NCBI GenBank assembly: GCA_016194745.1
Contig: JACQBA010000002.1
Coordinates: 43,582 to 107,581, forward strand
Length of the DNA stretch: 64,000 nt
DNA from: Elusimicrobiota bacterium
Lineage (GTDB): Bacteria; Elusimicrobiota; Elusimicrobia; UBA1565; JACRDR01
Direction: 5' to 3'
Positions 1 to 64,000 of this stretch are shown here, piece after piece. Made by a program: the position numbers and the translations under genes. The notes under the pieces are model-generated. The model was not told the DNA's origin. It saw nothing but the letters and a program-made list of their open reading frames with translations, and did no database searches. Each line of letters starts with the position of its first letter. The stretch's first letter is position 1.

Positions 1-985
1 ACGCCGTCGCCGCGATGTCGCGCAGCCAGGAGGCGAGCGCGCGCGCGTCCGCGTTCTCCTTGTTCGCCATGGTCTGGACGATCTCGTTGGCGACGGCGAG
101 CGCCTCGGCGGCCAGGTCCTCCTCGCTCAGTCCGCTGAGCAAGCCCGCGAGCTGGACCTCGTGGGCGACCAGCTTGCCCTCGCGATCGACGACCTTGAGG
201 ATGTGCGGACGCTCCATCTGGATGAGGACCGTGTTGCCGTCCAACAGCGGGATGCGGAGAACCTTGATGTCCTCGATCTTGACGATCGCGCCCTTCGCCT
301 GAGGCGCCGCGGCGGGCGGCTCGTTTTCTTGACGCTGCGGCGGAGCCGGGATCTGCTGGGTGCGCAGGCCGCGGCATTGCGCGCCTTGGCAGGGCCGGGC
401 CGACGGCTCGGGCTGCGCCGCCGCGACGTGCGCGACCGGCGTCAGCTCGCCGGCCGGCGGCGGCGTGCCGGCGGCGATCCCCATGCGCCGATCGTTTTCA
501 AACACGCGCGCGCTCGCGGCGGGGTCCCACGCGCCGGAAAGGGCGTGGAGCGACGCGGCCGCGGCGCGGTCCTCGCCGCGCTCGAGCCACGTCTCGGACG
601 GGAGTCCGAGCGCCGCCGGCGCCTCTTCGAGACCTTCGTCTTGGGCCGAAGCGACGCAGCGCGCCAGTTCGTCCGCGCCCGCGCCCGACGAGAACCCGGG
701 GCATTCGGACGCGGCGTCGAGGATCCTCGCGACGCGCTCGACGAGCGGACGCAAGGCGCGCTGATCGGCGGCGGACACGCGGAGCGTCTCGAAGCGGCGG
801 CGCAGCGCCTCGAGATCGGGGCGGACGCGCGCGCCGCCCGTCGGCGTGAATTCGCGCAGGATCGCCTCTAGCTCCGAACGGACGCGGTCTCCTTGGACCG
901 GCACGGGATCGCTGGACGGCAGGGCGGCCCTAGCGGACGGCGCCCAAAGCAGGAGCAGCAGCAGCGCGGCGCGGCAAGTCGTCAT
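1..985 (-). CDS. hypothetical secreted protein, partial (runs off window start)
   Basis: Minus frame from ATG at 985 reads MTTCRAALLLLLLWAPSARAALPSSDPVPVQGDRVRSELEAILREFTP... with a signal peptide; spot-checked open (e.g. LDAASECPGFSSGAGADELARC near 721-605). Absent from the ORF track because it is open at the edge. Confidence 0.7.
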   Translation of the reverse strand, partial: MTTCRAALLLLLLWAPSARAALPSSDPVPVQGDRVRSELEAILREFTPTGGARVRPDLEALRRRFETLRVSAADQRALRPLVERVARILDAASECPGFSSGAGADELARCVASAQDEGLEEAPAALGLPSETWLERGEDRAAAASLHALSGAWDPAASARVFENDRRMGIAAGTPPPAGELTPVAHVAAAQPEPSARPCQGAQCRGLRTQQIPAPPQRQENEPPAAAPQAKGAIVKIEDIKVLRIPLLDGNTVLIQMERPHILKVVDREGKLVAHEVQLAGLLSGLSEEDLAAEALAVANEIVQTMANKENADARALASWLRDIAATA

Positions 986-1004
986 TTTCCCCTCTCTGCG
1001 TTCA

Positions 1005-1916
1005 CTAGTACCTGAAGTCCTTCTGCCAATGGCCGTAGAGCGGGTTCGGGATGAGGAACCAGCTCTCGTTCCAATTCGGGTCCTTCTCCAGCTCGAGGCG
1101 CCGGTGCGCATTGAGATCGCTCTCATGGAGCTCGATGAAATCCCGAAGGCTGTCGCCGAACAGGGCGATGATGCGCCGCGGCCCGGCCGACGCGCAGCGG
1201 CCCGTGCCGCTCTGGACGCAGGCGCGGCGGATGTTCTTCGTGTCGCTCGCGTCCTTCTTCGTCAAGACGAGGTCGCCGTCCTCGAACAGGCCGTGCTTTC
1301 GCAGGTTCTCGATCGTCGCGTCCCGGACGATGTCGAGACGGTCGGTGATGTAGACGACCTTGCCGCGCGGCAGCGTGCGGACCGTGTGGATGAAATCGAC
1401 CGCCCCGGGGACCGGCGGAGCGCGCGCCTCCCGCACCCAGGCGTTCCATTTGTTCAGCTCGAAGACGAGCTTGTTCTCGATCCAGTACGCCTTCGTGTCG
1501 AGGACCGTGTCGTCGACGTCGAGGACGACCGCCCAGTCGCCCTTCTCCTCCGCCGCCTTCTCGCGGACCTTTTCCGCGCCGCGCTGGAAAGTCGAGACCG
1601 CCAGATGCCGGCGCTCGACGGACTCGTGATACCGGATGACGTCGCGGACGGTGTCCGGAAGCTCGACGGGACGGCTCGGCCCGACGGTCCGCTCGCCGCG
1701 CTCGGGCGCGCCCGGCCGCTCCGCCTCGCCCTTCGGACGCCCGGGGCGCGCGGCCGCGGCGAGCACGAGCGCGTCGCTCGCGCCGAGCAGCTCGCGAATC
1801 GCGGACTCCGCCGCGCGGGCGAGATCCGGGGAGTGCGTTTGAGAGTGGACTGGACCGTGAGAGAAGACGAGGACTGCCACGCCGATGAAGAGACCCAAGC
1901 TGCTCTTGCCCGCCAT
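1005..1916 (-). CDS. HAD superfamily (class B/IIIB) acid phosphatase-like secreted protein
   Basis: VVLDVDDTVLDTKAYW, VVYITDR and ALFGDSLRDF HAD motifs; signal peptide from MAGKSSLGLFIGVAVLVFS. Confidence 0.8.
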   Translation of the reverse strand: MAGKSSLGLFIGVAVLVFSHGPVHSQTHSPDLARAAESAIRELLGASDALVLAAAARPGRPKGEAERPGAPERGERTVGPSRPVELPDTVRDVIRYHESVERRHLAVSTFQRGAEKVREKAAEEKGDWAVVLDVDDTVLDTKAYWIENKLVFELNKWNAWVREARAPPVPGAVDFIHTVRTLPRGKVVYITDRLDIVRDATIENLRKHGLFEDGDLVLTKKDASDTKNIRRACVQSGTGRCASAGPRRIIALFGDSLRDFIELHESDLNAHRRLELEKDPNWNESWFLIPNPLYGHWQKDFRY

Positions 1917-2175
1917 GCGCCTCCATACCCAGCCACGGCTTGCACGCGCCCCCCGCGTGACGGCGTAGTATTGTCCGCGCGACGCGGGCATGTAAGGGCC
2001 ATTGGCACCAACAGGCACCGGGGTCCCCGGTCCCAGTTTCAAACTGAGCACGCCTGCCTACGGACGCAGGCCCTGAAGGGCCCACGATCCGGAAACCGCC
2101 CGTCGGGCGCCCAACCTTTTCGCCCGCACGCGCGTCCAATGGACGCGGGGACTCGCAGCCGGATGGAGGTGAGCG

Positions 2176-2667
2176 ATGAACACCCGAACGATGGCGACGC
2201 TCGCAGGATTGCTTCTCATGGCGCCGACCGCGGCGAAACTCGCGGACGCGCCGCCGGCGCCGGACAAGCCGGTCACGGAAGTCCGCGACCCGGACAAGCA
2301 CGTGGCCGCGCTGTCCGCCGCGTACGACGTGACGCCGGAGCGGATCAAGGAGCTGCGCGCGAAGGGCATGGGTTGGGGCGAGATACGGCACGCCCTCGCC
2401 ATCTCCAAGCGAGCCAACGTGCCGCTGGAGGACGTGCTCAAGCAGCGTCGATCCGAAAAGGGCTGGGGCCAAGTGGCGCGCCACTACGGATTCTCGCTGG
2501 GCGAAGTATCCGGGAAAGGCGCGGATAGATCGGACCGCAAGGACGCGCGCGCCGACGACCGTGCGAGGGGCCGGCGGGACGACGGCGCGCGCCGGGACGG
2601 GCCGGGAGCCGCGAAAGGCGCAGGCGCAAGCCGCGGGAAGGGCGCGGGGCAGGGAGCCAAGAAGTAG
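2176..2667 (+). CDS. hypothetical secreted protein with Lys/Arg/Gly/Ala-rich C-terminus
   Basis: ORF 163 aa, signal-like N-terminus, low-complexity basic tail. Confidence 0.6.
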   Translation: MNTRTMATLAGLLLMAPTAAKLADAPPAPDKPVTEVRDPDKHVAALSAAYDVTPERIKELRAKGMGWGEIRHALAISKRANVPLEDVLKQRRSEKGWGQVARHYGFSLGEVSGKGADRSDRKDARADDRARGRRDDGARRDGPGAAKGAGASRGKGAGQGAKK

Positions 2668-2672
2668 ACTTC

Positions 2673-2709
2673 GCCCCGGGAGAAGGACTGTGTTCCCTTC
2701 CCCCGGGGC
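2673..2709 (+). terminator. GC-rich hairpin after the 2176-2667 gene
   Basis: GCCCCGGGAGAAGGA / TCCCTTCCCCCGGGGC complementary arms; no clear T tract. Confidence 0.4.
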
Positions 2710-2762
2710 TTCCGTCGTCGCCGCCCGCGTCCTCAATTTCCAACGACGCGCCGCGCAGGACC

Positions 2763-2821
2763 GGGGTCAGACATGAAGTTGTGTAAGTAATGACAACTTA
2801 CACGACTTCATGTCTGACCCC
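2763..2821. repeat. REP-like palindromic element copy 1
   Basis: GGGGTCAGACATGAAGTTGTGTAAGT-AATG-ACAACTTACACGACTTCATGTCTGACCCC; also found at 26219 and 34971. Confidence 0.9.
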
Positions 2822-2834
2822 GAAGTTGTCGGCC

Positions 2835-2863
2835 TTGATTTCCGACGAGAAAGGGGTTATAAT
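2835..2863 (+). promoter_or_regulatory. sigma70-type promoter of metH
   Basis: TTGATT, 17-nt spacer, TATAAT. Confidence 0.65.
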
Positions 2864-2870
2864 CGGGTAG

Positions 2871-2958
2871 ACGCTTTGGCGAGGATTTGAGCCGAATTGC
2901 CCCGGCCGGAACAGGGTGCTAAAGAGGCCAGACGAAGACCACGCCCAGGCGTGGTCTT
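2871..2958 (+). promoter_or_regulatory. structured metH leader (riboswitch/attenuator candidate) ending in a strong hairpin
   Basis: Possible P1 TTGGC/GCCAG enclosing GAGGATTTGAGCC...CAGGGTGCTAAAG, then AAGACCACGCC-ca-GGCGTGGTCTT followed by TCCATTTTC and the metH ATG. Confidence 0.45.
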
Positions 2959-2967
2959 TCCATTTTC

Positions 2968-6481
<3,514 letters not shown>

Positions 6482-6495
<14 letters not shown>

Positions 6496-7426
6496 TCCGG
6501 GCGCCGTGGCCGTGGGGCTTATTCTTGCATTCGGCGCACGAGCGTCATTCGCAGGGGAGGACCCAGCGCCCGCGAATCCCATCTCGTTCGATCCCGCTGC
6601 CGTTCAATTCACGCGCGGCCTCGAGAATCGGGAGCGTTTCCGTTTTACCTTCGCTGCGAAGTATCGCAAAGGCGCCAAGAGACTCGTCTACGTCGCGGGA
6701 AACCACACCCATGGGCTCGACGGACCGAATCTCAAGACGGTCAAGAAGATGTTCGACGACCTGGCGCCCCAGGCGGTCCTGGTCGAGGGTTTTCAGACGG
6801 TGAACGAGTACTCGTATCGCAGCATCGACGTCGACCGGTTCACGCGCGATCGGTTCGCCGACACAGGCGAATCCGGCTATGCGGTCTACTTGGCGGCCAA
6901 GAAAGCGCTCCCCGTCCTAGGCGGCGAACCGCCGCCCAAAGAGTTCCTAGAAATCCAAGCTGAGGGATTCGACTGGAAAGACGTGCTCGGATATCTCTCG
7001 CTCCGCATGATTCCGCTCTATAAGAAGGCCGGCGACGTCGCCGACGACCCGACCCTCACGGCGGACGCGTTCAGATCCAACGTGGAACGGGAATTGAAAG
7101 CGGACAGACGGGCTCTGGACCTCGACGAGCGTTTTGGCTATGCCGAGTTCGCCGCCTGGTATCGCGAGCGACATCCCGGCGGTCCACAACTTCAGAAAAT
7201 CGTATTCAACGATCTCGGAGCGAAGAGCGATCCTGACGCGACATCAATCGAACGGCTCGCGCTCGCGCTTGAAAAGATCCGCGAACGCAGATTCATCCTT
7301 CAATTGGAAACGCTGGCCAACCGCTACGACCGCATCCTCGTGGTATACGGCGGCTCGCATCTTTGCCGCGAGCGGAAGATGCTCGAGCGGGTCTTCGGCA
7401 AGCCGAAGGACGTCAAGCCCTACTAG
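6482..7426 (+). CDS. secreted TraB/EreA-like protein
   Basis: AGNHTHGLDGPN...AVLVEGF...RILVVYGGSHL; overlaps the metH 3' end by 14 nt. Confidence 0.45.
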
Positions 7427-7725
7427 CGCTTCGGCGCGAAGGTCGGGCCGGTCTTGCAGCGCCTGACGTCGATCTTCTGCCAGACGTTCCCGGCGACGTA
7501 AGGGTCTTCCTTGATCAGGCGATCAAGCTCCGCGCGGTCGGCGGCGTCGTAGATCATGAGCGAGCCGATCATCCGCTCGGCGTCGTCGAGGATGGCCGCG
7601 GCGTAGAGCAGCTTCCCTTCCTCCCGGAGCCGGTCGCCGCGCTCGATGTGCGCCTGCCGCGCCGCCATGCGGCGCTCCAGCGCCTTGTCATCGAGACCGT
7701 CGTACGCCGTAATAAAGAACTGCAT
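7423..7725 (-). CDS. YciI-like protein
   Basis: MQFFITAYDGLDDKALERRMAARQAHIERGDRL...GSLMIYDAADRAELDRLIKEDPYV. Confidence 0.8.
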   Translation of the reverse strand: MQFFITAYDGLDDKALERRMAARQAHIERGDRLREEGKLLYAAAILDDAERMIGSLMIYDAADRAELDRLIKEDPYVAGNVWQKIDVRRCKTGPTFAPKR

Positions 7726-7758
7726 TTCCCTTGATCCTATTGCATCTCGCTTCGCGAT

Positions 7759-8067
7759 TCAAGCTCCAGTCCCGGCTTTCTTCATGCGCTTGATTATCTC
7801 CGCGTACACGCTGCCGTCCTTGCGCATTCCGATCTTTAGAATCAACACGGCGACGACATCCTTTTCAATTCTATAGATGACGCGATGATCGCCGACGCGG
7901 AGCTTCCAATAGCCGAAGAGCTCCCGGCGCAACGGCTCGCCGTAGGAGTCGGGGCCGACCGTCAGCTTCCGTTCTATCGCCTTGAGGATTCGTCGACGGT
8001 CGACCGCGGGCAGTTCGGGGAGATCCTCTTGAACGACGCGCCGATGAAAGACGACCCGCCAGATCAC
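7759..8067 (-). CDS. type II toxin, RelE/ParE family
   Basis: MIWRVVFHRRVVQEDLPELPAVDRRRILKAIERKL...GYWKLRVGDHRVIYRIEKDVVAVLILKIGMR. Confidence 0.9.
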   Translation of the reverse strand: MIWRVVFHRRVVQEDLPELPAVDRRRILKAIERKLTVGPDSYGEPLRRELFGYWKLRVGDHRVIYRIEKDVVAVLILKIGMRKDGSVYAEIIKRMKKAGTGA

Positions 8068-8342
8068 AAGAACCGGCGGAGGACGTCCTCCAAAGAAGCG
8101 TAATCCTTGGCTTTCGACGAAAGTTCGCGCTTACGCGCCTCGAAAGCCAGGAGGATATCGGAAGCGGATTCGAGCGCGGTTTGCATCGCCTCAAAACGCT
8201 TGGGGTCCTCCAGTATGGCGATCGGGCGGTTACGCTTCTCGAGCGTGACCGGGCTGTCGCGCAATTGGCCGAGAATCACGTCCATCTTCGTCCGCAACTC
8301 GGAAATCTGGGCGTACGCCGAACGCTCCTTGATGATCCGCAT
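8064..8342 (-). CDS. type II antitoxin, Phd/RelB-like
   Basis: Upstream of and overlapping the toxin by 4 nt; ISELRTKMDVILGQLRDSPVTLEKRNRPIAILEDPKRF. Confidence 0.8.
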   Translation of the reverse strand: MRIIKERSAYAQISELRTKMDVILGQLRDSPVTLEKRNRPIAILEDPKRFEAMQTALESASDILLAFEARKRELSSKAKDYASLEDVLRRFL

Positions 8343-8368
8343 GATCAGAGGATAACACGGCTTCTTCG

Positions 8369-8391
8369 AATTGTCAATAGAAATGACAATT
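8369..8391. promoter_or_regulatory. operator-like inverted repeat of the TA operon, overlapping its -35
   Basis: AATTGTCA-ATAGAAA-TGACAATT; minus-strand TTGACA, 17 nt, TATCCT. Confidence 0.6.
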
Positions 8392-8422
8392 AAAACGACA
8401 TATCAACAGTCTATTCGAGGGC

Positions 8423-9367
8423 TCACGCCTCGGGCTCGGTCGCCGGCAGGAGCGCCTTCGTCCAGCGCGCGCCGAATAGCGACAGGCTCACGCCCGCGAG
8501 GACGGCGACGCAGGCGACGGCGATGGGCGCGGTGAAGCGTTCGCCGCCGAAGACGACTCCGAGAAAGACGGCCACGACCGGGTTCACGAACGCGTAGGAG
8601 GAGACGCGGTTCGACGGCTCGTGCCGCAGCAGCCAGGAATACGCCGTGAATCCGACGCACGAGCCGAACGTCGCCAGATACAGGATCGCCAGCGCGGTGT
8701 CCTGCGGCAGATGAGGCAGGTTCGAGAATAGGAATTCTCCCCGGAGGCGGCCTGCGGTCAAAAGAAGCGTCCCGGCGGTCAGCATCTGCACGGCGGCCGT
8801 GAGGGCGGTGTCCTTGGGCAAGGCGACGTGCTTGGAGACGACGCTCGCGGACACCCAGCAGAACATGCCGAAAATGAGCAGTCCGAGGCCGACGTACGGC
8901 ACCTGGCCTCCGGTCCACGCGGATTTCTGAAGAGACAGCACCGCGACGCCGACGGTGCCCAAGACTCCGCCGGCGATCTGATTCGGCGTAAGCCTCGGGC
9001 CGCCGGCGATGCGATTAAACACGGCGAAGAGGATCGGCGAACAGCCGATGACGAGCGCGCAGATGCCGGAAGGCACCGTCCTCTCCGCGTAGCCCAAAAA
9101 TCCCGTGCCGCCGCCCAATAGGACGCAGCCGATGAGCGCCGCGTGGACGAGCTGGCGCCGCGTGGCCGGCTCGGCGGCCCCTCCGCGCATCAGCCGGCCG
9201 AGGCCGATCATCATCACGCCCGCCAGGAGGAAACGGATGCCCGCCATCCCGGCCGCGGAAAAATGGCTGACGCCGATCTTGATCGCGAAATAGGTCGATC
9301 CCCACGCGAGATATACGGCGCCGTAGGCCGCGATGATCTTCCAACGCAAGACGTCTTTCGCCGGCAT
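8423..9367 (-). CDS. EamA/DMT family transporter
   Basis: YGAVYLAWGSTYFAIKIGV...GIRFLLAG...; multiple TM segments. Confidence 0.88.
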   Translation of the reverse strand: MPAKDVLRWKIIAAYGAVYLAWGSTYFAIKIGVSHFSAAGMAGIRFLLAGVMMIGLGRLMRGGAAEPATRRQLVHAALIGCVLLGGGTGFLGYAERTVPSGICALVIGCSPILFAVFNRIAGGPRLTPNQIAGGVLGTVGVAVLSLQKSAWTGGQVPYVGLGLLIFGMFCWVSASVVSKHVALPKDTALTAAVQMLTAGTLLLTAGRLRGEFLFSNLPHLPQDTALAILYLATFGSCVGFTAYSWLLRHEPSNRVSSYAFVNPVVAVFLGVVFGGERFTAPIAVACVAVLAGVSLSLFGARWTKALLPATEPEA

Positions 9368-9494
9368 GCGCGATAGTGTATCGCGGATCACGGGCACGGG
9401 CAAGGCGGTTCGCGAGGCCGACGCTGCGGGGCTCATGCGGGAAGTGTATCACGGCCCCGCTCGTCGGAGAAGCGAGTTTTCCTGAATACTCTCT

Positions 9495-9690
9495 TCAGCG
9501 CGGCACGAGCTCGACAAGGACGAGATGAGGGCGGCAAAACGTCCGGACGCGGGGGGCGATGTGCCCCTCCCAGCCGATGCCGCGGCGATCTTCCTGGGGA
9601 CCCGGCTCATCGTCATGATCGGTCCGAACCAAGGAGGGCATACCTGCCCGCCGTGGGTATGCCCGGCCATCAGCAAGATTATTTCGGCCG
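9495..9690 (-). pseudogene. C-terminal remnant of a metallophosphoesterase, frameshifted
   Basis: Minus strand EIILLMAGHTHGGQVCPPWFGPIMTMSRVPRKIAA then in another frame WEGHIAPRVRTFCRPHLVLVELVPR*. Confidence 0.65.
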
Positions 9691-10437
9691 CGCGGCGCTC
9701 AGGGGATAGAGCGAGGCCGCGCCGGAGATCGCCCGGGTCGCCGCGTCCTGGACGAACACGGCGGCGCCGAGCCGGTCCAGGCGCCAAGACGTCTCCAGCG
9801 AATCGTCCACCATGCGATGGAACTCCTTTCCCCCTTCGATCGGCCCCAGGTCCACGAGACGCCTCACGACGAAGTCGCTGCGGAGCTCTTTGCCCGCATT
9901 CTCCCCCGCGGTGACGGTCGTCGACAGCCCGTTCTCGAACACCGCGAGCATGACGTGCGGGACTCCCTCCGGCTTGGCGGGCGGCGAGACGCGCACGCCG
10001 AGCAGCGCCCGTGCGCCGGAGGGGCGCTCTAAGACGACCTTATAGAGGAACGCCGCCTTGGCCAGGCGCGCGGTCTCGCGCTCGGCCGCCCGCCTGTCGC
10101 TGCCTACGAACGCCTCTTGTCCCGCGACGACCATCTGCGGCGTGTACGTGCGCGTGCGAAGGACGGCGGCGTAGTCCCGCTGCCGGCGCGTGTACGCGGG
10201 CGTCGAGAAAACGTCCTTCCAGCCCAAATAGTCCCAATAGTCGACGTCGTAACTGAGCGGCAGGAGCTCTCCACGTTTGAAGCCGTCCATCCCCCACGTC
10301 GAGAGCAAGGCGTCGGCGTCCGGGCAGCTCGAACAGCCCTGGGAGGTGAACAGCTCGACGACCACGGGCGCTGACGCGGAAGCCGCGGGAGCGGCGGCGA
10401 GGGAGACGGCGGTGAGCATCGAGATTCTCATACCCAT
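9679..10437 (-). CDS. DUF1223 domain-containing secreted protein
   Basis: VVVELFTSQGCSSCPDADALL...LSYDVDYWDYLGWKDVFSTPAYTRRQRDYA. Confidence 0.9.
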   Translation of the reverse strand: MGMRISMLTAVSLAAAPAASASAPVVVELFTSQGCSSCPDADALLSTWGMDGFKRGELLPLSYDVDYWDYLGWKDVFSTPAYTRRQRDYAAVLRTRTYTPQMVVAGQEAFVGSDRRAAERETARLAKAAFLYKVVLERPSGARALLGVRVSPPAKPEGVPHVMLAVFENGLSTTVTAGENAGKELRSDFVVRRLVDLGPIEGGKEFHRMVDDSLETSWRLDRLGAAVFVQDAATRAISGAASLYPLSAARPK

Positions 10438-10513
10438 GAGTGTCCGGACCGATGGTAGTGTTACAGACGGAGCCGGCGCAGACAAGAGGCCGCAAACTCG
10501 ATATGATCCAACC

Positions 10514-11458
10514 GTGCGCTCGCTCCTCCTGGGTCTTGTCGTCTTGCGCCTCGCGGCCTCCGCGGACGCCGAGGAGTCCCGCCGGCCCTCCGCCGGGGTG
10601 GAGAAAGCGACGACCGACGCGCCCGCCCCCTGGGAGCTCGAGCCCTCCTCCCGTTGGGAGCTCAAGACCGCGCCCATGGGCGACTCTCTTGTCCCGCCGC
10701 CCAAGACACGGCTCGAAGACGAGGGGATCGGGTCCAAGACGCGCGTGCACGACCTCTTCGACCGCTGGACCCTAGCGGAGCACGTCGCGGCGGATCGCGG
10801 AACGCAATATGCGGAGGTCACCGACGAGTGCCGCGGCCGCATCGAGCGTCCGTTCGCGCTGAGCGCCGAAGAATGGGCGAACGACGGCCTTCGGCGCCGG
10901 TACCTGTGGAACGTCGACGGCCTGATCGAGCGCGCCGGGAAGAAGCTCTTCGCCGACTTCGGCGCCCCGTTCGAGCGAGTGGAGCGGCTCGCGTTCATCA
11001 ACGCCCTGCGCTCGCTCGCCTGGCAGGAGAGCCGCTGGCAGCATTACCTGCGCTACAAGGATTGGTATTTCGTCGTCGTGAGCGGCGGCTCCTACAACAA
11101 GCTCGACGATTGGGGCATCACCCAGGTCGCGCGCTCGTCGTTCGATCCGTCGAAGCGGCTCAATGCCAGGTTCTTCGAGTCCAAAGGCCACTGCTCCATC
11201 TCGAGCAGCCTCTACTACGGCTTCATGGAGTACTACTTCTGCTATCTGGAAGCCCGAAAAGCCAAATGCAACGCCGCGAGTCTTCAGCAAGCGCTCGTCG
11301 GCGCCTACAACCGCTACGCCTCGGGCTACAGCGCGTGCCACGACGGCCTCACCACGGAGGACGCGGCGTTCCGCGAGTATCAGAAAAACGCGCTGGCCGG
11401 ATTCCTAGACCACTACAAGAACAAGCCCTGGCGAAAGCAGCGGACCGCCGGGCGCTGA
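10514..11458 (+). CDS. hypothetical secreted protein, lytic-transglycosylase-like
   Basis: GTG start, signal peptide; SLAWQESRWQHYLR...SYNKLDDWGITQVARSSF. Confidence 0.55.
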   Translation: MRSLLLGLVVLRLAASADAEESRRPSAGVEKATTDAPAPWELEPSSRWELKTAPMGDSLVPPPKTRLEDEGIGSKTRVHDLFDRWTLAEHVAADRGTQYAEVTDECRGRIERPFALSAEEWANDGLRRRYLWNVDGLIERAGKKLFADFGAPFERVERLAFINALRSLAWQESRWQHYLRYKDWYFVVVSGGSYNKLDDWGITQVARSSFDPSKRLNARFFESKGHCSISSSLYYGFMEYYFCYLEARKAKCNAASLQQALVGAYNRYASGYSACHDGLTTEDAAFREYQKNALAGFLDHYKNKPWRKQRTAGR

Positions 11459-11462
11459 GCGC

Positions 11463-13154
11463 TCACTCGATGCCCGGCACGCTCTCGCCGAGCATCTTCG
11501 CGCGGATGAGCGCGAGCGGCACCGAGCCGGCCGCCAACAGCTCGTCGTGGAAGAGCCGGTCCGTATACTTGTCACCGAGCTTCTTCTTGAAGTCGTCCTT
11601 GAGCTGGCGGATCTGCATCTTGCCCGAGAAATAGCAGATGAGCTGCGTCGGCCAGTTGATCGTGCGCAGGATGTCCTCGTCGACCTTCCCCTTGCCCGGC
11701 TCGGCGCCGGATTTGAAGTCCCCGGCCTGCTGCAGCGTCCAACGCCCCGTCTCGACATTGACGTCGTAGACGACGCGGCGGATGCGGAAGCGCCACGAAT
11801 GGAGCATGCGCTCGTGCGCGGCGACGGTGGGGCCAAATCCCCCCGCCTTCCAGAATGCTTCCTCGGCGTACAGCGCCCAGCCTTCGATGAGCCCGTTGTC
11901 GTTGAACACGCTCCGGAGCGGGTTGGGATTCAAGCGGGCGATCGACAGCTGAAGGTGATGGCCCGGGATGCCCTCGTGCACGGCGTAGGGCCCCATCGAG
12001 CTCGTCTTGTGGTTTTGCGCGGCAAGGACCTTTTCCTTCTTCAAGTCCTCGCTCCAGTCCGTCCGGAAATGCTCGACGTTCCACCAGCCGACGTTCGACT
12101 CGCCCAGCGCGGGCGGAGGGTTCATGCTGCCGCCGTCCCCGATCAAGGGGACCATCGCGTCGGGCGTCTCCCGCGTGCGGATCGGCCCGAGCTCCGGCGG
12201 CACGCTCGCCCAGCCCTGCGTCCTGAGCGCTTCGAGATCGTCGCGCACGATCTGGTCGTAGAGCGAGAGGAGTCCCTCGCGCGTCAGCGCCTTGGCCGCC
12301 GCGAGCTGGGACGGCGTCGGCGCCGGCGCGCTCTCCGCGTGCGGGGCGAGCGCCGCCAACTGGCCGTCGACGATCTTGAGCTCCTGCTCGGCCGACTCGA
12401 GCAGCTGCTGGGGCGTCCACGGCAGGAGCAGGGCCCGCTTCAGGATCCACGCGTAGCTTTCCGCGCCGACGACGGCGAAGTCCGGGGCGCTGTTGACCGC
12501 GGCCAACGCGTCGGCGTAGCGCCGCAGGGAGTCGACCGCCGCGTCGCGGGCTTTCGAGGGCTTCTCGGCCTCGAGCCCGGTCAGGATGCCCTTCACGATG
12601 CCCAGCGCGGTCGTGATGTCCCGCCGGGTCGGGGAGCCGGCCGTCGCCCGCATCTCGTCGACCATCGCGGGGATTGCGGCCGTCAGCGCCTCCCGCACGT
12701 CGACGCGTTCGGGAGCGTAGGTCATGAGGTTGATCAAGTTGTTGGACAGCGGCTCGAGCCAACTCGCCGGGCGGTGCCGGTAGAGCCGGTCGACCGTGAG
12801 CTGGTGCAGCCCGTCCTCCGCCGCCGCGTAGACCATGCGGAAGTCGATCTGCCGGTCGACGGGCCAGGTCCTCCACGGCATCGCCTTCAATGCCGCGATA
12901 TCCTTCTCGAGACGCGCCGACGCCGCCCGGACCGCCGCGGTGGAGAACGAGGGCATCCGGGCGCTGTCGTCGAAGAGCCCGACGCCGGACGCCATGCTGG
13001 GGTCGATGGCGATCCTCGCGTCGATCACGTCGCGGGCGATCTGCGCGAATTCCGGGGTCCCGGGGATGCTCAGCGTCGCCAGCCGCGCCGAGGCCGCGAA
13101 CGCGCCGGAAGGGAGCAGCCACGCCGACAGGATCACGGCTGACAGGGTTCTCAT
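11463..13154 (-). CDS. DUF885 domain-containing protein
   Basis: YAVHEGIPGHHLQLSIAR; GWALYAEE; SFYFSGKMQIRQLKDD-like C-terminus. Confidence 0.88.
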   Translation of the reverse strand: MRTLSAVILSAWLLPSGAFAASARLATLSIPGTPEFAQIARDVIDARIAIDPSMASGVGLFDDSARMPSFSTAAVRAASARLEKDIAALKAMPWRTWPVDRQIDFRMVYAAAEDGLHQLTVDRLYRHRPASWLEPLSNNLINLMTYAPERVDVREALTAAIPAMVDEMRATAGSPTRRDITTALGIVKGILTGLEAEKPSKARDAAVDSLRRYADALAAVNSAPDFAVVGAESYAWILKRALLLPWTPQQLLESAEQELKIVDGQLAALAPHAESAPAPTPSQLAAAKALTREGLLSLYDQIVRDDLEALRTQGWASVPPELGPIRTRETPDAMVPLIGDGGSMNPPPALGESNVGWWNVEHFRTDWSEDLKKEKVLAAQNHKTSSMGPYAVHEGIPGHHLQLSIARLNPNPLRSVFNDNGLIEGWALYAEEAFWKAGGFGPTVAAHERMLHSWRFRIRRVVYDVNVETGRWTLQQAGDFKSGAEPGKGKVDEDILRTINWPTQLICYFSGKMQIRQLKDDFKKKLGDKYTDRLFHDELLAAGSVPLALIRAKMLGESVPGIE

Positions 13155-13295
13155 GAGCCGATTGTAGGAAGTTCTGGGTTCCGGGGGAATTATCCCCCGA
13201 CAGTTATCCGCAGGCACTTCCCGGTATCGGTCGAAACCGATGCGAAATTATCCATGGATCGCCTCGATAATCGAGGCCACTGGGACCTTCGACCC

Positions 13296-13323
13296 TTGAC
13301 ACCCGGAAGGGCTCATGTACAAT
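13296..13323 (+). promoter_or_regulatory. near-consensus sigma70 promoter
   Basis: TTGACA, 16 nt, TACAAT. Confidence 0.7.
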
Positions 13324-13329
13324 GCGGGT

Positions 13330-13540
13330 GAAAGGCAAAGGTCGACGACCATGAAGCGCATGCCGAAGATCATCGCAGTGGCGGACGGGACCCTGGATTC
13401 CAAGATCCTGGCCACTGAACGCGTGCGCCTCGGCATGGGAGCGCCTATGTAGATACGTCGCCGCCGCACGATAGACGCTCGACAGTCGCATCGACGCTTC
13501 CCATGTCCGCCGCACTCGAGACATGGGATTTCTGTTTTTA
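13330..13540 (+). ncRNA. candidate structured RNA or 5' leader upstream of the SPFH gene
   Basis: Nested pairs CGACG/CGTCG, CATG/TATG, CATGCCGA/TCGGCATG, CAGTGGC/GCCACTG and GGAT/ATCC, then an intrinsic terminator. Confidence 0.45.
13499..13539 (+). terminator. intrinsic terminator/attenuator
   Basis: TCCCATGTC-12 nt-GACATGGGA followed by TTTCTGTTTTT. Confidence 0.65.
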
Positions 13541-13574
13541 CGCCGCAAGGTCGAAAGACACGGGGGTGAATCAA

Positions 13575-15620
13575 ATGACGGTACTGATGATGTTCAACGC
13601 GCTGCCGGCGGAACTCCGGTACGCGCTCTACGCGGCGCCGTTCGCCGCGGTCGCGACGTTCCTCCTGATGGGGATCCGGTATATCGCCAACAACCGGATC
13701 GGCATCGTGGAGAAGCGCTGGAGCCGCAAGGGCTCCGTGAAGACGGGGCTCATCGCGCTGGGCGGAGAGGCCGGGTTCCAACCCGACGTCCTCCGCGGCG
13801 GTCTGCATTGGCTCATGCCGCTGCAGTACCGCGTGCACATCGAGCCGCTCGTGACGATCCCGCAGGGGAAGATCGGCTACATCTTCTCCCGGGACGGCCG
13901 GGCGCTCGAGTCGAACCAGGCGCTGGCGTCGAACCTGAACGCGGGCGACTTCACGGACGTGGCCGCCTTCCTGACGAACGGAGGGCAGCGCGGTCCGCAG
14001 AGGAAGATCCTGCGCGAAGGGACGTACGCGATCAACCTGGCGCAGTTCGTCGTGCTGACGAACGAGAAGGTCTACTTCCTCCCGCTCAACGCGGACGAGG
14101 ACAAGGCCTTCATCCAGACGGCCGGCGTCATCGGCGAACGAAAGGGCTTCGAGCCCGTGGTCATCATGGGCTCGGTCGACTCGATCGGCATCGTCACGGT
14201 GCACGACGGACTGCCGCTCGGCGACGGGGACATCATCGCGCCGATCGTCGGAGCCGCCAAGCCGGAAGCGTCGCACAACAGCTTCCAGGACCCGGAGAGG
14301 TTCCTGGCGGCGGGCGGGCGCCGCGGGCGCCAGCTGCAGGTGCTCGTGGAAGGGACGTACTACATCAACCGGCTGTTCGCGACGGTCGAGCTCATCCCGA
14401 AGACCGTCGTCGAGGTCGGCCAGGTCGGGGTCGTCGTCTCGTACACGGGCGAGGCGGGCGCGGACCTGTCGGGGACGGACTACAAGCACGGCGAGCTGGT
14501 GAAGAAGGGCCAGCGGGGCGTCTGGAGCGCGGCGCTCATGCCGGGCAAGTATCCGTTCAACACGTACGCGGGGAAGGTCGTCATGGTCCCGACGACGAAC
14601 TTCATCCTCAAGTGGATACGCTCGGAGTCCGGCGCGCACCGGTTCGACGAGAACCTGCAGGAGGTGTCCTTGATCACCAAGGACGCCTTCGAGCCCTCGC
14701 TGCCCCTGAGCGTGGTGGTGCACATCGACTACCGCAAGGCGCCGCTCGTCATCCAGAGGTTCGGCGACATCCGCAAGCTGGTGGAGCAGACGCTCGACCC
14801 CATGGTCTCGGCGTACTTCAAGAACGTGGGTCAGATCCGCACGCTCATCCAGCTGATCCAGGACCGGAGCCGCATCCAGGAGACGTCCTCGACCGAGATG
14901 AAGGAGAAGTTCGCGCACTACAACCTCGAGCTCGAGGAGGTGCTGATCGGCACGCCGCGCTCCTCGGAGGGCGACCAGAAGATCGAGGAGATCCTGACGC
15001 AGCTGCGCGTGCGGCAGATCGCCGAGGAGCAGGTCGAGACGTACGCGCGCCAGGAGAAGGCGGCGGTGAAGGAGCGCGAGCTCCGGGAGACGCAGGCGAA
15101 GGCGGCGCGGCAGCAGACGCTGACCGAGTCGGAAATCGCGATCGCGATCCAGACGAACGAGGGCAAGGCCGAGTACCAGCGCTCGCTGCAGAAGGCGGCG
15201 CAAGTGCGGGCGCTCGCCGAGGCGGAGGCGGACAAGATCCGCGCCCTCGCCGAGGCGGACGCCGAGAAGGCCGCGCGCGTCGGCGTCGGTCAGGCGATCG
15301 CGATCGACGAGCAGGTGCGGGCGTACGGCGGGCCGCAGTTCCAGCTGACGCAGCAGGTGATGAGCCGCTTCGCCGAGGCGGTCGAGGCGAGCGGCGTCGA
15401 CCTGGTGCCGAAGGTGGTCGTCGGCGGCGGGTCGGGCGATGGAAAGATGGGCGCGGGCGGGAGCGTGATGGAGGCGCTGCTCACGATGCTCCTGTCCGAG
15501 AAGCTCGGCGCCGGCGTCCAAGCTCAGACGCCGCAGCCCAAGGACCCGGCCGTCGAGGCGATGCGCCGGCGCATCAAGGACAGCATGGCGCGTCGGGAAG
15601 GAGTCGCGAACGGAAGCTGA
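13575..15620 (+). CDS. SPFH/Band 7 (flotillin-like) protein
   Basis: N-terminal TM, NNRIGIVEKRWSRKG, C-terminal coiled coil with Glu/Ala repeats (ALAEAEADKIRALAEADAEKAARV). Confidence 0.85.
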   Translation: MTVLMMFNALPAELRYALYAAPFAAVATFLLMGIRYIANNRIGIVEKRWSRKGSVKTGLIALGGEAGFQPDVLRGGLHWLMPLQYRVHIEPLVTIPQGKIGYIFSRDGRALESNQALASNLNAGDFTDVAAFLTNGGQRGPQRKILREGTYAINLAQFVVLTNEKVYFLPLNADEDKAFIQTAGVIGERKGFEPVVIMGSVDSIGIVTVHDGLPLGDGDIIAPIVGAAKPEASHNSFQDPERFLAAGGRRGRQLQVLVEGTYYINRLFATVELIPKTVVEVGQVGVVVSYTGEAGADLSGTDYKHGELVKKGQRGVWSAALMPGKYPFNTYAGKVVMVPTTNFILKWIRSESGAHRFDENLQEVSLITKDAFEPSLPLSVVVHIDYRKAPLVIQRFGDIRKLVEQTLDPMVSAYFKNVGQIRTLIQLIQDRSRIQETSSTEMKEKFAHYNLELEEVLIGTPRSSEGDQKIEEILTQLRVRQIAEEQVETYARQEKAAVKERELRETQAKAARQQTLTESEIAIAIQTNEGKAEYQRSLQKAAQVRALAEAEADKIRALAEADAEKAARVGVGQAIAIDEQVRAYGGPQFQLTQQVMSRFAEAVEASGVDLVPKVVVGGGSGDGKMGAGGSVMEALLTMLLSEKLGAGVQAQTPQPKDPAVEAMRRRIKDSMARREGVANGS

Positions 15621-15638
15621 CGCGTTAGGTGAATTAGG

Positions 15639-15669
15639 CGCGCCCCCCGGGTCGGTGCCGGGGGGCGCG
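15639..15669. terminator. hairpin between convergent genes
   Basis: CGCGCCCCCCGG-loop-CCGGGGGGCGCG then TTCTAT. Confidence 0.6.
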
Positions 15670-15687
15670 TTCTATCGCGTCGAGAGA

Positions 15688-16440
15688 CTATCGGCCGCTG
15701 TAGCCGGGAAGTCCGCGCGCCGCCGGAGACTTCGCCAGCCGGACGCCGTCCTGGACGGCCTTGTCGAAATCGCGGTTCACGAGCTCACGGGCGATGCGGG
15801 TCCGGAAGAACTCGGCCCAGCGGAACTCGGAGAAAGGCGTCTCGTTCTTGTCGTAGCCGCCCTCGTCGCGCACCGCGCCGGCGAGGCTGCGGTAGGGATC
15901 GTCGGCCAAGCCGCGGACGTCGCCCGGGATCTCGCTGTAGGCCCGCCTGACGCCGAACTGGTCGTAGGGGTAAACCCACTTCTTCGCTTCCATCTCCCCC
16001 CAGAAGTTGCGGCTGCGGGAGAGGTCGGCCTGGACCACGACGTACACCTTCTTGATGTCCGCTTCCCACGCGGCGCGGGTGAGATGGTGGTGGTCGATCA
16101 TGTACATCTTCTTGTTCGGGCCCAGGACGACGGGAACGGGGTGATCCTTGAGGTAGCGCTTCAGCTCCTTGTCGCTCTTCCCCGCGAGGTTCTTCGACTT
16201 CTCCTTCACCGACCGCATGCCGACGGCGAGCTGCGTCGGATGGATGTCGAGGACCTTTTCCTTCGACCGTTCGTCCTCGTCCTCGGCTTCGGCGCGGACG
16301 GCTTGGTACTGATGGACGAGCGTGAGCGCTTGGCGGTCGTCGAGCTCCGGGCCGAAGGCGGAGACGTTTCGGGCCGGGATGAGCGCGCAGGCGAACAGGA
16401 CGCTCAGCAGGCTGAGGCAAAGCAGCTTGATCTTCTTCAT
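15688..16440 (-). CDS. secreted ParB-like (ParBc_2-type) protein
   Basis: IHPTQLAVGMRSVKEK...PVVLGPNKKMYMIDHHHLTRAAWEA. Confidence 0.75.
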   Translation of the reverse strand: MKKIKLLCLSLLSVLFACALIPARNVSAFGPELDDRQALTLVHQYQAVRAEAEDEDERSKEKVLDIHPTQLAVGMRSVKEKSKNLAGKSDKELKRYLKDHPVPVVLGPNKKMYMIDHHHLTRAAWEADIKKVYVVVQADLSRSRNFWGEMEAKKWVYPYDQFGVRRAYSEIPGDVRGLADDPYRSLAGAVRDEGGYDKNETPFSEFRWAEFFRTRIARELVNRDFDKAVQDGVRLAKSPAARGLPGYSGR

Positions 16441-16574
16441 GGAAGAAATTCTATCCCAAACCCGGGCGACGGCACATGGGCCATCAGGGGAAAAACGACA
16501 GGCCCGCTGGGCCCAGATCGGCGCACCCGGTCGGCGGCGTTAGAAAAATGTTACGCGGCCCCCAAACCGCTACT

Positions 16575-16616
16575 CCCCTGTTGCTGGCCCGCGGGCACAC
16601 TGGTAGCAGTAAGGGG
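16575..16616 (+). promoter_or_regulatory. hairpin overlapping the SD of the cpaB-like gene
   Basis: CCCCTgTTGCT...AGCAGtaAGGGG; right arm contains the AAGGGGG SD 8 nt before ATG. Confidence 0.4.
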
Positions 16617-16624
16617 GTCCGATC

Positions 16625-17383
16625 ATGAACACCAAAGGCGTATTCGTGCCGGCGACGCTGGCGATGACGGCGTCGGTGCTGTACATCCTGACGCTCACGA
16701 GCCGCGAGCGGAAGCTGGCGGGATCGGCCGAGCTCGTCGAAGTGATGGTCGCGCGCACGGACATCCCGGAGCGCACGGTGCTGGCGGCGGACCTGGTCGA
16801 TCACGTGGCGATCCCGAGAAAGTACGTCGCGCAGGACGCCTTCGAGTACCGCATCCAATCCGACGTGAAGATGGTGGAGAACCTCGTCACGCAGATCCGG
16901 ATCGCCAAAGGCAACCAGATCCAGCAGGCGGCCCTGCTGCCGCTGTCGCCGGAAGCGGGACTCAGCACGAAGGTTCCGCCGGGCTACCGCGCCCTGCCGA
17001 TCCCGGTCGAGCCGGAGTTCATGTCGATGATCAAGCCCGGAGACCGCGTGGACATCGTGGTGACGTTCGACGCGTTCATGGGGCAGGAGAACCGGCGCGA
17101 GAAGGTGACCGCGACGATCCTCCAGGGGCTCCTCGTGCTCGGGGTCGGCAAGAACCTCGGGCAAGCCCAGACCGCGGCGCAGTGGCAGCGCTCCGGCGCC
17201 GACGCCGCGCAGGCGTCCGTCATCGCCGACAAGGGAGCGATCAGCGTGGCGCTCAACCCGCTCGAACTTCAATACCTCGCGCTCGCGATGAAGACGGGCG
17301 ACGTCCAGGTCGGACTGCGCGGGATCGGAGACGTGACGATCTCTCCGATCGAGATGTCGACCTTTCGGAAACTATTCCACTAA
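16625..17383 (+). CDS. cpaB: Flp pilus assembly protein CpaB/RcpC-like
   Basis: VARTDIPERTVLAADLVDHVAIPRKYV; SAF-like GYRALPIPVEPEFMSMIKPGDRVDIVVTF. Confidence 0.85.
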   Translation: MNTKGVFVPATLAMTASVLYILTLTSRERKLAGSAELVEVMVARTDIPERTVLAADLVDHVAIPRKYVAQDAFEYRIQSDVKMVENLVTQIRIAKGNQIQQAALLPLSPEAGLSTKVPPGYRALPIPVEPEFMSMIKPGDRVDIVVTFDAFMGQENRREKVTATILQGLLVLGVGKNLGQAQTAAQWQRSGADAAQASVIADKGAISVALNPLELQYLALAMKTGDVQVGLRGIGDVTISPIEMSTFRKLFH

Positions 17384-17961
17384 GGCGACTTGACCCAGCG
17401 CCCGCGCGGCTTGGGGCGGAAGGCGGCGAGCGTCTCGAGCATGGACTCGGGCGTCGGCGCCTCCAGGATGAGAGCCCGGTTGTCGGGGGCGATGAAGCCC
17501 TGGCCGACCGCGTGGTCGAGGAACGCGAGGAAGCGGTCGTAGTAGCCGCCCAAGTTCAGCATCCCGCACGGCTTGTCGTGAAAGCCGAGCTGCGCCCAGG
17601 TGACGATCTCGCAGAACTCGTCCATCGTGCCGAAGCCTCCGGGCAGCGCGATGAAGCCGTCGGAGAGCTTCTCCATGAGAGCCTTGCGCTCGTGCATGGA
17701 ACGGACGATCCGAAGATCGGGCACCTTCCGGTGCGCCAGCTCCTTGTCCACCAAGTCCTGCGGGATGACGCCGATGACCTCGCCGCCGGCCTCGAGGGCC
17801 GCGTCGGCTACCGCGCCCATCAGGCCGACCTTCCCCCCGCCGAAGACAACGCCGATCTTGCGCTCCGCGAGCAAAGTCCCGACGCGGCGCGCCGTCTCCC
17901 GATACGTCGCGTCGCCGCCCGGATTGGCCCCGCAGAATACGCACAGCCGCTTGATCGCCAC
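17380..17961 (-). CDS. TIGR00730/LOG family Rossmann-fold protein
   Basis: LCVFCGANPGGDATY; GGGKVGLMGAVADAA; SMHERKALMEKLSDGFIALPGGFGTMDEFCEIVTWAQLG. Confidence 0.93.
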   Translation of the reverse strand: MAIKRLCVFCGANPGGDATYRETARRVGTLLAERKIGVVFGGGKVGLMGAVADAALEAGGEVIGVIPQDLVDKELAHRKVPDLRIVRSMHERKALMEKLSDGFIALPGGFGTMDEFCEIVTWAQLGFHDKPCGMLNLGGYYDRFLAFLDHAVGQGFIAPDNRALILEAPTPESMLETLAAFRPKPRGRWVKSP

Positions 17962-18003
17962 GAGCAGGGATTATCGCGCCCTGCGCGGACCCTGTCAACC
18001 GCC

Positions 18004-20313
18004 CTACTGGACCACGCTGACGGAGATCTCTCTCGCGTCCGAGCGGCCGCGGTCGTCGATCGCCCGGACGACGCGGCGTCCCGGGACGGGGTCCCAATAG
18101 AGCGGCTGATCGACGCCGGTCGCGCCCACGAAGCGGTCGTCCACGAACCAATACAGGCGCCGCGCGTCCGCGTCCGCCGTCGCGGACAAGGGAATCTTGC
18201 CCGGCGCGGCGGACCTCACCGGATACTCGACGCCCGGGCGCGGTGAGACGATGGCCGGCGGCAGACCCCGCGTCGACGATTCGGAAAGGGGGCAGTCGTC
18301 GCCGCCTCCCGGCGGCGCCGCTCTTGCGAGCCCCGCTTGCCGAAACAGCGCCTGAAGGTCCGAGGGCCAATGCTCGTAGGTCGCCTGTCTCGCCGCCGCC
18401 TTCGGGGAGCACAGGCGCCGGCCGCTGAGCCCGTCGACCCACACGCCGCGGTGCAGCTCGCATACCTTGATCGGCGACTTCCCGGGGATGAACCACGTCT
18501 GCGCGTGCCGCGGGCAACGGGGCCCCGGCATCTGCCCGGAGACCGCGCACACGCGCTCGCGCGCGACGAACGGCCACGGCCGCGCCGGGGCGGCCAGCCC
18601 GGGCTCGTGCGCGCGGACCGCGTCGACTACGCGAAACATCAGCGGCGCCGCGGCGTCGACGCCCACGAAGGCGGGGTTCCCCTCCCCGTCGAAATTGCCG
18701 ACCCACACGGCGACGACGTAGGGCCCGAAGACGCCGACCGACCAGGCGTCGCGGAACGCGAAGGAAGTGCCCGTCTTCCAATGGACAGACAAGGGGTCGC
18801 GCGTCCATGCCTGCCGAAATCCCTGCGCGGGGCGCGGATTGTCTTTCAAGATGTCCATGACCAAGAACGCGGCTTCGGCGCTGAGCAGCCTCGCTCCGGG
18901 CCCGTCCGGCGCCGCCGACGTCGTCCGCAGCGGCCGCATCATGCCTTGATTGGCGAGCATGGCGTAGAGTTGCACGAGCTCCTCCATCGTCACCTCCGCC
19001 GCGCCGAGCGCCAGCGCCAGCCCGTAGTGCGCCTCTTCCTTTAGAGGCCCCACTCCCGCGGACTTGAGGAACTCGTAAAGGTTCGGCGCCTTGAGCTTCG
19101 AGGCGACGTGTACGGCGGGGACGTTGCGGCTTTTGATGAGCGCGTCGCGCGCGTGCACCGGCCCGAGGAACTCGCGGTCGAAGTTCTCGGGGTTGAAGGC
19201 CCCGAAGCTCGTCGGCGCGTCCTTGAGCAGGCTCATCGGGTGGATCAGCCCCTGGTCCATGCCGAGGGCGTACACGAAGGGCTTGAGCGCCGACCCGGGA
19301 GAGCGCCGCGCCCTCGTCCCGTCGACCTGGCCCTGGATCTGCGCGTTCTTGAAATCGGCCGAGCCGACGGCCGCGCGGACTTCCATCGTCCGGGCGTCGA
19401 CGAGCATCGCGGCGGCGTTGCGGATCCCGACTTGGCGCCGGCTGTCGACGTACTCGCGCAGGCGCCGTTCCATGAGGCGCTGCACGGGCAAGTCGAGCGT
19501 CGTCCTCAGGGTCCCGTCGACGGGACGCTCGCGCAGCACGGACTGCGTGAAATGCGGCGCGTGGAACGGAAGATCGGCCGCCGTTTTCGCGTTCGGCGGC
19601 AACTCGAGCAGCGAGCGCTGCGCTTCATCGGCGGGATGAAGGCGCGCCCAGCGGTCGAAGAGCTCCCTCCGCGCCTTGAGCCACTCGGCGCCCTCCGCGG
19701 CTCCGGGCGAGCGCCGCGCCGGGCTTTTCGGGATGACGCACAAGGCCAGCGCCTCCGGCAGCGTCAGCTCGGAAGGCCTTTTTCCGAAATAGACGAGGCT
19801 CGCGGCGCCGACGCCGTGGATGTTGCCGCCGTACGGGACGAGATTGAGATACGCCTCCAGAATCTCGTCCTTCGAGTAGCGCAGCTCGAGCTGCAAGGCC
19901 CGCAGGATCTGCTCGGCCTTGCCGCGCGGAGACCTCGAGTCCAGGCCCCAGCGGATCCGCGCGAGCTGCATCGTGATCGTAGAGCCGCCGATGCGCGGCC
20001 CGCGCGCGCGGAGATACGTCTTGCGGAAGGCGCGCCCGAGGGCGTACGGGTTGACGCCGAAGTGCCGCCGGAACTCGCGGTCCTCCTGGAGCAGGGTCGC
20101 CTCGACGACGAGGGGCGAGATCGAAGAGAGCGGCGTCCACAGACGATAGCGGTCGTCGGAGGCGAGCGTCAGGCGCAGCAGGCGGCCCCCGCGGTCGTAG
20201 ACGGCCTGAGAGAGCGGGACGCTGCCCCGCAGCGGCTCCTTGCTTCCGGCGAGGACCGCCGCCGCGGCGGCCGCCGCGAGGACCAGCGCCGCGGCGGCGC
20301 GGCGCGCCCTCAT
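18004..20313 (-). CDS. pbpC: penicillin-binding protein 1C
   Basis: EDREFRRHFGVNP; GGSTITMQLAR; KTGTSFAFRDAWSVGVFGPYVVAVWVGNFDG; C-terminal BiPBP domain. Confidence 0.95.
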   Translation of the reverse strand: MRARRAAAALVLAAAAAAAVLAGSKEPLRGSVPLSQAVYDRGGRLLRLTLASDDRYRLWTPLSSISPLVVEATLLQEDREFRRHFGVNPYALGRAFRKTYLRARGPRIGGSTITMQLARIRWGLDSRSPRGKAEQILRALQLELRYSKDEILEAYLNLVPYGGNIHGVGAASLVYFGKRPSELTLPEALALCVIPKSPARRSPGAAEGAEWLKARRELFDRWARLHPADEAQRSLLELPPNAKTAADLPFHAPHFTQSVLRERPVDGTLRTTLDLPVQRLMERRLREYVDSRRQVGIRNAAAMLVDARTMEVRAAVGSADFKNAQIQGQVDGTRARRSPGSALKPFVYALGMDQGLIHPMSLLKDAPTSFGAFNPENFDREFLGPVHARDALIKSRNVPAVHVASKLKAPNLYEFLKSAGVGPLKEEAHYGLALALGAAEVTMEELVQLYAMLANQGMMRPLRTTSAAPDGPGARLLSAEAAFLVMDILKDNPRPAQGFRQAWTRDPLSVHWKTGTSFAFRDAWSVGVFGPYVVAVWVGNFDGEGNPAFVGVDAAAPLMFRVVDAVRAHEPGLAAPARPWPFVARERVCAVSGQMPGPRCPRHAQTWFIPGKSPIKVCELHRGVWVDGLSGRRLCSPKAAARQATYEHWPSDLQALFRQAGLARAAPPGGGDDCPLSESSTRGLPPAIVSPRPGVEYPVRSAAPGKIPLSATADADARRLYWFVDDRFVGATGVDQPLYWDPVPGRRVVRAIDDRGRSDAREISVSVVQ

Positions 20314-23300
20314 TCGACGGTGATCCCGGACGCCAAGCTGCGCGCCCGCAGGTCCCGGTCGTACATCGACTCGGCGTACGCGGGCGGCACGGCGAAGCGG
20401 CCTCGATTCGTCGCCCGGAGCTTGTAGACGTATTCCTGCACCTCGGGTCCGATCGACCCGAACAGGACGACGCGGTCTTCCCGGATGTCCGCGTGATCGG
20501 GCCGCCAGGCGGCGCCCGTCGGCGCGGCGGGCGCAGGCGCTCCATCAGTCCCCTCCTCGGCCTCATCCTCGGCTCGCGCCCGCGTCGACGAGCGCCGGTT
20601 CGTCCGCTCGAGGATCACCTCGAAACCGCCCGGCAAGAGGTCCATCACCGCGGCGTTCGCCACCCGCTTGGTCCCGACGGAGCGCACCTTGAGCCGCGCC
20701 TCCACCTCCCCGCCCATCGCCACGCGGTCGACCACGGCGCCGTTGGCGTCGCGATACTCGCGCTGGATCTCGAGCCCTTCCTTTATCTCCGCCTTCGGGA
20801 CGCTCAGGTCGAACCCCGCGGTCGTGACGCCGTAGAAGAGCGGCGCCTCGGCCTTGCTCGCGATCAAGATGGTCTCGGCCGAGTCGGAGAACTCGACGCG
20901 GGGAAACAGCCCGCTCGGCAACGGCAGCTCGACCGGAGGCTTGCCTCGCCGAAGCTCGGCGACGCGGATCTCGGACGCCTTGGGCAGTCCGACAGCCTCC
21001 ACGTACGCGTCGAGCGCCAGGATCACGTAGGCCGACGAGAGCGTGTTGAAGCGCCCCTTGGCGACGGGCTCGGCGAGGCGGAGCAGCGCGTCGGGCTCGA
21101 GCGACTTGAGCCGCTCCGGAAAATGGCGCGCCAGCACGTAGAGGAGCTGGGCGTCGCGCACGAGCCCGTCGTAGAGATGCTCGTAATCGTCCGCCTGGCT
21201 CTCGCCCATGCGGGCCCCGGCGATCAGCGCGTCCGCCTGGCCGTTTTGCTTGAGCAATCGATAGGCCGCGGCCAAGTGCACGGCCGCCATGTCCTTCTTC
21301 CAGTCCTTCGCAAACAGCTCGTCGAGCTGGCGCCGGAGCGACAGGATCGGGCCGGTCGCGACGATCCCGTTGCGGACGAGGAGATAGGCCGCGTACGTCC
21401 GCGCACGGGCGTCCGCCATCGTCTCGATGCGGCCGCTCGCGAGAGCGTTCAGGTAGCCCAAGCCGCGGTTCAGCAGATCGGGCGGCACGGGATAGCCGTG
21501 GTCCTTCGCCTCCGTCAGGAAGTGCAGCGCGTGCACGCTCGCCATGTCCGAGACATGCGAGTTCGCCGCCCAATAGCCGAAGGCGCCTTCGGCGTTCTGC
21601 CGCGCCCGCAGGATGCGGACGATCTGCTCGAGGCTCGACTGGACGTCCGCCGGCGCGAAGCCGAACTCCGGGCGGTGCTGGAGGACGATGGCGGGAAACG
21701 CCTGGCTGACCAGCTGCTCCGTGCAGCCGTACGGGAATTTGTTCAGGTACCGGAGGAGGCCTCGCGCGAGCACGAGCGGCACGGTCGACGCCGCAGCTTC
21801 GAGCGTCCGGTACTGAGGATGCATCCGCCGGACGACCGGCACTTCCGTCTTGCCGGACGCGACGACTCCCCCCGCCACCGTGGTCATATATGGGACGGGC
21901 GGCCTCACGCTCAGGTCCACCGAGACCGTGGACCGCTTGTCGCCGAAGGACGCGGTGAACGTCATGTTGGCCGAGCCGAGGCCGTCGCGCGCCCGGAGGC
22001 GGAACACGGCGCTCGTCTCGCGGTGCTCCGACACCTTGACCTCCGCCGCCTTGGCGCCGAGCGCCTCCAAGTTCGGGGACGTCCTCAGCTCGAGCGAGAC
22101 GCGCGCGTCGGCGCCCGAGCCCTCCGCCACATTCGCGAGGCCGACGCTCACGTCGAACTCGTCGCCGGGCGCCGCGACCGTCGGGGCGTTCGGCGTCAGG
22201 ACGAAATGCCCGCGGACCGTCGCCTGGCGCTCCGCGACGCCGATCGAATCCGGAGACACGACGACGGCCATGACGCGCAGCGCGCCGCTGAAGTAGTCCG
22301 GTACCCGGTATACCGCCTCGCCGCCGCCCGGCCCCGCGGGGAGGATGCCGGACCAGAAGACGACGGGCTTGTCCCGCTTGCGCTTGAAGGGATTCAAGTT
22401 CTTTCCGAGCGCGGCCCGCCCCGCGTCGCCGCCGGGCGAGGACAGCTCGCGCACGTGGCGGAACTCCGGGAGGACCAGGTCGAGGATCTGCTCGGTGTCG
22501 ACCTCCAAGGCGCGCTTGGCCAGGAAATGCGCCAGCGGGTCCGGAGTCCGGTATCCCGCCGTCTGCAGGATCCCCTCGTCGACCGCGAACACGACGATGC
22601 GCCCGGGCTTGGCAGTCCGATACTTGATGCGGAGATCCTCGCCGGGCCGGGCGAGCGCGGGGCTCTCGAGCATCACCGCGTTCGTCCGGCGCGCGCGGCT
22701 CACCGAGAACGGGACGACGCCGTAGCTGAGCGGGCTCATGTACACCTCCGGCGAGTCCATCGAGCGCAGCATGGAGACGTTCAGGTAGCCGTTCCCCTCG
22801 AGCGACGCCGGCACGCGGATGCGGTGGACCGAGCCGGTCGTGTCCGACGTGAACCACTTGAAGGCGTAGACCTTGTCGCGCTCGATCGTGATGAGCCCGG
22901 CGCCCGCGTACGGGGCCTTGATCTGCAGCTCGATCTCCTCGCCCGGCGCGTAATCCGCCTTGTCGAGACGCACCTGCAGCTCCGCGTTCTTGTCCAGGGA
23001 GCGCGAGAGATTGGCGCGGCCGATCACGTTGAACACGACGCGGCTCATCTCCGCGTCCGCGCCGTCGCGGACCACGTAGGCGAACTCCCCCGCGCGGCCC
23101 GTCGGCAGCGCCACCCGCTCGCCGCCCGCCGAGACGGCGAAGGGCGTCTCGCGCACCGGGTATTCCTTTTGGACGGACTCGTAGCGATAGGTCCCGTTCG
23201 GCTGCCGCGTCAGCACCGAGACGTGCCTAAGCTCCACGAGCTGGAGCTTGAGCCCGCTCACCGCGACCTTGGCGAGCGTGGGGTCGACCGCGATGAGTTC

Positions 23301-26177
23301 GACGGAGCGCTTGCTCTCCTTGTGCAGGTAGCGCAGGTCCCCGTCGGCCTTGTACCCGATCAGATGCTCGAGCGGCGAGACGAGCACGCCGGCCTCCGCC
23401 GCGACGCCGCGCCCCCCCTCGGCCTCGAAGCCTTCCGCGGCGAATCCCAGGCGGTACGTCGCCTTCTCGAATTTCTCCAAGTCCAACGCGAACGAAACCT
23501 CGCCGGCGGCATCGGTCCTGCCGTCCGGCAAAGGCTCGGCGAAGCTTCGCTTGGCTCGCAGCGGATCGGTGAACGTGAATCCCGGATGGGCCCGGAACGC
23601 CGGGAAGGACGGCGTCAGCGTCAGCTCGGCCAAGACGCGCCGGTCCGCCGCGGGCGTCCCGAAGAGGTTCTTGAGCGTCACGAGGCCCTTGAGCTCCTTG
23701 GGGGAGACCCACCCTTCCGCCCGCTCCGAGGAAAATCGCGCGGTGATGCGCATGCGGTCGGGCAGGAACTCCTCGACGCGCACGGACGTCGATCCCAAGA
23801 GCTTCGCCCGGTACTCGTCCTTGACGATGTAGACGCTCGCCTGATAAACGCCGGTCGCTGAGGTCTCCTCCGTCCGGAACGAGATCTCCTGGAAACCGGA
23901 GTCGTTGAGGCTCGCCTTCCTCTTATAGACCTCCTGGCCGCGGGGATCGGTGATCACCTCCTCGATGGGCACTCCAGCCAGCTCCTGCCCCCAGCCGCGG
24001 GACTTCACGATGAGCCCCACGTGCCACTCGTCGCCCGGTCGGTAGAGCCCACGATCGGTGAAGAGATAGGCCTGCAGCCCGTCGCCCCCCGCTTCCGTGA
24101 CGACGCCGCCCACGTCGAAGCGCGACAGATTGAGCCGCCGGTCGGCCCATTGGTACGGCAGGAACGAAAGGTCCGAGCCCTTCCGCACGAGATAGGCCGT
24201 CGGCTGCTTCTCGCGCTCGAATGTCTTCAAGCTTGGAAACTCCGCGTGCCCGAGCTCGTCGGACTGCGACGAGAGGACGGCGACGCCGTTGCGCCCGAGC
24301 ACCTGCACCTGCGCGCCGGCGACGGGAGCGCCCGTGCGGATGGATTGGACGAATACGGCGCTCCCCCCGGCCTTGAGCTCCTTGACCAAGACGCCGAGGT
24401 CCGTCACCAGGACGAGCCGCCGGTCCTCGACGCCCGTCGCCCGCTTGTGGACCGGGTCCCATTCCTGGACCTTGAAGAAGAAGAGACCGCGCTTGTGGTC
24501 CTCGCCGCCCGAGAGATACTCCGAGAGGTCGAACGCGGAGTACTGCGTCTTCCCCGCCTCGACGCGGGCGAGCTCGCGCGTCGAGGTGAAGCGTTCCGTG
24601 ATGTTGTCGGAACCGAAGCCGTGGTTCACGAAGTGCGGGTCGCGAAACTGGCCCCGGGATTGCGACACGAGATGGTTCACCTGGCCGCCGATCACCCGCC
24701 CCACCTCGAAGCGCACGTGCCCCACGCCGCGCGACAGGATGGAGAGCTTCTTGTCGCCGCTCATGCTGAGCAAGGCGCCGTCGTGCATGATCTGCAGCTC
24801 CTTCGGGAAAGGGCGGACGGTCAGGACGCGGTCGAACTCCTTGGCGAGCACGTAGTCCCCGTAGGAGCGCACGCCCCTGCGCAGACGCACGTAGACCTGC
24901 CGGCCGGGTTCGGCCTTGTACTTGAAGCTGTGGAGCGTCGCGAACCGCTTGTCGGTCGGCACGGGGTCGAGGACGAGCTTGCGCGACAAGGCTAAGATCT
25001 CCGGGCCGATCATGTCGACGGAATGCCAGCGGTAGCGGCTTTGCGCCGGGCGGCCCTGGATCGAGGGAAGCTCGGTGGGAAGCTCGAAGGCCTCGAGCCC
25101 CCCCTGGATCTCGGACTCGAGCGCGCCCGCGCTCAGCCGCAGGATCAGGACCTGCTCCGGCTCATAGCGCTCGTTGCGGGCGAACTCGAGCTCGGCTCCG
25201 TCCACGTGGAAGAACGTGAACATGCCGGGGACGGTCACGTCGGCCGCGAGGTCGGCCTTGAACGGAGGCCCGCCCCGCGCCGCGTGCGCGCCGCCTTTCA
25301 CCTGCACGCGGATCACGCCGTCGTCTTTGGGGATCTGGACGGGATCGGAGGCGACGTACGCCTCCGTCTTGAGCTTGTTGAAGGCGACGGCCCGCGGGAA
25401 GCCCCGGGCGCCGAAGCCCAGAATCCCCGCGTCGCGTCCGGCCGCTACCAGCGTGACGGCGGCCTCGACCTCCGTCGTATTCACCGGATGGCTGAACGCC
25501 ACCGTGGCGATCACCCGCTTGACCTTGGGATTGACGGGGTCCTGATAGAATTCCGAGCTCGCGATCCGGGCCGCGAAGGGCGCCGATCGGAACCGGGCGT
25601 CGTAGCGCTTGAGCCGGACGTGCGGCGGGAACAAGGATCGATCCAGGGAGAGCGAGTAGTCCTGGCCGACGCGCCAATCGTCCTTCGGCGTGAAAACGAG
25701 CCGCCGGTCGCTCTCCCACTTCCAGTCGCCCTTGATCGGCGGCAGGAGCGTGATCCCGCGCGTCACGGCCTTGCCGATCTGCGCCAATCTCGCGGCGGAA
25801 CCGTCGAAGGCGACGGACAGCGGCTGGATCCTCACGCCCTTCTCGTCGTAGACCGTGAGGGCGGGCGCCGCGACCTGGATATCGAAGCGGATCGGCTGCG
25901 GGCGGTGCCGGTACCACCGAATCCCCGATAGTCCGATGACGACAAGGCCGAGCGCCGCGGCCGACGCGTGCCGGAATAGAAGGGGATTCTCCTCTCGCGC
26001 TTTCCGAAGCCGCTCCCGCGCCGCGCCCAACCGAGCGCTCCAGCCGCCGGCCGTCGACGCCACCCACGGCGGCGGCGTCCACTGCACCTCCCCGAAAACG
26101 TCGCGCAGCGCCTTCCTCCACCGCCCGCCCCGATCCGCGCCCGCGCCGAGTTCCATCGTTCCTTCGCAAAGGTCCAA
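20310..26177 (-). CDS. bacterial alpha-2-macroglobulin (MG2/A2M) family protein
   Basis: 1955 aa; TDRGLYRPGDEWHVGLIVKSRG; YGCTEQLVSQAFPAIVL; paired with pbpC with a 4-nt overlap. Confidence 0.93.
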   Translation of the reverse strand: MDLCEGTMELGAGADRGGRWRKALRDVFGEVQWTPPPWVASTAGGWSARLGAARERLRKAREENPLLFRHASAAALGLVVIGLSGIRWYRHRPQPIRFDIQVAAPALTVYDEKGVRIQPLSVAFDGSAARLAQIGKAVTRGITLLPPIKGDWKWESDRRLVFTPKDDWRVGQDYSLSLDRSLFPPHVRLKRYDARFRSAPFAARIASSEFYQDPVNPKVKRVIATVAFSHPVNTTEVEAAVTLVAAGRDAGILGFGARGFPRAVAFNKLKTEAYVASDPVQIPKDDGVIRVQVKGGAHAARGGPPFKADLAADVTVPGMFTFFHVDGAELEFARNERYEPEQVLILRLSAGALESEIQGGLEAFELPTELPSIQGRPAQSRYRWHSVDMIGPEILALSRKLVLDPVPTDKRFATLHSFKYKAEPGRQVYVRLRRGVRSYGDYVLAKEFDRVLTVRPFPKELQIMHDGALLSMSGDKKLSILSRGVGHVRFEVGRVIGGQVNHLVSQSRGQFRDPHFVNHGFGSDNITERFTSTRELARVEAGKTQYSAFDLSEYLSGGEDHKRGLFFFKVQEWDPVHKRATGVEDRRLVLVTDLGVLVKELKAGGSAVFVQSIRTGAPVAGAQVQVLGRNGVAVLSSQSDELGHAEFPSLKTFEREKQPTAYLVRKGSDLSFLPYQWADRRLNLSRFDVGGVVTEAGGDGLQAYLFTDRGLYRPGDEWHVGLIVKSRGWGQELAGVPIEEVITDPRGQEVYKRKASLNDSGFQEISFRTEETSATGVYQASVYIVKDEYRAKLLGSTSVRVEEFLPDRMRITARFSSERAEGWVSPKELKGLVTLKNLFGTPAADRRVLAELTLTPSFPAFRAHPGFTFTDPLRAKRSFAEPLPDGRTDAAGEVSFALDLEKFEKATYRLGFAAEGFEAEGGRGVAAEAGVLVSPLEHLIGYKADGDLRYLHKESKRSVELIAVDPTLAKVAVSGLKLQLVELRHVSVLTRQPNGTYRYESVQKEYPVRETPFAVSAGGERVALPTGRAGEFAYVVRDGADAEMSRVVFNVIGRANLSRSLDKNAELQVRLDKADYAPGEEIELQIKAPYAGAGLITIERDKVYAFKWFTSDTTGSVHRIRVPASLEGNGYLNVSMLRSMDSPEVYMSPLSYGVVPFSVSRARRTNAVMLESPALARPGEDLRIKYRTAKPGRIVVFAVDEGILQTAGYRTPDPLAHFLAKRALEVDTEQILDLVLPEFRHVRELSSPGGDAGRAALGKNLNPFKRKRDKPVVFWSGILPAGPGGGEAVYRVPDYFSGALRVMAVVVSPDSIGVAERQATVRGHFVLTPNAPTVAAPGDEFDVSVGLANVAEGSGADARVSLELRTSPNLEALGAKAAEVKVSEHRETSAVFRLRARDGLGSANMTFTASFGDKRSTVSVDLSVRPPVPYMTTVAGGVVASGKTEVPVVRRMHPQYRTLEAAASTVPLVLARGLLRYLNKFPYGCTEQLVSQAFPAIVLQHRPEFGFAPADVQSSLEQIVRILRARQNAEGAFGYWAANSHVSDMASVHALHFLTEAKDHGYPVPPDLLNRGLGYLNALASGRIETMADARARTYAAYLLVRNGIVATGPILSLRRQLDELFAKDWKKDMAAVHLAAAYRLLKQNGQADALIAGARMGESQADDYEHLYDGLVRDAQLLYVLARHFPERLKSLEPDALLRLAEPVAKGRFNTLSSAYVILALDAYVEAVGLPKASEIRVAELRRGKPPVELPLPSGLFPRVEFSDSAETILIASKAEAPLFYGVTTAGFDLSVPKAEIKEGLEIQREYRDANGAVVDRVAMGGEVEARLKVRSVGTKRVANAAVMDLLPGGFEVILERTNRRSSTRARAEDEAEEGTDGAPAPAAPTGAAWRPDHADIREDRVVLFGSIGPEVQEYVYKLRATNRGRFAVPPAYAESMYDRDLRARSLASGITVE

Positions 26178-26218
26178 TCGAGATACGCCGCCCGCATCCG
26201 GAATATTTCAAAAACTTC

Positions 26219-26277
26219 GGGGTCAGACATGAAGTAGTGTAAGTTGTCATTACTTCCACAACTTCATGTCTGACCCC
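26219..26277. repeat. REP-like palindromic element copy 2 (inverted relative to copy 1)
   Basis: GGGGTCAGACATGAAGTAGTGTAAGTTGTCATTACTTCCACAACTTCATGTCTGACCCC. Confidence 0.9.
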
Positions 26278-26344
26278 GATTCGTCAACGACAGACACCGG
26301 TGGCGTTCGTTGCGCTGTATCGGGATAATTGGTAGATTCGGCGC

Positions 26345-26833
26345 ATGAGCCGACTCGCCGTATATCCCGGCAGCTTCGACCCGGTGACCCGCGGCCATCT
26401 CGATCTGATCGTCCGCACGTGCCGGCTGTTCGACCGGGTCATCGTCGCGGTCTCCAACAACCCGTCGAAGAAGCACATCTTCAGCGTCAACGACCGCATC
26501 CGGATGCTCGACGACAACCTGAAAGGCAACAAGCAAGTCGAGGTCGACACGTTCTCGGGCCTGCTCGTCGACTACCTGCACGCGAGGAAGGCGCACGTCA
26601 TCATCCGCGGCCTGCGCGCCGTGTCCGACATGGATTACGAGTTTCAGATGGCCTCCATGAACCGCAGCCTGTATCCGGACGTGGAGACCGTATTCCTGAT
26701 GCCCGACGAGCGCTACACTTATCTATCGTCCTCCATGGTGCGCGAGGTCGCGCGCATGGGCGCGACGCTCGACGCGTTCGTGACGCCCTCCGTCCGCCAG
26801 ACCCTCAAGCGAAAATATAAGGGCCAGGGCTAG
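26345..26833 (+). CDS. coaD: pantetheine-phosphate adenylyltransferase
   Basis: AVYPGSFDPVTRGHLDLI; FLMPDERYTYLSSSMVREVARMG. Confidence 0.97.
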   Translation: MSRLAVYPGSFDPVTRGHLDLIVRTCRLFDRVIVAVSNNPSKKHIFSVNDRIRMLDDNLKGNKQVEVDTFSGLLVDYLHARKAHVIIRGLRAVSDMDYEFQMASMNRSLYPDVETVFLMPDERYTYLSSSMVREVARMGATLDAFVTPSVRQTLKRKYKGQG

Positions 26834-26836
26834 GCG

Positions 26837-28357
26837 ATGCGCGGCCTCGTCGCCGCCGCGGCGCTGCTGCTCGCCCGGACCGCCGCCGCCGCCGAGCCCC
26901 GCATGATCGTCAGCACCGCGGGATTCCGCGGCGAAAGCTGCCAGGTCTGCCACGAGACGATCCGCGACCGCGCGCCGGGCCCCTCCGGCGCCGACGGAGT
27001 GCTGATCCCCGTGGGCTTCTACGACGCGGTCGTCGTCGGCGGCGGCCTCTCCGGGCTCGTCGCGGCGCATTACCTCAAGGACTTCCGGATCCTCGTCCTG
27101 GACAAGGAGTCGAAGGTCGGCGGCAAATTCCGCCGCGAGTCCTTCGACAACCGCCCCTATCCCGTCGCGGGCGTGTACATGGGCGAGCCGACGGGAAAGG
27201 TCCAGGACCTCTTCAAGTCGCTCGGCCTCAAGATCGAGCCCGTGACGCTCCTCGCCCACTCGATCAACATCGGCGGCACGGTCGTCCCCAACTGGCTTTC
27301 GGACGACCCGTCCGGTCTGCCGTACCCGACCCCGGTGCAGGAGCGCCTGCGCAAGATGCAGGCGTTCCTCCGGGACTTCATCGAGCACGGCGGCATCGAG
27401 CTCCCGATCGAATCGTCCCAGGCGGGCGCGATCGACAAGCTCGAGCGCTTCAGCCTGCGCCAGTATATCGAGAACGGGTACGGACGCGAGGCGGGCGATC
27501 TGGCCGATCTCTTCTCGCGCGACGTCTTCGGCGTGTCCGGAGACCATATCTCGGCCGCGGCCGGACTCTACTTTTTCTCCTCCGAGCTCGCCCCGGCGTT
27601 CACGTGGGCAGGCGGCCTCGGCAAGGCGTCCGAGGTCCTCGGCGAGGAGCTCGGGCCGCGCATCAGCACGGGCTCCTTCGTGTGGAAGGTGCTGCAGGAC
27701 CCGGGAGGGGCGAGCGTGCGCTATTCGCAGGGCGGCCGCGACTTCGAGGCCCGCGCGCGCGCCGTGATCTTTGCGACTCCGTCGATGGTGACCCGCCGCA
27801 TCGCCTCGGACTTAGGCGAGGAGAAACGCGCCGCGATGGCCAAGGTCCGCTACTCCTCGTATGCATTAGTACCGCTCAAGCTCAAGGCGGTCCGCTCGAA
27901 GGACGCCTTCATCCACTGGACGCCGGGCCGGGTCTTCACCGACCTCACCTCGCCGGTCCCCAATGCCGAGCCCCTGCGCGGCACCACGACCCAAGTGCTC
28001 GTGGCCTACGTCCCGATGGGAGAGAGCGAAGGCCGGCGCAAGCTCCTCGCAGCGCCGGACTCGGAATTGACCGCCAAGGTCTTGGCCGACCTGGACACCG
28101 TCTTCCCGGGCGGCTCCTCCGACGTCGTCGAGGCGCGCGTGGTGCGCTGGGGGCATGCGATGCCCGTCCCGTACCCCGGCTTCCTTAGTAAGGTGCGCCC
28201 GGCCCTCGCCGCTCCCGAAGGGCGCTACTTCTTCGCCGGCGTGGACACCCAGCTCCCGTGCTTCGAGGGCGCGGTGTACTCCGGCCTGCGCGCGGCCGAC
28301 GCCGCCCGCAAGTTCCTCCAGACGCCGGACTCCGCCAAGCCCTCGGCCCCCAGGTAG
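26837..28357 (+). CDS. FAD-dependent amine oxidase-like protein with N-terminal CXXCH motif
   Basis: Signal peptide, CQVCHE, then DAVVVGGGLSGLVAAHYLKDFRILVLDKESKVGGK. Confidence 0.8.
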   Translation: MRGLVAAAALLLARTAAAAEPRMIVSTAGFRGESCQVCHETIRDRAPGPSGADGVLIPVGFYDAVVVGGGLSGLVAAHYLKDFRILVLDKESKVGGKFRRESFDNRPYPVAGVYMGEPTGKVQDLFKSLGLKIEPVTLLAHSINIGGTVVPNWLSDDPSGLPYPTPVQERLRKMQAFLRDFIEHGGIELPIESSQAGAIDKLERFSLRQYIENGYGREAGDLADLFSRDVFGVSGDHISAAAGLYFFSSELAPAFTWAGGLGKASEVLGEELGPRISTGSFVWKVLQDPGGASVRYSQGGRDFEARARAVIFATPSMVTRRIASDLGEEKRAAMAKVRYSSYALVPLKLKAVRSKDAFIHWTPGRVFTDLTSPVPNAEPLRGTTTQVLVAYVPMGESEGRRKLLAAPDSELTAKVLADLDTVFPGGSSDVVEARVVRWGHAMPVPYPGFLSKVRPALAAPEGRYFFAGVDTQLPCFEGAVYSGLRAADAARKFLQTPDSAKPSAPR

Positions 28358-28437
28358 TCCCGTAACAGCCAGGGCGTGGCGCGACGAGGTCGATCCTGTT
28401 ACAATGCAACCGGAATGGAACCTAGCCGCGCCAGCCG

Positions 28438-28977
28438 GTGTCCAATTCAGTGAACGAAAGCGAGTTCCTCGAGAAGCACGCGCCTCTGGCTTACAACCTG
28501 GCGCTGCGTCTGACCGGGAACCCGGCGGACGCCGAGGACCTCGCCCAGGACGCCTTGCTCCGCGCTCTCAAAGGCATCAAGGAGTTCCGGGGCGACTCGC
28601 AGGCGAAGACATGGCTCTACCGCATCGTCGTCAACACGTGGAAGAACCGGGTCCGCTACGAGAAGCGCCGCGGATTCTGGAAGACGGTCTCGCTCAACCT
28701 GTTCTCGGGCGACGACCAGGACGCGGAGCCCGCCTTCAAGGCGGACGACGCGCCGGCCGACGCGCATCTGGACTCCGACGAGAGGGCCGGCGCCGTGCAG
28801 AAGGCGCTGCTCGAGCTCGACGAGGACTCCCGGGCGGTCTTGGTCTTGCGCGAGCTGCAGGAGCAGTCGTACGATCAGATCGCGCAAGCGCTGGGGGTCC
28901 CGGAAGGGACCGTAAAATCGAGGTTGTCGCGGGCGAGGGAGGCGCTCAAGGAAAAGCTGCGGAAGTTCGCCGCGTGA
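28438..28977 (+). CDS. RNA polymerase ECF sigma factor
   Basis: NPADAEDLAQDALLRALKGIKEFRGDSQAKTWLYRIVVNTWKNR; YDQIAQALGVPEGTVKSRLSRAREALKEKL. Confidence 0.95.
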   Translation: MSNSVNESEFLEKHAPLAYNLALRLTGNPADAEDLAQDALLRALKGIKEFRGDSQAKTWLYRIVVNTWKNRVRYEKRRGFWKTVSLNLFSGDDQDAEPAFKADDAPADAHLDSDERAGAVQKALLELDEDSRAVLVLRELQEQSYDQIAQALGVPEGTVKSRLSRAREALKEKLRKFAA

Positions 28978-28978
28978 T

Positions 28979-30463
28979 ATGGACCACGTACTAGAGCGTC
29001 TATCGGAGTACATCGACGGAGCCTTGAGCGAGGCCGACAGGCTGCGCGTCAAGTCTCACCTGGAAGGCTGCACCGCCTGCCGCGTCGAGCTCGAGGACTT
29101 GAAGAAAATCTCCAAGATGGTCGGCGAGCTGCCGAAGCACCCGCTTCCCGTCGGCTTCATGCAGCGCCTCGAGCGAAAGCGCCAGACCGGGGGCGAGCAG
29201 AGCCCCGCCCGCGGCTTCCTGCCGCAGTTCCCCATGAAGACGGCCGCCTTCGCGATGTCGGGCATCGTGATCTGCCTCCTCGCCTTCCGCAGCGTCGAGA
29301 AGCGGATCCTGCAATCGAGCAAGATGGTCGTCGTCACCGAGGCCGACTCCGCGCTGGCCTCGTCCTCGATGAAGGCGAACAAAGGGGTCCCCGCCCCGCC
29401 GGCTGATTTCTCCTATCGCGAGACGCAGGTGCAGGGCCCCGGCGGCCCTCTCGCGCCGCAATCGGCGCCCGCCCCGGAACCCGCCGCGCCTCCCGCCTCC
29501 GACGCCGGCGGCGGCGGCGGGCTGAGAGGAGACGTCGGAGGAAAGCTCCAGCGGGACGAGCGGTCGTTCACGAACGACTCGCAGCAGGATTTCCTGCAGA
29601 CCGAGCGCAAGCGCATGGGCATCACCAAGATCCTGCCGCCCGTCGGATCGGCCGCGATGGGCGTCGACGGCGCGCCGGCCGCGGGCCGCCCGCAGAAGGC
29701 CCCGTATCAGGCGCCCGGCTATCAGCCGCCGAGTCCCGAGGGGCAGACGATGAACGAGGCCCGCGACCGCATGCAGCAGATGGCGGACGATTTCGAGAGG
29801 GCCGTGCAGTCGCGCCAGCCGCCGTCCGTCAAGATAAAGGAAGGAAGCACGCCCGATCTGCTCGCCAATCCCGATTCCGCCGGCGCCGCGGCCGGCACGC
29901 CGGTCGCCTTCTCGACGGACTCGACGGACATGGTCGCCAACGGCGAGAAGCGCGAGGTGGCGCGAGTCCGGGGAATCATGAAAGACGATCGCCCCCCAGC
30001 GAAGCAGGACAAGAACGCCGACCGACTCTACGCGAAGGAACAGGAGACGGGCGCCGGCGCGCTCGCGTCCCCGGCCAAGCGGGCGAAAGCGAAGCGCTCG
30101 AGCGACTCTCCCCTGCCGTCCGCGTTCCCGGAGATGGCTAAGCCCAGCCTCCTCAAGAAAGCGGCCTCACCCTACGGTGCCGCCCTGCGCAGCCAAAGCG
30201 ACTTGGACGAGCTCTGGACGAAGATGGCGACGCGCGAGGCCCGGCCGGCGGCCGACTTCGACCGGCAGATGGTGATCGTCGTCTACGCGTCCCATCCCCA
30301 GGACGCCGCGATCGAGATCGTGTCCGCCGCGGAGAAGGGCGGAAAGCTCGTCGTCGCCTATCGCGTCGTGCCGGCGAGCGCGGAGCGCCCGCACGTGGGA
30401 TTCGCGTCGACCGTAGTCTCCCGTTCCGAATTGCCGATCTCATATCGTAGAATGTCCCCGTAA
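28979..30463 (+). CDS. zf-HC2 anti-sigma factor with long extracytoplasmic region
   Basis: SEYIDGALSEADRLRVKSHLEGCTACRVELEDLKKI; TM ~ FAMSGIVICLLAF. Confidence 0.88.
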   Translation: MDHVLERLSEYIDGALSEADRLRVKSHLEGCTACRVELEDLKKISKMVGELPKHPLPVGFMQRLERKRQTGGEQSPARGFLPQFPMKTAAFAMSGIVICLLAFRSVEKRILQSSKMVVVTEADSALASSSMKANKGVPAPPADFSYRETQVQGPGGPLAPQSAPAPEPAAPPASDAGGGGGLRGDVGGKLQRDERSFTNDSQQDFLQTERKRMGITKILPPVGSAAMGVDGAPAAGRPQKAPYQAPGYQPPSPEGQTMNEARDRMQQMADDFERAVQSRQPPSVKIKEGSTPDLLANPDSAGAAAGTPVAFSTDSTDMVANGEKREVARVRGIMKDDRPPAKQDKNADRLYAKEQETGAGALASPAKRAKAKRSSDSPLPSAFPEMAKPSLLKKAASPYGAALRSQSDLDELWTKMATREARPAADFDRQMVIVVYASHPQDAAIEIVSAAEKGGKLVVAYRVVPASAERPHVGFASTVVSRSELPISYRRMSP

Positions 30464-31020
30464 TGCCCGAAGATTCCAAGCCCGACACCATCGAACTCGG
30501 CACCCGTTACGGCGTCCCGCTCGGCGCCAAGGCGATCCGGCCCAAGACGAGCGTGGACACGCCGATCGCCGACGAGGAGCGCGTCAAGTTCGAAGCGATC
30601 GTGGGGCCGGCCGACGCGCTCAAGCCTCCGCCCCCGCCCGCGGGCCTGACCGCGCTTATCGCCGACGACGAGCCCTACGTGCGCGCCTACGTCAAGACCG
30701 TCCTCGGTCTCGTCGATTGCGCCGCGACGGAATGCCGCGAAGGGCCCGAGGCGATCAAGGCGGTCGCGACGATGGGACTCTCTTTGCTCGTCCTCGACTT
30801 GAGCCTTCCGGGCGGCATCGACGGCTTCGGCGTGCTGCGCTGCGTCCGCTCCTATATGCGCCGGACCGATCTTCCTATCTGCGTCATCACCGGGTCCAAG
30901 GACCCGCGCGACGAACTTGCCGCGCTCAAGCTCGGCGCCGACGACTTCATCGTCAAGCCCTCGGACGTCGGCCGCCTGAAAGCGCGGTTCTCCCTCCTCC
31001 TCCGCAAGACGTCGAAATAA
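30463..31020 (+). CDS. response regulator receiver protein with ~60-aa N-terminal extension
   Basis: ALIADDEPYVRAYVKTVLG...LLVLDLSLPGGIDG...CVITGSKDP...KLGADDFIVKP. Confidence 0.9.
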   Translation: MPEDSKPDTIELGTRYGVPLGAKAIRPKTSVDTPIADEERVKFEAIVGPADALKPPPPPAGLTALIADDEPYVRAYVKTVLGLVDCAATECREGPEAIKAVATMGLSLLVLDLSLPGGIDGFGVLRCVRSYMRRTDLPICVITGSKDPRDELAALKLGADDFIVKPSDVGRLKARFSLLLRKTSK

Positions 31021-31116
31021 CGTAATTCCCACCGTCATTTTTTAACCTCGGTTTTTTCGGGAACCTTTTTCGCAACCCGGTGTCACATCCCCATGACGCT
31101 GGACCGGAGGTGTATC

Positions 31117-33570
31117 ATGGACCGACTCAAATGCGGAAGCATCAAGACGGCGGCGCTGCCGCTGCTGCTCCTCGCCTGCGCGGGATGGGCGCGCTCGCAG
31201 GAACTGATCGCGTGGCCCGTGGGCAGCCAGGCCTCCTCCAAACCGCTGCCGCTGGGGACGACGATGCCGCCGATCGGCCGGATGCCGATGCCGCCGCAGC
31301 CGCGGGACCCGTCGAGGCCGAGACCGATCCCGTTTCCCCAACCGCGCCCCACGCCGAGCGACCCCGTCGTCCGGCCCGGCCCGACGCCTTCGGCGGAGTC
31401 CGCCGGCTATCACGTCCGCGGGACGATCGACGGGCAGGTCGCGAACCTGGAGCTCGACATCGCCTTCCATAATCCCACGTCGCAGCGCATGGAAGGCGTC
31501 CTGCTCATCCCCATCCCGGCGGACACGGTGCTCAACACCTTCGAGATGACGGTGGGCGGCCAGAAGATGAAAGCCGAGCTGCTCGAAGCCGGCAAGGCCG
31601 CCCAGGTGTACGAGGCGATCGTGCGCCAGGCGCGCGATCCGGGCCTGCTCGAGCTGGCGGGCGAGCGTCTGGTGCGCGCCCGCGTCTTCCCGATCGAGCC
31701 CAACAGCACGATCCAGGTGGCGTTCTCGATGAGCCAGATGCTCCGCTCGAGCGGCGGCCTGCTCTCCCTGAACGTCCCGCTGCGCACCGCGCAGATGTCG
31801 AACGCGACGTCCTCCGGGGCGTCGGTGCGGCTGCAGCTCAACGCGGCCTCGCCCATCCGCACGCTGTACTCCTCCGCGCCCGGCGTCAAGATCGAGCGGA
31901 CGGACGACCGGCACGCGACGATCGAGTACCGGACCGAGGGCCAGGACCGCACGGGCGACCTCAGCCTCTTCTACTCGGTGCAGAAGGACCCGCTCGCGGC
32001 CGGGCTGCTTACCTTTAAGGAGGAAGGAGAGGACGGCTTCTTCCTCCTATCCGTTTCGCCGAAAGCCGAGGCCGATCAGAAGGCCGTGCCGAAGGACGTG
32101 GTGTTCGTCGTCGACCGCTCCGGCAGCATGAACGACGGCGGCAAGATGGACCAGGCGAAGGCGGCCCTGCAGTACTGCCTCTCACGCCTGGACGCCCAGG
32201 ACCGCTTCGGGATCGTGGACTTCGCGACCGATTCCGCCCAGTTCGACGCGAAGCTCGTCGCCGCCAACGCCGGAAACAAGGCGAGGGCCAAGCGCTACAT
32301 CAACCGGCTCGAGGCGGCGGGCGGCACGAACATCGAGGCCGGCCTGCACGACGGTCTGGCGCTCCTCAGCCAGGCGGATGGGCGAGTGCCGATGGTGTTC
32401 TTCCTCACCGACGGCCTCCCCACCGCCGGGCAGACGGACATCCCGAGCCTGCTGCGGCAGGCGGGGCAGAAGAACGCCGCCCTGCGCTCGCGGGTGTTCG
32501 CCTTCGGCGTCGGAAACGACGTCAACACGCTGTTCCTGGACAAGCTTGCGTCGGAGAACCGCGGCGAGCGGGACTACGTCGCGCCGGGCGAGAACATCGA
32601 GCACAAGGTCTCGAGCATGTACCAGAAGGTCGCCAAGCCCGCGCTCACCGACGTCAAGATCGAGTGGAAGGGCGTGGAGGCCGCGCAGACCTACCCGCGG
32701 CCGGTCACGGACTTGTTCTACGGCTCGGAGCTCGTCTTGATGGGCCGCTACGCCGACCACGGGAAGGGCACGCTCGTCGTGACCGGAAACGCGGGCGGAA
32801 AGCAGGTCCGCTTCAGCTTCCCGGTCGACTTCCCGGCGAAGGCGGAGCGGAACTCGTTCCTGCCGCGGATGTGGGCGAACATGAAGGTCACGCACGAGCT
32901 CGACGCGGTCCGTCTCTCCGGCCGCGCCGATCCCGAGATCATCAAGGACATCGTCACGCTCGCCAAGCGCTACGGCATCGTGACGCCCTACACCTCCTAC
33001 CTCATCACCGAGGAGGGCCGCAACCAGCAGGTCGCGCAAGACGTCATGCGCCGCACCGCGATGGAGATGCACGCCGACGCGATGCGGAGCGGAACGTCGT
33101 CCGGCGGCGCGGGCGGCGGCGCGCTCGCGATGCGGGCGCAGAAAGCGTCGAAGCGGATGCGGCCGGCGGCGCCCGCGGACGGCTGGTCCTTCCAGTCCAG
33201 GCCGGCGGCGGTCCGGGGGATGGACGCCTCCGCCCCGAAGGCGATGGCGGCGCCGCAGGCGGAACGGGTGCGGTTCATGAAGGACGACGAGAACGAAGCC
33301 CGTGAGGAGCTCAAGGCGCAGGGCGTCGCTACGATCGAGACCCGGCAGGTGGGCGGCAAGACCTTCTACCTCCGCGGCGACTCGTGGATCGACGGGCAAG
33401 TGGAAGCCACGGAATCCACGACGCGCGTACGCACGGTGTCGGTCCGGTACATGAGCGCGGAGTACTTCGACCTGCTGCGCCGGACGCCGGCGCTCGGGCG
33501 GTACTTCACGCTGGGCGAGAACGTGACGGTCCTGCACGCCGGGACCATATATAAGGTGACGAAGAGCTAA
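31117..33570 (+). CDS. VIT + von Willebrand factor A domain protein
   Basis: YHVRGTIDGQVANLELDIAFHNPTSQRMEGVLLIPIP; VVFVVDRSGSMNDGGKMDQAK (MIDAS); SD CGGAGGT. Confidence 0.92.
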   Translation: MDRLKCGSIKTAALPLLLLACAGWARSQELIAWPVGSQASSKPLPLGTTMPPIGRMPMPPQPRDPSRPRPIPFPQPRPTPSDPVVRPGPTPSAESAGYHVRGTIDGQVANLELDIAFHNPTSQRMEGVLLIPIPADTVLNTFEMTVGGQKMKAELLEAGKAAQVYEAIVRQARDPGLLELAGERLVRARVFPIEPNSTIQVAFSMSQMLRSSGGLLSLNVPLRTAQMSNATSSGASVRLQLNAASPIRTLYSSAPGVKIERTDDRHATIEYRTEGQDRTGDLSLFYSVQKDPLAAGLLTFKEEGEDGFFLLSVSPKAEADQKAVPKDVVFVVDRSGSMNDGGKMDQAKAALQYCLSRLDAQDRFGIVDFATDSAQFDAKLVAANAGNKARAKRYINRLEAAGGTNIEAGLHDGLALLSQADGRVPMVFFLTDGLPTAGQTDIPSLLRQAGQKNAALRSRVFAFGVGNDVNTLFLDKLASENRGERDYVAPGENIEHKVSSMYQKVAKPALTDVKIEWKGVEAAQTYPRPVTDLFYGSELVLMGRYADHGKGTLVVTGNAGGKQVRFSFPVDFPAKAERNSFLPRMWANMKVTHELDAVRLSGRADPEIIKDIVTLAKRYGIVTPYTSYLITEEGRNQQVAQDVMRRTAMEMHADAMRSGTSSGGAGGGALAMRAQKASKRMRPAAPADGWSFQSRPAAVRGMDASAPKAMAAPQAERVRFMKDDENEAREELKAQGVATIETRQVGGKTFYLRGDSWIDGQVEATESTTRVRTVSVRYMSAEYFDLLRRTPALGRYFTLGENVTVLHAGTIYKVTKS

Positions 33571-33601
33571 ATCGCATCGCCCCGCTCCGCCCTCTCCCCA
33601 C

Positions 33602-33626
33602 CCCTCTCCCGCTCCGCGGGAGAGGG
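33602..33626. terminator. perfect 11-bp hairpin
   Basis: CCCTCTCCCGC-TCC-GCGGGAGAGGG. Confidence 0.5.
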
Positions 33627-33642
33627 TCTCCGTTTCCTCGAA

Positions 33643-34578
33643 ATGTTCTACACTCCGCTCATGGCGCCCGGCGTTTCGAAGCTCGCGTTCGGCGGGGGAG
33701 CGGTCAGCGGCGAGGCCGGCGGCTACGGTTTCGGCGCGATGGACGAAGCGACGGCGATCGCGCTGCTGCGCGCGTCCAACGACCGCGGCATCCGCGTCTT
33801 TGACACCGCCCCGATCTACGGCTACGGCGTCTCGGAGGAGCGCATCGGCAAGGCCTTCGAGGGCCGCCGCGACCGCGTGAGCATCGTCTCGAAGTGCGGC
33901 GTGGATTGGGACGCCGACAAGACGCCGAAGCGGGACATCAGCCCCGAGACGACGCGGCGGATGCTCGCCGACTCGCTGCGCCGCGTCTGCGGCGGCTACA
34001 TCGATCTCTACTTCATCCACGCGCCCGACGGGACGACCGACGTCCGCCGGACGATGGAGGTGCTGGCCGAGGCGAAGCGCGCCGGCAAGATCCGCGCGAT
34101 CGGCCTCTCCAAATTCTACGACCCGGAGGAGATCCGCCGGGCGGAGTCGATCGAGCGCGTCGACTGCTTCCAATCCGAGTTCAACCTGTTCGAGCCGCGG
34201 GCCAAGGACCAGCTCTTCCCGATCTGCCGGGACCGGAAGATCGGTTTCATGGCGTTCGGCGTGCTCGACAAGGGGCTCCTGTCGGGCCGCGTCACCCGCG
34301 GGAGGGTCTTCGATCCGGCCGATTTCCGGCGCAACCGCAGGGTCCCCGAGTCGCGCTTCGCCGCGATGGAGCGCCTCGCGCCGCTCTTGTCGGACGCCGG
34401 CTACTCGCCGCTAGAACTCGCGCTCGGCTACGTCTTGAGCCACCCCGAGGTGACCGAGGCGATGATCGGCGTCAAGAGTCTCGAGCAGCTGGAGTCGGCC
34501 CTCGCCGCTCTCGCGCGCGTCCCCCCGGACGCGCTCATCCAAAAGGCGCTGCAGGCCGCCCTGCCGGCGCCCGCCTGA
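33643..34578 (+). CDS. aldo/keto reductase
   Basis: GIRVFDTAPIYGYGVSEERIGKAF; IDLYFIHAPD; KIRAIGLSKFY. Confidence 0.93.
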   Translation: MFYTPLMAPGVSKLAFGGGAVSGEAGGYGFGAMDEATAIALLRASNDRGIRVFDTAPIYGYGVSEERIGKAFEGRRDRVSIVSKCGVDWDADKTPKRDISPETTRRMLADSLRRVCGGYIDLYFIHAPDGTTDVRRTMEVLAEAKRAGKIRAIGLSKFYDPEEIRRAESIERVDCFQSEFNLFEPRAKDQLFPICRDRKIGFMAFGVLDKGLLSGRVTRGRVFDPADFRRNRRVPESRFAAMERLAPLLSDAGYSPLELALGYVLSHPEVTEAMIGVKSLEQLESALAALARVPPDALIQKALQAALPAPA

Positions 34579-34590
34579 TCGCCCGGGAGG

Positions 34591-34905
34591 TCACCGCCGC
34601 GATCCGATGCGCGGAAGCCCGGACATCGCGAGGATCGCGGCGCCGACGACGGTGCCGGTGATCGGGAACGGCACGCCCGCGGCGAACGCGCCGAGGAACG
34701 CCTTCGCGCAGGACCGCTCCGGAGAGTCGCCCGCGCGCCGCTGGATGCGGAAGACGACGAGAAAAGTCGCGACGAACGCGGCGGCGCTGACGAGCGCCAC
34801 TAGCGCGAAACCGGTAGGCACGTCGATGCCGAAGGCGATCCAGTCGACCGCGAGGATCACGACGCCGCTCATCGGCTGAAAAAAAGGAGTGCGCGCCTCG
34901 CTCAC
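34591..34905 (-). CDS. small membrane protein
   Basis: 104 aa with hydrophobic segments. Confidence 0.5.
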   Translation of the reverse strand: MSEARTPFFQPMSGVVILAVDWIAFGIDVPTGFALVALVSAAAFVATFLVVFRIQRRAGDSPERSCAKAFLGAFAAGVPFPITGTVVGAAILAMSGLPRIGSRR

Positions 34906-34970
34906 ACCTCAGTGTAGCCCCCCTCAAACAAAATCTCCATAGACCCCCCGCCTCAGCAACGGCGGACGAC

Positions 34971-35052
34971 GGGGTCAGACATGAAGTTCGTGAAGTTGTG
35001 GTGGCACGGCACAGATAGTTGCCGCAACTTATCCAACTTCATGTCTGACCCC
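34971..35052. repeat. REP-like palindromic element copy 3 (long-stem variant)
   Basis: GGGGTCAGACATGAAGTTCGTGAAGTTGTGG...CCGCAACTTATCCAACTTCATGTCTGACCCC. Confidence 0.9.
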
Positions 35053-35137
35053 GAATTGACTAGGCCTATTGGGTATCGTTTGGATGGGTCTTAAGATGCA
35101 TGTTGTTTTGCGGCTCTGGCGGCATACTGGCCCTATC

Positions 35138-36604
35138 GTGACCGCGCCTGGGCGGCGCATGGGGCTGAGACTGCTGCTCGCCGCGACGCTTGCCGCCGCC
35201 ATCCCCGGAAGGGCGGGCGCGGAAGGCGAGGTCCGCCCGCCCGACGAATCCGAGGAAGAGAAGGCCGCGGTCAAGACGTTCAACGAGTCCTCGGGAGCGC
35301 CGGCCCTCGGCGACTGCGAGAAGGGCGGGCCCTGCGTCGCGCTGGGGACCGACGGAAAACGCGTCTACCGCAACCTGCCCGATTCCGACGCCGACGTCCC
35401 GGCCGCCGAGTTCGCCCAGTACGTCGAGCGGCACCAGGCGCAGCGACAGAGAGCCTCCGCCCCCTCCGTCTCGCGCGACGCACTCCGCGCCGGAGCCGCG
35501 ACGGTGGCGCCCGGCGCCCTCGCGCATGAGGTCCCGAAAGTCCCGGAACCCGTGGCCGTGCGGATCGATCGCCCCGACCCGCGGGCGAGCACGATCCTGG
35601 GCGAGTACACGCCCGGCGGGCAGCTGAAACACAGCCCGCAGATCGCGGCGCTCCAGCCGGCGCTCAAGCAGCTGGGCCTCTATCAAGGAAAAGTCGACGG
35701 GCGCTACGGGCCGCTGATGCGCGACGCCGTGGACCGCTTTTCGCAGCTCTACAACTACCAGCACGCGGCCGAAAACGCTCCCATGGCGCGAGGCGGCGTC
35801 CTGAGCGCCTGGGACCGCGACACGATCCTGGCGGTCGCGGGCGATCGCGAGCGCAAGGCGAAGCTTCAGGATGCGGCCCGAGCCATTCCCGTCCTGTCGC
35901 CCGCCGCCGCGCTGCGCGTCGATCGCAGCGGCGAGGTCATCGCCGCTCCGGACAAGGGCGTGTTCGCCTCCGCGCAGCGCGACCTCAACACGCTGCGCGC
36001 GGATCCCAAATTCGCGGCCGCCTTCGGAGCCAAGCCGCTCGCGATCGACAACAAACCCGGCGGCTCGACGCGCGCGGATCTAAAAGCGTTCCAAGCCGCC
36101 GCCGGCCTTCCCGCGACGGGACGCCTGGACCCCGACACGATGCGCAAGCTCTTCATGGAGTCGACCTTGCGGCGGATGGACACCGGATCGATCGCGCCGG
36201 CGCCGCTCAAGCCGGACCGAGCTCCCACGCGCGAGGCGAAGTCGACGACGTATTATCCGTACAACGTCAGCAACCTCGCCATGGAAGGCGGCCCCTACGC
36301 GTTCAAGGACGGCTCGCCGATCTCCACGCTCGAAGATTATCTTTCCGGACGGACGAACGCCGTCACCCTGGCGGGATACCGGAGTCTCCTCGGGCAGAAG
36401 GTGCTCGTCGAAGGCCTGGAAAAAGCCGTCGCGACCTACTGCGTGTCGAATTTCTGCATCGGCGACCGCGCCGATCCCAAAGCCGCGATCCCGGGGGAAT
36501 ATCTCGACCTCGGCGCCGCGCGCGCCGACGTCCCGACCCGCGGCCGCGACGGCCTGGGGAGTTGGGCGAATCAGCAGCGGCTCAGAATTCACGTCCTGAA
36601 ATAA
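35138..36604 (+). CDS. secreted peptidoglycan-binding domain protein
   Basis: Signal peptide; ALKQLGLYQGKVDGRYGPLMRDAVDRFSQLY and DLKAFQAAAGLPATGRLDPDTMRKL. Confidence 0.75.
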   Translation: MTAPGRRMGLRLLLAATLAAAIPGRAGAEGEVRPPDESEEEKAAVKTFNESSGAPALGDCEKGGPCVALGTDGKRVYRNLPDSDADVPAAEFAQYVERHQAQRQRASAPSVSRDALRAGAATVAPGALAHEVPKVPEPVAVRIDRPDPRASTILGEYTPGGQLKHSPQIAALQPALKQLGLYQGKVDGRYGPLMRDAVDRFSQLYNYQHAAENAPMARGGVLSAWDRDTILAVAGDRERKAKLQDAARAIPVLSPAAALRVDRSGEVIAAPDKGVFASAQRDLNTLRADPKFAAAFGAKPLAIDNKPGGSTRADLKAFQAAAGLPATGRLDPDTMRKLFMESTLRRMDTGSIAPAPLKPDRAPTREAKSTTYYPYNVSNLAMEGGPYAFKDGSPISTLEDYLSGRTNAVTLAGYRSLLGQKVLVEGLEKAVATYCVSNFCIGDRADPKAAIPGEYLDLGAARADVPTRGRDGLGSWANQQRLRIHVLK

Positions 36605-36732
36605 TCCGCCGCCGCCTCTCCTTTCGCATTGACTCCTGCACCCATAAGACCTAGAATTCGCGTAGGACTTTCGGACCCCTCGTGGGATTACGCTCAGTCC
36701 TCGTTAGCCAACCCGACGAAACAGGAGAGTTC

Positions 36733-37560
36733 ATGAAAAGAACGCTTGCCGCTGGAATCACCCCCGCCCTTCTCGTGCTCGCGACCTTCTCCGGAGCCGT
36801 CCCTCTCGAGTCCGTCCGTTCCGCCGCCGAACTGCAGTTCCGATCCATCGGCGCCGCGGAGCGCCCGTCCGTCCCCGCGATCCCCGAAGGCCGCGCGGTC
36901 GCCGGCGACGCCGTCATCGAGGCGCCGAACCTCGGCGTCGGCACGCTCGGCCGCTCGCTCGGCAGCTTCGACATGAACGAGCGCCTGGACATCCAGCGCG
37001 ACATGATCGTCAAGCAGCTCGGCGCCCAGACCTGGGACATGGGCATCGCGGGCGACAGCGAGTTCAAGGTCCTGTACTTCACCTTCCGGCGCCCCGGCGT
37101 CCTCCTTATTAAGCGCATCAACAACATCCAGGACCTGCGCGGACGCGGCGTGGACGTTCAGCTCGACGGCCAGACGACCTACAACTTCAAGGTCGAGATC
37201 AACATCTTCAACCCGGTCCGCAACAGCAAGCTGAAGATCTCCCCGGTCTCCGGAACCCGCGGCCCGGCGCACGAGATGACGACGGGCGACCTCCTCGACA
37301 GCTGGAAGGCGCGCTCCTTCGTCTTCGAGTCGCGCGGCAAGGAATACTGGCTGCTGTACACGACCGACGTCGACAAGAACACCGACCAGCTCGCCAACAC
37401 CCGCAGCTTCGTCTACTTCCACGAGAACGGCATGAACTCCAAGTTCTGGCCGGTCGCGGAGCAGAAGGTGATCGTCGGGCAGCCGCTGTCCGTCGACCTG
37501 GGCGGCAACTCGATCACGATGAACCGCGCCGCCGACGGGAAGGTGGAGCTCTCCGAGTAA
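36733..37560 (+). CDS. hypothetical secreted protein
   Basis: MKRTLAAGITPALLVLATFSGA signal peptide; SD aggag. Confidence 0.7.
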   Translation: MKRTLAAGITPALLVLATFSGAVPLESVRSAAELQFRSIGAAERPSVPAIPEGRAVAGDAVIEAPNLGVGTLGRSLGSFDMNERLDIQRDMIVKQLGAQTWDMGIAGDSEFKVLYFTFRRPGVLLIKRINNIQDLRGRGVDVQLDGQTTYNFKVEINIFNPVRNSKLKISPVSGTRGPAHEMTTGDLLDSWKARSFVFESRGKEYWLLYTTDVDKNTDQLANTRSFVYFHENGMNSKFWPVAEQKVIVGQPLSVDLGGNSITMNRAADGKVELSE

Positions 37561-37585
37561 CCAGACGGGCTGCCGCGTACGTGCG

Positions 37586-37665
37586 CGGCGGCCCCCTATC
37601 CTCCGCGGTCTCGACCAAAACACCGATTGGCCGGGATCAAGGGGGATAGGGGGCCGCCGTTTTTT
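37586..37665 (+). terminator. intrinsic terminator with perfect 16-bp stem and ~42-nt loop
   Basis: CGGCGGCCCCCTATCC...GGATAGGGGGCCGCCG + TTTTTT. Confidence 0.75.
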
Positions 37666-37721
37666 GGTAGAATTTTTCAGCGGCACGTCGCCGCCCACAC
37701 CCCCCGCTCATGAGAGGAACC

Positions 37722-39758
37722 ATGACCCTTCGCGCGCCCTTCGCCCGCCTTCTGCTGATCCTGTCGATCGCCGTCGCCCCCGCCTTCGCCGGGACGAACC
37801 TGGACTTCAACTTGTCCGCGGCCGCCATCGCGAAGACCTGCGCCGACGCCAAGGCCTCGGCGGAGGAACGCGTGAGCAAGTTCTCCGCCTCCCCGGCCGA
37901 CAAGGTCACCTTCGACAACTCCTTCATCGCGTTCTGGGAGATCATGTCCGACCTCGGGGCCAACACGAGCATCCCCCAGTTCCTCGGACACGTCTCGACG
38001 CAGAAGGACGTCCGCGAGGCCGGCCTCGCCTGCGACACGCTCGTCTCGCAGTACGTCGTCGACGTGTTCACCCAGGAAGGGCCGTACAAGGTGCTCAAGG
38101 CCTACGCCGCGAAGGCGGGCGCTCTGACCGGCGAGGACGCCCGGCTCGTCGAGAAGACGCTGCAGGACTTCAAGCGCAACGGCCTCGAGCTGTCCGGGGA
38201 AAAGCGCGCGAAGGTCAAGGAGATCAAGCAGAAGCTCGTTGTCCTCCAGAACGATTTCGCCAAGCGCATCGCCGAGGAAAAGACGACGGTCGCGTTCTCC
38301 GACGCCGAGCTCGCCGGTCTGCCCGAGGACTTCCTCGCGCGCCTGGCCAAGGACGGCGACAAAAAGCGCGTCTCCCTCAACTACCCGGACTATTTCCCCT
38401 TCATGGAGAACGCGAAGTCCCCCGAGTCCCGCAAGTCCCTTCAATACGCCTTCGACCGGCAGGGCGGCGAGGAGAACGTGAAGCGCTTGGCCGAGGCGCT
38501 CAAGCTTCGCGACGAGGCCGCCAAGCTGCTCGGCTATCCGACGCACGCCGCCTACGTCCTCGACGAGCGGATGGCGAAGACGCCGGACGCCGTGTTCACG
38601 TTCCTCAAGCGCGTCCAGTCGCGCCTGCAGGAGAAGGCGAAAGCCGAGATGGCCGAGATGATCGCCCTCAAGTCGAAGGAGGAGGGGGCCAAGTCCGACG
38701 GCAAGATCAACGCGTGGGATTGGCGCTACTACAAGAACCAGGTCAAGAAGGCCAAGTACGACGTCGACCAGCAGAAGATCAAGGAGTACTTCCCGCTCGA
38801 CGTCGTCATCCCGGGGATGCTCAAGGTCTATCAGAACCTCCTCGGCCTGTCCTTCAAGGAGATCACGCCGGCCGGCGCCTGGCACGAGGACGTGAAGCTC
38901 TACGAGATGACCGACGCCTCCGGCGGCGAGCCGATCGGCTACTTCTACATGGACCTTTACCCGCGCGAGGGCAAGTACAAGCACGCCGCGGCCTTCACGC
39001 TCGTCCAGGGCCGGCTGCAGACGAACGGCAAATACCTAAAGCCCGTCAGCGCCATCGTGGCGAACTTCGACAAGCCGACCAAGGACAAGCCGTCGCTCCT
39101 CCCCCACAGCGGCTCGAGCGCGGACGTCGAGACGATCTTCCACGAGTTCGGCCACATCATGCACCAGACCTTGACCAAGGCGAAGTACGAGCGCTTCTCG
39201 GGGACCAGCGTCGCCCGCGACTTCGTCGAGGCGCCGTCGCAGATGCTCGAGAACTGGGTCTGGAAGGAGAACGTGCTCAAGGACCTCTCCGGCCACTATA
39301 AGGACCATTCGAAGAAGCTGCCGAAGGACCTCCTGCTGAAGCTCCTCGCGGCCAAGAACGCGGACTCCGGCATGCATTACCTCCGGCAGAACCTGCTGGC
39401 GACCGCCGACATGACGTATCACACGCAGCCGGACGGCGACCCGACGGACACGTGGGCCCGCCTCGCCAAGGAGATCGCCTTGGTGCCCATCATCCCCGGG
39501 ACGTATCCCGAGGCCCGCGTGGGCCACTTCATGGGCGGCTACGACGCCGGCTACTACGGCTACATGTGGTCCAAGGTCTACGCCCAGGACATGTTCTCCC
39601 GCTTCGAGAAGGAAGGGGTCCTCAACGTGAGCGTCGGCCGGGACTACCGGACCAAGATCCTGGAAGTCGGGTCCGGCCGCGACGAGTCGGCGTCGCTGCG
39701 GGACTTCCTCGGCCGCGAGCCCAACGAGGACGCGTTCTTAAAGAGCATCGGCCTGTGA
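37722..39758 (+). CDS. M3 family metallopeptidase (oligopeptidase), copy 1
   Basis: IFHEFGHIMHQTLTKAKYERFSGTSVARDFVEAPSQMLENW. Confidence 0.95.
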   Translation: MTLRAPFARLLLILSIAVAPAFAGTNLDFNLSAAAIAKTCADAKASAEERVSKFSASPADKVTFDNSFIAFWEIMSDLGANTSIPQFLGHVSTQKDVREAGLACDTLVSQYVVDVFTQEGPYKVLKAYAAKAGALTGEDARLVEKTLQDFKRNGLELSGEKRAKVKEIKQKLVVLQNDFAKRIAEEKTTVAFSDAELAGLPEDFLARLAKDGDKKRVSLNYPDYFPFMENAKSPESRKSLQYAFDRQGGEENVKRLAEALKLRDEAAKLLGYPTHAAYVLDERMAKTPDAVFTFLKRVQSRLQEKAKAEMAEMIALKSKEEGAKSDGKINAWDWRYYKNQVKKAKYDVDQQKIKEYFPLDVVIPGMLKVYQNLLGLSFKEITPAGAWHEDVKLYEMTDASGGEPIGYFYMDLYPREGKYKHAAAFTLVQGRLQTNGKYLKPVSAIVANFDKPTKDKPSLLPHSGSSADVETIFHEFGHIMHQTLTKAKYERFSGTSVARDFVEAPSQMLENWVWKENVLKDLSGHYKDHSKKLPKDLLLKLLAAKNADSGMHYLRQNLLATADMTYHTQPDGDPTDTWARLAKEIALVPIIPGTYPEARVGHFMGGYDAGYYGYMWSKVYAQDMFSRFEKEGVLNVSVGRDYRTKILEVGSGRDESASLRDFLGREPNEDAFLKSIGL

Positions 39759-41791
39759 CGCGGCGCCTCGCCGGCGCCGCTTTCCTCGCGCTCCTGGCCG
39801 CACCGGGAGCGCGGGCGGCGTCGGCCTCCTTCGACTTCCTGCTCTCGTCGGGGACGATCGCCCAGCGCTGCGCGGAGGCGAAGGCGGACGCCCAAGCCCG
39901 CCTCGCCCGCTTCGGCGAGACGCCGGCGCAGCCGCCGACGTTCCAGGACACCTTCGTGCGCTTCTCCGACATCATCTCCGATCTGGGCGACAAGACGAGC
40001 ATCCCGGCCTTCCTCGGCCAGGTGGCGGAGGACAAGGACGTGCGCGACGCGGGGCTCGCCTGCGACACGGACATCTCCCAGTACTTGGTCGACGTCTTCA
40101 CGCAGGAAGGCCCCTACACGGTGCTCAAGGCCTACGCGGCCAAGAAGGAGCGTCTGGACGGAGAGGACGCGCAGCTCGTCGAGAAGACGCTCCTCGACTT
40201 CAAGCGCAACGGGCTCGAGCTTTCGGCCCAGGACCGGGGCAAGGTCAAGGAGATCAAGCAGAAGATCGTCTCCATCCAGAACGATTTCAGCAAGAACGTC
40301 TCCGAAGAGAAGACCGCCGTCGCGCTCACGAAGGAGCAGCTGGCCGGGATGCCGGACGACTACGTCGCCCGCTTGAAGAAGGAAGGCGGGAAGTACCTCG
40401 TCACGATGGATTACCCGGATTACTACCCGCTCATGGAGAACGCCCGGGACCCCGAGGCGCGCAAGGCGGTCGGCGTGGCCTTCGACCGGCGCGGGGGCGA
40501 GACCAACGTCAAGCTCATGGAGCAGGCGCTGGAACTGCGCGAACAGGCGGCGAAGCTGCTCGGGTATCCCAATCACGCGGCGTACGTCCTCGACGAGCGC
40601 ATGGCCAAGACGCCGGACGCCGTCTTCAAGTTCCTGAGCAAGCTGCAGAAGAGCCTCAACGAGAAGGCGGGGCCCGAGATGAGCGCCCTCCTCAAGCTCA
40701 AAAACGAGGAGGAAGGGAGCGCGTCGGACGGAGTGATCAACGCCTGGGACTGGCGCTATTACAAGAACAAGCTGATGAAGACGCGCTACCAGGTCGACCA
40801 GCAGGAGATCAAGGAGTACTTCCCCCTCGACGTGGTGATCCCGGGCATGCTGCGCGTCTATCAGACGCTGCTCGGCCTGCGGTTCACCGAGATCAAGCCC
40901 GAGCGCGCGTGGAGCGGGGACGTGAAGCTCTACGAGATCACCGACGCCGCGGGCGGCGGGACGATCGCCTACTTCTTCATGGACCTCTACCCGCGCGAGG
41001 GCAAGTACAAGCACGCGGCCGCCTTCACCTTGGTCCAGGGCCGCCGCCTGCCCGACGGGACGTACCAGAAGCCCGTCAGCGCCATCGTCGCCAACTTCGA
41101 CAAGCCGACGAAGGACCGGCCGTCGCTCTTGCCGCACAGCGGCTCGAGCGGAGACGTCGAGACCGTGTTCCACGAGTTCGGCCACATCATGCACCAGACC
41201 TTGACCCGGGCGCGCTACGAGCGCTTCTCCGGGACCAGCGTCGCGCGCGACTTCGTCGAGGCGCCTTCGCAGATGCTCGAGGAATGGGTCTGGCAGGCGC
41301 CGGTGCTCGCTGACCTCTCCGGGCACTTCAAGGACCCCGCTCGGCACCTGCCGAAGGCGCTGCTCGAGAAGATGATCGCGGCCAAGAACGCCACGTCGGG
41401 CCTCTACTACCTCCGGCAGAATTTCTTCGCGACCCTCGACATGACGTACCACACGAGTTCGCGGCTCGACCTCACCCAGACCTACGCCAAGCTGATGAAG
41501 GAGGTCAGCCTCATCCCGATGGCGCCGGGGACGATCCCCGAGGCGAGCTTCACGCACCTCATGGGCGGCTACGACGCGGGCTATTACGGCTACCTGTGGT
41601 CCAAGGTCTACGCGGAGGATATGTTCTCCCGCTTCCAAAAGCAGGGGCTGCTCAGCCCGGACGTCGGCCGCGACTACCGGCGCAAGGTGCTCGAGGTCGG
41701 CGCGGGCCGCGATGAGGCCGCCTCGCTGCGCGACTTCCTCGGGCGCAAGCCCAACGAGAAGGCGTTCCTGCGGAGCATCGGACTCCGATGA
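39755..41791 (+). CDS. M3 family metallopeptidase (oligopeptidase), copy 2
   Basis: VFHEFGHIMHQTLTRARYERFSGTSVARDFVEAPSQMLEEW; GTG start in a GTGA overlap with copy 1. Confidence 0.95.
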   Translation: MTRRLAGAAFLALLAAPGARAASASFDFLLSSGTIAQRCAEAKADAQARLARFGETPAQPPTFQDTFVRFSDIISDLGDKTSIPAFLGQVAEDKDVRDAGLACDTDISQYLVDVFTQEGPYTVLKAYAAKKERLDGEDAQLVEKTLLDFKRNGLELSAQDRGKVKEIKQKIVSIQNDFSKNVSEEKTAVALTKEQLAGMPDDYVARLKKEGGKYLVTMDYPDYYPLMENARDPEARKAVGVAFDRRGGETNVKLMEQALELREQAAKLLGYPNHAAYVLDERMAKTPDAVFKFLSKLQKSLNEKAGPEMSALLKLKNEEEGSASDGVINAWDWRYYKNKLMKTRYQVDQQEIKEYFPLDVVIPGMLRVYQTLLGLRFTEIKPERAWSGDVKLYEITDAAGGGTIAYFFMDLYPREGKYKHAAAFTLVQGRRLPDGTYQKPVSAIVANFDKPTKDRPSLLPHSGSSGDVETVFHEFGHIMHQTLTRARYERFSGTSVARDFVEAPSQMLEEWVWQAPVLADLSGHFKDPARHLPKALLEKMIAAKNATSGLYYLRQNFFATLDMTYHTSSRLDLTQTYAKLMKEVSLIPMAPGTIPEASFTHLMGGYDAGYYGYLWSKVYAEDMFSRFQKQGLLSPDVGRDYRRKVLEVGAGRDEAASLRDFLGRKPNEKAFLRSIGLR

Positions 41792-42459
41792 GCGGACTCA
41801 TCGCGATGGTCCGCCAGGCGGTGGACTTGTTCCTCCACCTGGACAAGCACCTGAACGTCTGGGCGGCGCAGCTCGGGCCGTGGCTGTACGCCTTCTTGTT
41901 CGCGGTGATCTTCTGCGAGACCGGGCTCGTCGTGGCGCCGTACCTGCCGGGCGACTCGCTGCTTTTCGCGATCGGGGCCATGACCGCGATGGACGGCTCG
42001 CCGATCAGCCTCGCGCCGACCGCGCTGCTCCTCTGCGTCGCGGCCGTCCTGGGCGACGCCGTCAACTACGCGATCGGCCGGGCGCTCGGACCGAAGATCT
42101 TCTCCCGGGAAGACTCGTGGCTGCTCAACAAGAAGCACCTGAGCGAGGCCCAGCAGTTCTACGACACGTACGGCGCCAAGACGATCGTGATCGCGCGCTT
42201 CGTCCCGATCGTGCGCACCTTCGCCCCGTTCGTCGCGGGGATCGGCAAGATGCACTATCCCCGCTTCGCCCTCTACAACATCGTGGGCGGCATCTCGTGG
42301 GTGCTCCTATTCCTCGTCGCCGGCAACCGCTTCGCCGACCTCCCGATCGTCAAAAAGCAGTTCCACTACGTGATCCTGGCGATCATCGCCATCTCGCTCC
42401 TCCCGATCCTAGTCGAGTACCTGAAGGCCCACCGCAATAAATCCCCTCTCCCGCAATAA
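41788..42459 (+). CDS. DedA family membrane protein
   Basis: FCETGLVVAPYLPGDSLLFAIGA; RFVPIVRTFAPFVAGIGKMHYPRFALYNIVGGISW; ATGA overlap with previous gene. Confidence 0.93.
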   Translation: MSGLIAMVRQAVDLFLHLDKHLNVWAAQLGPWLYAFLFAVIFCETGLVVAPYLPGDSLLFAIGAMTAMDGSPISLAPTALLLCVAAVLGDAVNYAIGRALGPKIFSREDSWLLNKKHLSEAQQFYDTYGAKTIVIARFVPIVRTFAPFVAGIGKMHYPRFALYNIVGGISWVLLFLVAGNRFADLPIVKKQFHYVILAIIAISLLPILVEYLKAHRNKSPLPQ

Positions 42460-42788
42460 TTGGAGCAAGCTGGAAAAGTGCTGCTCCGCAAATCAACGGC
42501 GCGGACCCATATTCTGTCACGGAATCATTGCCACCCCATCATGAGTTCTGTAATATCAAACATGATCGAGATCACAATCCAGCAACATAGTGGATTTCCT
42601 GAATATTGCCGTGCTAAACGACTCGTTGTTCTTGAGGTACCGCACCCCGTACAGACTAGGAGCCCGGGCTCAAGAAGTTCCATTTTTCAGCAACTTCATA
42701 TCTAATGCAAAAAGTAGCATTGTGGCTGCGGCCAGAACGAGCTTCCTCAATCCAGCAGAAGATCTTGAGAGAGCGTAAGAAAAACCCT

Positions 42789-43694
42789 ATGCGCAAGAAA
42801 GCGAGTTTCCTCCTATGGTTCGTGTCTGCCCTGCTTGTCGTTTCCGCATTAGCTCAAGAAAAGCATGGAACGAATCAATCCATTGATGAGGTGCTTCGAG
42901 CGCTTGATGGGTCACGATCAGGCGGTGAATTGATCGCAGCGAGGAATAAGCTGCGTTCTCTGGGGAAGGAGGCGGCACCAGAGCTTCGGGCATATGTCAC
43001 TGATACTAAACATGATGGACGCAAGAGAGCGATGGCTTTCGGGCGCCTCATGGAAGGCCTGTCAGCAACCGAGCGGATCACCGAACTTCGAAGCGTATTG
43101 ACTGATAAGGATGCGACTTTTCGCTCTCACTGCTTACTTGAGGCCGGCCAACTGAAGGACCAGGCGTTGAAACCCATACTGAAGCGAGTTATTGAATCGT
43201 CCAAGGAGCAGGCAGTAGTTCAACTATCGGCGGCAATTGCATTGGCTGCAATGGGCGATCAGAGCGGAAAGCAACGTGCGATTCGCGCAGTCATCAATAA
43301 CGAGTATGCGGCAGACCTAGGTATCAATGTGTTGGAAAGTTTGGACGCTCAAGATGCACGTCAGATTATTCGCGATAAACTCCCGAGCGCGCGAAGCGAA
43401 CCTGCGCAGGCTACGCTTCATCTCGCTATTCTTCGGTTGGATATGGTTAAGAAAACGTCAGCAGAAAAAACAATCTTGCTAGAGCAATCTCTTAGAACAA
43501 ACAAGTCCATTCGAGTGCGCCAGTGGGCAGCTTGGCATCTGGCTCAGATTGGCGACGAAAGAGCAGCGAAGGCCCTTTTGAAGGTTCTCAAGACTGGTTC
43601 CCCTGAGAGTAGAGAGAGCGCATCGCGAGGCCTGCAGATTGGAATGCAAGAGGGCCGCTGGACGCAAGCCGACATTAGGAAATGGTCGCCATAG
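42789..43694 (+). CDS. secreted HEAT-repeat protein
   Basis: Signal peptide MRKKASFLLWFVSALLVVSALA; AAWHLAQIGDERAAKALLKVLKTGSPESRESASRGL; low GC. Confidence 0.75.
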   Translation: MRKKASFLLWFVSALLVVSALAQEKHGTNQSIDEVLRALDGSRSGGELIAARNKLRSLGKEAAPELRAYVTDTKHDGRKRAMAFGRLMEGLSATERITELRSVLTDKDATFRSHCLLEAGQLKDQALKPILKRVIESSKEQAVVQLSAAIALAAMGDQSGKQRAIRAVINNEYAADLGINVLESLDAQDARQIIRDKLPSARSEPAQATLHLAILRLDMVKKTSAEKTILLEQSLRTNKSIRVRQWAAWHLAQIGDERAAKALLKVLKTGSPESRESASRGLQIGMQEGRWTQADIRKWSP

Positions 43695-44410
43695 CTCAAA
43701 ACTTGACAGCCACGATCCGGAGTGCTCTGTACTTAGCGCTCGCACAATCTGTTGGCTGGCTTTACCTTCACTGTCTTGTACAGTATCTCTTGTATCACGG
43801 CCGCTCCGGGGGAGAAGACTTTGGCATCGGCACGTTTATCATGGGATGGGTGCTGGCACTTGTGTGGGGAATCCCAATGTTCTTCGGCCTATCAAAACGA
43901 CTTTTCGGGACCTATTCCCTTCTAGGTTTTTTTCTTGGGGGCATATTAGCCGTACCCATTTCGGTTCCATTGATGTTTATGTTTGTTGGGAAAGACACGC
44001 CACTAGACGATATTTGTAAGGCAGTTTTCATGGTGCTTGGGCTAGGGCTCTTGCCTGAAGGGCGAAAGGGCGCGACCCATGCTCACGGAGCCATGGTGAT
44101 CGTCATGCTCTTCCTGAGCATTCTCGGTACGCTTCCACGAATATTGAAAAAAGTCTTAAAGCTTGGTGGGTTAACTCTAGTCTTTTCCCTCCAATCCATG
44201 AAGGTCAACGCGTACGATCTTCAAACGCATGAAGATTTCCTGACCAACGAGGCTGTCGATCTTCTCAATTCTACCCACGATGACACCTACCAGGAGATCG
44301 AATCACAAAAATCAGTCCTGGACGCAGGCAGTCGGCCGCCGAAAAGGATGAGCTTCTCGGCAGACTTGCCTTCCTGCTGCTGGAACAGTAAGGGCCTTAC
44401 GCTCGAGTAG
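43682..44410 (+). CDS. membrane protein with probably truncated C-terminus
   Basis: Several TM segments; LQTHEDFLTNEAVDLLNS then abrupt low-complexity tail; overlaps convergent SDR. Confidence 0.55.
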   Translation: MVAIAQNLTATIRSALYLALAQSVGWLYLHCLVQYLLYHGRSGGEDFGIGTFIMGWVLALVWGIPMFFGLSKRLFGTYSLLGFFLGGILAVPISVPLMFMFVGKDTPLDDICKAVFMVLGLGLLPEGRKGATHAHGAMVIVMLFLSILGTLPRILKKVLKLGGLTLVFSLQSMKVNAYDLQTHEDFLTNEAVDLLNSTHDDTYQEIESQKSVLDAGSRPPKRMSFSADLPSCCWNSKGLTLE

Positions 44411-45200
44411 GAGCCGGCGCCGCCGGGCGCTTGTCGCGCTTGATCAGACGCTTGGCGAGCGGCTCGTAGATGCAGCCCGGCAGGTTGTGGATCACGTACT
44501 TCATGAGTAGCGACAGCTGCCAGGGAAAGTGGACCTCGCGCTTGCGGCGGTCGATGCCGGCAAGCAGGCGCCGCACGCCGTCGTCGGTCTCGAGGAGGAA
44601 CCACATGTCCTTCTCGTTGTTGCGCGCGGTGAGTTCGCTTTTGACGAAGCCGGGGCAGACGGTCACGACGTCGACGCCGGTGCCGCGCAGGTCGATGCGC
44701 GTCGACTCGAGCAACGTCACGAGCGCGGCCTTGCTCGCGGAGTAGGAGCCCGACTGCGGCAGCCCGCGGTACGCCGCGAGGCTCGCGATCCCGGCGATGA
44801 CGCCGCGCTTGGCCCGGAGCATGTCCGGGATCACCGCCTCGATCCAATAGGCCGCGCCGAACACGTTCGTGTCGAAGGTGCGCCGGACGGCCTCGGCGTT
44901 GAAGCGCCGGCCGTGCTCCGAGTCGCCGATGCCGGCGTTGAGGATCGCCCAATCCACGCCGCCCCAGGTCTCGCGGATCGTCGCGTAGTGCGCCTTGACC
45001 GCGGCGGGCTCGGTCACGCTGCCGACGAGGATAAGCGCCTCGCCCCCGGCGTCTTGGACGGCCTTGGCGACTTCCTTGAGCTTGTCCTCGCGCCGGCCGG
45101 TCAACGCGATGCGCCACCCGCGCCGCGCGAGCTGGACGGCCATCTCCTTCCCCAGCCCGGAGGTGGCTCCGGTGATCACGACCCGCGTTTTTTCGGACAT
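44397..45200 (-). CDS. short-chain dehydrogenase/reductase
   Basis: VVITGATSGLGKEMAVQLARRG; SGSYSASKAALVTLLES (YxxxK). Confidence 0.95.
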   Translation of the reverse strand: MSEKTRVVITGATSGLGKEMAVQLARRGWRIALTGRREDKLKEVAKAVQDAGGEALILVGSVTEPAAVKAHYATIRETWGGVDWAILNAGIGDSEHGRRFNAEAVRRTFDTNVFGAAYWIEAVIPDMLRAKRGVIAGIASLAAYRGLPQSGSYSASKAALVTLLESTRIDLRGTGVDVVTVCPGFVKSELTARNNEKDMWFLLETDDGVRRLLAGIDRRKREVHFPWQLSLLMKYVIHNLPGCIYEPLAKRLIKRDKRPAAPAPTRA

Positions 45201-45216
45201 AGATCCCTCTCTGGCG

Positions 45217-45852
45217 CTAGAGCTTTCGGCGCCGCCGCCACTGCTCGAATTCCTGCCAATGGCGGGGCCCGAAGAACGCCGCGTAGTTGACGAGCCCGGC
45301 GGCGAGCCCGAGCCGCGTCGTCGGGCCGCCCTGGACGAAGCCGAGCGCCATGCCGGCCCACGCCAGCCACGCCAGCCACTTGACCTTGACCGGCAGCACG
45401 AAGAAGAGCAGCACTTCGAAGTCCGGGAACAAGGCCGCGAACGCGAGGAAGATGGTCGTGTGGAGCGTCGTGTTCGACAGCGGCACTCCGGCCGCGAGCG
45501 ACGTCGCGACGGTCGCCGCCGCGCCGAGGAAGTAAAACAGGTTGAAACGGAAGTCCCCCCACTCCTGCTCGAGCGCGACCGCGTAGACGTAGAGCAGGTA
45601 CAGCCAAAAGAACATCCACAGGATGGACAGGCCGAGCGGCGGGATCAGCAGAAAGGTGAAGACCCGCCACGCCTGGCCCTGAAAGACCAGATGCGGCTCC
45701 AGAGAAAGAAGAAGGGGGAAGGCGATCTTTTGCAGGCTCAGCAGGTAGACGACGGCGTTCATCACGACGATGAAGAACGCGAGCTGCGGGATGCACCACT
45801 CGCCGAAGCGCCGCTCGAGGCGGTCGATCCAATTGCCGCTCATCGGCGGCAT
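45217..45852 (-). CDS. rhomboid-like membrane protein, apparently lacking catalytic motif
   Basis: WRVFTFLLIPPLGLSILWMFFWLYLLYVYAVALEQEWGDFRFNLFYFLGA; no GxSG. Confidence 0.65.
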   Translation of the reverse strand: MPPMSGNWIDRLERRFGEWCIPQLAFFIVVMNAVVYLLSLQKIAFPLLLSLEPHLVFQGQAWRVFTFLLIPPLGLSILWMFFWLYLLYVYAVALEQEWGDFRFNLFYFLGAAATVATSLAAGVPLSNTTLHTTIFLAFAALFPDFEVLLFFVLPVKVKWLAWLAWAGMALGFVQGGPTTRLGLAAGLVNYAAFFGPRHWQEFEQWRRRRKL

Positions 45853-45879
45853 TATGCCAAAAGTAATAGAATCAGGGTA

Positions 45880-47787
45880 ATGGATGCGGCGAAGGCGGTG
45901 AAGGCGCGCTTCAGCTTGCTCGAGGAACTCCTCGAGGTCGAGCGCCGCGCGGAGGCCGAGCAGAACAAGCTCGAGCTGGCGCGGCTGCCGGCGGTCGAGC
46001 GCGAGGCGCTCGGCAAGTCGGTGACGCGGCTCCTCGCGGAGGAGGCCGGGACCGCGGACGGGGGATTTACGATCCTCGCGCTATCGCGCGCCTCGACCGG
46101 GGAGGACCTCTCGCCCTTCCACGCGATGAACCGCGGCGACCTCGTGTCGGTCGAGACGCCGACCGGCCAGCGCTTCGACGGGACCCTCTACGACGTCGAG
46201 GAGTTCCTCGTCAAGGTCGCGATGACGAAGCTGCCCGAGCCGATGCCGCGCGGCCGCTGGACCGTCCACTTGATCGGCAGCGACGCCACCCACAAGCGGA
46301 TGAGGAAGGCGGTCCAGGACGTCGCCCTCGCCCAGAGAAAGCCCGTCGCGCGCCTAAGAGACGTCTCCTTCGGCGCCGTCAAAGCCGAGCGCGGGAAGGC
46401 GCCCGCGCTCCGCTACTTCAACGCGGGACTCAACGAATTCCAAAAGAACGCCGTCGCGGCCGCCCTCGCGGCCGAGGACTTCGCCTTGGTCCACGGCCCG
46501 CCCGGCACCGGCAAGACGACCGTCCTCGTCGAGATCATCCGCCAAGCCGCGCTGCTGGGGCAGCGCGTCCTCGCCACCGCGCCCTCGAACGTCGCGGTCG
46601 ACAATCTTATCGAAAAGCTCCTCGACTCGGGACTGCGCATCGTCCGGCTCGGCCATCCCGCGAGGACCATGGAGTCCCTCCGGCACGCGACCCTCGCGGC
46701 CCAGGCGGCGGCGCATCCGGATACCAAGAAGGCCGCGGACTTGGACGCGCGCCGCGAGCGCGTGCAGGTCCAGCGCTCGCGGCGCGCGGACCGCGGCCAG
46801 CTCGGCTACGACGAGCGGCACGAGCGCCAGCGCGAGATCCAGGCGCTCTGGCGCGAGGCGAGGGAGCTCGAGCGGGCCGTCGAGAAGGAGATCCTCTCCA
46901 ACGCGCAGGTCGTCCTGACGACCCACGGCTCGATCTCGCGGCAGATGGGCAAGGACCTCTTCGACCTCGCGGTCTTGGACGAGGCGAGCCAGGCGACGGA
47001 GCCGCTCTCGTGGATCCCGCTCCTGCAGACGAAAAAGGCCGTCCTGGCCGGAGACCCGCTCCAGCTGCCGCCGACCCTCTACTCCGAGAAAGCGGCCGAC
47101 GCGGGGCTCGCGCTCACGCTGTTCGAGCGGCTCCAGAAGGCGCTGCCCAAGGACCTGCAGGTGCTCCTCCGCGTGCAGTACCGCATGCACGAGACCATCA
47201 TGAATTTCCCCTCTTCCGAATTCTACGACGGCAAGCTCATCGCCGACGACTCCGTCCGCGCGCATCTTTCCACGGAGCTGCCCGAGGTCTCCAAGACCGC
47301 CCTGACCGAGGCGCCGCTCCACTTCGTCGACACGGCCGGCGCCGGCTTCGAGGAGGAGTGGGACGAGGTCATGCAGAGCCGGTCCAACAAGGAAGAGGCC
47401 GCCCTCGCGATGCGCATCCTGAAGGAACTGCTCGAGGCCGGCCTCAAGCCGCGAGACATCGGCGTCATCACGCCCTACAGCGCCCAGCGCCGGCGGCTTA
47501 GGTCGCTCTCGCCGGAGCCCGGCGTCGAGATCGGCACGGTCGACGGGTTCCAGGGGCGCGAGAAGGAGGCCATCATCGTCTCCCTCGTGCGCTCCAACGA
47601 CAAAGGCGAGGTCGGCTTCCTGGAGGACGCGCGCCGGATGAACGTCGCGATCACCCGGGCCCGCCGGCTCCTCATCGTCCTCGGCGACAGCGCCACGATC
47701 GGCGGCCACCCGCTGTTCGCGCGCTTCATCGAGTACGCCGAGAAATCCGGCGCCCGGCTCTCCGCCTGGGAGTGGATTAAAGCCTGA
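45880..47787 (+). CDS. SF1 DNA/RNA helicase (IGHMBP2/DNA2-like)
   Basis: VHGPPGTGKTTVLVEII; LAVLDEASQATEPLSWIPLL; VQYRMHETIMNFPSSEFYDGKL; GTVDGFQGREKEAIIVSLVRSN. Confidence 0.95.
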   Translation: MDAAKAVKARFSLLEELLEVERRAEAEQNKLELARLPAVEREALGKSVTRLLAEEAGTADGGFTILALSRASTGEDLSPFHAMNRGDLVSVETPTGQRFDGTLYDVEEFLVKVAMTKLPEPMPRGRWTVHLIGSDATHKRMRKAVQDVALAQRKPVARLRDVSFGAVKAERGKAPALRYFNAGLNEFQKNAVAAALAAEDFALVHGPPGTGKTTVLVEIIRQAALLGQRVLATAPSNVAVDNLIEKLLDSGLRIVRLGHPARTMESLRHATLAAQAAAHPDTKKAADLDARRERVQVQRSRRADRGQLGYDERHERQREIQALWREARELERAVEKEILSNAQVVLTTHGSISRQMGKDLFDLAVLDEASQATEPLSWIPLLQTKKAVLAGDPLQLPPTLYSEKAADAGLALTLFERLQKALPKDLQVLLRVQYRMHETIMNFPSSEFYDGKLIADDSVRAHLSTELPEVSKTALTEAPLHFVDTAGAGFEEEWDEVMQSRSNKEEAALAMRILKELLEAGLKPRDIGVITPYSAQRRRLRSLSPEPGVEIGTVDGFQGREKEAIIVSLVRSNDKGEVGFLEDARRMNVAITRARRLLIVLGDSATIGGHPLFARFIEYAEKSGARLSAWEWIKA

Positions 47788-47807
47788 TCCTCCGTTATAC
47801 TGGGGGC

Positions 47808-48641
47808 ATGGCCAAACCCCGGGGATTTCGGATGCGGGAAGGCTGGGAAGCCCTCAAGAAAGCGGTCAACGAAGGCCGCGAGGACGAGATCCGGCGCCTG
47901 CTCGAGCTCGGCGTGGACCTCGAGGTCCGCAACCGGATCGGCTGGACCCTCCTGATGGACGCCGCTAGCCTCGGACACACGTCCGTGGTGGGCCTCTTGC
48001 TCGAGTTCGGGGCGAAAGTCGACGCCCGCAACGACGTCGGAAAAACCCCCCTCATGGAAGCGGCGCATCACGGCCATTATCCCACGGCCAGCCTCCTCAT
48101 TCGCCACCGCGCCGCCGTCTCCGCCAAGACGAAGGAAGGCTGGACGGTCCTCATGGAGGCGGCGCTGCACGGCCACGCCAACGTCGCGGCCCTTCTCCTG
48201 GACAAAGGAGCCCGGGTCAACGCCAAGCGCAAGGACGGCCTAACGGCGCTCATGGTCGCCGCGCGCAACGGCGACCTCGCGATGACCCAGCTCCTCTTGG
48301 ACCGGCACGCGGAGGTCAACGCGAAAGACAAGGAGGGCAAGACGGCCCTCATGTCCGCCATGCACTCCGGCACGACCCAGTTTGCCCGGGTCATCTGCGT
48401 CAAGGACGCGACGCAGGAGGCCCTCAAGGCCGCCTGGAACAATATCACGAAAACGAGCGTCCAGCCCTACGTGGACGTCTGCCGCCTGCTCGTCGAGCGC
48501 GGCGCCGACATCCACGCGATCTCCGACGAGGGCGACACCGCCATCATGCTGGCGGTGCGCCGGGGGCACATGGACATCGCCCGCGTCCTGGCGGAGCCGG
48601 CCAAGGACGTAACGCCCGTCGACGACTGGCGTCTTCGCTAG
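47808..48641 (+). CDS. ankyrin repeat protein
   Basis: Tandem TLLMDAASLGHTSVVGLLLEFGAKVDARNDVGKTPLMEAAHHGH... Confidence 0.95.
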   Translation: MAKPRGFRMREGWEALKKAVNEGREDEIRRLLELGVDLEVRNRIGWTLLMDAASLGHTSVVGLLLEFGAKVDARNDVGKTPLMEAAHHGHYPTASLLIRHRAAVSAKTKEGWTVLMEAALHGHANVAALLLDKGARVNAKRKDGLTALMVAARNGDLAMTQLLLDRHAEVNAKDKEGKTALMSAMHSGTTQFARVICVKDATQEALKAAWNNITKTSVQPYVDVCRLLVERGADIHAISDEGDTAIMLAVRRGHMDIARVLAEPAKDVTPVDDWRLR

Positions 48642-49117
48642 GGGATGACCCTGCGCGCGGTGAGGTAGCGCGTCCGGTAGTAGTCCGAATACAGGCTGTC
48701 CTGCGTCACCCCGGACTGCTCGTTGCTGAAGTGGATGAAGATCCCCTTATTGATGTAGATGCCGACGTGGCCGACGATGCGGCTCTTGTTGGAGCCCGAG
48801 AAGAAAACGAGATCGCCCATCCGCAGCTCCCTCGAGGACGATATCCGCTCCCCCAACGTGGACATCTCGACGGACGTGCGGGGCATGGAGATGCCGTTTT
48901 CCGAGAACACCCGGCCGACGTAATCGGAGCAGTCCCTGGGCTGCTTGCGGTGCTTCTCTTCCTCGGAGAGGTAGGTCTTGGCGGTCCGCACGACCGCTTT
49001 GGCTTTGGGCGGGACGGGCAGGTCGACGCGCTTGGCGGGCGCGCGGCCGGCGCACCCGGCGACGCCGAACGCCGCCGCTGCGGCTAACGCGAGCCAGCGC
49101 CTCCGGAAGCCGTCCAT
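48638..49117 (-). CDS. NlpC/P60 family lipoprotein (catalytic Cys present)
   Basis: Lipobox-like FGVAGCAG; RDCSDYVGRVFSENG; IVGHVGIYINKGIFIHFS. Confidence 0.85.
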   Translation of the reverse strand: MDGFRRRWLALAAAAAFGVAGCAGRAPAKRVDLPVPPKAKAVVRTAKTYLSEEEKHRKQPRDCSDYVGRVFSENGISMPRTSVEMSTLGERISSSRELRMGDLVFFSGSNKSRIVGHVGIYINKGIFIHFSNEQSGVTQDSLYSDYYRTRYLTARRVIP

Positions 49118-50106
49118 GCCTCCTGAGGATAGCCCGGGAATGTTACGTTTTCCAGACCCAGACGGGCGAGGCAGTCGGAGAAATCCTGGGGTATGGGCGC
49201 CTCGATCTCGAGCGGCGCGCCGGTGAGGGGATGGTTGAGGCGGATCCGCCAGGCGTGCAGCATCTGCCGCGGCGCGCCGAGCGCCTCCAAGTCGGCCGGG
49301 GTCAGCTCCCGCCGCACGGCCTTCATGTAGGCCTCCCCCTCGCCGATGTAGAGCTTGTCGCCCAGCACCGGGTGCCCGAGCGAGGCCAGGTGGACGCGGA
49401 TCTGGTGCAGGCGCCCAGTCCTGGGCACGGCGCGCACGACGGACGCGCGCTCGGCCGCGCCCAGGCGCTCGAAGTCGGTCACGGCCGGGGAGGCCCCCTC
49501 GGCGCCCACCGCCTGCTTGACCTTGATCTCCGCGCCCTCAAATCCGAGCGGCAGGTCGACGGTCTTGCGCTCGAACGCGACGCGCCCGGCCGCGACGGCG
49601 AGGTACTCCTTCTTCACCGTGCGTCCCAGGAACTGGGTCATGAGCGAGCGCGCGGCCTCGGGAGTCCGGGCGAGCACGAGCGCGCCGCTCGTCTCGCGGT
49701 CGAGCCGGTGCGCCAGGTGCAGGCTCGCGCCGTACTGGCCGCGAAGGATCGAGGTGACGCTGTTGCGCACGACGCGGTCCGTCGGGTGGCTGATCACGTC
49801 GCACGGCTTGTTGACCACGACCAGGCTCGCATCCTCGAACAGCACGGGCAGGCGGTCGTAACGCGCGAGCGGTTCGTCGCGCTTTTCGTAGCGGATGATC
49901 ACCGTCTCGCCCTTGACGACCCGGGCGGACGCCTTGACGGAGCGGCCGGGGCGCAGGACTTTCCCGTCGTCGATGAGCCGCTGCACCTCGGCGCGCGAGT
50001 ACCGATGCAGCCGCGCCGCCAGGAAGGAGTCGAGGCGGCCGCCGGCGTGCTCGAGCTGCACCTCGAAGGGGACCTCGACCCAGTCGCCCTCGATCCTCAC
50101 CCGCAT
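49084..50106 (-). CDS. RluA family pseudouridine synthase
   Basis: S4-like N-terminus; LHLAHRLDRETSGALVLARTPEAARSL; GRLHQIRVHLASLGHPVLGDKLY. Confidence 0.95.
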   Translation of the reverse strand: MRVRIEGDWVEVPFEVQLEHAGGRLDSFLAARLHRYSRAEVQRLIDDGKVLRPGRSVKASARVVKGETVIIRYEKRDEPLARYDRLPVLFEDASLVVVNKPCDVISHPTDRVVRNSVTSILRGQYGASLHLAHRLDRETSGALVLARTPEAARSLMTQFLGRTVKKEYLAVAAGRVAFERKTVDLPLGFEGAEIKVKQAVGAEGASPAVTDFERLGAAERASVVRAVPRTGRLHQIRVHLASLGHPVLGDKLYIGEGEAYMKAVRRELTPADLEALGAPRQMLHAWRIRLNHPLTGAPLEIEAPIPQDFSDCLARLGLENVTFPGYPQEAWTASGGAGSR

Positions 50107-50110
50107 GGCG

Positions 50111-50644
50111 TCAGGGGATGATGCGCCGCGCCGTCAGGTAGCGCCGGCGGTAGAACTCGGTGTCGAGGCTCTCCTCGACGACGCCGACGCTCGGATTGAC
50201 GAAATGGATGAAGACCCCGTCGCTGAGGTAGATGCCGACCCGGTCGATCATGCGGCTCGACGGCGACTCCGACAGAAAGACGACGTCGCCCGAGCGCAGT
50301 TCCTCCGCCGAGGCGACGCGCTGGCCGAGGAGGGAGAGCTCCTCCGTCTTGCGCGGCAGCGGGATGCCGTTCTGGGCGAACACGCGGCGGACGAAATCGG
50401 GCCCGTCGGTCGGCGCGTCCTTGGGCTCGCGCATCCCGATGTACGCCTTGGCCGAACGGACGAGCGACTGCGCCGCGGGCGGCACCGCGGCCATCGGCGG
50501 CCGGACGGGACGCCCCGGGATCGCGATGGGGCCCGGCGGCGGCACGGGAGGCGGGGACGGGGGCTTGGTTTGGCGCGGCGCCGCGCAGCCCGCGGCGGCG
50601 GCGAGCACGCTCAGCCGGAAAGCGGCGAGGACGCGGCGCTTCAT
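50111..50644 (-). CDS. NlpC/P60-like paralog with substituted catalytic residues
   Basis: TDGPDFVRRVFAQNG (Cys to Gly) and MIDRVGIYLSDGVFIHFV (His to Arg). Confidence 0.8.
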   Translation of the reverse strand: MKRRVLAAFRLSVLAAAAGCAAPRQTKPPSPPPVPPPGPIAIPGRPVRPPMAAVPPAAQSLVRSAKAYIGMREPKDAPTDGPDFVRRVFAQNGIPLPRKTEELSLLGQRVASAEELRSGDVVFLSESPSSRMIDRVGIYLSDGVFIHFVNPSVGVVEESLDTEFYRRRYLTARRIIP

Positions 50645-51030
50645 CGCCCGGACGCGGCCATCAGGACTTCGGGGCCCGCGACCCGCGCCTCCTCGGCCCG
50701 CGAGGCGTCGGCCAGATCGCGGTCCCAGGTCACCACCGTGACCTTTCGCTTGTAGTGGCGCAGGGCGCGCGCACGCTCGAGGATGACGGCATCGGCCGTG
50801 GAGCCCTCGGCGAACAGGACGCGCACGCCGCCGCCCGCGGACACCTTGCGCCAGCCCCCGTCGAAGACGACCTCCGCGTCGGACGGCGGGTTTCCCGCCA
50901 CCCACGCCTCGACGCGGCGCACGAGCTCGCGCTCCCACGCGTCCGCGTCGCGGGGCGCGCGAAAAGGGCCGAACAACGCGTGGACCGCGTTGGAGCCGTC
51001 GACCAGGAGCGTGGTTTCCCGACGAGACAT
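50641..51030 (-). CDS. NYN domain/YacP-like RNase fold protein
   Basis: TLLVDGSNAVHALFG; EVVFDGG; GSTADAVILERARAL; VTVVTWDRDLAD. Confidence 0.85.
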   Translation of the reverse strand: MSRRETTLLVDGSNAVHALFGPFRAPRDADAWERELVRRVEAWVAGNPPSDAEVVFDGGWRKVSAGGGVRVLFAEGSTADAVILERARALRHYKRKVTVVTWDRDLADASRAEEARVAGPEVLMAASGR

Positions 51031-51087
51031 GATCTCTACATTATACCCCGAGTAGGAAGGCCGCATAAAGTGGTATAAATATAAAGG

Positions 51088-51687
51088 ATGTCTCACGCGC
51101 TCGTCCTGAACCGCAACTTCTACGCCGTCCATATCGCGGACTGGCGCAAGGCCCTGTCGATGGTCTACCAGGGACACGCCGAGGTCGTCGACGAGGACCT
51201 CGTCACCTACGACTTCGCCTCCTGGGCCGAGCTCTCGGCCGTCATGTCGGAGCATCCCGCCGGCTTCGTCCACTCGCCCAGCCTGCGCATCGCGGTGCCC
51301 GAGATCATCCGCCTGACGCGCTACGACCGGATGCCCCAGCGCGAGGTCGTCTTCACGCGGCGCAACCTCTACGAGCACTACCGCCACCGCTGCTGCTACT
51401 GCGGCGGCCGCTTCCGCACGTCCGAGCTCAATTTGGACCATGTCGTGCCGCGTTCGCGCGGCGGGGACTCGAGCTGGGACAACGTGGTGACGGCCTGCAT
51501 CCCCTGCAACACCAAGAAAGGCAACCGGCTTCCCAAGGAGGCCGGGATGAACCTGCTCGTGTCGCCCACCAAGCCGAATTGGGGCGGGATGCGCAGCCTG
51601 GTCCTCTCCTCTCCCATCCCGATCCGCGCGAGCTGGCAGAAGCTCATCGACCGCGCCTATTGGGACGCCGAGATCGGCGAAAATTAA
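51088..51687 (+). CDS. HNH endonuclease
   Basis: RCCYCGGRFRTSELNLDHVVPRSRGGDSSWDNVVTACIPCNTKKGNR. Confidence 0.93.
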   Translation: MSHALVLNRNFYAVHIADWRKALSMVYQGHAEVVDEDLVTYDFASWAELSAVMSEHPAGFVHSPSLRIAVPEIIRLTRYDRMPQREVVFTRRNLYEHYRHRCCYCGGRFRTSELNLDHVVPRSRGGDSSWDNVVTACIPCNTKKGNRLPKEAGMNLLVSPTKPNWGGMRSLVLSSPIPIRASWQKLIDRAYWDAEIGEN

Positions 51688-52370
51688 GCGGATCGAGCGG
51701 CCCCTGCCGGCAGCAGGTCCGCGAAGGCGAAGCCTTCCCGCAGCACCGATTCTCCCGGGCTCACCGGAATATCCCGGCTGAAGACCGGACCGCCGTGCAC
51801 GCACGTATGGAACTCCCCGTTCTCGCCGCACGGATCGACCCCGGCGGGCAGGTCCGCGAGCAGAGCCTCGTCGAACGCCCGTCCGGCGAAGGCGGCGGGG
51901 AGCTTGCGCGGGTCGACGCAGACGAGCGTCGCGCGGAAGCCCTCGCGCAGCATCGCGCGCGCGAGCTCGGCCGTGTCGCGCCGCCAAAGCGGGAAGACGC
52001 CTTCGAGCCCGACGCGCGCGAGCTGCTTCTCGCGGTACGCCCGGATGTCCTCGAGGAACAGGTCGCCGAACACGACCTTGGTCGCGCCGCGGGCCTTCCA
52101 GCGCGAGAGAGCCGCCTCGAAGCGCTCCTCGTAGACGGCGTTGGGGCACGGGGACGGGATCGGCACCTTCTCGAGGGGCAGCCCGGCCGCGCGCGCCTGC
52201 TCGTCCAAGATCGACTCCCGCACGCCGTGCATCGCGACGCGCGCGTAGGCCTCGGTCACCGTCGTCAGCAGCGCGACGACCTCCAAGCGCCCCTCCGTCC
52301 TCACGCGATGGAGCGCGTAGGCGCTGTCCTTGCCGCTGCTCCAGGAGACCACCGCTTTCTCGCGCGTCAT
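51684..52370 (-). CDS. diphthine--ammonia ligase-like ATP pyrophosphatase
   Basis: VVSWSSGKDSAYALHRV; CVDPRKLPAAFAGRAFDEALLADLPAGVDPCGENGEFHTCVHGGPVF. Confidence 0.92.
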   Translation of the reverse strand: MTREKAVVSWSSGKDSAYALHRVRTEGRLEVVALLTTVTEAYARVAMHGVRESILDEQARAAGLPLEKVPIPSPCPNAVYEERFEAALSRWKARGATKVVFGDLFLEDIRAYREKQLARVGLEGVFPLWRRDTAELARAMLREGFRATLVCVDPRKLPAAFAGRAFDEALLADLPAGVDPCGENGEFHTCVHGGPVFSRDIPVSPGESVLREGFAFADLLPAGAARSA

Positions 52371-52396
52371 GCATCGACTATACAACAAAATATAAC

Positions 52397-54430
52397 ATGG
52401 CCCTGATGCCGACGAAGGAGTGGAGGGACGCCGCGGCCCGGTTCGCGGACAGGACGGCGCCACTGTGGATTCTGGCGGGCCTGGCGACGGCGCTGTGGCT
52501 CAAGGCGCTATGGGGCCGGAGCGCGCTGTTCTACGACACGCTCTATTTCCTCTTCTACCCGAACGCGGAATTCCTCCGGCGCTGTCTCCGCGCCTCCGCC
52601 TTCCCGTACTGGAATCCCTACATCTACGGCGGCGTGCCGTTCATGGCGAACATGCAGTCGGCGGTGTTCTACCCCTTCACCTATCTGCAGGCGGTCCTTC
52701 CCTTCGCGCGCGCGGTGGCGGTGAGCGCGTGGGCGCACACCGCGCTCGCGGGCCTTTTCATGTACGCCTTCCTCCGCCGGCTCGGGGCCTCCAAGACGGG
52801 TGCGCTCGCCGCGGGCATCGTCTTCTCCTTGAACGGGAACTTCATCTTGCGCTACGCCTATCCGAGCCAGCTGCACAGCTACGTGTGGCTGCCGCCGATG
52901 TTCCTCAGCCTCGCGCGCGCGCGCGAGCGGCCGGGCTGGATCGCGGTCGGCGCGGCGGCGCTGGCGCTGCAGGTGTTCGCGGGGCATCCGCAGTTCGCGC
53001 TCTACTCGGGCGCGGCGCTCGCCCTCTGGATCGCCGCCTCGCCGGACCGGGTCAAAGGATCGGCCCTGCTCCTCGTCATGCTGTCCCTCGCCGCCGTCTT
53101 GGCCGCGGTGCAGCTTCTCCCCTCCGCCCAATTCGCCACCGAGTCCGTGCGCGCCTCGAAGCTGGGCTACGAGTGGGCGACGGCCTATTCGATCCGGCCT
53201 TGGGAGTTCCTCGCGATGCTCCTCGGGCCCCAATGGAGCCTGTATTTCACGCCCACGAGCGGAGACCCTCATCTGGTAGGCTTTTACGTCGGCCCCTTCG
53301 CGTTGCTCCTCGCCGCCCTGGCGCTGCGGGGCCCGCGGGAGCGCTGGGCGCCGTTTGCGGCGATCGCGGCCGCGGGAGCGCTCCTGTCCTTGGGCAAGCA
53401 CCTTCCCTTCTACGAGCTCATGTTCCGCCTGATCCCGCCGCTCGGCTGGTTCCGCTTCCCCGCGCAAGCTCTTTATCTGCCGTGCTTCGCCTTGGCCGTC
53501 CTCGCCGGACTCGGCGCCGACGCGCTGGCGGGGCGGCGCGGGGCGTGGCTCGCCGGCCTTTGCGCGGCGGACCTGCTCGTGTTCGGCTGGCGCGGCCTCG
53601 TCTGGACCGATCCCGCGGTGTACGCCCGCGACACGCCGGTCCGCGACCTCCTGCGCGAGAAAGCCGCCACCGACCGGATCATTCTGACCCCGCGCACGCG
53701 CTCGACGCTCAAGATGCCGGGCAAGACGCCGCTCGAGGCCTGGCTCAAGTTCAAGGACGTGCTGCACCCGAATTTAGCGCTCACGTACGGCTTCTACGCG
53801 GCCGACGGGCAGGAGGAGCTGCGCTACGCCCGCTACGACGCCGTCCTCGCGCGCGTCTCCGCCGACCCCCTGTCGCCGTGGATGGACGTGCTGGGCATCC
53901 GCTACGTCCTCACGCTCTGGGACCTGCCGCGCTCGAAGTTCACGCCGATCGGCGAGTCGACGGCCAAGGTGTTCGGCAACCCGCAGGCCTTTCCTAAGGC
54001 GTACGTCGCACACGACGCCGTCTTTGTCCCGGAGGAGCGCGCGGTCGCGGACATCTCGGGCAAGGACGCCGGGGACCTGCTGACCTCCATCGCCGTGCAC
54101 GACCGCGCGCTGGCCGGCACGCTCTCCGACACGGCGGAGGACAGCCGGATCCGCATGGTCGAGTATTCCCCGAACCGGATCATCATCGAGACGAAGACGC
54201 CCGCGGCGGGCTGGCTCGTGGTGACCGACGCTTGGGACGCCGGCTGGCGCGCCTGGGTGGACACGAAGCGCGAGCGGGTCGAGCGCGTCAACTACGTGCA
54301 GCGAGCGGTGCGCGTGCCGCGCGGGAGCTCCGTCGTCGTCTTCAAATACCGCCCCCGCTGGTTCAACGGCGCGCTGATGGTCACCGCCGCCGGCTGGCTC
54401 TGGGCCGCCGCCCTCTTCATCTTCCTATGA
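52397..54430 (+). CDS. YfhO-like multi-TM membrane protein
   Basis: FYPNAEFLRRCLRASAFPYWNPYIYGGVPFMANMQSAVFYPFTYL; C-terminal AGWLVVTDAWDAGWRAWVDTK. Confidence 0.85.
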   Translation: MALMPTKEWRDAAARFADRTAPLWILAGLATALWLKALWGRSALFYDTLYFLFYPNAEFLRRCLRASAFPYWNPYIYGGVPFMANMQSAVFYPFTYLQAVLPFARAVAVSAWAHTALAGLFMYAFLRRLGASKTGALAAGIVFSLNGNFILRYAYPSQLHSYVWLPPMFLSLARARERPGWIAVGAAALALQVFAGHPQFALYSGAALALWIAASPDRVKGSALLLVMLSLAAVLAAVQLLPSAQFATESVRASKLGYEWATAYSIRPWEFLAMLLGPQWSLYFTPTSGDPHLVGFYVGPFALLLAALALRGPRERWAPFAAIAAAGALLSLGKHLPFYELMFRLIPPLGWFRFPAQALYLPCFALAVLAGLGADALAGRRGAWLAGLCAADLLVFGWRGLVWTDPAVYARDTPVRDLLREKAATDRIILTPRTRSTLKMPGKTPLEAWLKFKDVLHPNLALTYGFYAADGQEELRYARYDAVLARVSADPLSPWMDVLGIRYVLTLWDLPRSKFTPIGESTAKVFGNPQAFPKAYVAHDAVFVPEERAVADISGKDAGDLLTSIAVHDRALAGTLSDTAEDSRIRMVEYSPNRIIIETKTPAAGWLVVTDAWDAGWRAWVDTKRERVERVNYVQRAVRVPRGSSVVVFKYRPRWFNGALMVTAAGWLWAAALFIFL

Positions 54431-54448
54431 CCAAGACCCGGTTCCCGG

Positions 54449-55657
54449 TCAGGATTCGGCGGGGGTGATGCGCGACTCGATCCCGTGCCACACCTTCGGG
54501 ATGTCGCCTTTGGTGTCGCGCACGCCTTTGTCGAAGAGGCTGAGGTAGACCTCGAGCGCCGCGGCGCCGTCGAGCGACTCGCGCGTCGCGTTGTGGCCGA
54601 GACCCTGGCTGAGCAGCGACGAGAGCGACGGCTCCTGCTCGAACTCGATCGTCCGGTCGAAGCCGGGCCTTTGCCCGGTGCTCTGGAAGATCAGCACGCA
54701 GCGCCCGGTCTCGGCCAGGAGATCGATGTATTTCTGCACGTTGGCGTCGCTCAAATCCAAGACGCGGTGAACGAAGTACGGCTGGGTCGGCACGTCGTAG
54801 AGCCGGAGCAGCGAGGCGAGGACGGCCCCCTGCGGCAGCTTAAATAGGCGGCACTCGACCGTATAGCGCACGCCCTCGAAATGTTCCGGGTTCGGGACGC
54901 GGATGCGCCACGCCGGAAGATCGTCTTGGTACTCCAGGGAGACTTGGCGCGCCTTGCGGCTCGCCGCCGGCCTCGCGGCCATGGAATCGACGCGCGACGC
55001 GGACGCCGCGACGCTCACGACCTGCCACAGGCCGTTCGCGAGGCGGACGGTCTCGGCGTCCAGCGGCTGCTCCGACTCGATCGCGGCCGCGTTCGCCATG
55101 CGGAAAGCAAGCGTGAACTTCGGGTTGGCGGAGGTGATCAAGACGACCGTCTTGCCGCTGAAGCCGCCGAGCCACGGTCTGGAAATGCGCAGCTCGAGCG
55201 GGAGCGTGCACGCCGAATGCCGCGTCAGGCGCCGGCCCGGCAGGAGCGCCGCCGCGCGCGGCAGCAGGCGCAGCAGGATGTTCGCGTAGGCGTATGTCAG
55301 GGCGCCGGCCACGAGCAGCGCGACGCCGAAGGCGGCGGTCGGCTTGGGATCGGCGCCGAACGCCCAAAGCGTGGACGCGAACACCGCCGCGCCCGCCAGG
55401 CCCGCGACCGCGCGCACCGCGCGGCGGCGGAAACCGAGCGTCTCCAAGTGGGCGACGCAGACCGAGCAGTACGGCAGGCGCACCCGCGCCCGCCAGCGGC
55501 CCGGCGGCCACAGCGAGCGGATGCGGACGTCGCTGCGCGTGTCGGCGTCCATGCCGCAGCAGCCGCACAAGGTCGGCAGCGTCATGGAAGGGGGCCCGGA
55601 GTGCGAGCCGACGAGGCGAAAGCGCACGAGCGACATCGTCTGCCGCTTCACGCTCAC
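54449..55657 (-). CDS. uncharacterised protein, long paralog
   Basis: VRYTVECRLFKLPQGAVLASLLRLYDVPTQPYFVHRVLDLSDANVQKYIDLL; GTG start in a GTGA overlap with the upstream gene. Confidence 0.75.
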   Translation of the reverse strand: MSVKRQTMSLVRFRLVGSHSGPPSMTLPTLCGCCGMDADTRSDVRIRSLWPPGRWRARVRLPYCSVCVAHLETLGFRRRAVRAVAGLAGAAVFASTLWAFGADPKPTAAFGVALLVAGALTYAYANILLRLLPRAAALLPGRRLTRHSACTLPLELRISRPWLGGFSGKTVVLITSANPKFTLAFRMANAAAIESEQPLDAETVRLANGLWQVVSVAASASRVDSMAARPAASRKARQVSLEYQDDLPAWRIRVPNPEHFEGVRYTVECRLFKLPQGAVLASLLRLYDVPTQPYFVHRVLDLSDANVQKYIDLLAETGRCVLIFQSTGQRPGFDRTIEFEQEPSLSSLLSQGLGHNATRESLDGAAALEVYLSLFDKGVRDTKGDIPKVWHGIESRITPAES

Positions 55658-56250
55658 GCCCGCCCCCAGAGCCGGGATACGAAGCGCCGCATCAGCCCGG
55701 CCCCGTCGAGACGGCGGCGCCGCGCCGCGAGCCACGCGTCCACGCGGTCCCACGCCTCGACCGCTCCGCCCCGCGTCTCCTCAAGGCACGTCTCGTAGCG
55801 CTTGTAGAAGTCGGCGAGCGCCGCGGCGCCGTCGGTGGAGCCCACGGCGGCGTTGTACGCCGCGCCGTCGCGCAAGAGAGCGTGGAGCGCGACGCGGTGC
55901 GGCACCGCGAGAGGCCGCTTGAACCCGGGCATCTCGCCGCGGCTGTCGAAGGCGACGATCCAGCGCCCGGCGCCCACGAGCGCCTTGAGATACTTCGCGG
56001 CCTCGGGGTCCGAAAGATCATGCACGCGGTGGATGTAGAACGGGCGGCCCGGGATATCGTGCAGCTCGATGATGCAGGCGAGGAGGGCGCCGTGGGGGAA
56101 CTTGAACAGGCGGAAGCGCGCCGCGTAGGAGACCTTGCGGAAGCGTTCGGGATTGGCGACCCGCAGGCGAAGCACGGGCTCGCCGCGCTCGAATTCCAAC
56201 AAGAGCGCTTTCTGGTTCCTCATGGGGCTCCTTACGAAGGATAAGCTCAA
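55654..56250 (-). CDS. uncharacterised protein, short paralog
   Basis: VSYAARFRLFKFPHGALLACIIELHDIPGRPFYIHRVHDLSDPEAAKYLKAL. Confidence 0.75.
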   Translation of the reverse strand: MSLSFVRSPMRNQKALLLEFERGEPVLRLRVANPERFRKVSYAARFRLFKFPHGALLACIIELHDIPGRPFYIHRVHDLSDPEAAKYLKALVGAGRWIVAFDSRGEMPGFKRPLAVPHRVALHALLRDGAAYNAAVGSTDGAAALADFYKRYETCLEETRGGAVEAWDRVDAWLAARRRRLDGAGLMRRFVSRLWGRA

Positions 56251-56274
56251 AACCGACCCCTGTCAAGCAACGAC

Positions 56275-56643
56275 CTAGTTCCCCCCGTCTCCATCCGATA
56301 AGTTTATCTCAATTGTAGGCTCTTCGCCGAGAGGCGAGCCGTCTCCGTCGGCGGAGCAGGCCTTTTCCTTCGCCTTTCCTTCGGCCCGGATCACGCGCTC
56401 GAGAGCCTTGAAATTGTCCTTGATCGCCTGGACCTGCGCCTCCTGCTCGTCCGCCGGAAGCGCCTTCCAGCCGGGGCTGCTTCGAAGGGCGCGCAGGGCC
56501 GCCGCGCGCTGCTTCTTCAGTTCCTCGAGGGATTGCTTCGTCTTCTTGCGCGCCTCGGCGCGGCACTCCTGCGCCGCCGTCGCCGCATAGGCGGGCGCAC
56601 CCAAGCCGAAGAGGAGGAGTCCGAACGCGATCAACGATGTCAT
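56275..56643 (-). CDS. small secreted hypothetical protein
   Basis: Signal peptide; charged helical body; acidic C-terminus NLSDGDGGN. Confidence 0.6.
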   Translation of the reverse strand: MTSLIAFGLLLFGLGAPAYAATAAQECRAEARKKTKQSLEELKKQRAAALRALRSSPGWKALPADEQEAQVQAIKDNFKALERVIRAEGKAKEKACSADGDGSPLGEEPTIEINLSDGDGGN

Positions 56644-56714
56644 GGCTGCTTCCCAACGCCGCATCCGTATATAGTCTACGCGCGAGGCGGCCGCAAAACG
56701 GCAACAAAACAGTA

Positions 56715-57593
56715 TCACTCGAACGGGCTCCTGCCGCCGTTGGCGAGAGCGAACGCGCGCGCCCATCCCTCGCGGGCGCCCGGGTTGTTCGGGACGAACC
56801 CGCACGGACCGGTCGCGCCGATCGAGCCCCAGACGTCGAGCGAGCCGTCCTCGCGCCGCCGCTCGTACTGGTAGTCGGCGGTCGAGTTGGCGAAATGGCA
56901 GCCCTGGCACGTCGACAGGCGGATGCGGACGAGCTCGATGCGCGACGAAGGCCCGGACTCCGCGAGCCTGGCCGTGAACGCGGACGGCGGATGACCCGGA
57001 TAGGTGTTGAGATGGAGCGCCGAGGCGGGCGCCGGATCGTCCACGTCGCGCGGCGAGTAGCTGCCGAACGCCCAGCGGCCGGCCGCCACTTTGCGGGCGA
57101 TGCGCAGCTCGAAGACCCGCGGCGGCAGGGAGCGCAGGCCGATGCGATGGGCCACCGTCGTGCCGACGGGGTACTCCCACGTCTCGCGCGGCGGCTTGCC
57201 CGAGACGCGGATGCTCGTCCCCGGCGGGATCATCGCGTACACGCTTTCCTCGAAAATCCTGCGCTGGGCGGCCCGGTCCATCGGATCGATCGCCTCGCCG
57301 TCGACCTTCAGGCTGGCGGCGATGGGCGCGAGCGCGTAGGGCCTCGGCGCGCGCATGCGGCGCGCCTCGGATTGCGGCAGCTCCTCGAACGAAAGGAAGC
57401 GCTCGCGCTCCAGGAAATCCGCGGGCAGCTCGGCGGGCAGGCCCTCGTACAGCGTCGGCTCCGGCGGATGCTCCGCCTCGCCCAAGGATTCGAGGTATCG
57501 GAGAACATGGGCATACTCGGCGTCGCCGGCGGCGCGAGCGGACGCGGCAAGGACCAACGCGGCGGCCACGGCCCAGAGTCGCGCGGAAATCAT
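56715..57593 (-). CDS. secreted protein with single CXXCH motif
   Basis: Signal peptide; LSTCQGCHFANSTADYQYERR. Confidence 0.7.
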   Translation of the reverse strand: MISARLWAVAAALVLAASARAAGDAEYAHVLRYLESLGEAEHPPEPTLYEGLPAELPADFLERERFLSFEELPQSEARRMRAPRPYALAPIAASLKVDGEAIDPMDRAAQRRIFEESVYAMIPPGTSIRVSGKPPRETWEYPVGTTVAHRIGLRSLPPRVFELRIARKVAAGRWAFGSYSPRDVDDPAPASALHLNTYPGHPPSAFTARLAESGPSSRIELVRIRLSTCQGCHFANSTADYQYERRREDGSLDVWGSIGATGPCGFVPNNPGAREGWARAFALANGGRSPFE

Positions 57594-57732
57594 GGACTAT
57601 ATAGGGTTCCATTTTCCCCGTCGGACGACCACGGTCCAAGATGCCGCCTAGACCCAGCTAAACGGCTTACTTGATTCTAGGTCCTTCGTCCCGCCTCCCG
57701 CCGAAAACCGCTATTACGAAAAACCGGCGCCG

Positions 57733-57975
57733 CGGGTCCTGTCGCGATGGGGCCCATCGGGCCTGCGGCCGCCCCGGCGACTTCGCGCCGGTTGCTCCTC
57801 GGCCCGATCCGACCCATCGCGCCACCCACGGCGCCGGTTTTTCGCTTTCATGAGAGACTCGGGAGCTTCCACAAAATGCGCGACGGGTGGCGTCGATGGG
57901 TCGGATCGGCCGGGTGCGCAGACCGCGCGAAGCGCGGCGAGCAGAGGCCGATGGGTCCCATCGGCGACAGGACCC
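57733..57975. repeat. ~240-bp imperfect inverted repeat
   Basis: Arm 1 GCGGGTCCTGTCGCGATGGGGCCCATCGG...CCCGATCCGACCCATCGCGCCACCC; arm 2 is its approximate reverse complement. Confidence 0.75.
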
Positions 57976-58002
57976 GTCGCGCTATTAGGGCCTTGCCGGG
58001 AT

Positions 58003-58713
58003 CTAGCGCTTCTTGCGGGCGGGGATGATCTCGATGGGATCGAGCGTCTGGACGGGCGAGCCGAAGGCGGCCTCGGGCTCGGCGAGGACGAAGCGGCCTC
58101 CGGCCTTCGTCAGCACGACGGCGCCGGACTCGAGGCCGTTGACGGCCCAGTGCATCTCGTAGTTCGCGTCGCTTCCCACGTGGCCCGGGATCGAGAGCGA
58201 AAAGCGCCCGTTGCCGTCCGCGGCGGCGGCCAAATCGCGCGAGAAGAACACCGGCGGGGCGACGCCTTGGACCCCGGGGTCGAGGACGTTCCTCGTCTGG
58301 ACGGCCACCCGGGCGCTCTCGGGAGGCTGCCCGGCCCACCGCGAGAGGCCGCCCTGAACCTCGACGACGAAATCGCACTCACGGCGCATGGGCGCGACGA
58401 CCAGGTCTCCCAACGGGGAGAGGATCGCGAAGGGCACCATGACGATCATGGCGAACACCCCGACCGCGATTGGCCGCGGGTCATAGCCCTCGACGATCAT
58501 CTCGCGCGAGATCTTCCGGTAGCTCCGCCCGACGCCGCGCGTGTACTCCATCGAGAACGGGCGCATATGGCAATCCAGCTCCTTGACCGAGGCGGAGGAC
58601 ACCCGCACCTGCACGTCGGAGATCGGCATGACGTCGGTCTGGGCCCCGGCGGGCCGGACCGCGGCGGCCGCGAGGAGCAGGGCGGCGAGGAGGCGCATCC
58701 CGGGAGGATACAT
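58003..58713 (-). CDS. hypothetical secreted protein
   Basis: MYPPGMRLLAALLLAAAAVRPAGAQ signal; divergent from the D-aminoacylase gene. Confidence 0.6.
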   Translation of the reverse strand: MYPPGMRLLAALLLAAAAVRPAGAQTDVMPISDVQVRVSSASVKELDCHMRPFSMEYTRGVGRSYRKISREMIVEGYDPRPIAVGVFAMIVMVPFAILSPLGDLVVAPMRRECDFVVEVQGGLSRWAGQPPESARVAVQTRNVLDPGVQGVAPPVFFSRDLAAAADGNGRFSLSIPGHVGSDANYEMHWAVNGLESGAVVLTKAGGRFVLAEPEAAFGSPVQTLDPIEIIPARKKR

Positions 58714-58762
58714 TACTTCGCGACCCATTGAAATTTCCGTGAGGCCGGCGTATGCTCGACTC

Positions 58763-60439
58763 ATGCGAACGTTCTTGGCCGCCGCTCTCGCCCTCCTTCC
58801 CGCGCTCGCCTCCGCCCAGCGCTACGACGTCCTCATCCGCAACGGCCGGGTCATGGACGGCTCCGGCAACCCGTGGTTCGAGGCCGACGTGGCGATCTCG
58901 GGCGACCGCGTCGCGGCCGTGGGCCGCCTTGGAGCCGCGGACGCCAAGCGCGTGATCGACGCCTCGGGACTCGTCGTGGCGCCCGGCTTCATCGACGTGC
59001 TGGGGCAATCCGAGTATTACCTGCTCGTCGACCACCGCTCGCTCAGCAAGCTGTCCCAGGGGATCACGACCGAGATCACCGGCGAGGGCGGCTCGATCGC
59101 GCCGCACACGGAGAAGACGCTCCTCGAGCTCAAGCAGTACCTCGCCGAGAAAAAGCTGACCGTCGATTGGAAAGACTTGGACGGCTACTTCCGCAGGCTC
59201 GAGAAGACCGGCACGCCGATCAACCTCGGCACGAACGTCGGCGCGGGCCAGGTTCGCGAGGCGATCCTGGGCGACGAAAACCGGGCGCCGACCGCAGGTG
59301 AGCTCAAAGCCATGGAGGCGCTCGTCGACGAGGCCATGCGCCAGGGCGCCTTAGGCCTCTCGAGCGCGCTCATCTATCCTCCGGACAACTACGCCAAGAC
59401 CGACGAGCTGATCGCCCTCGCCAAGGTCGTCGCCCGCCACGGCGGCATCTACGCCACCCACACGCGCAACGAGGGCCGGCAGATCATGGACGCTCTCGAC
59501 GAGGCGTTCAAGATCGGGCGCGAGGCGAAGGTCCCGGTGGAGATCTTCCACCTCAAAGTCGCGGGCAAGCCGCTCTGGGGCACGATGCCGAAAGTGGTCG
59601 CCAAGATCCAGGCCGCGCGGGACGCGGGGCAGGACGTGACGGCGGACGTCTACCCCTATACGGCGGGCGCGACGTCGCTCTCGTCCGCGCTGCCGCCGTG
59701 GGCGTCGGAAGGCGGACGCGAGAAGATGCTCGCGCGCCTGCGCGACCCGGCGACGCGAAAGAAGATCGCGGGCGACCTGGCCGAGCATCACGACGGCTGG
59801 GAGAACCTCTACCTCAATTCGGGCGGCGCCGCCGGCGTCATGGTCGCGAAGGTCCCCAAGGAGGAACTCCGCACGTTCGGCGGCAAGACCATCGCGCAGA
59901 TCGCCAAGGCGCAAGGCAAGACCGAGATGGACGCCCTGCTCGACTTCATCTTGGACAACGAGGGCGGCGCCGGCGCGATCTACTTCACGCAGCACGAGGA
60001 CGATCTCCGCGTCGCGATGTCGCAGCCGTGGGCGAGCTTCTGCCTCGACTGGCAGATCGCGGAGCTCGACGGGCCCAACTACCGGCCGTACGTCCATCCG
60101 CGCGGCTGGGGCTCCTACCCGCGCATCCTCGGGAAATACTCGCGCGAGCTCGGACTCTTTTCCATGGAGCAGGCGATCCGCAAAATGACCTCGATGCCGG
60201 CCCAGCGCTTCGGCCTCGCGGGGCGCGGGCTGCTCAAGCCCGGCTTCTTCGCCGACGTCGCGGTCTTCGACCCCAAGACGATCATCGACCACGCGACGTT
60301 CGAGAAACCGAACCAGCAGTCCGTCGGCGTCGAGTACGTGTTCGTCAACGGACAGGCGGCCTTCGAGAAAGGAAAGCCGACGGGCGCCATGGCCGGGCGC
60401 CCCCTGCGCGGGCCCGGCTGGCGGCCGAAGGTCGACTAG
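58763..60439 (+). CDS. N-acyl-D-amino-acid deacylase (D-aminoacylase family)
   Basis: YDVLIRNGRVMDGSGNPWFEADVAISGDRVAAVG; GGIYATHTRNEG; ADVYPYTAGATSLSSALPPWASEGG. Confidence 0.93.
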   Translation: MRTFLAAALALLPALASAQRYDVLIRNGRVMDGSGNPWFEADVAISGDRVAAVGRLGAADAKRVIDASGLVVAPGFIDVLGQSEYYLLVDHRSLSKLSQGITTEITGEGGSIAPHTEKTLLELKQYLAEKKLTVDWKDLDGYFRRLEKTGTPINLGTNVGAGQVREAILGDENRAPTAGELKAMEALVDEAMRQGALGLSSALIYPPDNYAKTDELIALAKVVARHGGIYATHTRNEGRQIMDALDEAFKIGREAKVPVEIFHLKVAGKPLWGTMPKVVAKIQAARDAGQDVTADVYPYTAGATSLSSALPPWASEGGREKMLARLRDPATRKKIAGDLAEHHDGWENLYLNSGGAAGVMVAKVPKEELRTFGGKTIAQIAKAQGKTEMDALLDFILDNEGGAGAIYFTQHEDDLRVAMSQPWASFCLDWQIAELDGPNYRPYVHPRGWGSYPRILGKYSRELGLFSMEQAIRKMTSMPAQRFGLAGRGLLKPGFFADVAVFDPKTIIDHATFEKPNQQSVGVEYVFVNGQAAFEKGKPTGAMAGRPLRGPGWRPKVD

Positions 60440-60712
60440 GCGCTCGGCGCCGGCTACGGGATTTCCACGGAATTCGCACGCCCACCCAACGGGCGTTCGC
60501 GCCATACTCCCACTGCGTGATGATCCCAAGCCCCGTCAACGCCGCACCCCTCGCCGCAGGTCACCGGCAAGGTCATCCGCGAAAACCTGATGACGGGGGA
60601 GGTGACGATACCCAATAGGCAGCATCCCGCTTCAGGCCGTCGCCGCGTGCGCCCTCCCAGCAGCGCGGCGGCGGCCTTCTTTTTCCCGACGGCAATCCGC
60701 TATACTCTCACC

Positions 60713-61168
60713 GTGATCCGATCCTGGTCCGCCGCGGCCCTCGTCGCGCTGTCGCTCCCCCTTTCGGCCGGCGCCGCCGAAAAGAAGTCCTTCGGCTCCG
60801 CGATCACGCTGACCCAGCCCGTCGAGCTTGCCGACGCGCTGACCAAACCGGAGAAGTACCACGGCAAGGAGATCCTGGTCGAGGGCCACGTCCGCAGCGT
60901 CTGCCAGAAGAAAGGCTGCTGGATGATGATCGGCGACGACAAGCGGGAAGCGCGCGTCACCTTCAAGGACTACGCCTTCTTCGTGCCGAAGAACTCGAAG
61001 GGCAAGCGCGTGCGCGCGCAGGGCATCGTCTTCCGCGACACCGTGCCGGTCAAGGACGCCAAGCATTACCTGAAGGACGCCGGCGCCCCCAAGGCCGAGA
61101 TCGAAAAAGTAAAGGAACCCGTTCCCACCGTCACGTTCACCGCCTCCGGCGTCGCGTTCCTCGATTAG
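60713..61168 (+). CDS. DUF4920-like secreted protein
   Basis: GKEILVEGHVRSVCQKKGCWMMIGDDKREARVTFKDYAFFVPKN; GTG start. Confidence 0.75.
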   Translation: MIRSWSAAALVALSLPLSAGAAEKKSFGSAITLTQPVELADALTKPEKYHGKEILVEGHVRSVCQKKGCWMMIGDDKREARVTFKDYAFFVPKNSKGKRVRAQGIVFRDTVPVKDAKHYLKDAGAPKAEIEKVKEPVPTVTFTASGVAFLD

Positions 61169-61478
61169 TTCGTTGGACCCGCGCCCGTCGGCAAGTGATA
61201 GAATACGATCGCGCGCTCGTAGACGATCTCCGCGGGAAGTTTGCAGATTACACAGAGGGGCTGTTCAAGAAGATTCTTGTCTGGAGGCAGGACCAGATTT
61301 TAGAGTACTTATTTCACCACTAGCATTGCTGGAAACTCCTTGATCATTGGGATGGACCTTAATAACTATACGACCACGGAGCGCGACCCTCCGAACGGTT
61401 CACTCTTCTGCTTGGCTTAGGCTATGACTTCGGCATTCCTCTTTGCACTCGCCGCAAAGTAGTAGAATACCGTTTGAT

Positions 61479-61810
61479 GCGCCCGTAGCTCAGTGGGTTA
61501 GAGCGCCCCGCTCAAGTTAGGGCTCCACGTCGAGGAATCGGCGGAGGATAACTGGGCAAATTGCCGGAATACCCTTAACGCCGGGAGAGCCACAGCGTAG
61601 CCGGAAACGGCAGCCGCGACGGCCAAAAATCTCCCGGATTGGGCAATCGGCAGCCAAGCCCGCCAATGGCGGGAAGGTTCAGAGACTATACGCCTAGGCC
61701 CCGCGAGGGGCATGATATAGTCCAGCCTACAACGCGAGCGTTCGCGGCCGGGGAAACTCGGAGTGGGAAGCATAACGGGGTGGTCGCAGGTTCAAGTCCT
61801 GCCGGGCGCA
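61479..61810 (+). tRNA. tRNA with CAU anticodon (probably Ile2), interrupted by an intron; mature form 74 nt, CCA not encoded
   Basis: GCGCCCGTAGCTCAGTGGGTTAGAGCGCCCCGCT[intron]CATAACGGGGTGGTCGCAGGTTCAAGTCCTGCCGGGCGCA; all four stems pair after removing 61513-61770. Confidence 0.93.
61513..61770 (+). other. group I intron (258 nt, no ORF) in the tRNA anticodon loop between U33 and C34
   Basis: U at 5' splice site, terminal G, P1 GCU|C / GGGC with U.G wobble, P4 strands TTGCCG/CGGCA, P7 strands CAGAGACTA/ATAGTCC. Confidence 0.9.
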
Positions 61811-61882
61811 GTCAATTTTCCAAGAAAGGCACGAACCAAGTTATTGAAGCACCGGTCGCCCGCTCAATTACGTAATAATGGC

Positions 61883-62338
61883 ATGGTCTCGAACCAATTC
61901 GCGATCGAAGTTCGCCTGATGCGGACTAAAGTACCGAGCTTCGACGCCTATCCGTTTTCGCTTCCCGCCATACGCAGTCTCGGTATTCTCGCGATCCACC
62001 CGGCAATCACCTTCTTCGTCGGCGAGAATGGCGCGGGGAAATCGACATTACTCGAGGCCATCGCCGTCGCCGCCGGGTTCAATCCGGAAGGAGGAACGAA
62101 GAACTTCCGGTTTGGGACGCGGATTTCGCACTCGCCGCTGCATGAATACCTGGGCATTACGAAGGGGGTCCGCCGGCCAAATGACGGCTTCTTTCTGCGC
62201 GCTGAGAGTTTTTTCAATGTCGCGACGGAGATTGAACGGCTGGGCGTAATCAACTCATACGGAGGGAGATCGTTGCACGAACAATCCCGCTGGTCGAAGG
62301 AACCAGTAAATCAGTCGTCTCCCGGAAAGGGCTCTTGA
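61883..62338 (+). pseudogene. AAA family ATPase, 3'-truncated (Walker A retained, Walker B absent)
   Basis: ITFFVGENGAGKSTLLEAIAVAAGFNPEGGTKNFRF...SFFNVATEIERL...YGGRSLHEQS then unrelated RWSKEPVNQSSPGKGS*. Confidence 0.8.
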
Positions 62339-62363
62339 CAGCGGACGTTCACTATATTACAAT
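62335..62363 (+). promoter_or_regulatory. near-consensus sigma70 promoter
   Basis: TTGACA, 17 nt, TACAAT; predicted start ~62370. Confidence 0.7.
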
Positions 62364-62374
62364 GTTCATTGACG

Positions 62375-63454
62375 ATGAACAATATAGTTTTAGAGAACGA
62401 GGTGATGAAACCTTGCCTGAAAACCCTTAAGGGCTTCCTGGGCAAGGACGTCATCGTCAATTTTCAACCGCGCGAAGAAAGAGGCCGCCCAGACTTTAGA
62501 TTAAGACTCCCCACTCAACCGCAGGTCGAAATCGTGGGAGAATGCAAGGCAAACGTCCTCACGAGGGCAGCCACCCTTCACCTCCTATTTCAAGCCCGTA
62601 GATACGCCGCCAAAAACGAGAAAGTCATCCTATTCGCAAAATGGATTCCGGAAGCCGTAGCCGAAGAGTTGCGGCAAGCCGGAGCCTACTTTGTCGATAC
62701 CGCAGGCAACGCCTACCTCTGGAACCCTCCTCATATGCTTATCGATATCCGGGGGAAACGTCTGACGGCGTATATTGGCCCCGAACCAGGTAGGTTGATG
62801 GAAGTCGGCGGGCTTAAGATCCTCCACTTTCTGCTGACGCAGCCCCAACTCATCGACCAACCGCTTCGCGTTATCGCCGAACAAGCCAACGTGGCCCTCG
62901 GAACAGCGCACAAAGTCATGCATGAGCTCATGCTCGCGCGCATGCTGCTACCCGGCCCCCATGGGACGAGACGCTTCGGGGACGTTAAGAACATGATCGA
63001 CACCTTCGTCCGCGGCTACGCGCTTAAGCTGCGGCCACACTGCATTATAGGCCGCTACCGGCACCGGCAAAATCATCCGGACGCAGTCCAGGCCGCAATT
63101 CAAGAACGTCTAAGAAACACGCAAGCTCTATGGGCGCTTACCGGGGGGATGGCCGCAAAGCAACTGACTCGGCATCTTGAGCCGGACACGGTCGCGTTAT
63201 TCGTAGATGAAATTGCCGAGCAAGAACTAAAAAAAGAGCCCATGCTGCCGGACAACAACGGCAACGTAATCCTGCTGAGACTCTTCGGGCCCAATGCTCT
63301 TGGCCGTCCGGAAGTTGCTGGCCTGCCGCCTCTCGTCAGACCCCTCCTAATCTATGCCGAATTGCTGAACGATGGAGGCGCGCGAGAAGCAGAAACCGCC
63401 AATCTGATTTACGAACGAATCGAGCAAGAGGCTCCACTTGGACAGCGAACTTAA
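62375..63454 (+). CDS. AbiEi-like protein: PD-(D/E)XK-like N-domain plus winged-helix-like region
   Basis: GRPDFRLRLPTQPQVEIVGECKANVLTRAATLHLLFQARRYA; FVDTAGNAYLWNPPHMLIDIRGKR; QPLRVIAEQANVALGTAHKVMHELM. Confidence 0.65.
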   Translation: MNNIVLENEVMKPCLKTLKGFLGKDVIVNFQPREERGRPDFRLRLPTQPQVEIVGECKANVLTRAATLHLLFQARRYAAKNEKVILFAKWIPEAVAEELRQAGAYFVDTAGNAYLWNPPHMLIDIRGKRLTAYIGPEPGRLMEVGGLKILHFLLTQPQLIDQPLRVIAEQANVALGTAHKVMHELMLARMLLPGPHGTRRFGDVKNMIDTFVRGYALKLRPHCIIGRYRHRQNHPDAVQAAIQERLRNTQALWALTGGMAAKQLTRHLEPDTVALFVDEIAEQELKKEPMLPDNNGNVILLRLFGPNALGRPEVAGLPPLVRPLLIYAELLNDGGAREAETANLIYERIEQEAPLGQRT

Positions 63455-63899
63455 GAAAGCCGTTCTAGACGTTTACCGAACGGCCGAAAGCCTAGGCATC
63501 AAATGCGTCCTAGTCGGCGCGCTAATCTCCGAGTTGAGCCCAGAGATTGGCCCGGACTATCCGCGATTCCGAAGGACCAACGACGCCGACTTCGCGATCT
63601 ATGTGCCGGATTGGGCCGCATTTGGCACTCTCCGCGCGAAGCTGATCGAGCAAGCCTTCAAAGAGGACACAAGAACGGAGCACCGACTCCTAAAGGGTGC
63701 CGTCAAAGTGGATCTCATCCCCTACGGCGAGAGCATCGCTCCTCACGGCAAGCTCCATTGGCCAGACTCCGAGTTTGAAATGAACGTCATCGGTTTCAAA
63801 GAAGTGTGCGCCGCCGCCAATAATACGGTTCAAGAAGGCGGGCCGCAAATTCCAATCATTGTTGAGTTTCAGCGCCTAGTGGAATTTTCAGCCGTTTGA
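63438..63899 (+). CDS. nucleotidyltransferase-like protein (AbiEii-like partner)
   Basis: GIKCVLVGALISEL...RRTNDADFAIYVPDWAAFGTLRAKL...GAVKVDLIPYGE; TTG start overlapping the upstream ORF by 17 nt. Confidence 0.65.
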   Translation: MDSELKKAVLDVYRTAESLGIKCVLVGALISELSPEIGPDYPRFRRTNDADFAIYVPDWAAFGTLRAKLIEQAFKEDTRTEHRLLKGAVKVDLIPYGESIAPHGKLHWPDSEFEMNVIGFKEVCAAANNTVQEGGPQIPIIVEFQRLVEFSAV

Positions 63900-64000
63900 A
63901 TAATAGACGAGAACAGGCGTTCGTAAGCCGGTAAAATGGAGGCTTATGAACGAGAAAGAAAAGCCGCACAAGGACGCCGAGGACTTCGTCAAAGGCGTTA

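Follow-up and report, generated by a model that had tools for sequence, protein, structure and literature searches.

The anticodon loop of a tRNA gene from a bacterium of the phylum Elusimicrobiota is split by an insertion of 258 nt, which, judged from its sequence, is very probably a self-splicing group I intron located after U33 of tRNA-Ile2(CAU). The gene lies in the 64,000-nt stretch of DNA that was analysed, hereafter the window, and its parts are all on the + strand. It comprises a 5' exon with tRNA positions 1-33 [61479-61512], orthologous to the intronless tRNAs of many relatives, the intron [61513-61770], and a 3' exon with positions 34-73 [61771-61810], which does not encode CCA. An earlier note on this DNA had proposed that removing 61513-61770 restores a 74-nt cloverleaf with the loop CU-CAU-AA, and ARAGORN agrees, accepting the joined exons as such a tRNA(CAU). 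At default settings, ARAGORN found no tRNA in the window, and when introns were allowed on the unspliced gene it made a wrong call, tRNA-Leu(CAA). Upstream of the tRNA there is a putative -10-like box, TAGAAT [61463-61468], recognised by sequence comparison; similar boxes precede the tRNA in other relatives, and the segment AAAGTAGTAGAATACCG upstream of the intron-bearing tRNA is identical in the window and in the relative G048.

Among 100 related genomes, the interrupted gene was found in three other Elusimicrobia, G048 (87% identity), G013 (83%) and G069 (78%), which represent three different families. Many of the 100 genomes have an uninterrupted orthologous tRNA with conserved exons, in which the empty site reads ...GCTCATAAC... 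and the loop is CTCATAA. In the window, the boundary is ambiguous (after U33, C34 or A35) because the CA at the start of the intron repeats the CA at the start of the 3' exon. The junctions of G048 are GCT/TAAATT...AAG/CATAAC, where the slashes mark the splice sites. Since the intron of G048 begins with T, only a break after U33 restores CAU, and splicing after C34 or A35 is ruled out. The insertion thus follows U33, as the earlier note had it, and the terminal G that it described (61770 in the window) is present in all four introns.

The Rfam model of group I introns, RF00028, matches the + strand at 61465-61744 over its full length, with 41.7 bits and an E-value of 2.4e-9; the 3.9-Mb genome gave no other group I match. 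The covariance model called for in the earlier note therefore does detect a group I core, although its score is below the Rfam gathering score of 50. At the gathering threshold, Rfam found nothing at the window intron, which is why default pipelines miss it. The intron has a P3-P8 core with the elements P, Q, R and S (the strings named for them in the note are there, give or take one base), a U.G pair in P1 and a last base G. The search used the single group I model of Rfam; of the IC3 features, the GNRA loops of L2 and L9 fit, and the long P5 extension is absent from the other tRNA introns aligned. A homing endonuclease inside the intron was rejected, its length being only 258 nt, and a 91-aa ORF that spans it on the minus strand (61498-61773) is taken as incidental. 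The core pattern had no match in IMG/VR, which was searched for a viral home.

Folded alone, the precursor recovered P2 and P4-P9 unprompted, with a z-score of -4.15. In the alignment of the four genomes, P1-P9 are kept and 95.9% of the cells pair. Pairs changed on both sides number 19, compared with 6.5 in shuffled and 1-4 in slid versions of the alignment, small counts that come from four intron-bearing sequences. Helix P1, in which 61510-61513 (GCU/C) pairs with the guide 61520-61523 (GGGC), is formed in all four genomes and has in each the U33.G wobble at the 5' splice site; it is the pairing given in the note. P2 [61523-61546] is closed by a GNRA loop, which is GGAA, GCAA, GTAA and GCAA in the four genomes. 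The 5' strand of P3 [61552-61557] pairs with 61692-61697 in 100% of the cells, with one pair changed on both sides. The fold and the alignment both give P4, composed of element P [61562-61567] and element Q [61647-61652], and P6/P6a [61653-61678]. P5 [61572-61574 with 61641-61643] bears an extension [61581-61637] of about 57 nt with a GNRA loop and, on its 3' strand, an A-rich bulge; four pairs in this region are changed on both sides. All four members have the extension, and none of the other aligned Elusimicrobia introns showed it; to P5abc of larger group I introns it bears a resemblance and no more. P7, made of element R [61684-61690] and element S [61716-61722], is supported by RF00028, the fold and the alignment. 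The hairpin P8 [61698-61711] has two pairs changed on both sides, and P9 [61726-61767], with the inner hairpins 61733-61746 and 61748-61761, the latter with a GAAA loop, has five.

Three tRNA(CAU) genes were collected by search from the genome: L063, L015 and the interrupted gene. L063 has a C1:A72 mismatch, as in initiator tRNA. The earlier note had called the interrupted gene tRNA-Ile(CAU) from its body and anticodon loop, and here the identity stands while the argument does not: loop and T arm are no proof of Ile2, because elongator tRNA-Met shares the loop CUCAUAA. The gene could accordingly be read as elongator tRNA-Met, so that Met decoding, and not AUA decoding, would depend on splicing. 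Whole-sequence identity does place L015 closer to E. coli ileX (score 44) than to metU (22). The acceptor stems point the other way. The pairs C4:G69 and C5:G68 are those read by TilS in E. coli, and C4:G69 is also read by IleRS. Both are present in E. coli ileX, and both are invariant among the orthologues of the interrupted tRNA that have no intron (17/17 distinct sequences), whose positions 2 and 3 are variable. In the L015 family, G1 G2 C3 G4 is constant (14/14), and the invariant G2 and C3 match metU. On this conservation we rejected the elongator identity, which we hold to be highly unlikely, and we assign the interrupted gene to tRNA-Ile2 and L015 to elongator Met. The assignment is drawn from the conserved acceptor positions together with knowledge of TilS and IleRS recognition.

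The gene for TilS, which the note had suggested looking for, is present in the genome, and no tRNA-Ile(UAU) was found among the tRNAs collected. Nor did the search of the assembly (88% complete) turn up a second tRNA-Ile2 gene, so that within it the gene is, as the note had supposed it might be, the only tRNA-Ile(CAU). In the ORFs of the window, about one codon in 1000 is AUA. The gene might instead be a tRNA-Ile2 pseudogene with a decayed intron, another copy doing the work. The incompleteness of the assembly leaves room for such a copy, the RF00028 score is under the gathering score, and some relatives have extra, damaged copies of tRNA-Ile2. We nevertheless consider this extremely improbable. 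All tRNA stems and intron helices are kept in four genomes with compensatory changes, the copy found is single in the genome of the window, and where intronless second copies do occur, in G048 and G013, it is these that are damaged (a broken acceptor stem; a 3' half only), while the intron-bearing copy is intact.

If the gene is tRNA-Ile2 interrupted by a self-splicing intron, the precursor would be transcribed and would fold so that the exon bases GCU and the first base of the intron pair with the guide GGGC in P1. Cleavage after U33 by a guanosine would follow, the 3'-OH of U33 would then attack after the terminal G at 61770, and the joining of U33 to C34 would create the anticodon loop. TilS would subsequently modify C34, which would allow the tRNA to read AUA. 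Because the intron immediately precedes the anticodon and the search gave no further copy of the gene, we infer that AUA decoding would depend on the ribozyme, which presumably splices autonomously. Standard pipelines lose such genes, since ARAGORN misses or miscalls the tRNA and the default cut-off of Rfam misses the intron; therefore a missing tRNA-Ile2 in such genomes may be an annotation gap.

A search through 345 genomes of the phylum gave no further member of this intron family, and partial core matches in three genomes. An exact 20-base core pattern was found in three records among 85,488 GTDB species, all of them Elusimicrobia metagenome-assembled genomes (REEB145, GWA2_69_24 and NC_groundwater_1299), in a test that would miss divergent introns. 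In a tree of introns made from 168 core columns, in which deep branches are weak, the U33 tRNA-Ile2 introns form a clade of their own (support 95), whose sister group is composed of the tRNA-Arg(UCU) introns (support 91). The latter, which follow U34 in the Elusimicrobia G094, G089 and G061, have a P9 region similar to that of the window intron, but they reside in a different tRNA at a different site and lack the P5 extension.

The same host gene carries the group I intron (IC3) of Azoarcus sp. BH72, which likewise interrupts the anticodon loop of tRNA-Ile(CAU) and whose guide, of 3 nt, is short like that of the window intron. Nor is the Azoarcus tRNA-Ile intron known to have a large ORF. The in vivo tag triplet of the Azoarcus ribozyme is the isoleucine anticodon CAU, which is paired by the guide (PMC6274277). 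Since the guide pairs with this triplet, the Azoarcus intron follows U36. The window intron does not have this arrangement of insertion after U36 and a guide GUG on CAU: in the four genomes a break after U33 alone gives CAU, and the guide GGGC pairs with GCU/C. The difference in site, which the earlier note suggested, is thus borne out. The window intron differs from that of Azoarcus further in its P5 extension, in a P9 with two inner hairpins and in its Elusimicrobiota host.

An Azoarcus-type site does occur in the same tRNA and bacterial order as the window intron. In G019, tRNA-Ile2(CAU) has an intron after U36, and not after U33, with the guide GTG (L104, C29:31117-31439). The tree places this intron, on a long branch, among the tRNA-Asn introns, apart from the U33 clade. 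Because the U36 site is held by an unrelated intron, the U33 and U36 sites are distinct, and by the placements in the tree two unrelated introns have entered the anticodon loop of tRNA-Ile2 at two positions. The tRNA of the Azoarcus model ribozyme would thereby have a second, independent intron site, so that a comparison of insertion-site choice and P1 pairing becomes possible within a single tRNA.

In bacteria, four interrupted tRNA genes were counted in a 2007 paper, which also described the fMet intron of Synechocystis, which carries the homing endonuclease gene I-Ssp6803I (PMC1995217). This is also a group I intron of the anticodon loop, and the loop CUCAUAA is that of the window tRNA, in a different tRNA; U33 may already be known as the fMet intron site. 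According to a review, the hosts are cyanobacteria and the alpha- and beta-proteobacteria (PMC4033280), and another paper already reports that Acidovorax and Burkholderia have group I introns in tRNA-Ile2 (PMC8450103). The kind of intron is known, given these reports and that of Azoarcus. The U33 site in tRNA-Ile, when set against the Azoarcus site, the P5 extension and the host phylum look new, and our literature search found no paper linking Elusimicrobia with group I introns.

RF00028 matches were found in 56 of 238 Elusimicrobia genomes and 40 of 65 genera (L099-L184), and insertion sites were assigned by ARAGORN together with the rule of U before and G last. The commonest tRNA site is in tRNA-Asn(GUU) after U35. 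Others are in Leu(UAA) and fMet after U33, Arg(UCU) after U34, Phe(GAA) after U31 and Ile2 after U33 or U36. Neither tRNA-Asn nor tRNA-Phe is among the group I tRNA hosts named in the literature found. The tRNA-Phe introns (L107, L108 and L110, of G037, G046 and G047) lie at the border of stem and loop; L108 and L110 follow U31, an unusual position outside the loop proper. Several further RF00028 matches are apparently in 23S rRNA sequence, as judged by eye.

The carriers of the U33 intron are scattered over four families and have intronless neighbours, such as G038, which belongs to the same genus as G048. This pattern suggests lateral gain or repeated loss, and the sporadic occurrence of the intron allele among relatives makes a lateral gain probable. 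The intron has no endonuclease of its own; reverse splicing may have spread it, or it may have moved along with the tRNA locus. In G002, G013, G019 and G029, stretches of 1.3-2.2 kb are flanked by half or additional tRNA-Ile2 copies, several of which end at the anticodon arm, and tRNA-Ile2 looks like a recurrent integration site (L078, L079, L080, L081 and L082). Judged by eye, genes in the stretches are Fic-like, AlbA-like or lysozyme-like, and there is no obvious integrase. The left copy in G013 and G019 is intact and contains the intron, which is missing from the right-hand half copy. We hypothesise that an integrating cassette brought the intron in. A splice-competent intron could also be kept as a shield, by breaking the attachment site that integrating elements use in the anticodon loop, and the recurrent use of this loop would give it something to protect against. 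That explanation seems to us quite improbable: G013 and G019 carry such a stretch beside an intron-bearing copy, so that any protection is incomplete, no integrase was identified in the stretches, and a neutral passenger explains the data equally well.

A wider reading, which we offer tentatively as possible rather than probable, would join these observations. Elusimicrobia would be an unreported reservoir of tRNA group I introns, inserted at U31-U36 in at least six tRNAs, with two unrelated introns at different positions of the tRNA-Ile2 loop; the U33 family, marked by its P5 extension, would be cassette-borne, moving with integrating tRNA cassettes and not by an endonuclease of its own.

The contig of the window ends 2.2 kb downstream of the tRNA, and no second half copy of tRNA-Ile2 was found in the assembly. 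The segment directly downstream of the tRNA [61763-63899], which reaches almost to the end of the contig, resembles a defence-type island placed at the tRNA; its genes are a short ORF with an AAA domain, one like an AbiEi_2 antitoxin and a small unassigned ORF. Elsewhere, in G000, a segment of contig C15 (L065, 33300-36100) packs over 20 tRNA genes densely into 2.5 kb, with many isotypes duplicated, as arrays in phages or mobile elements do.
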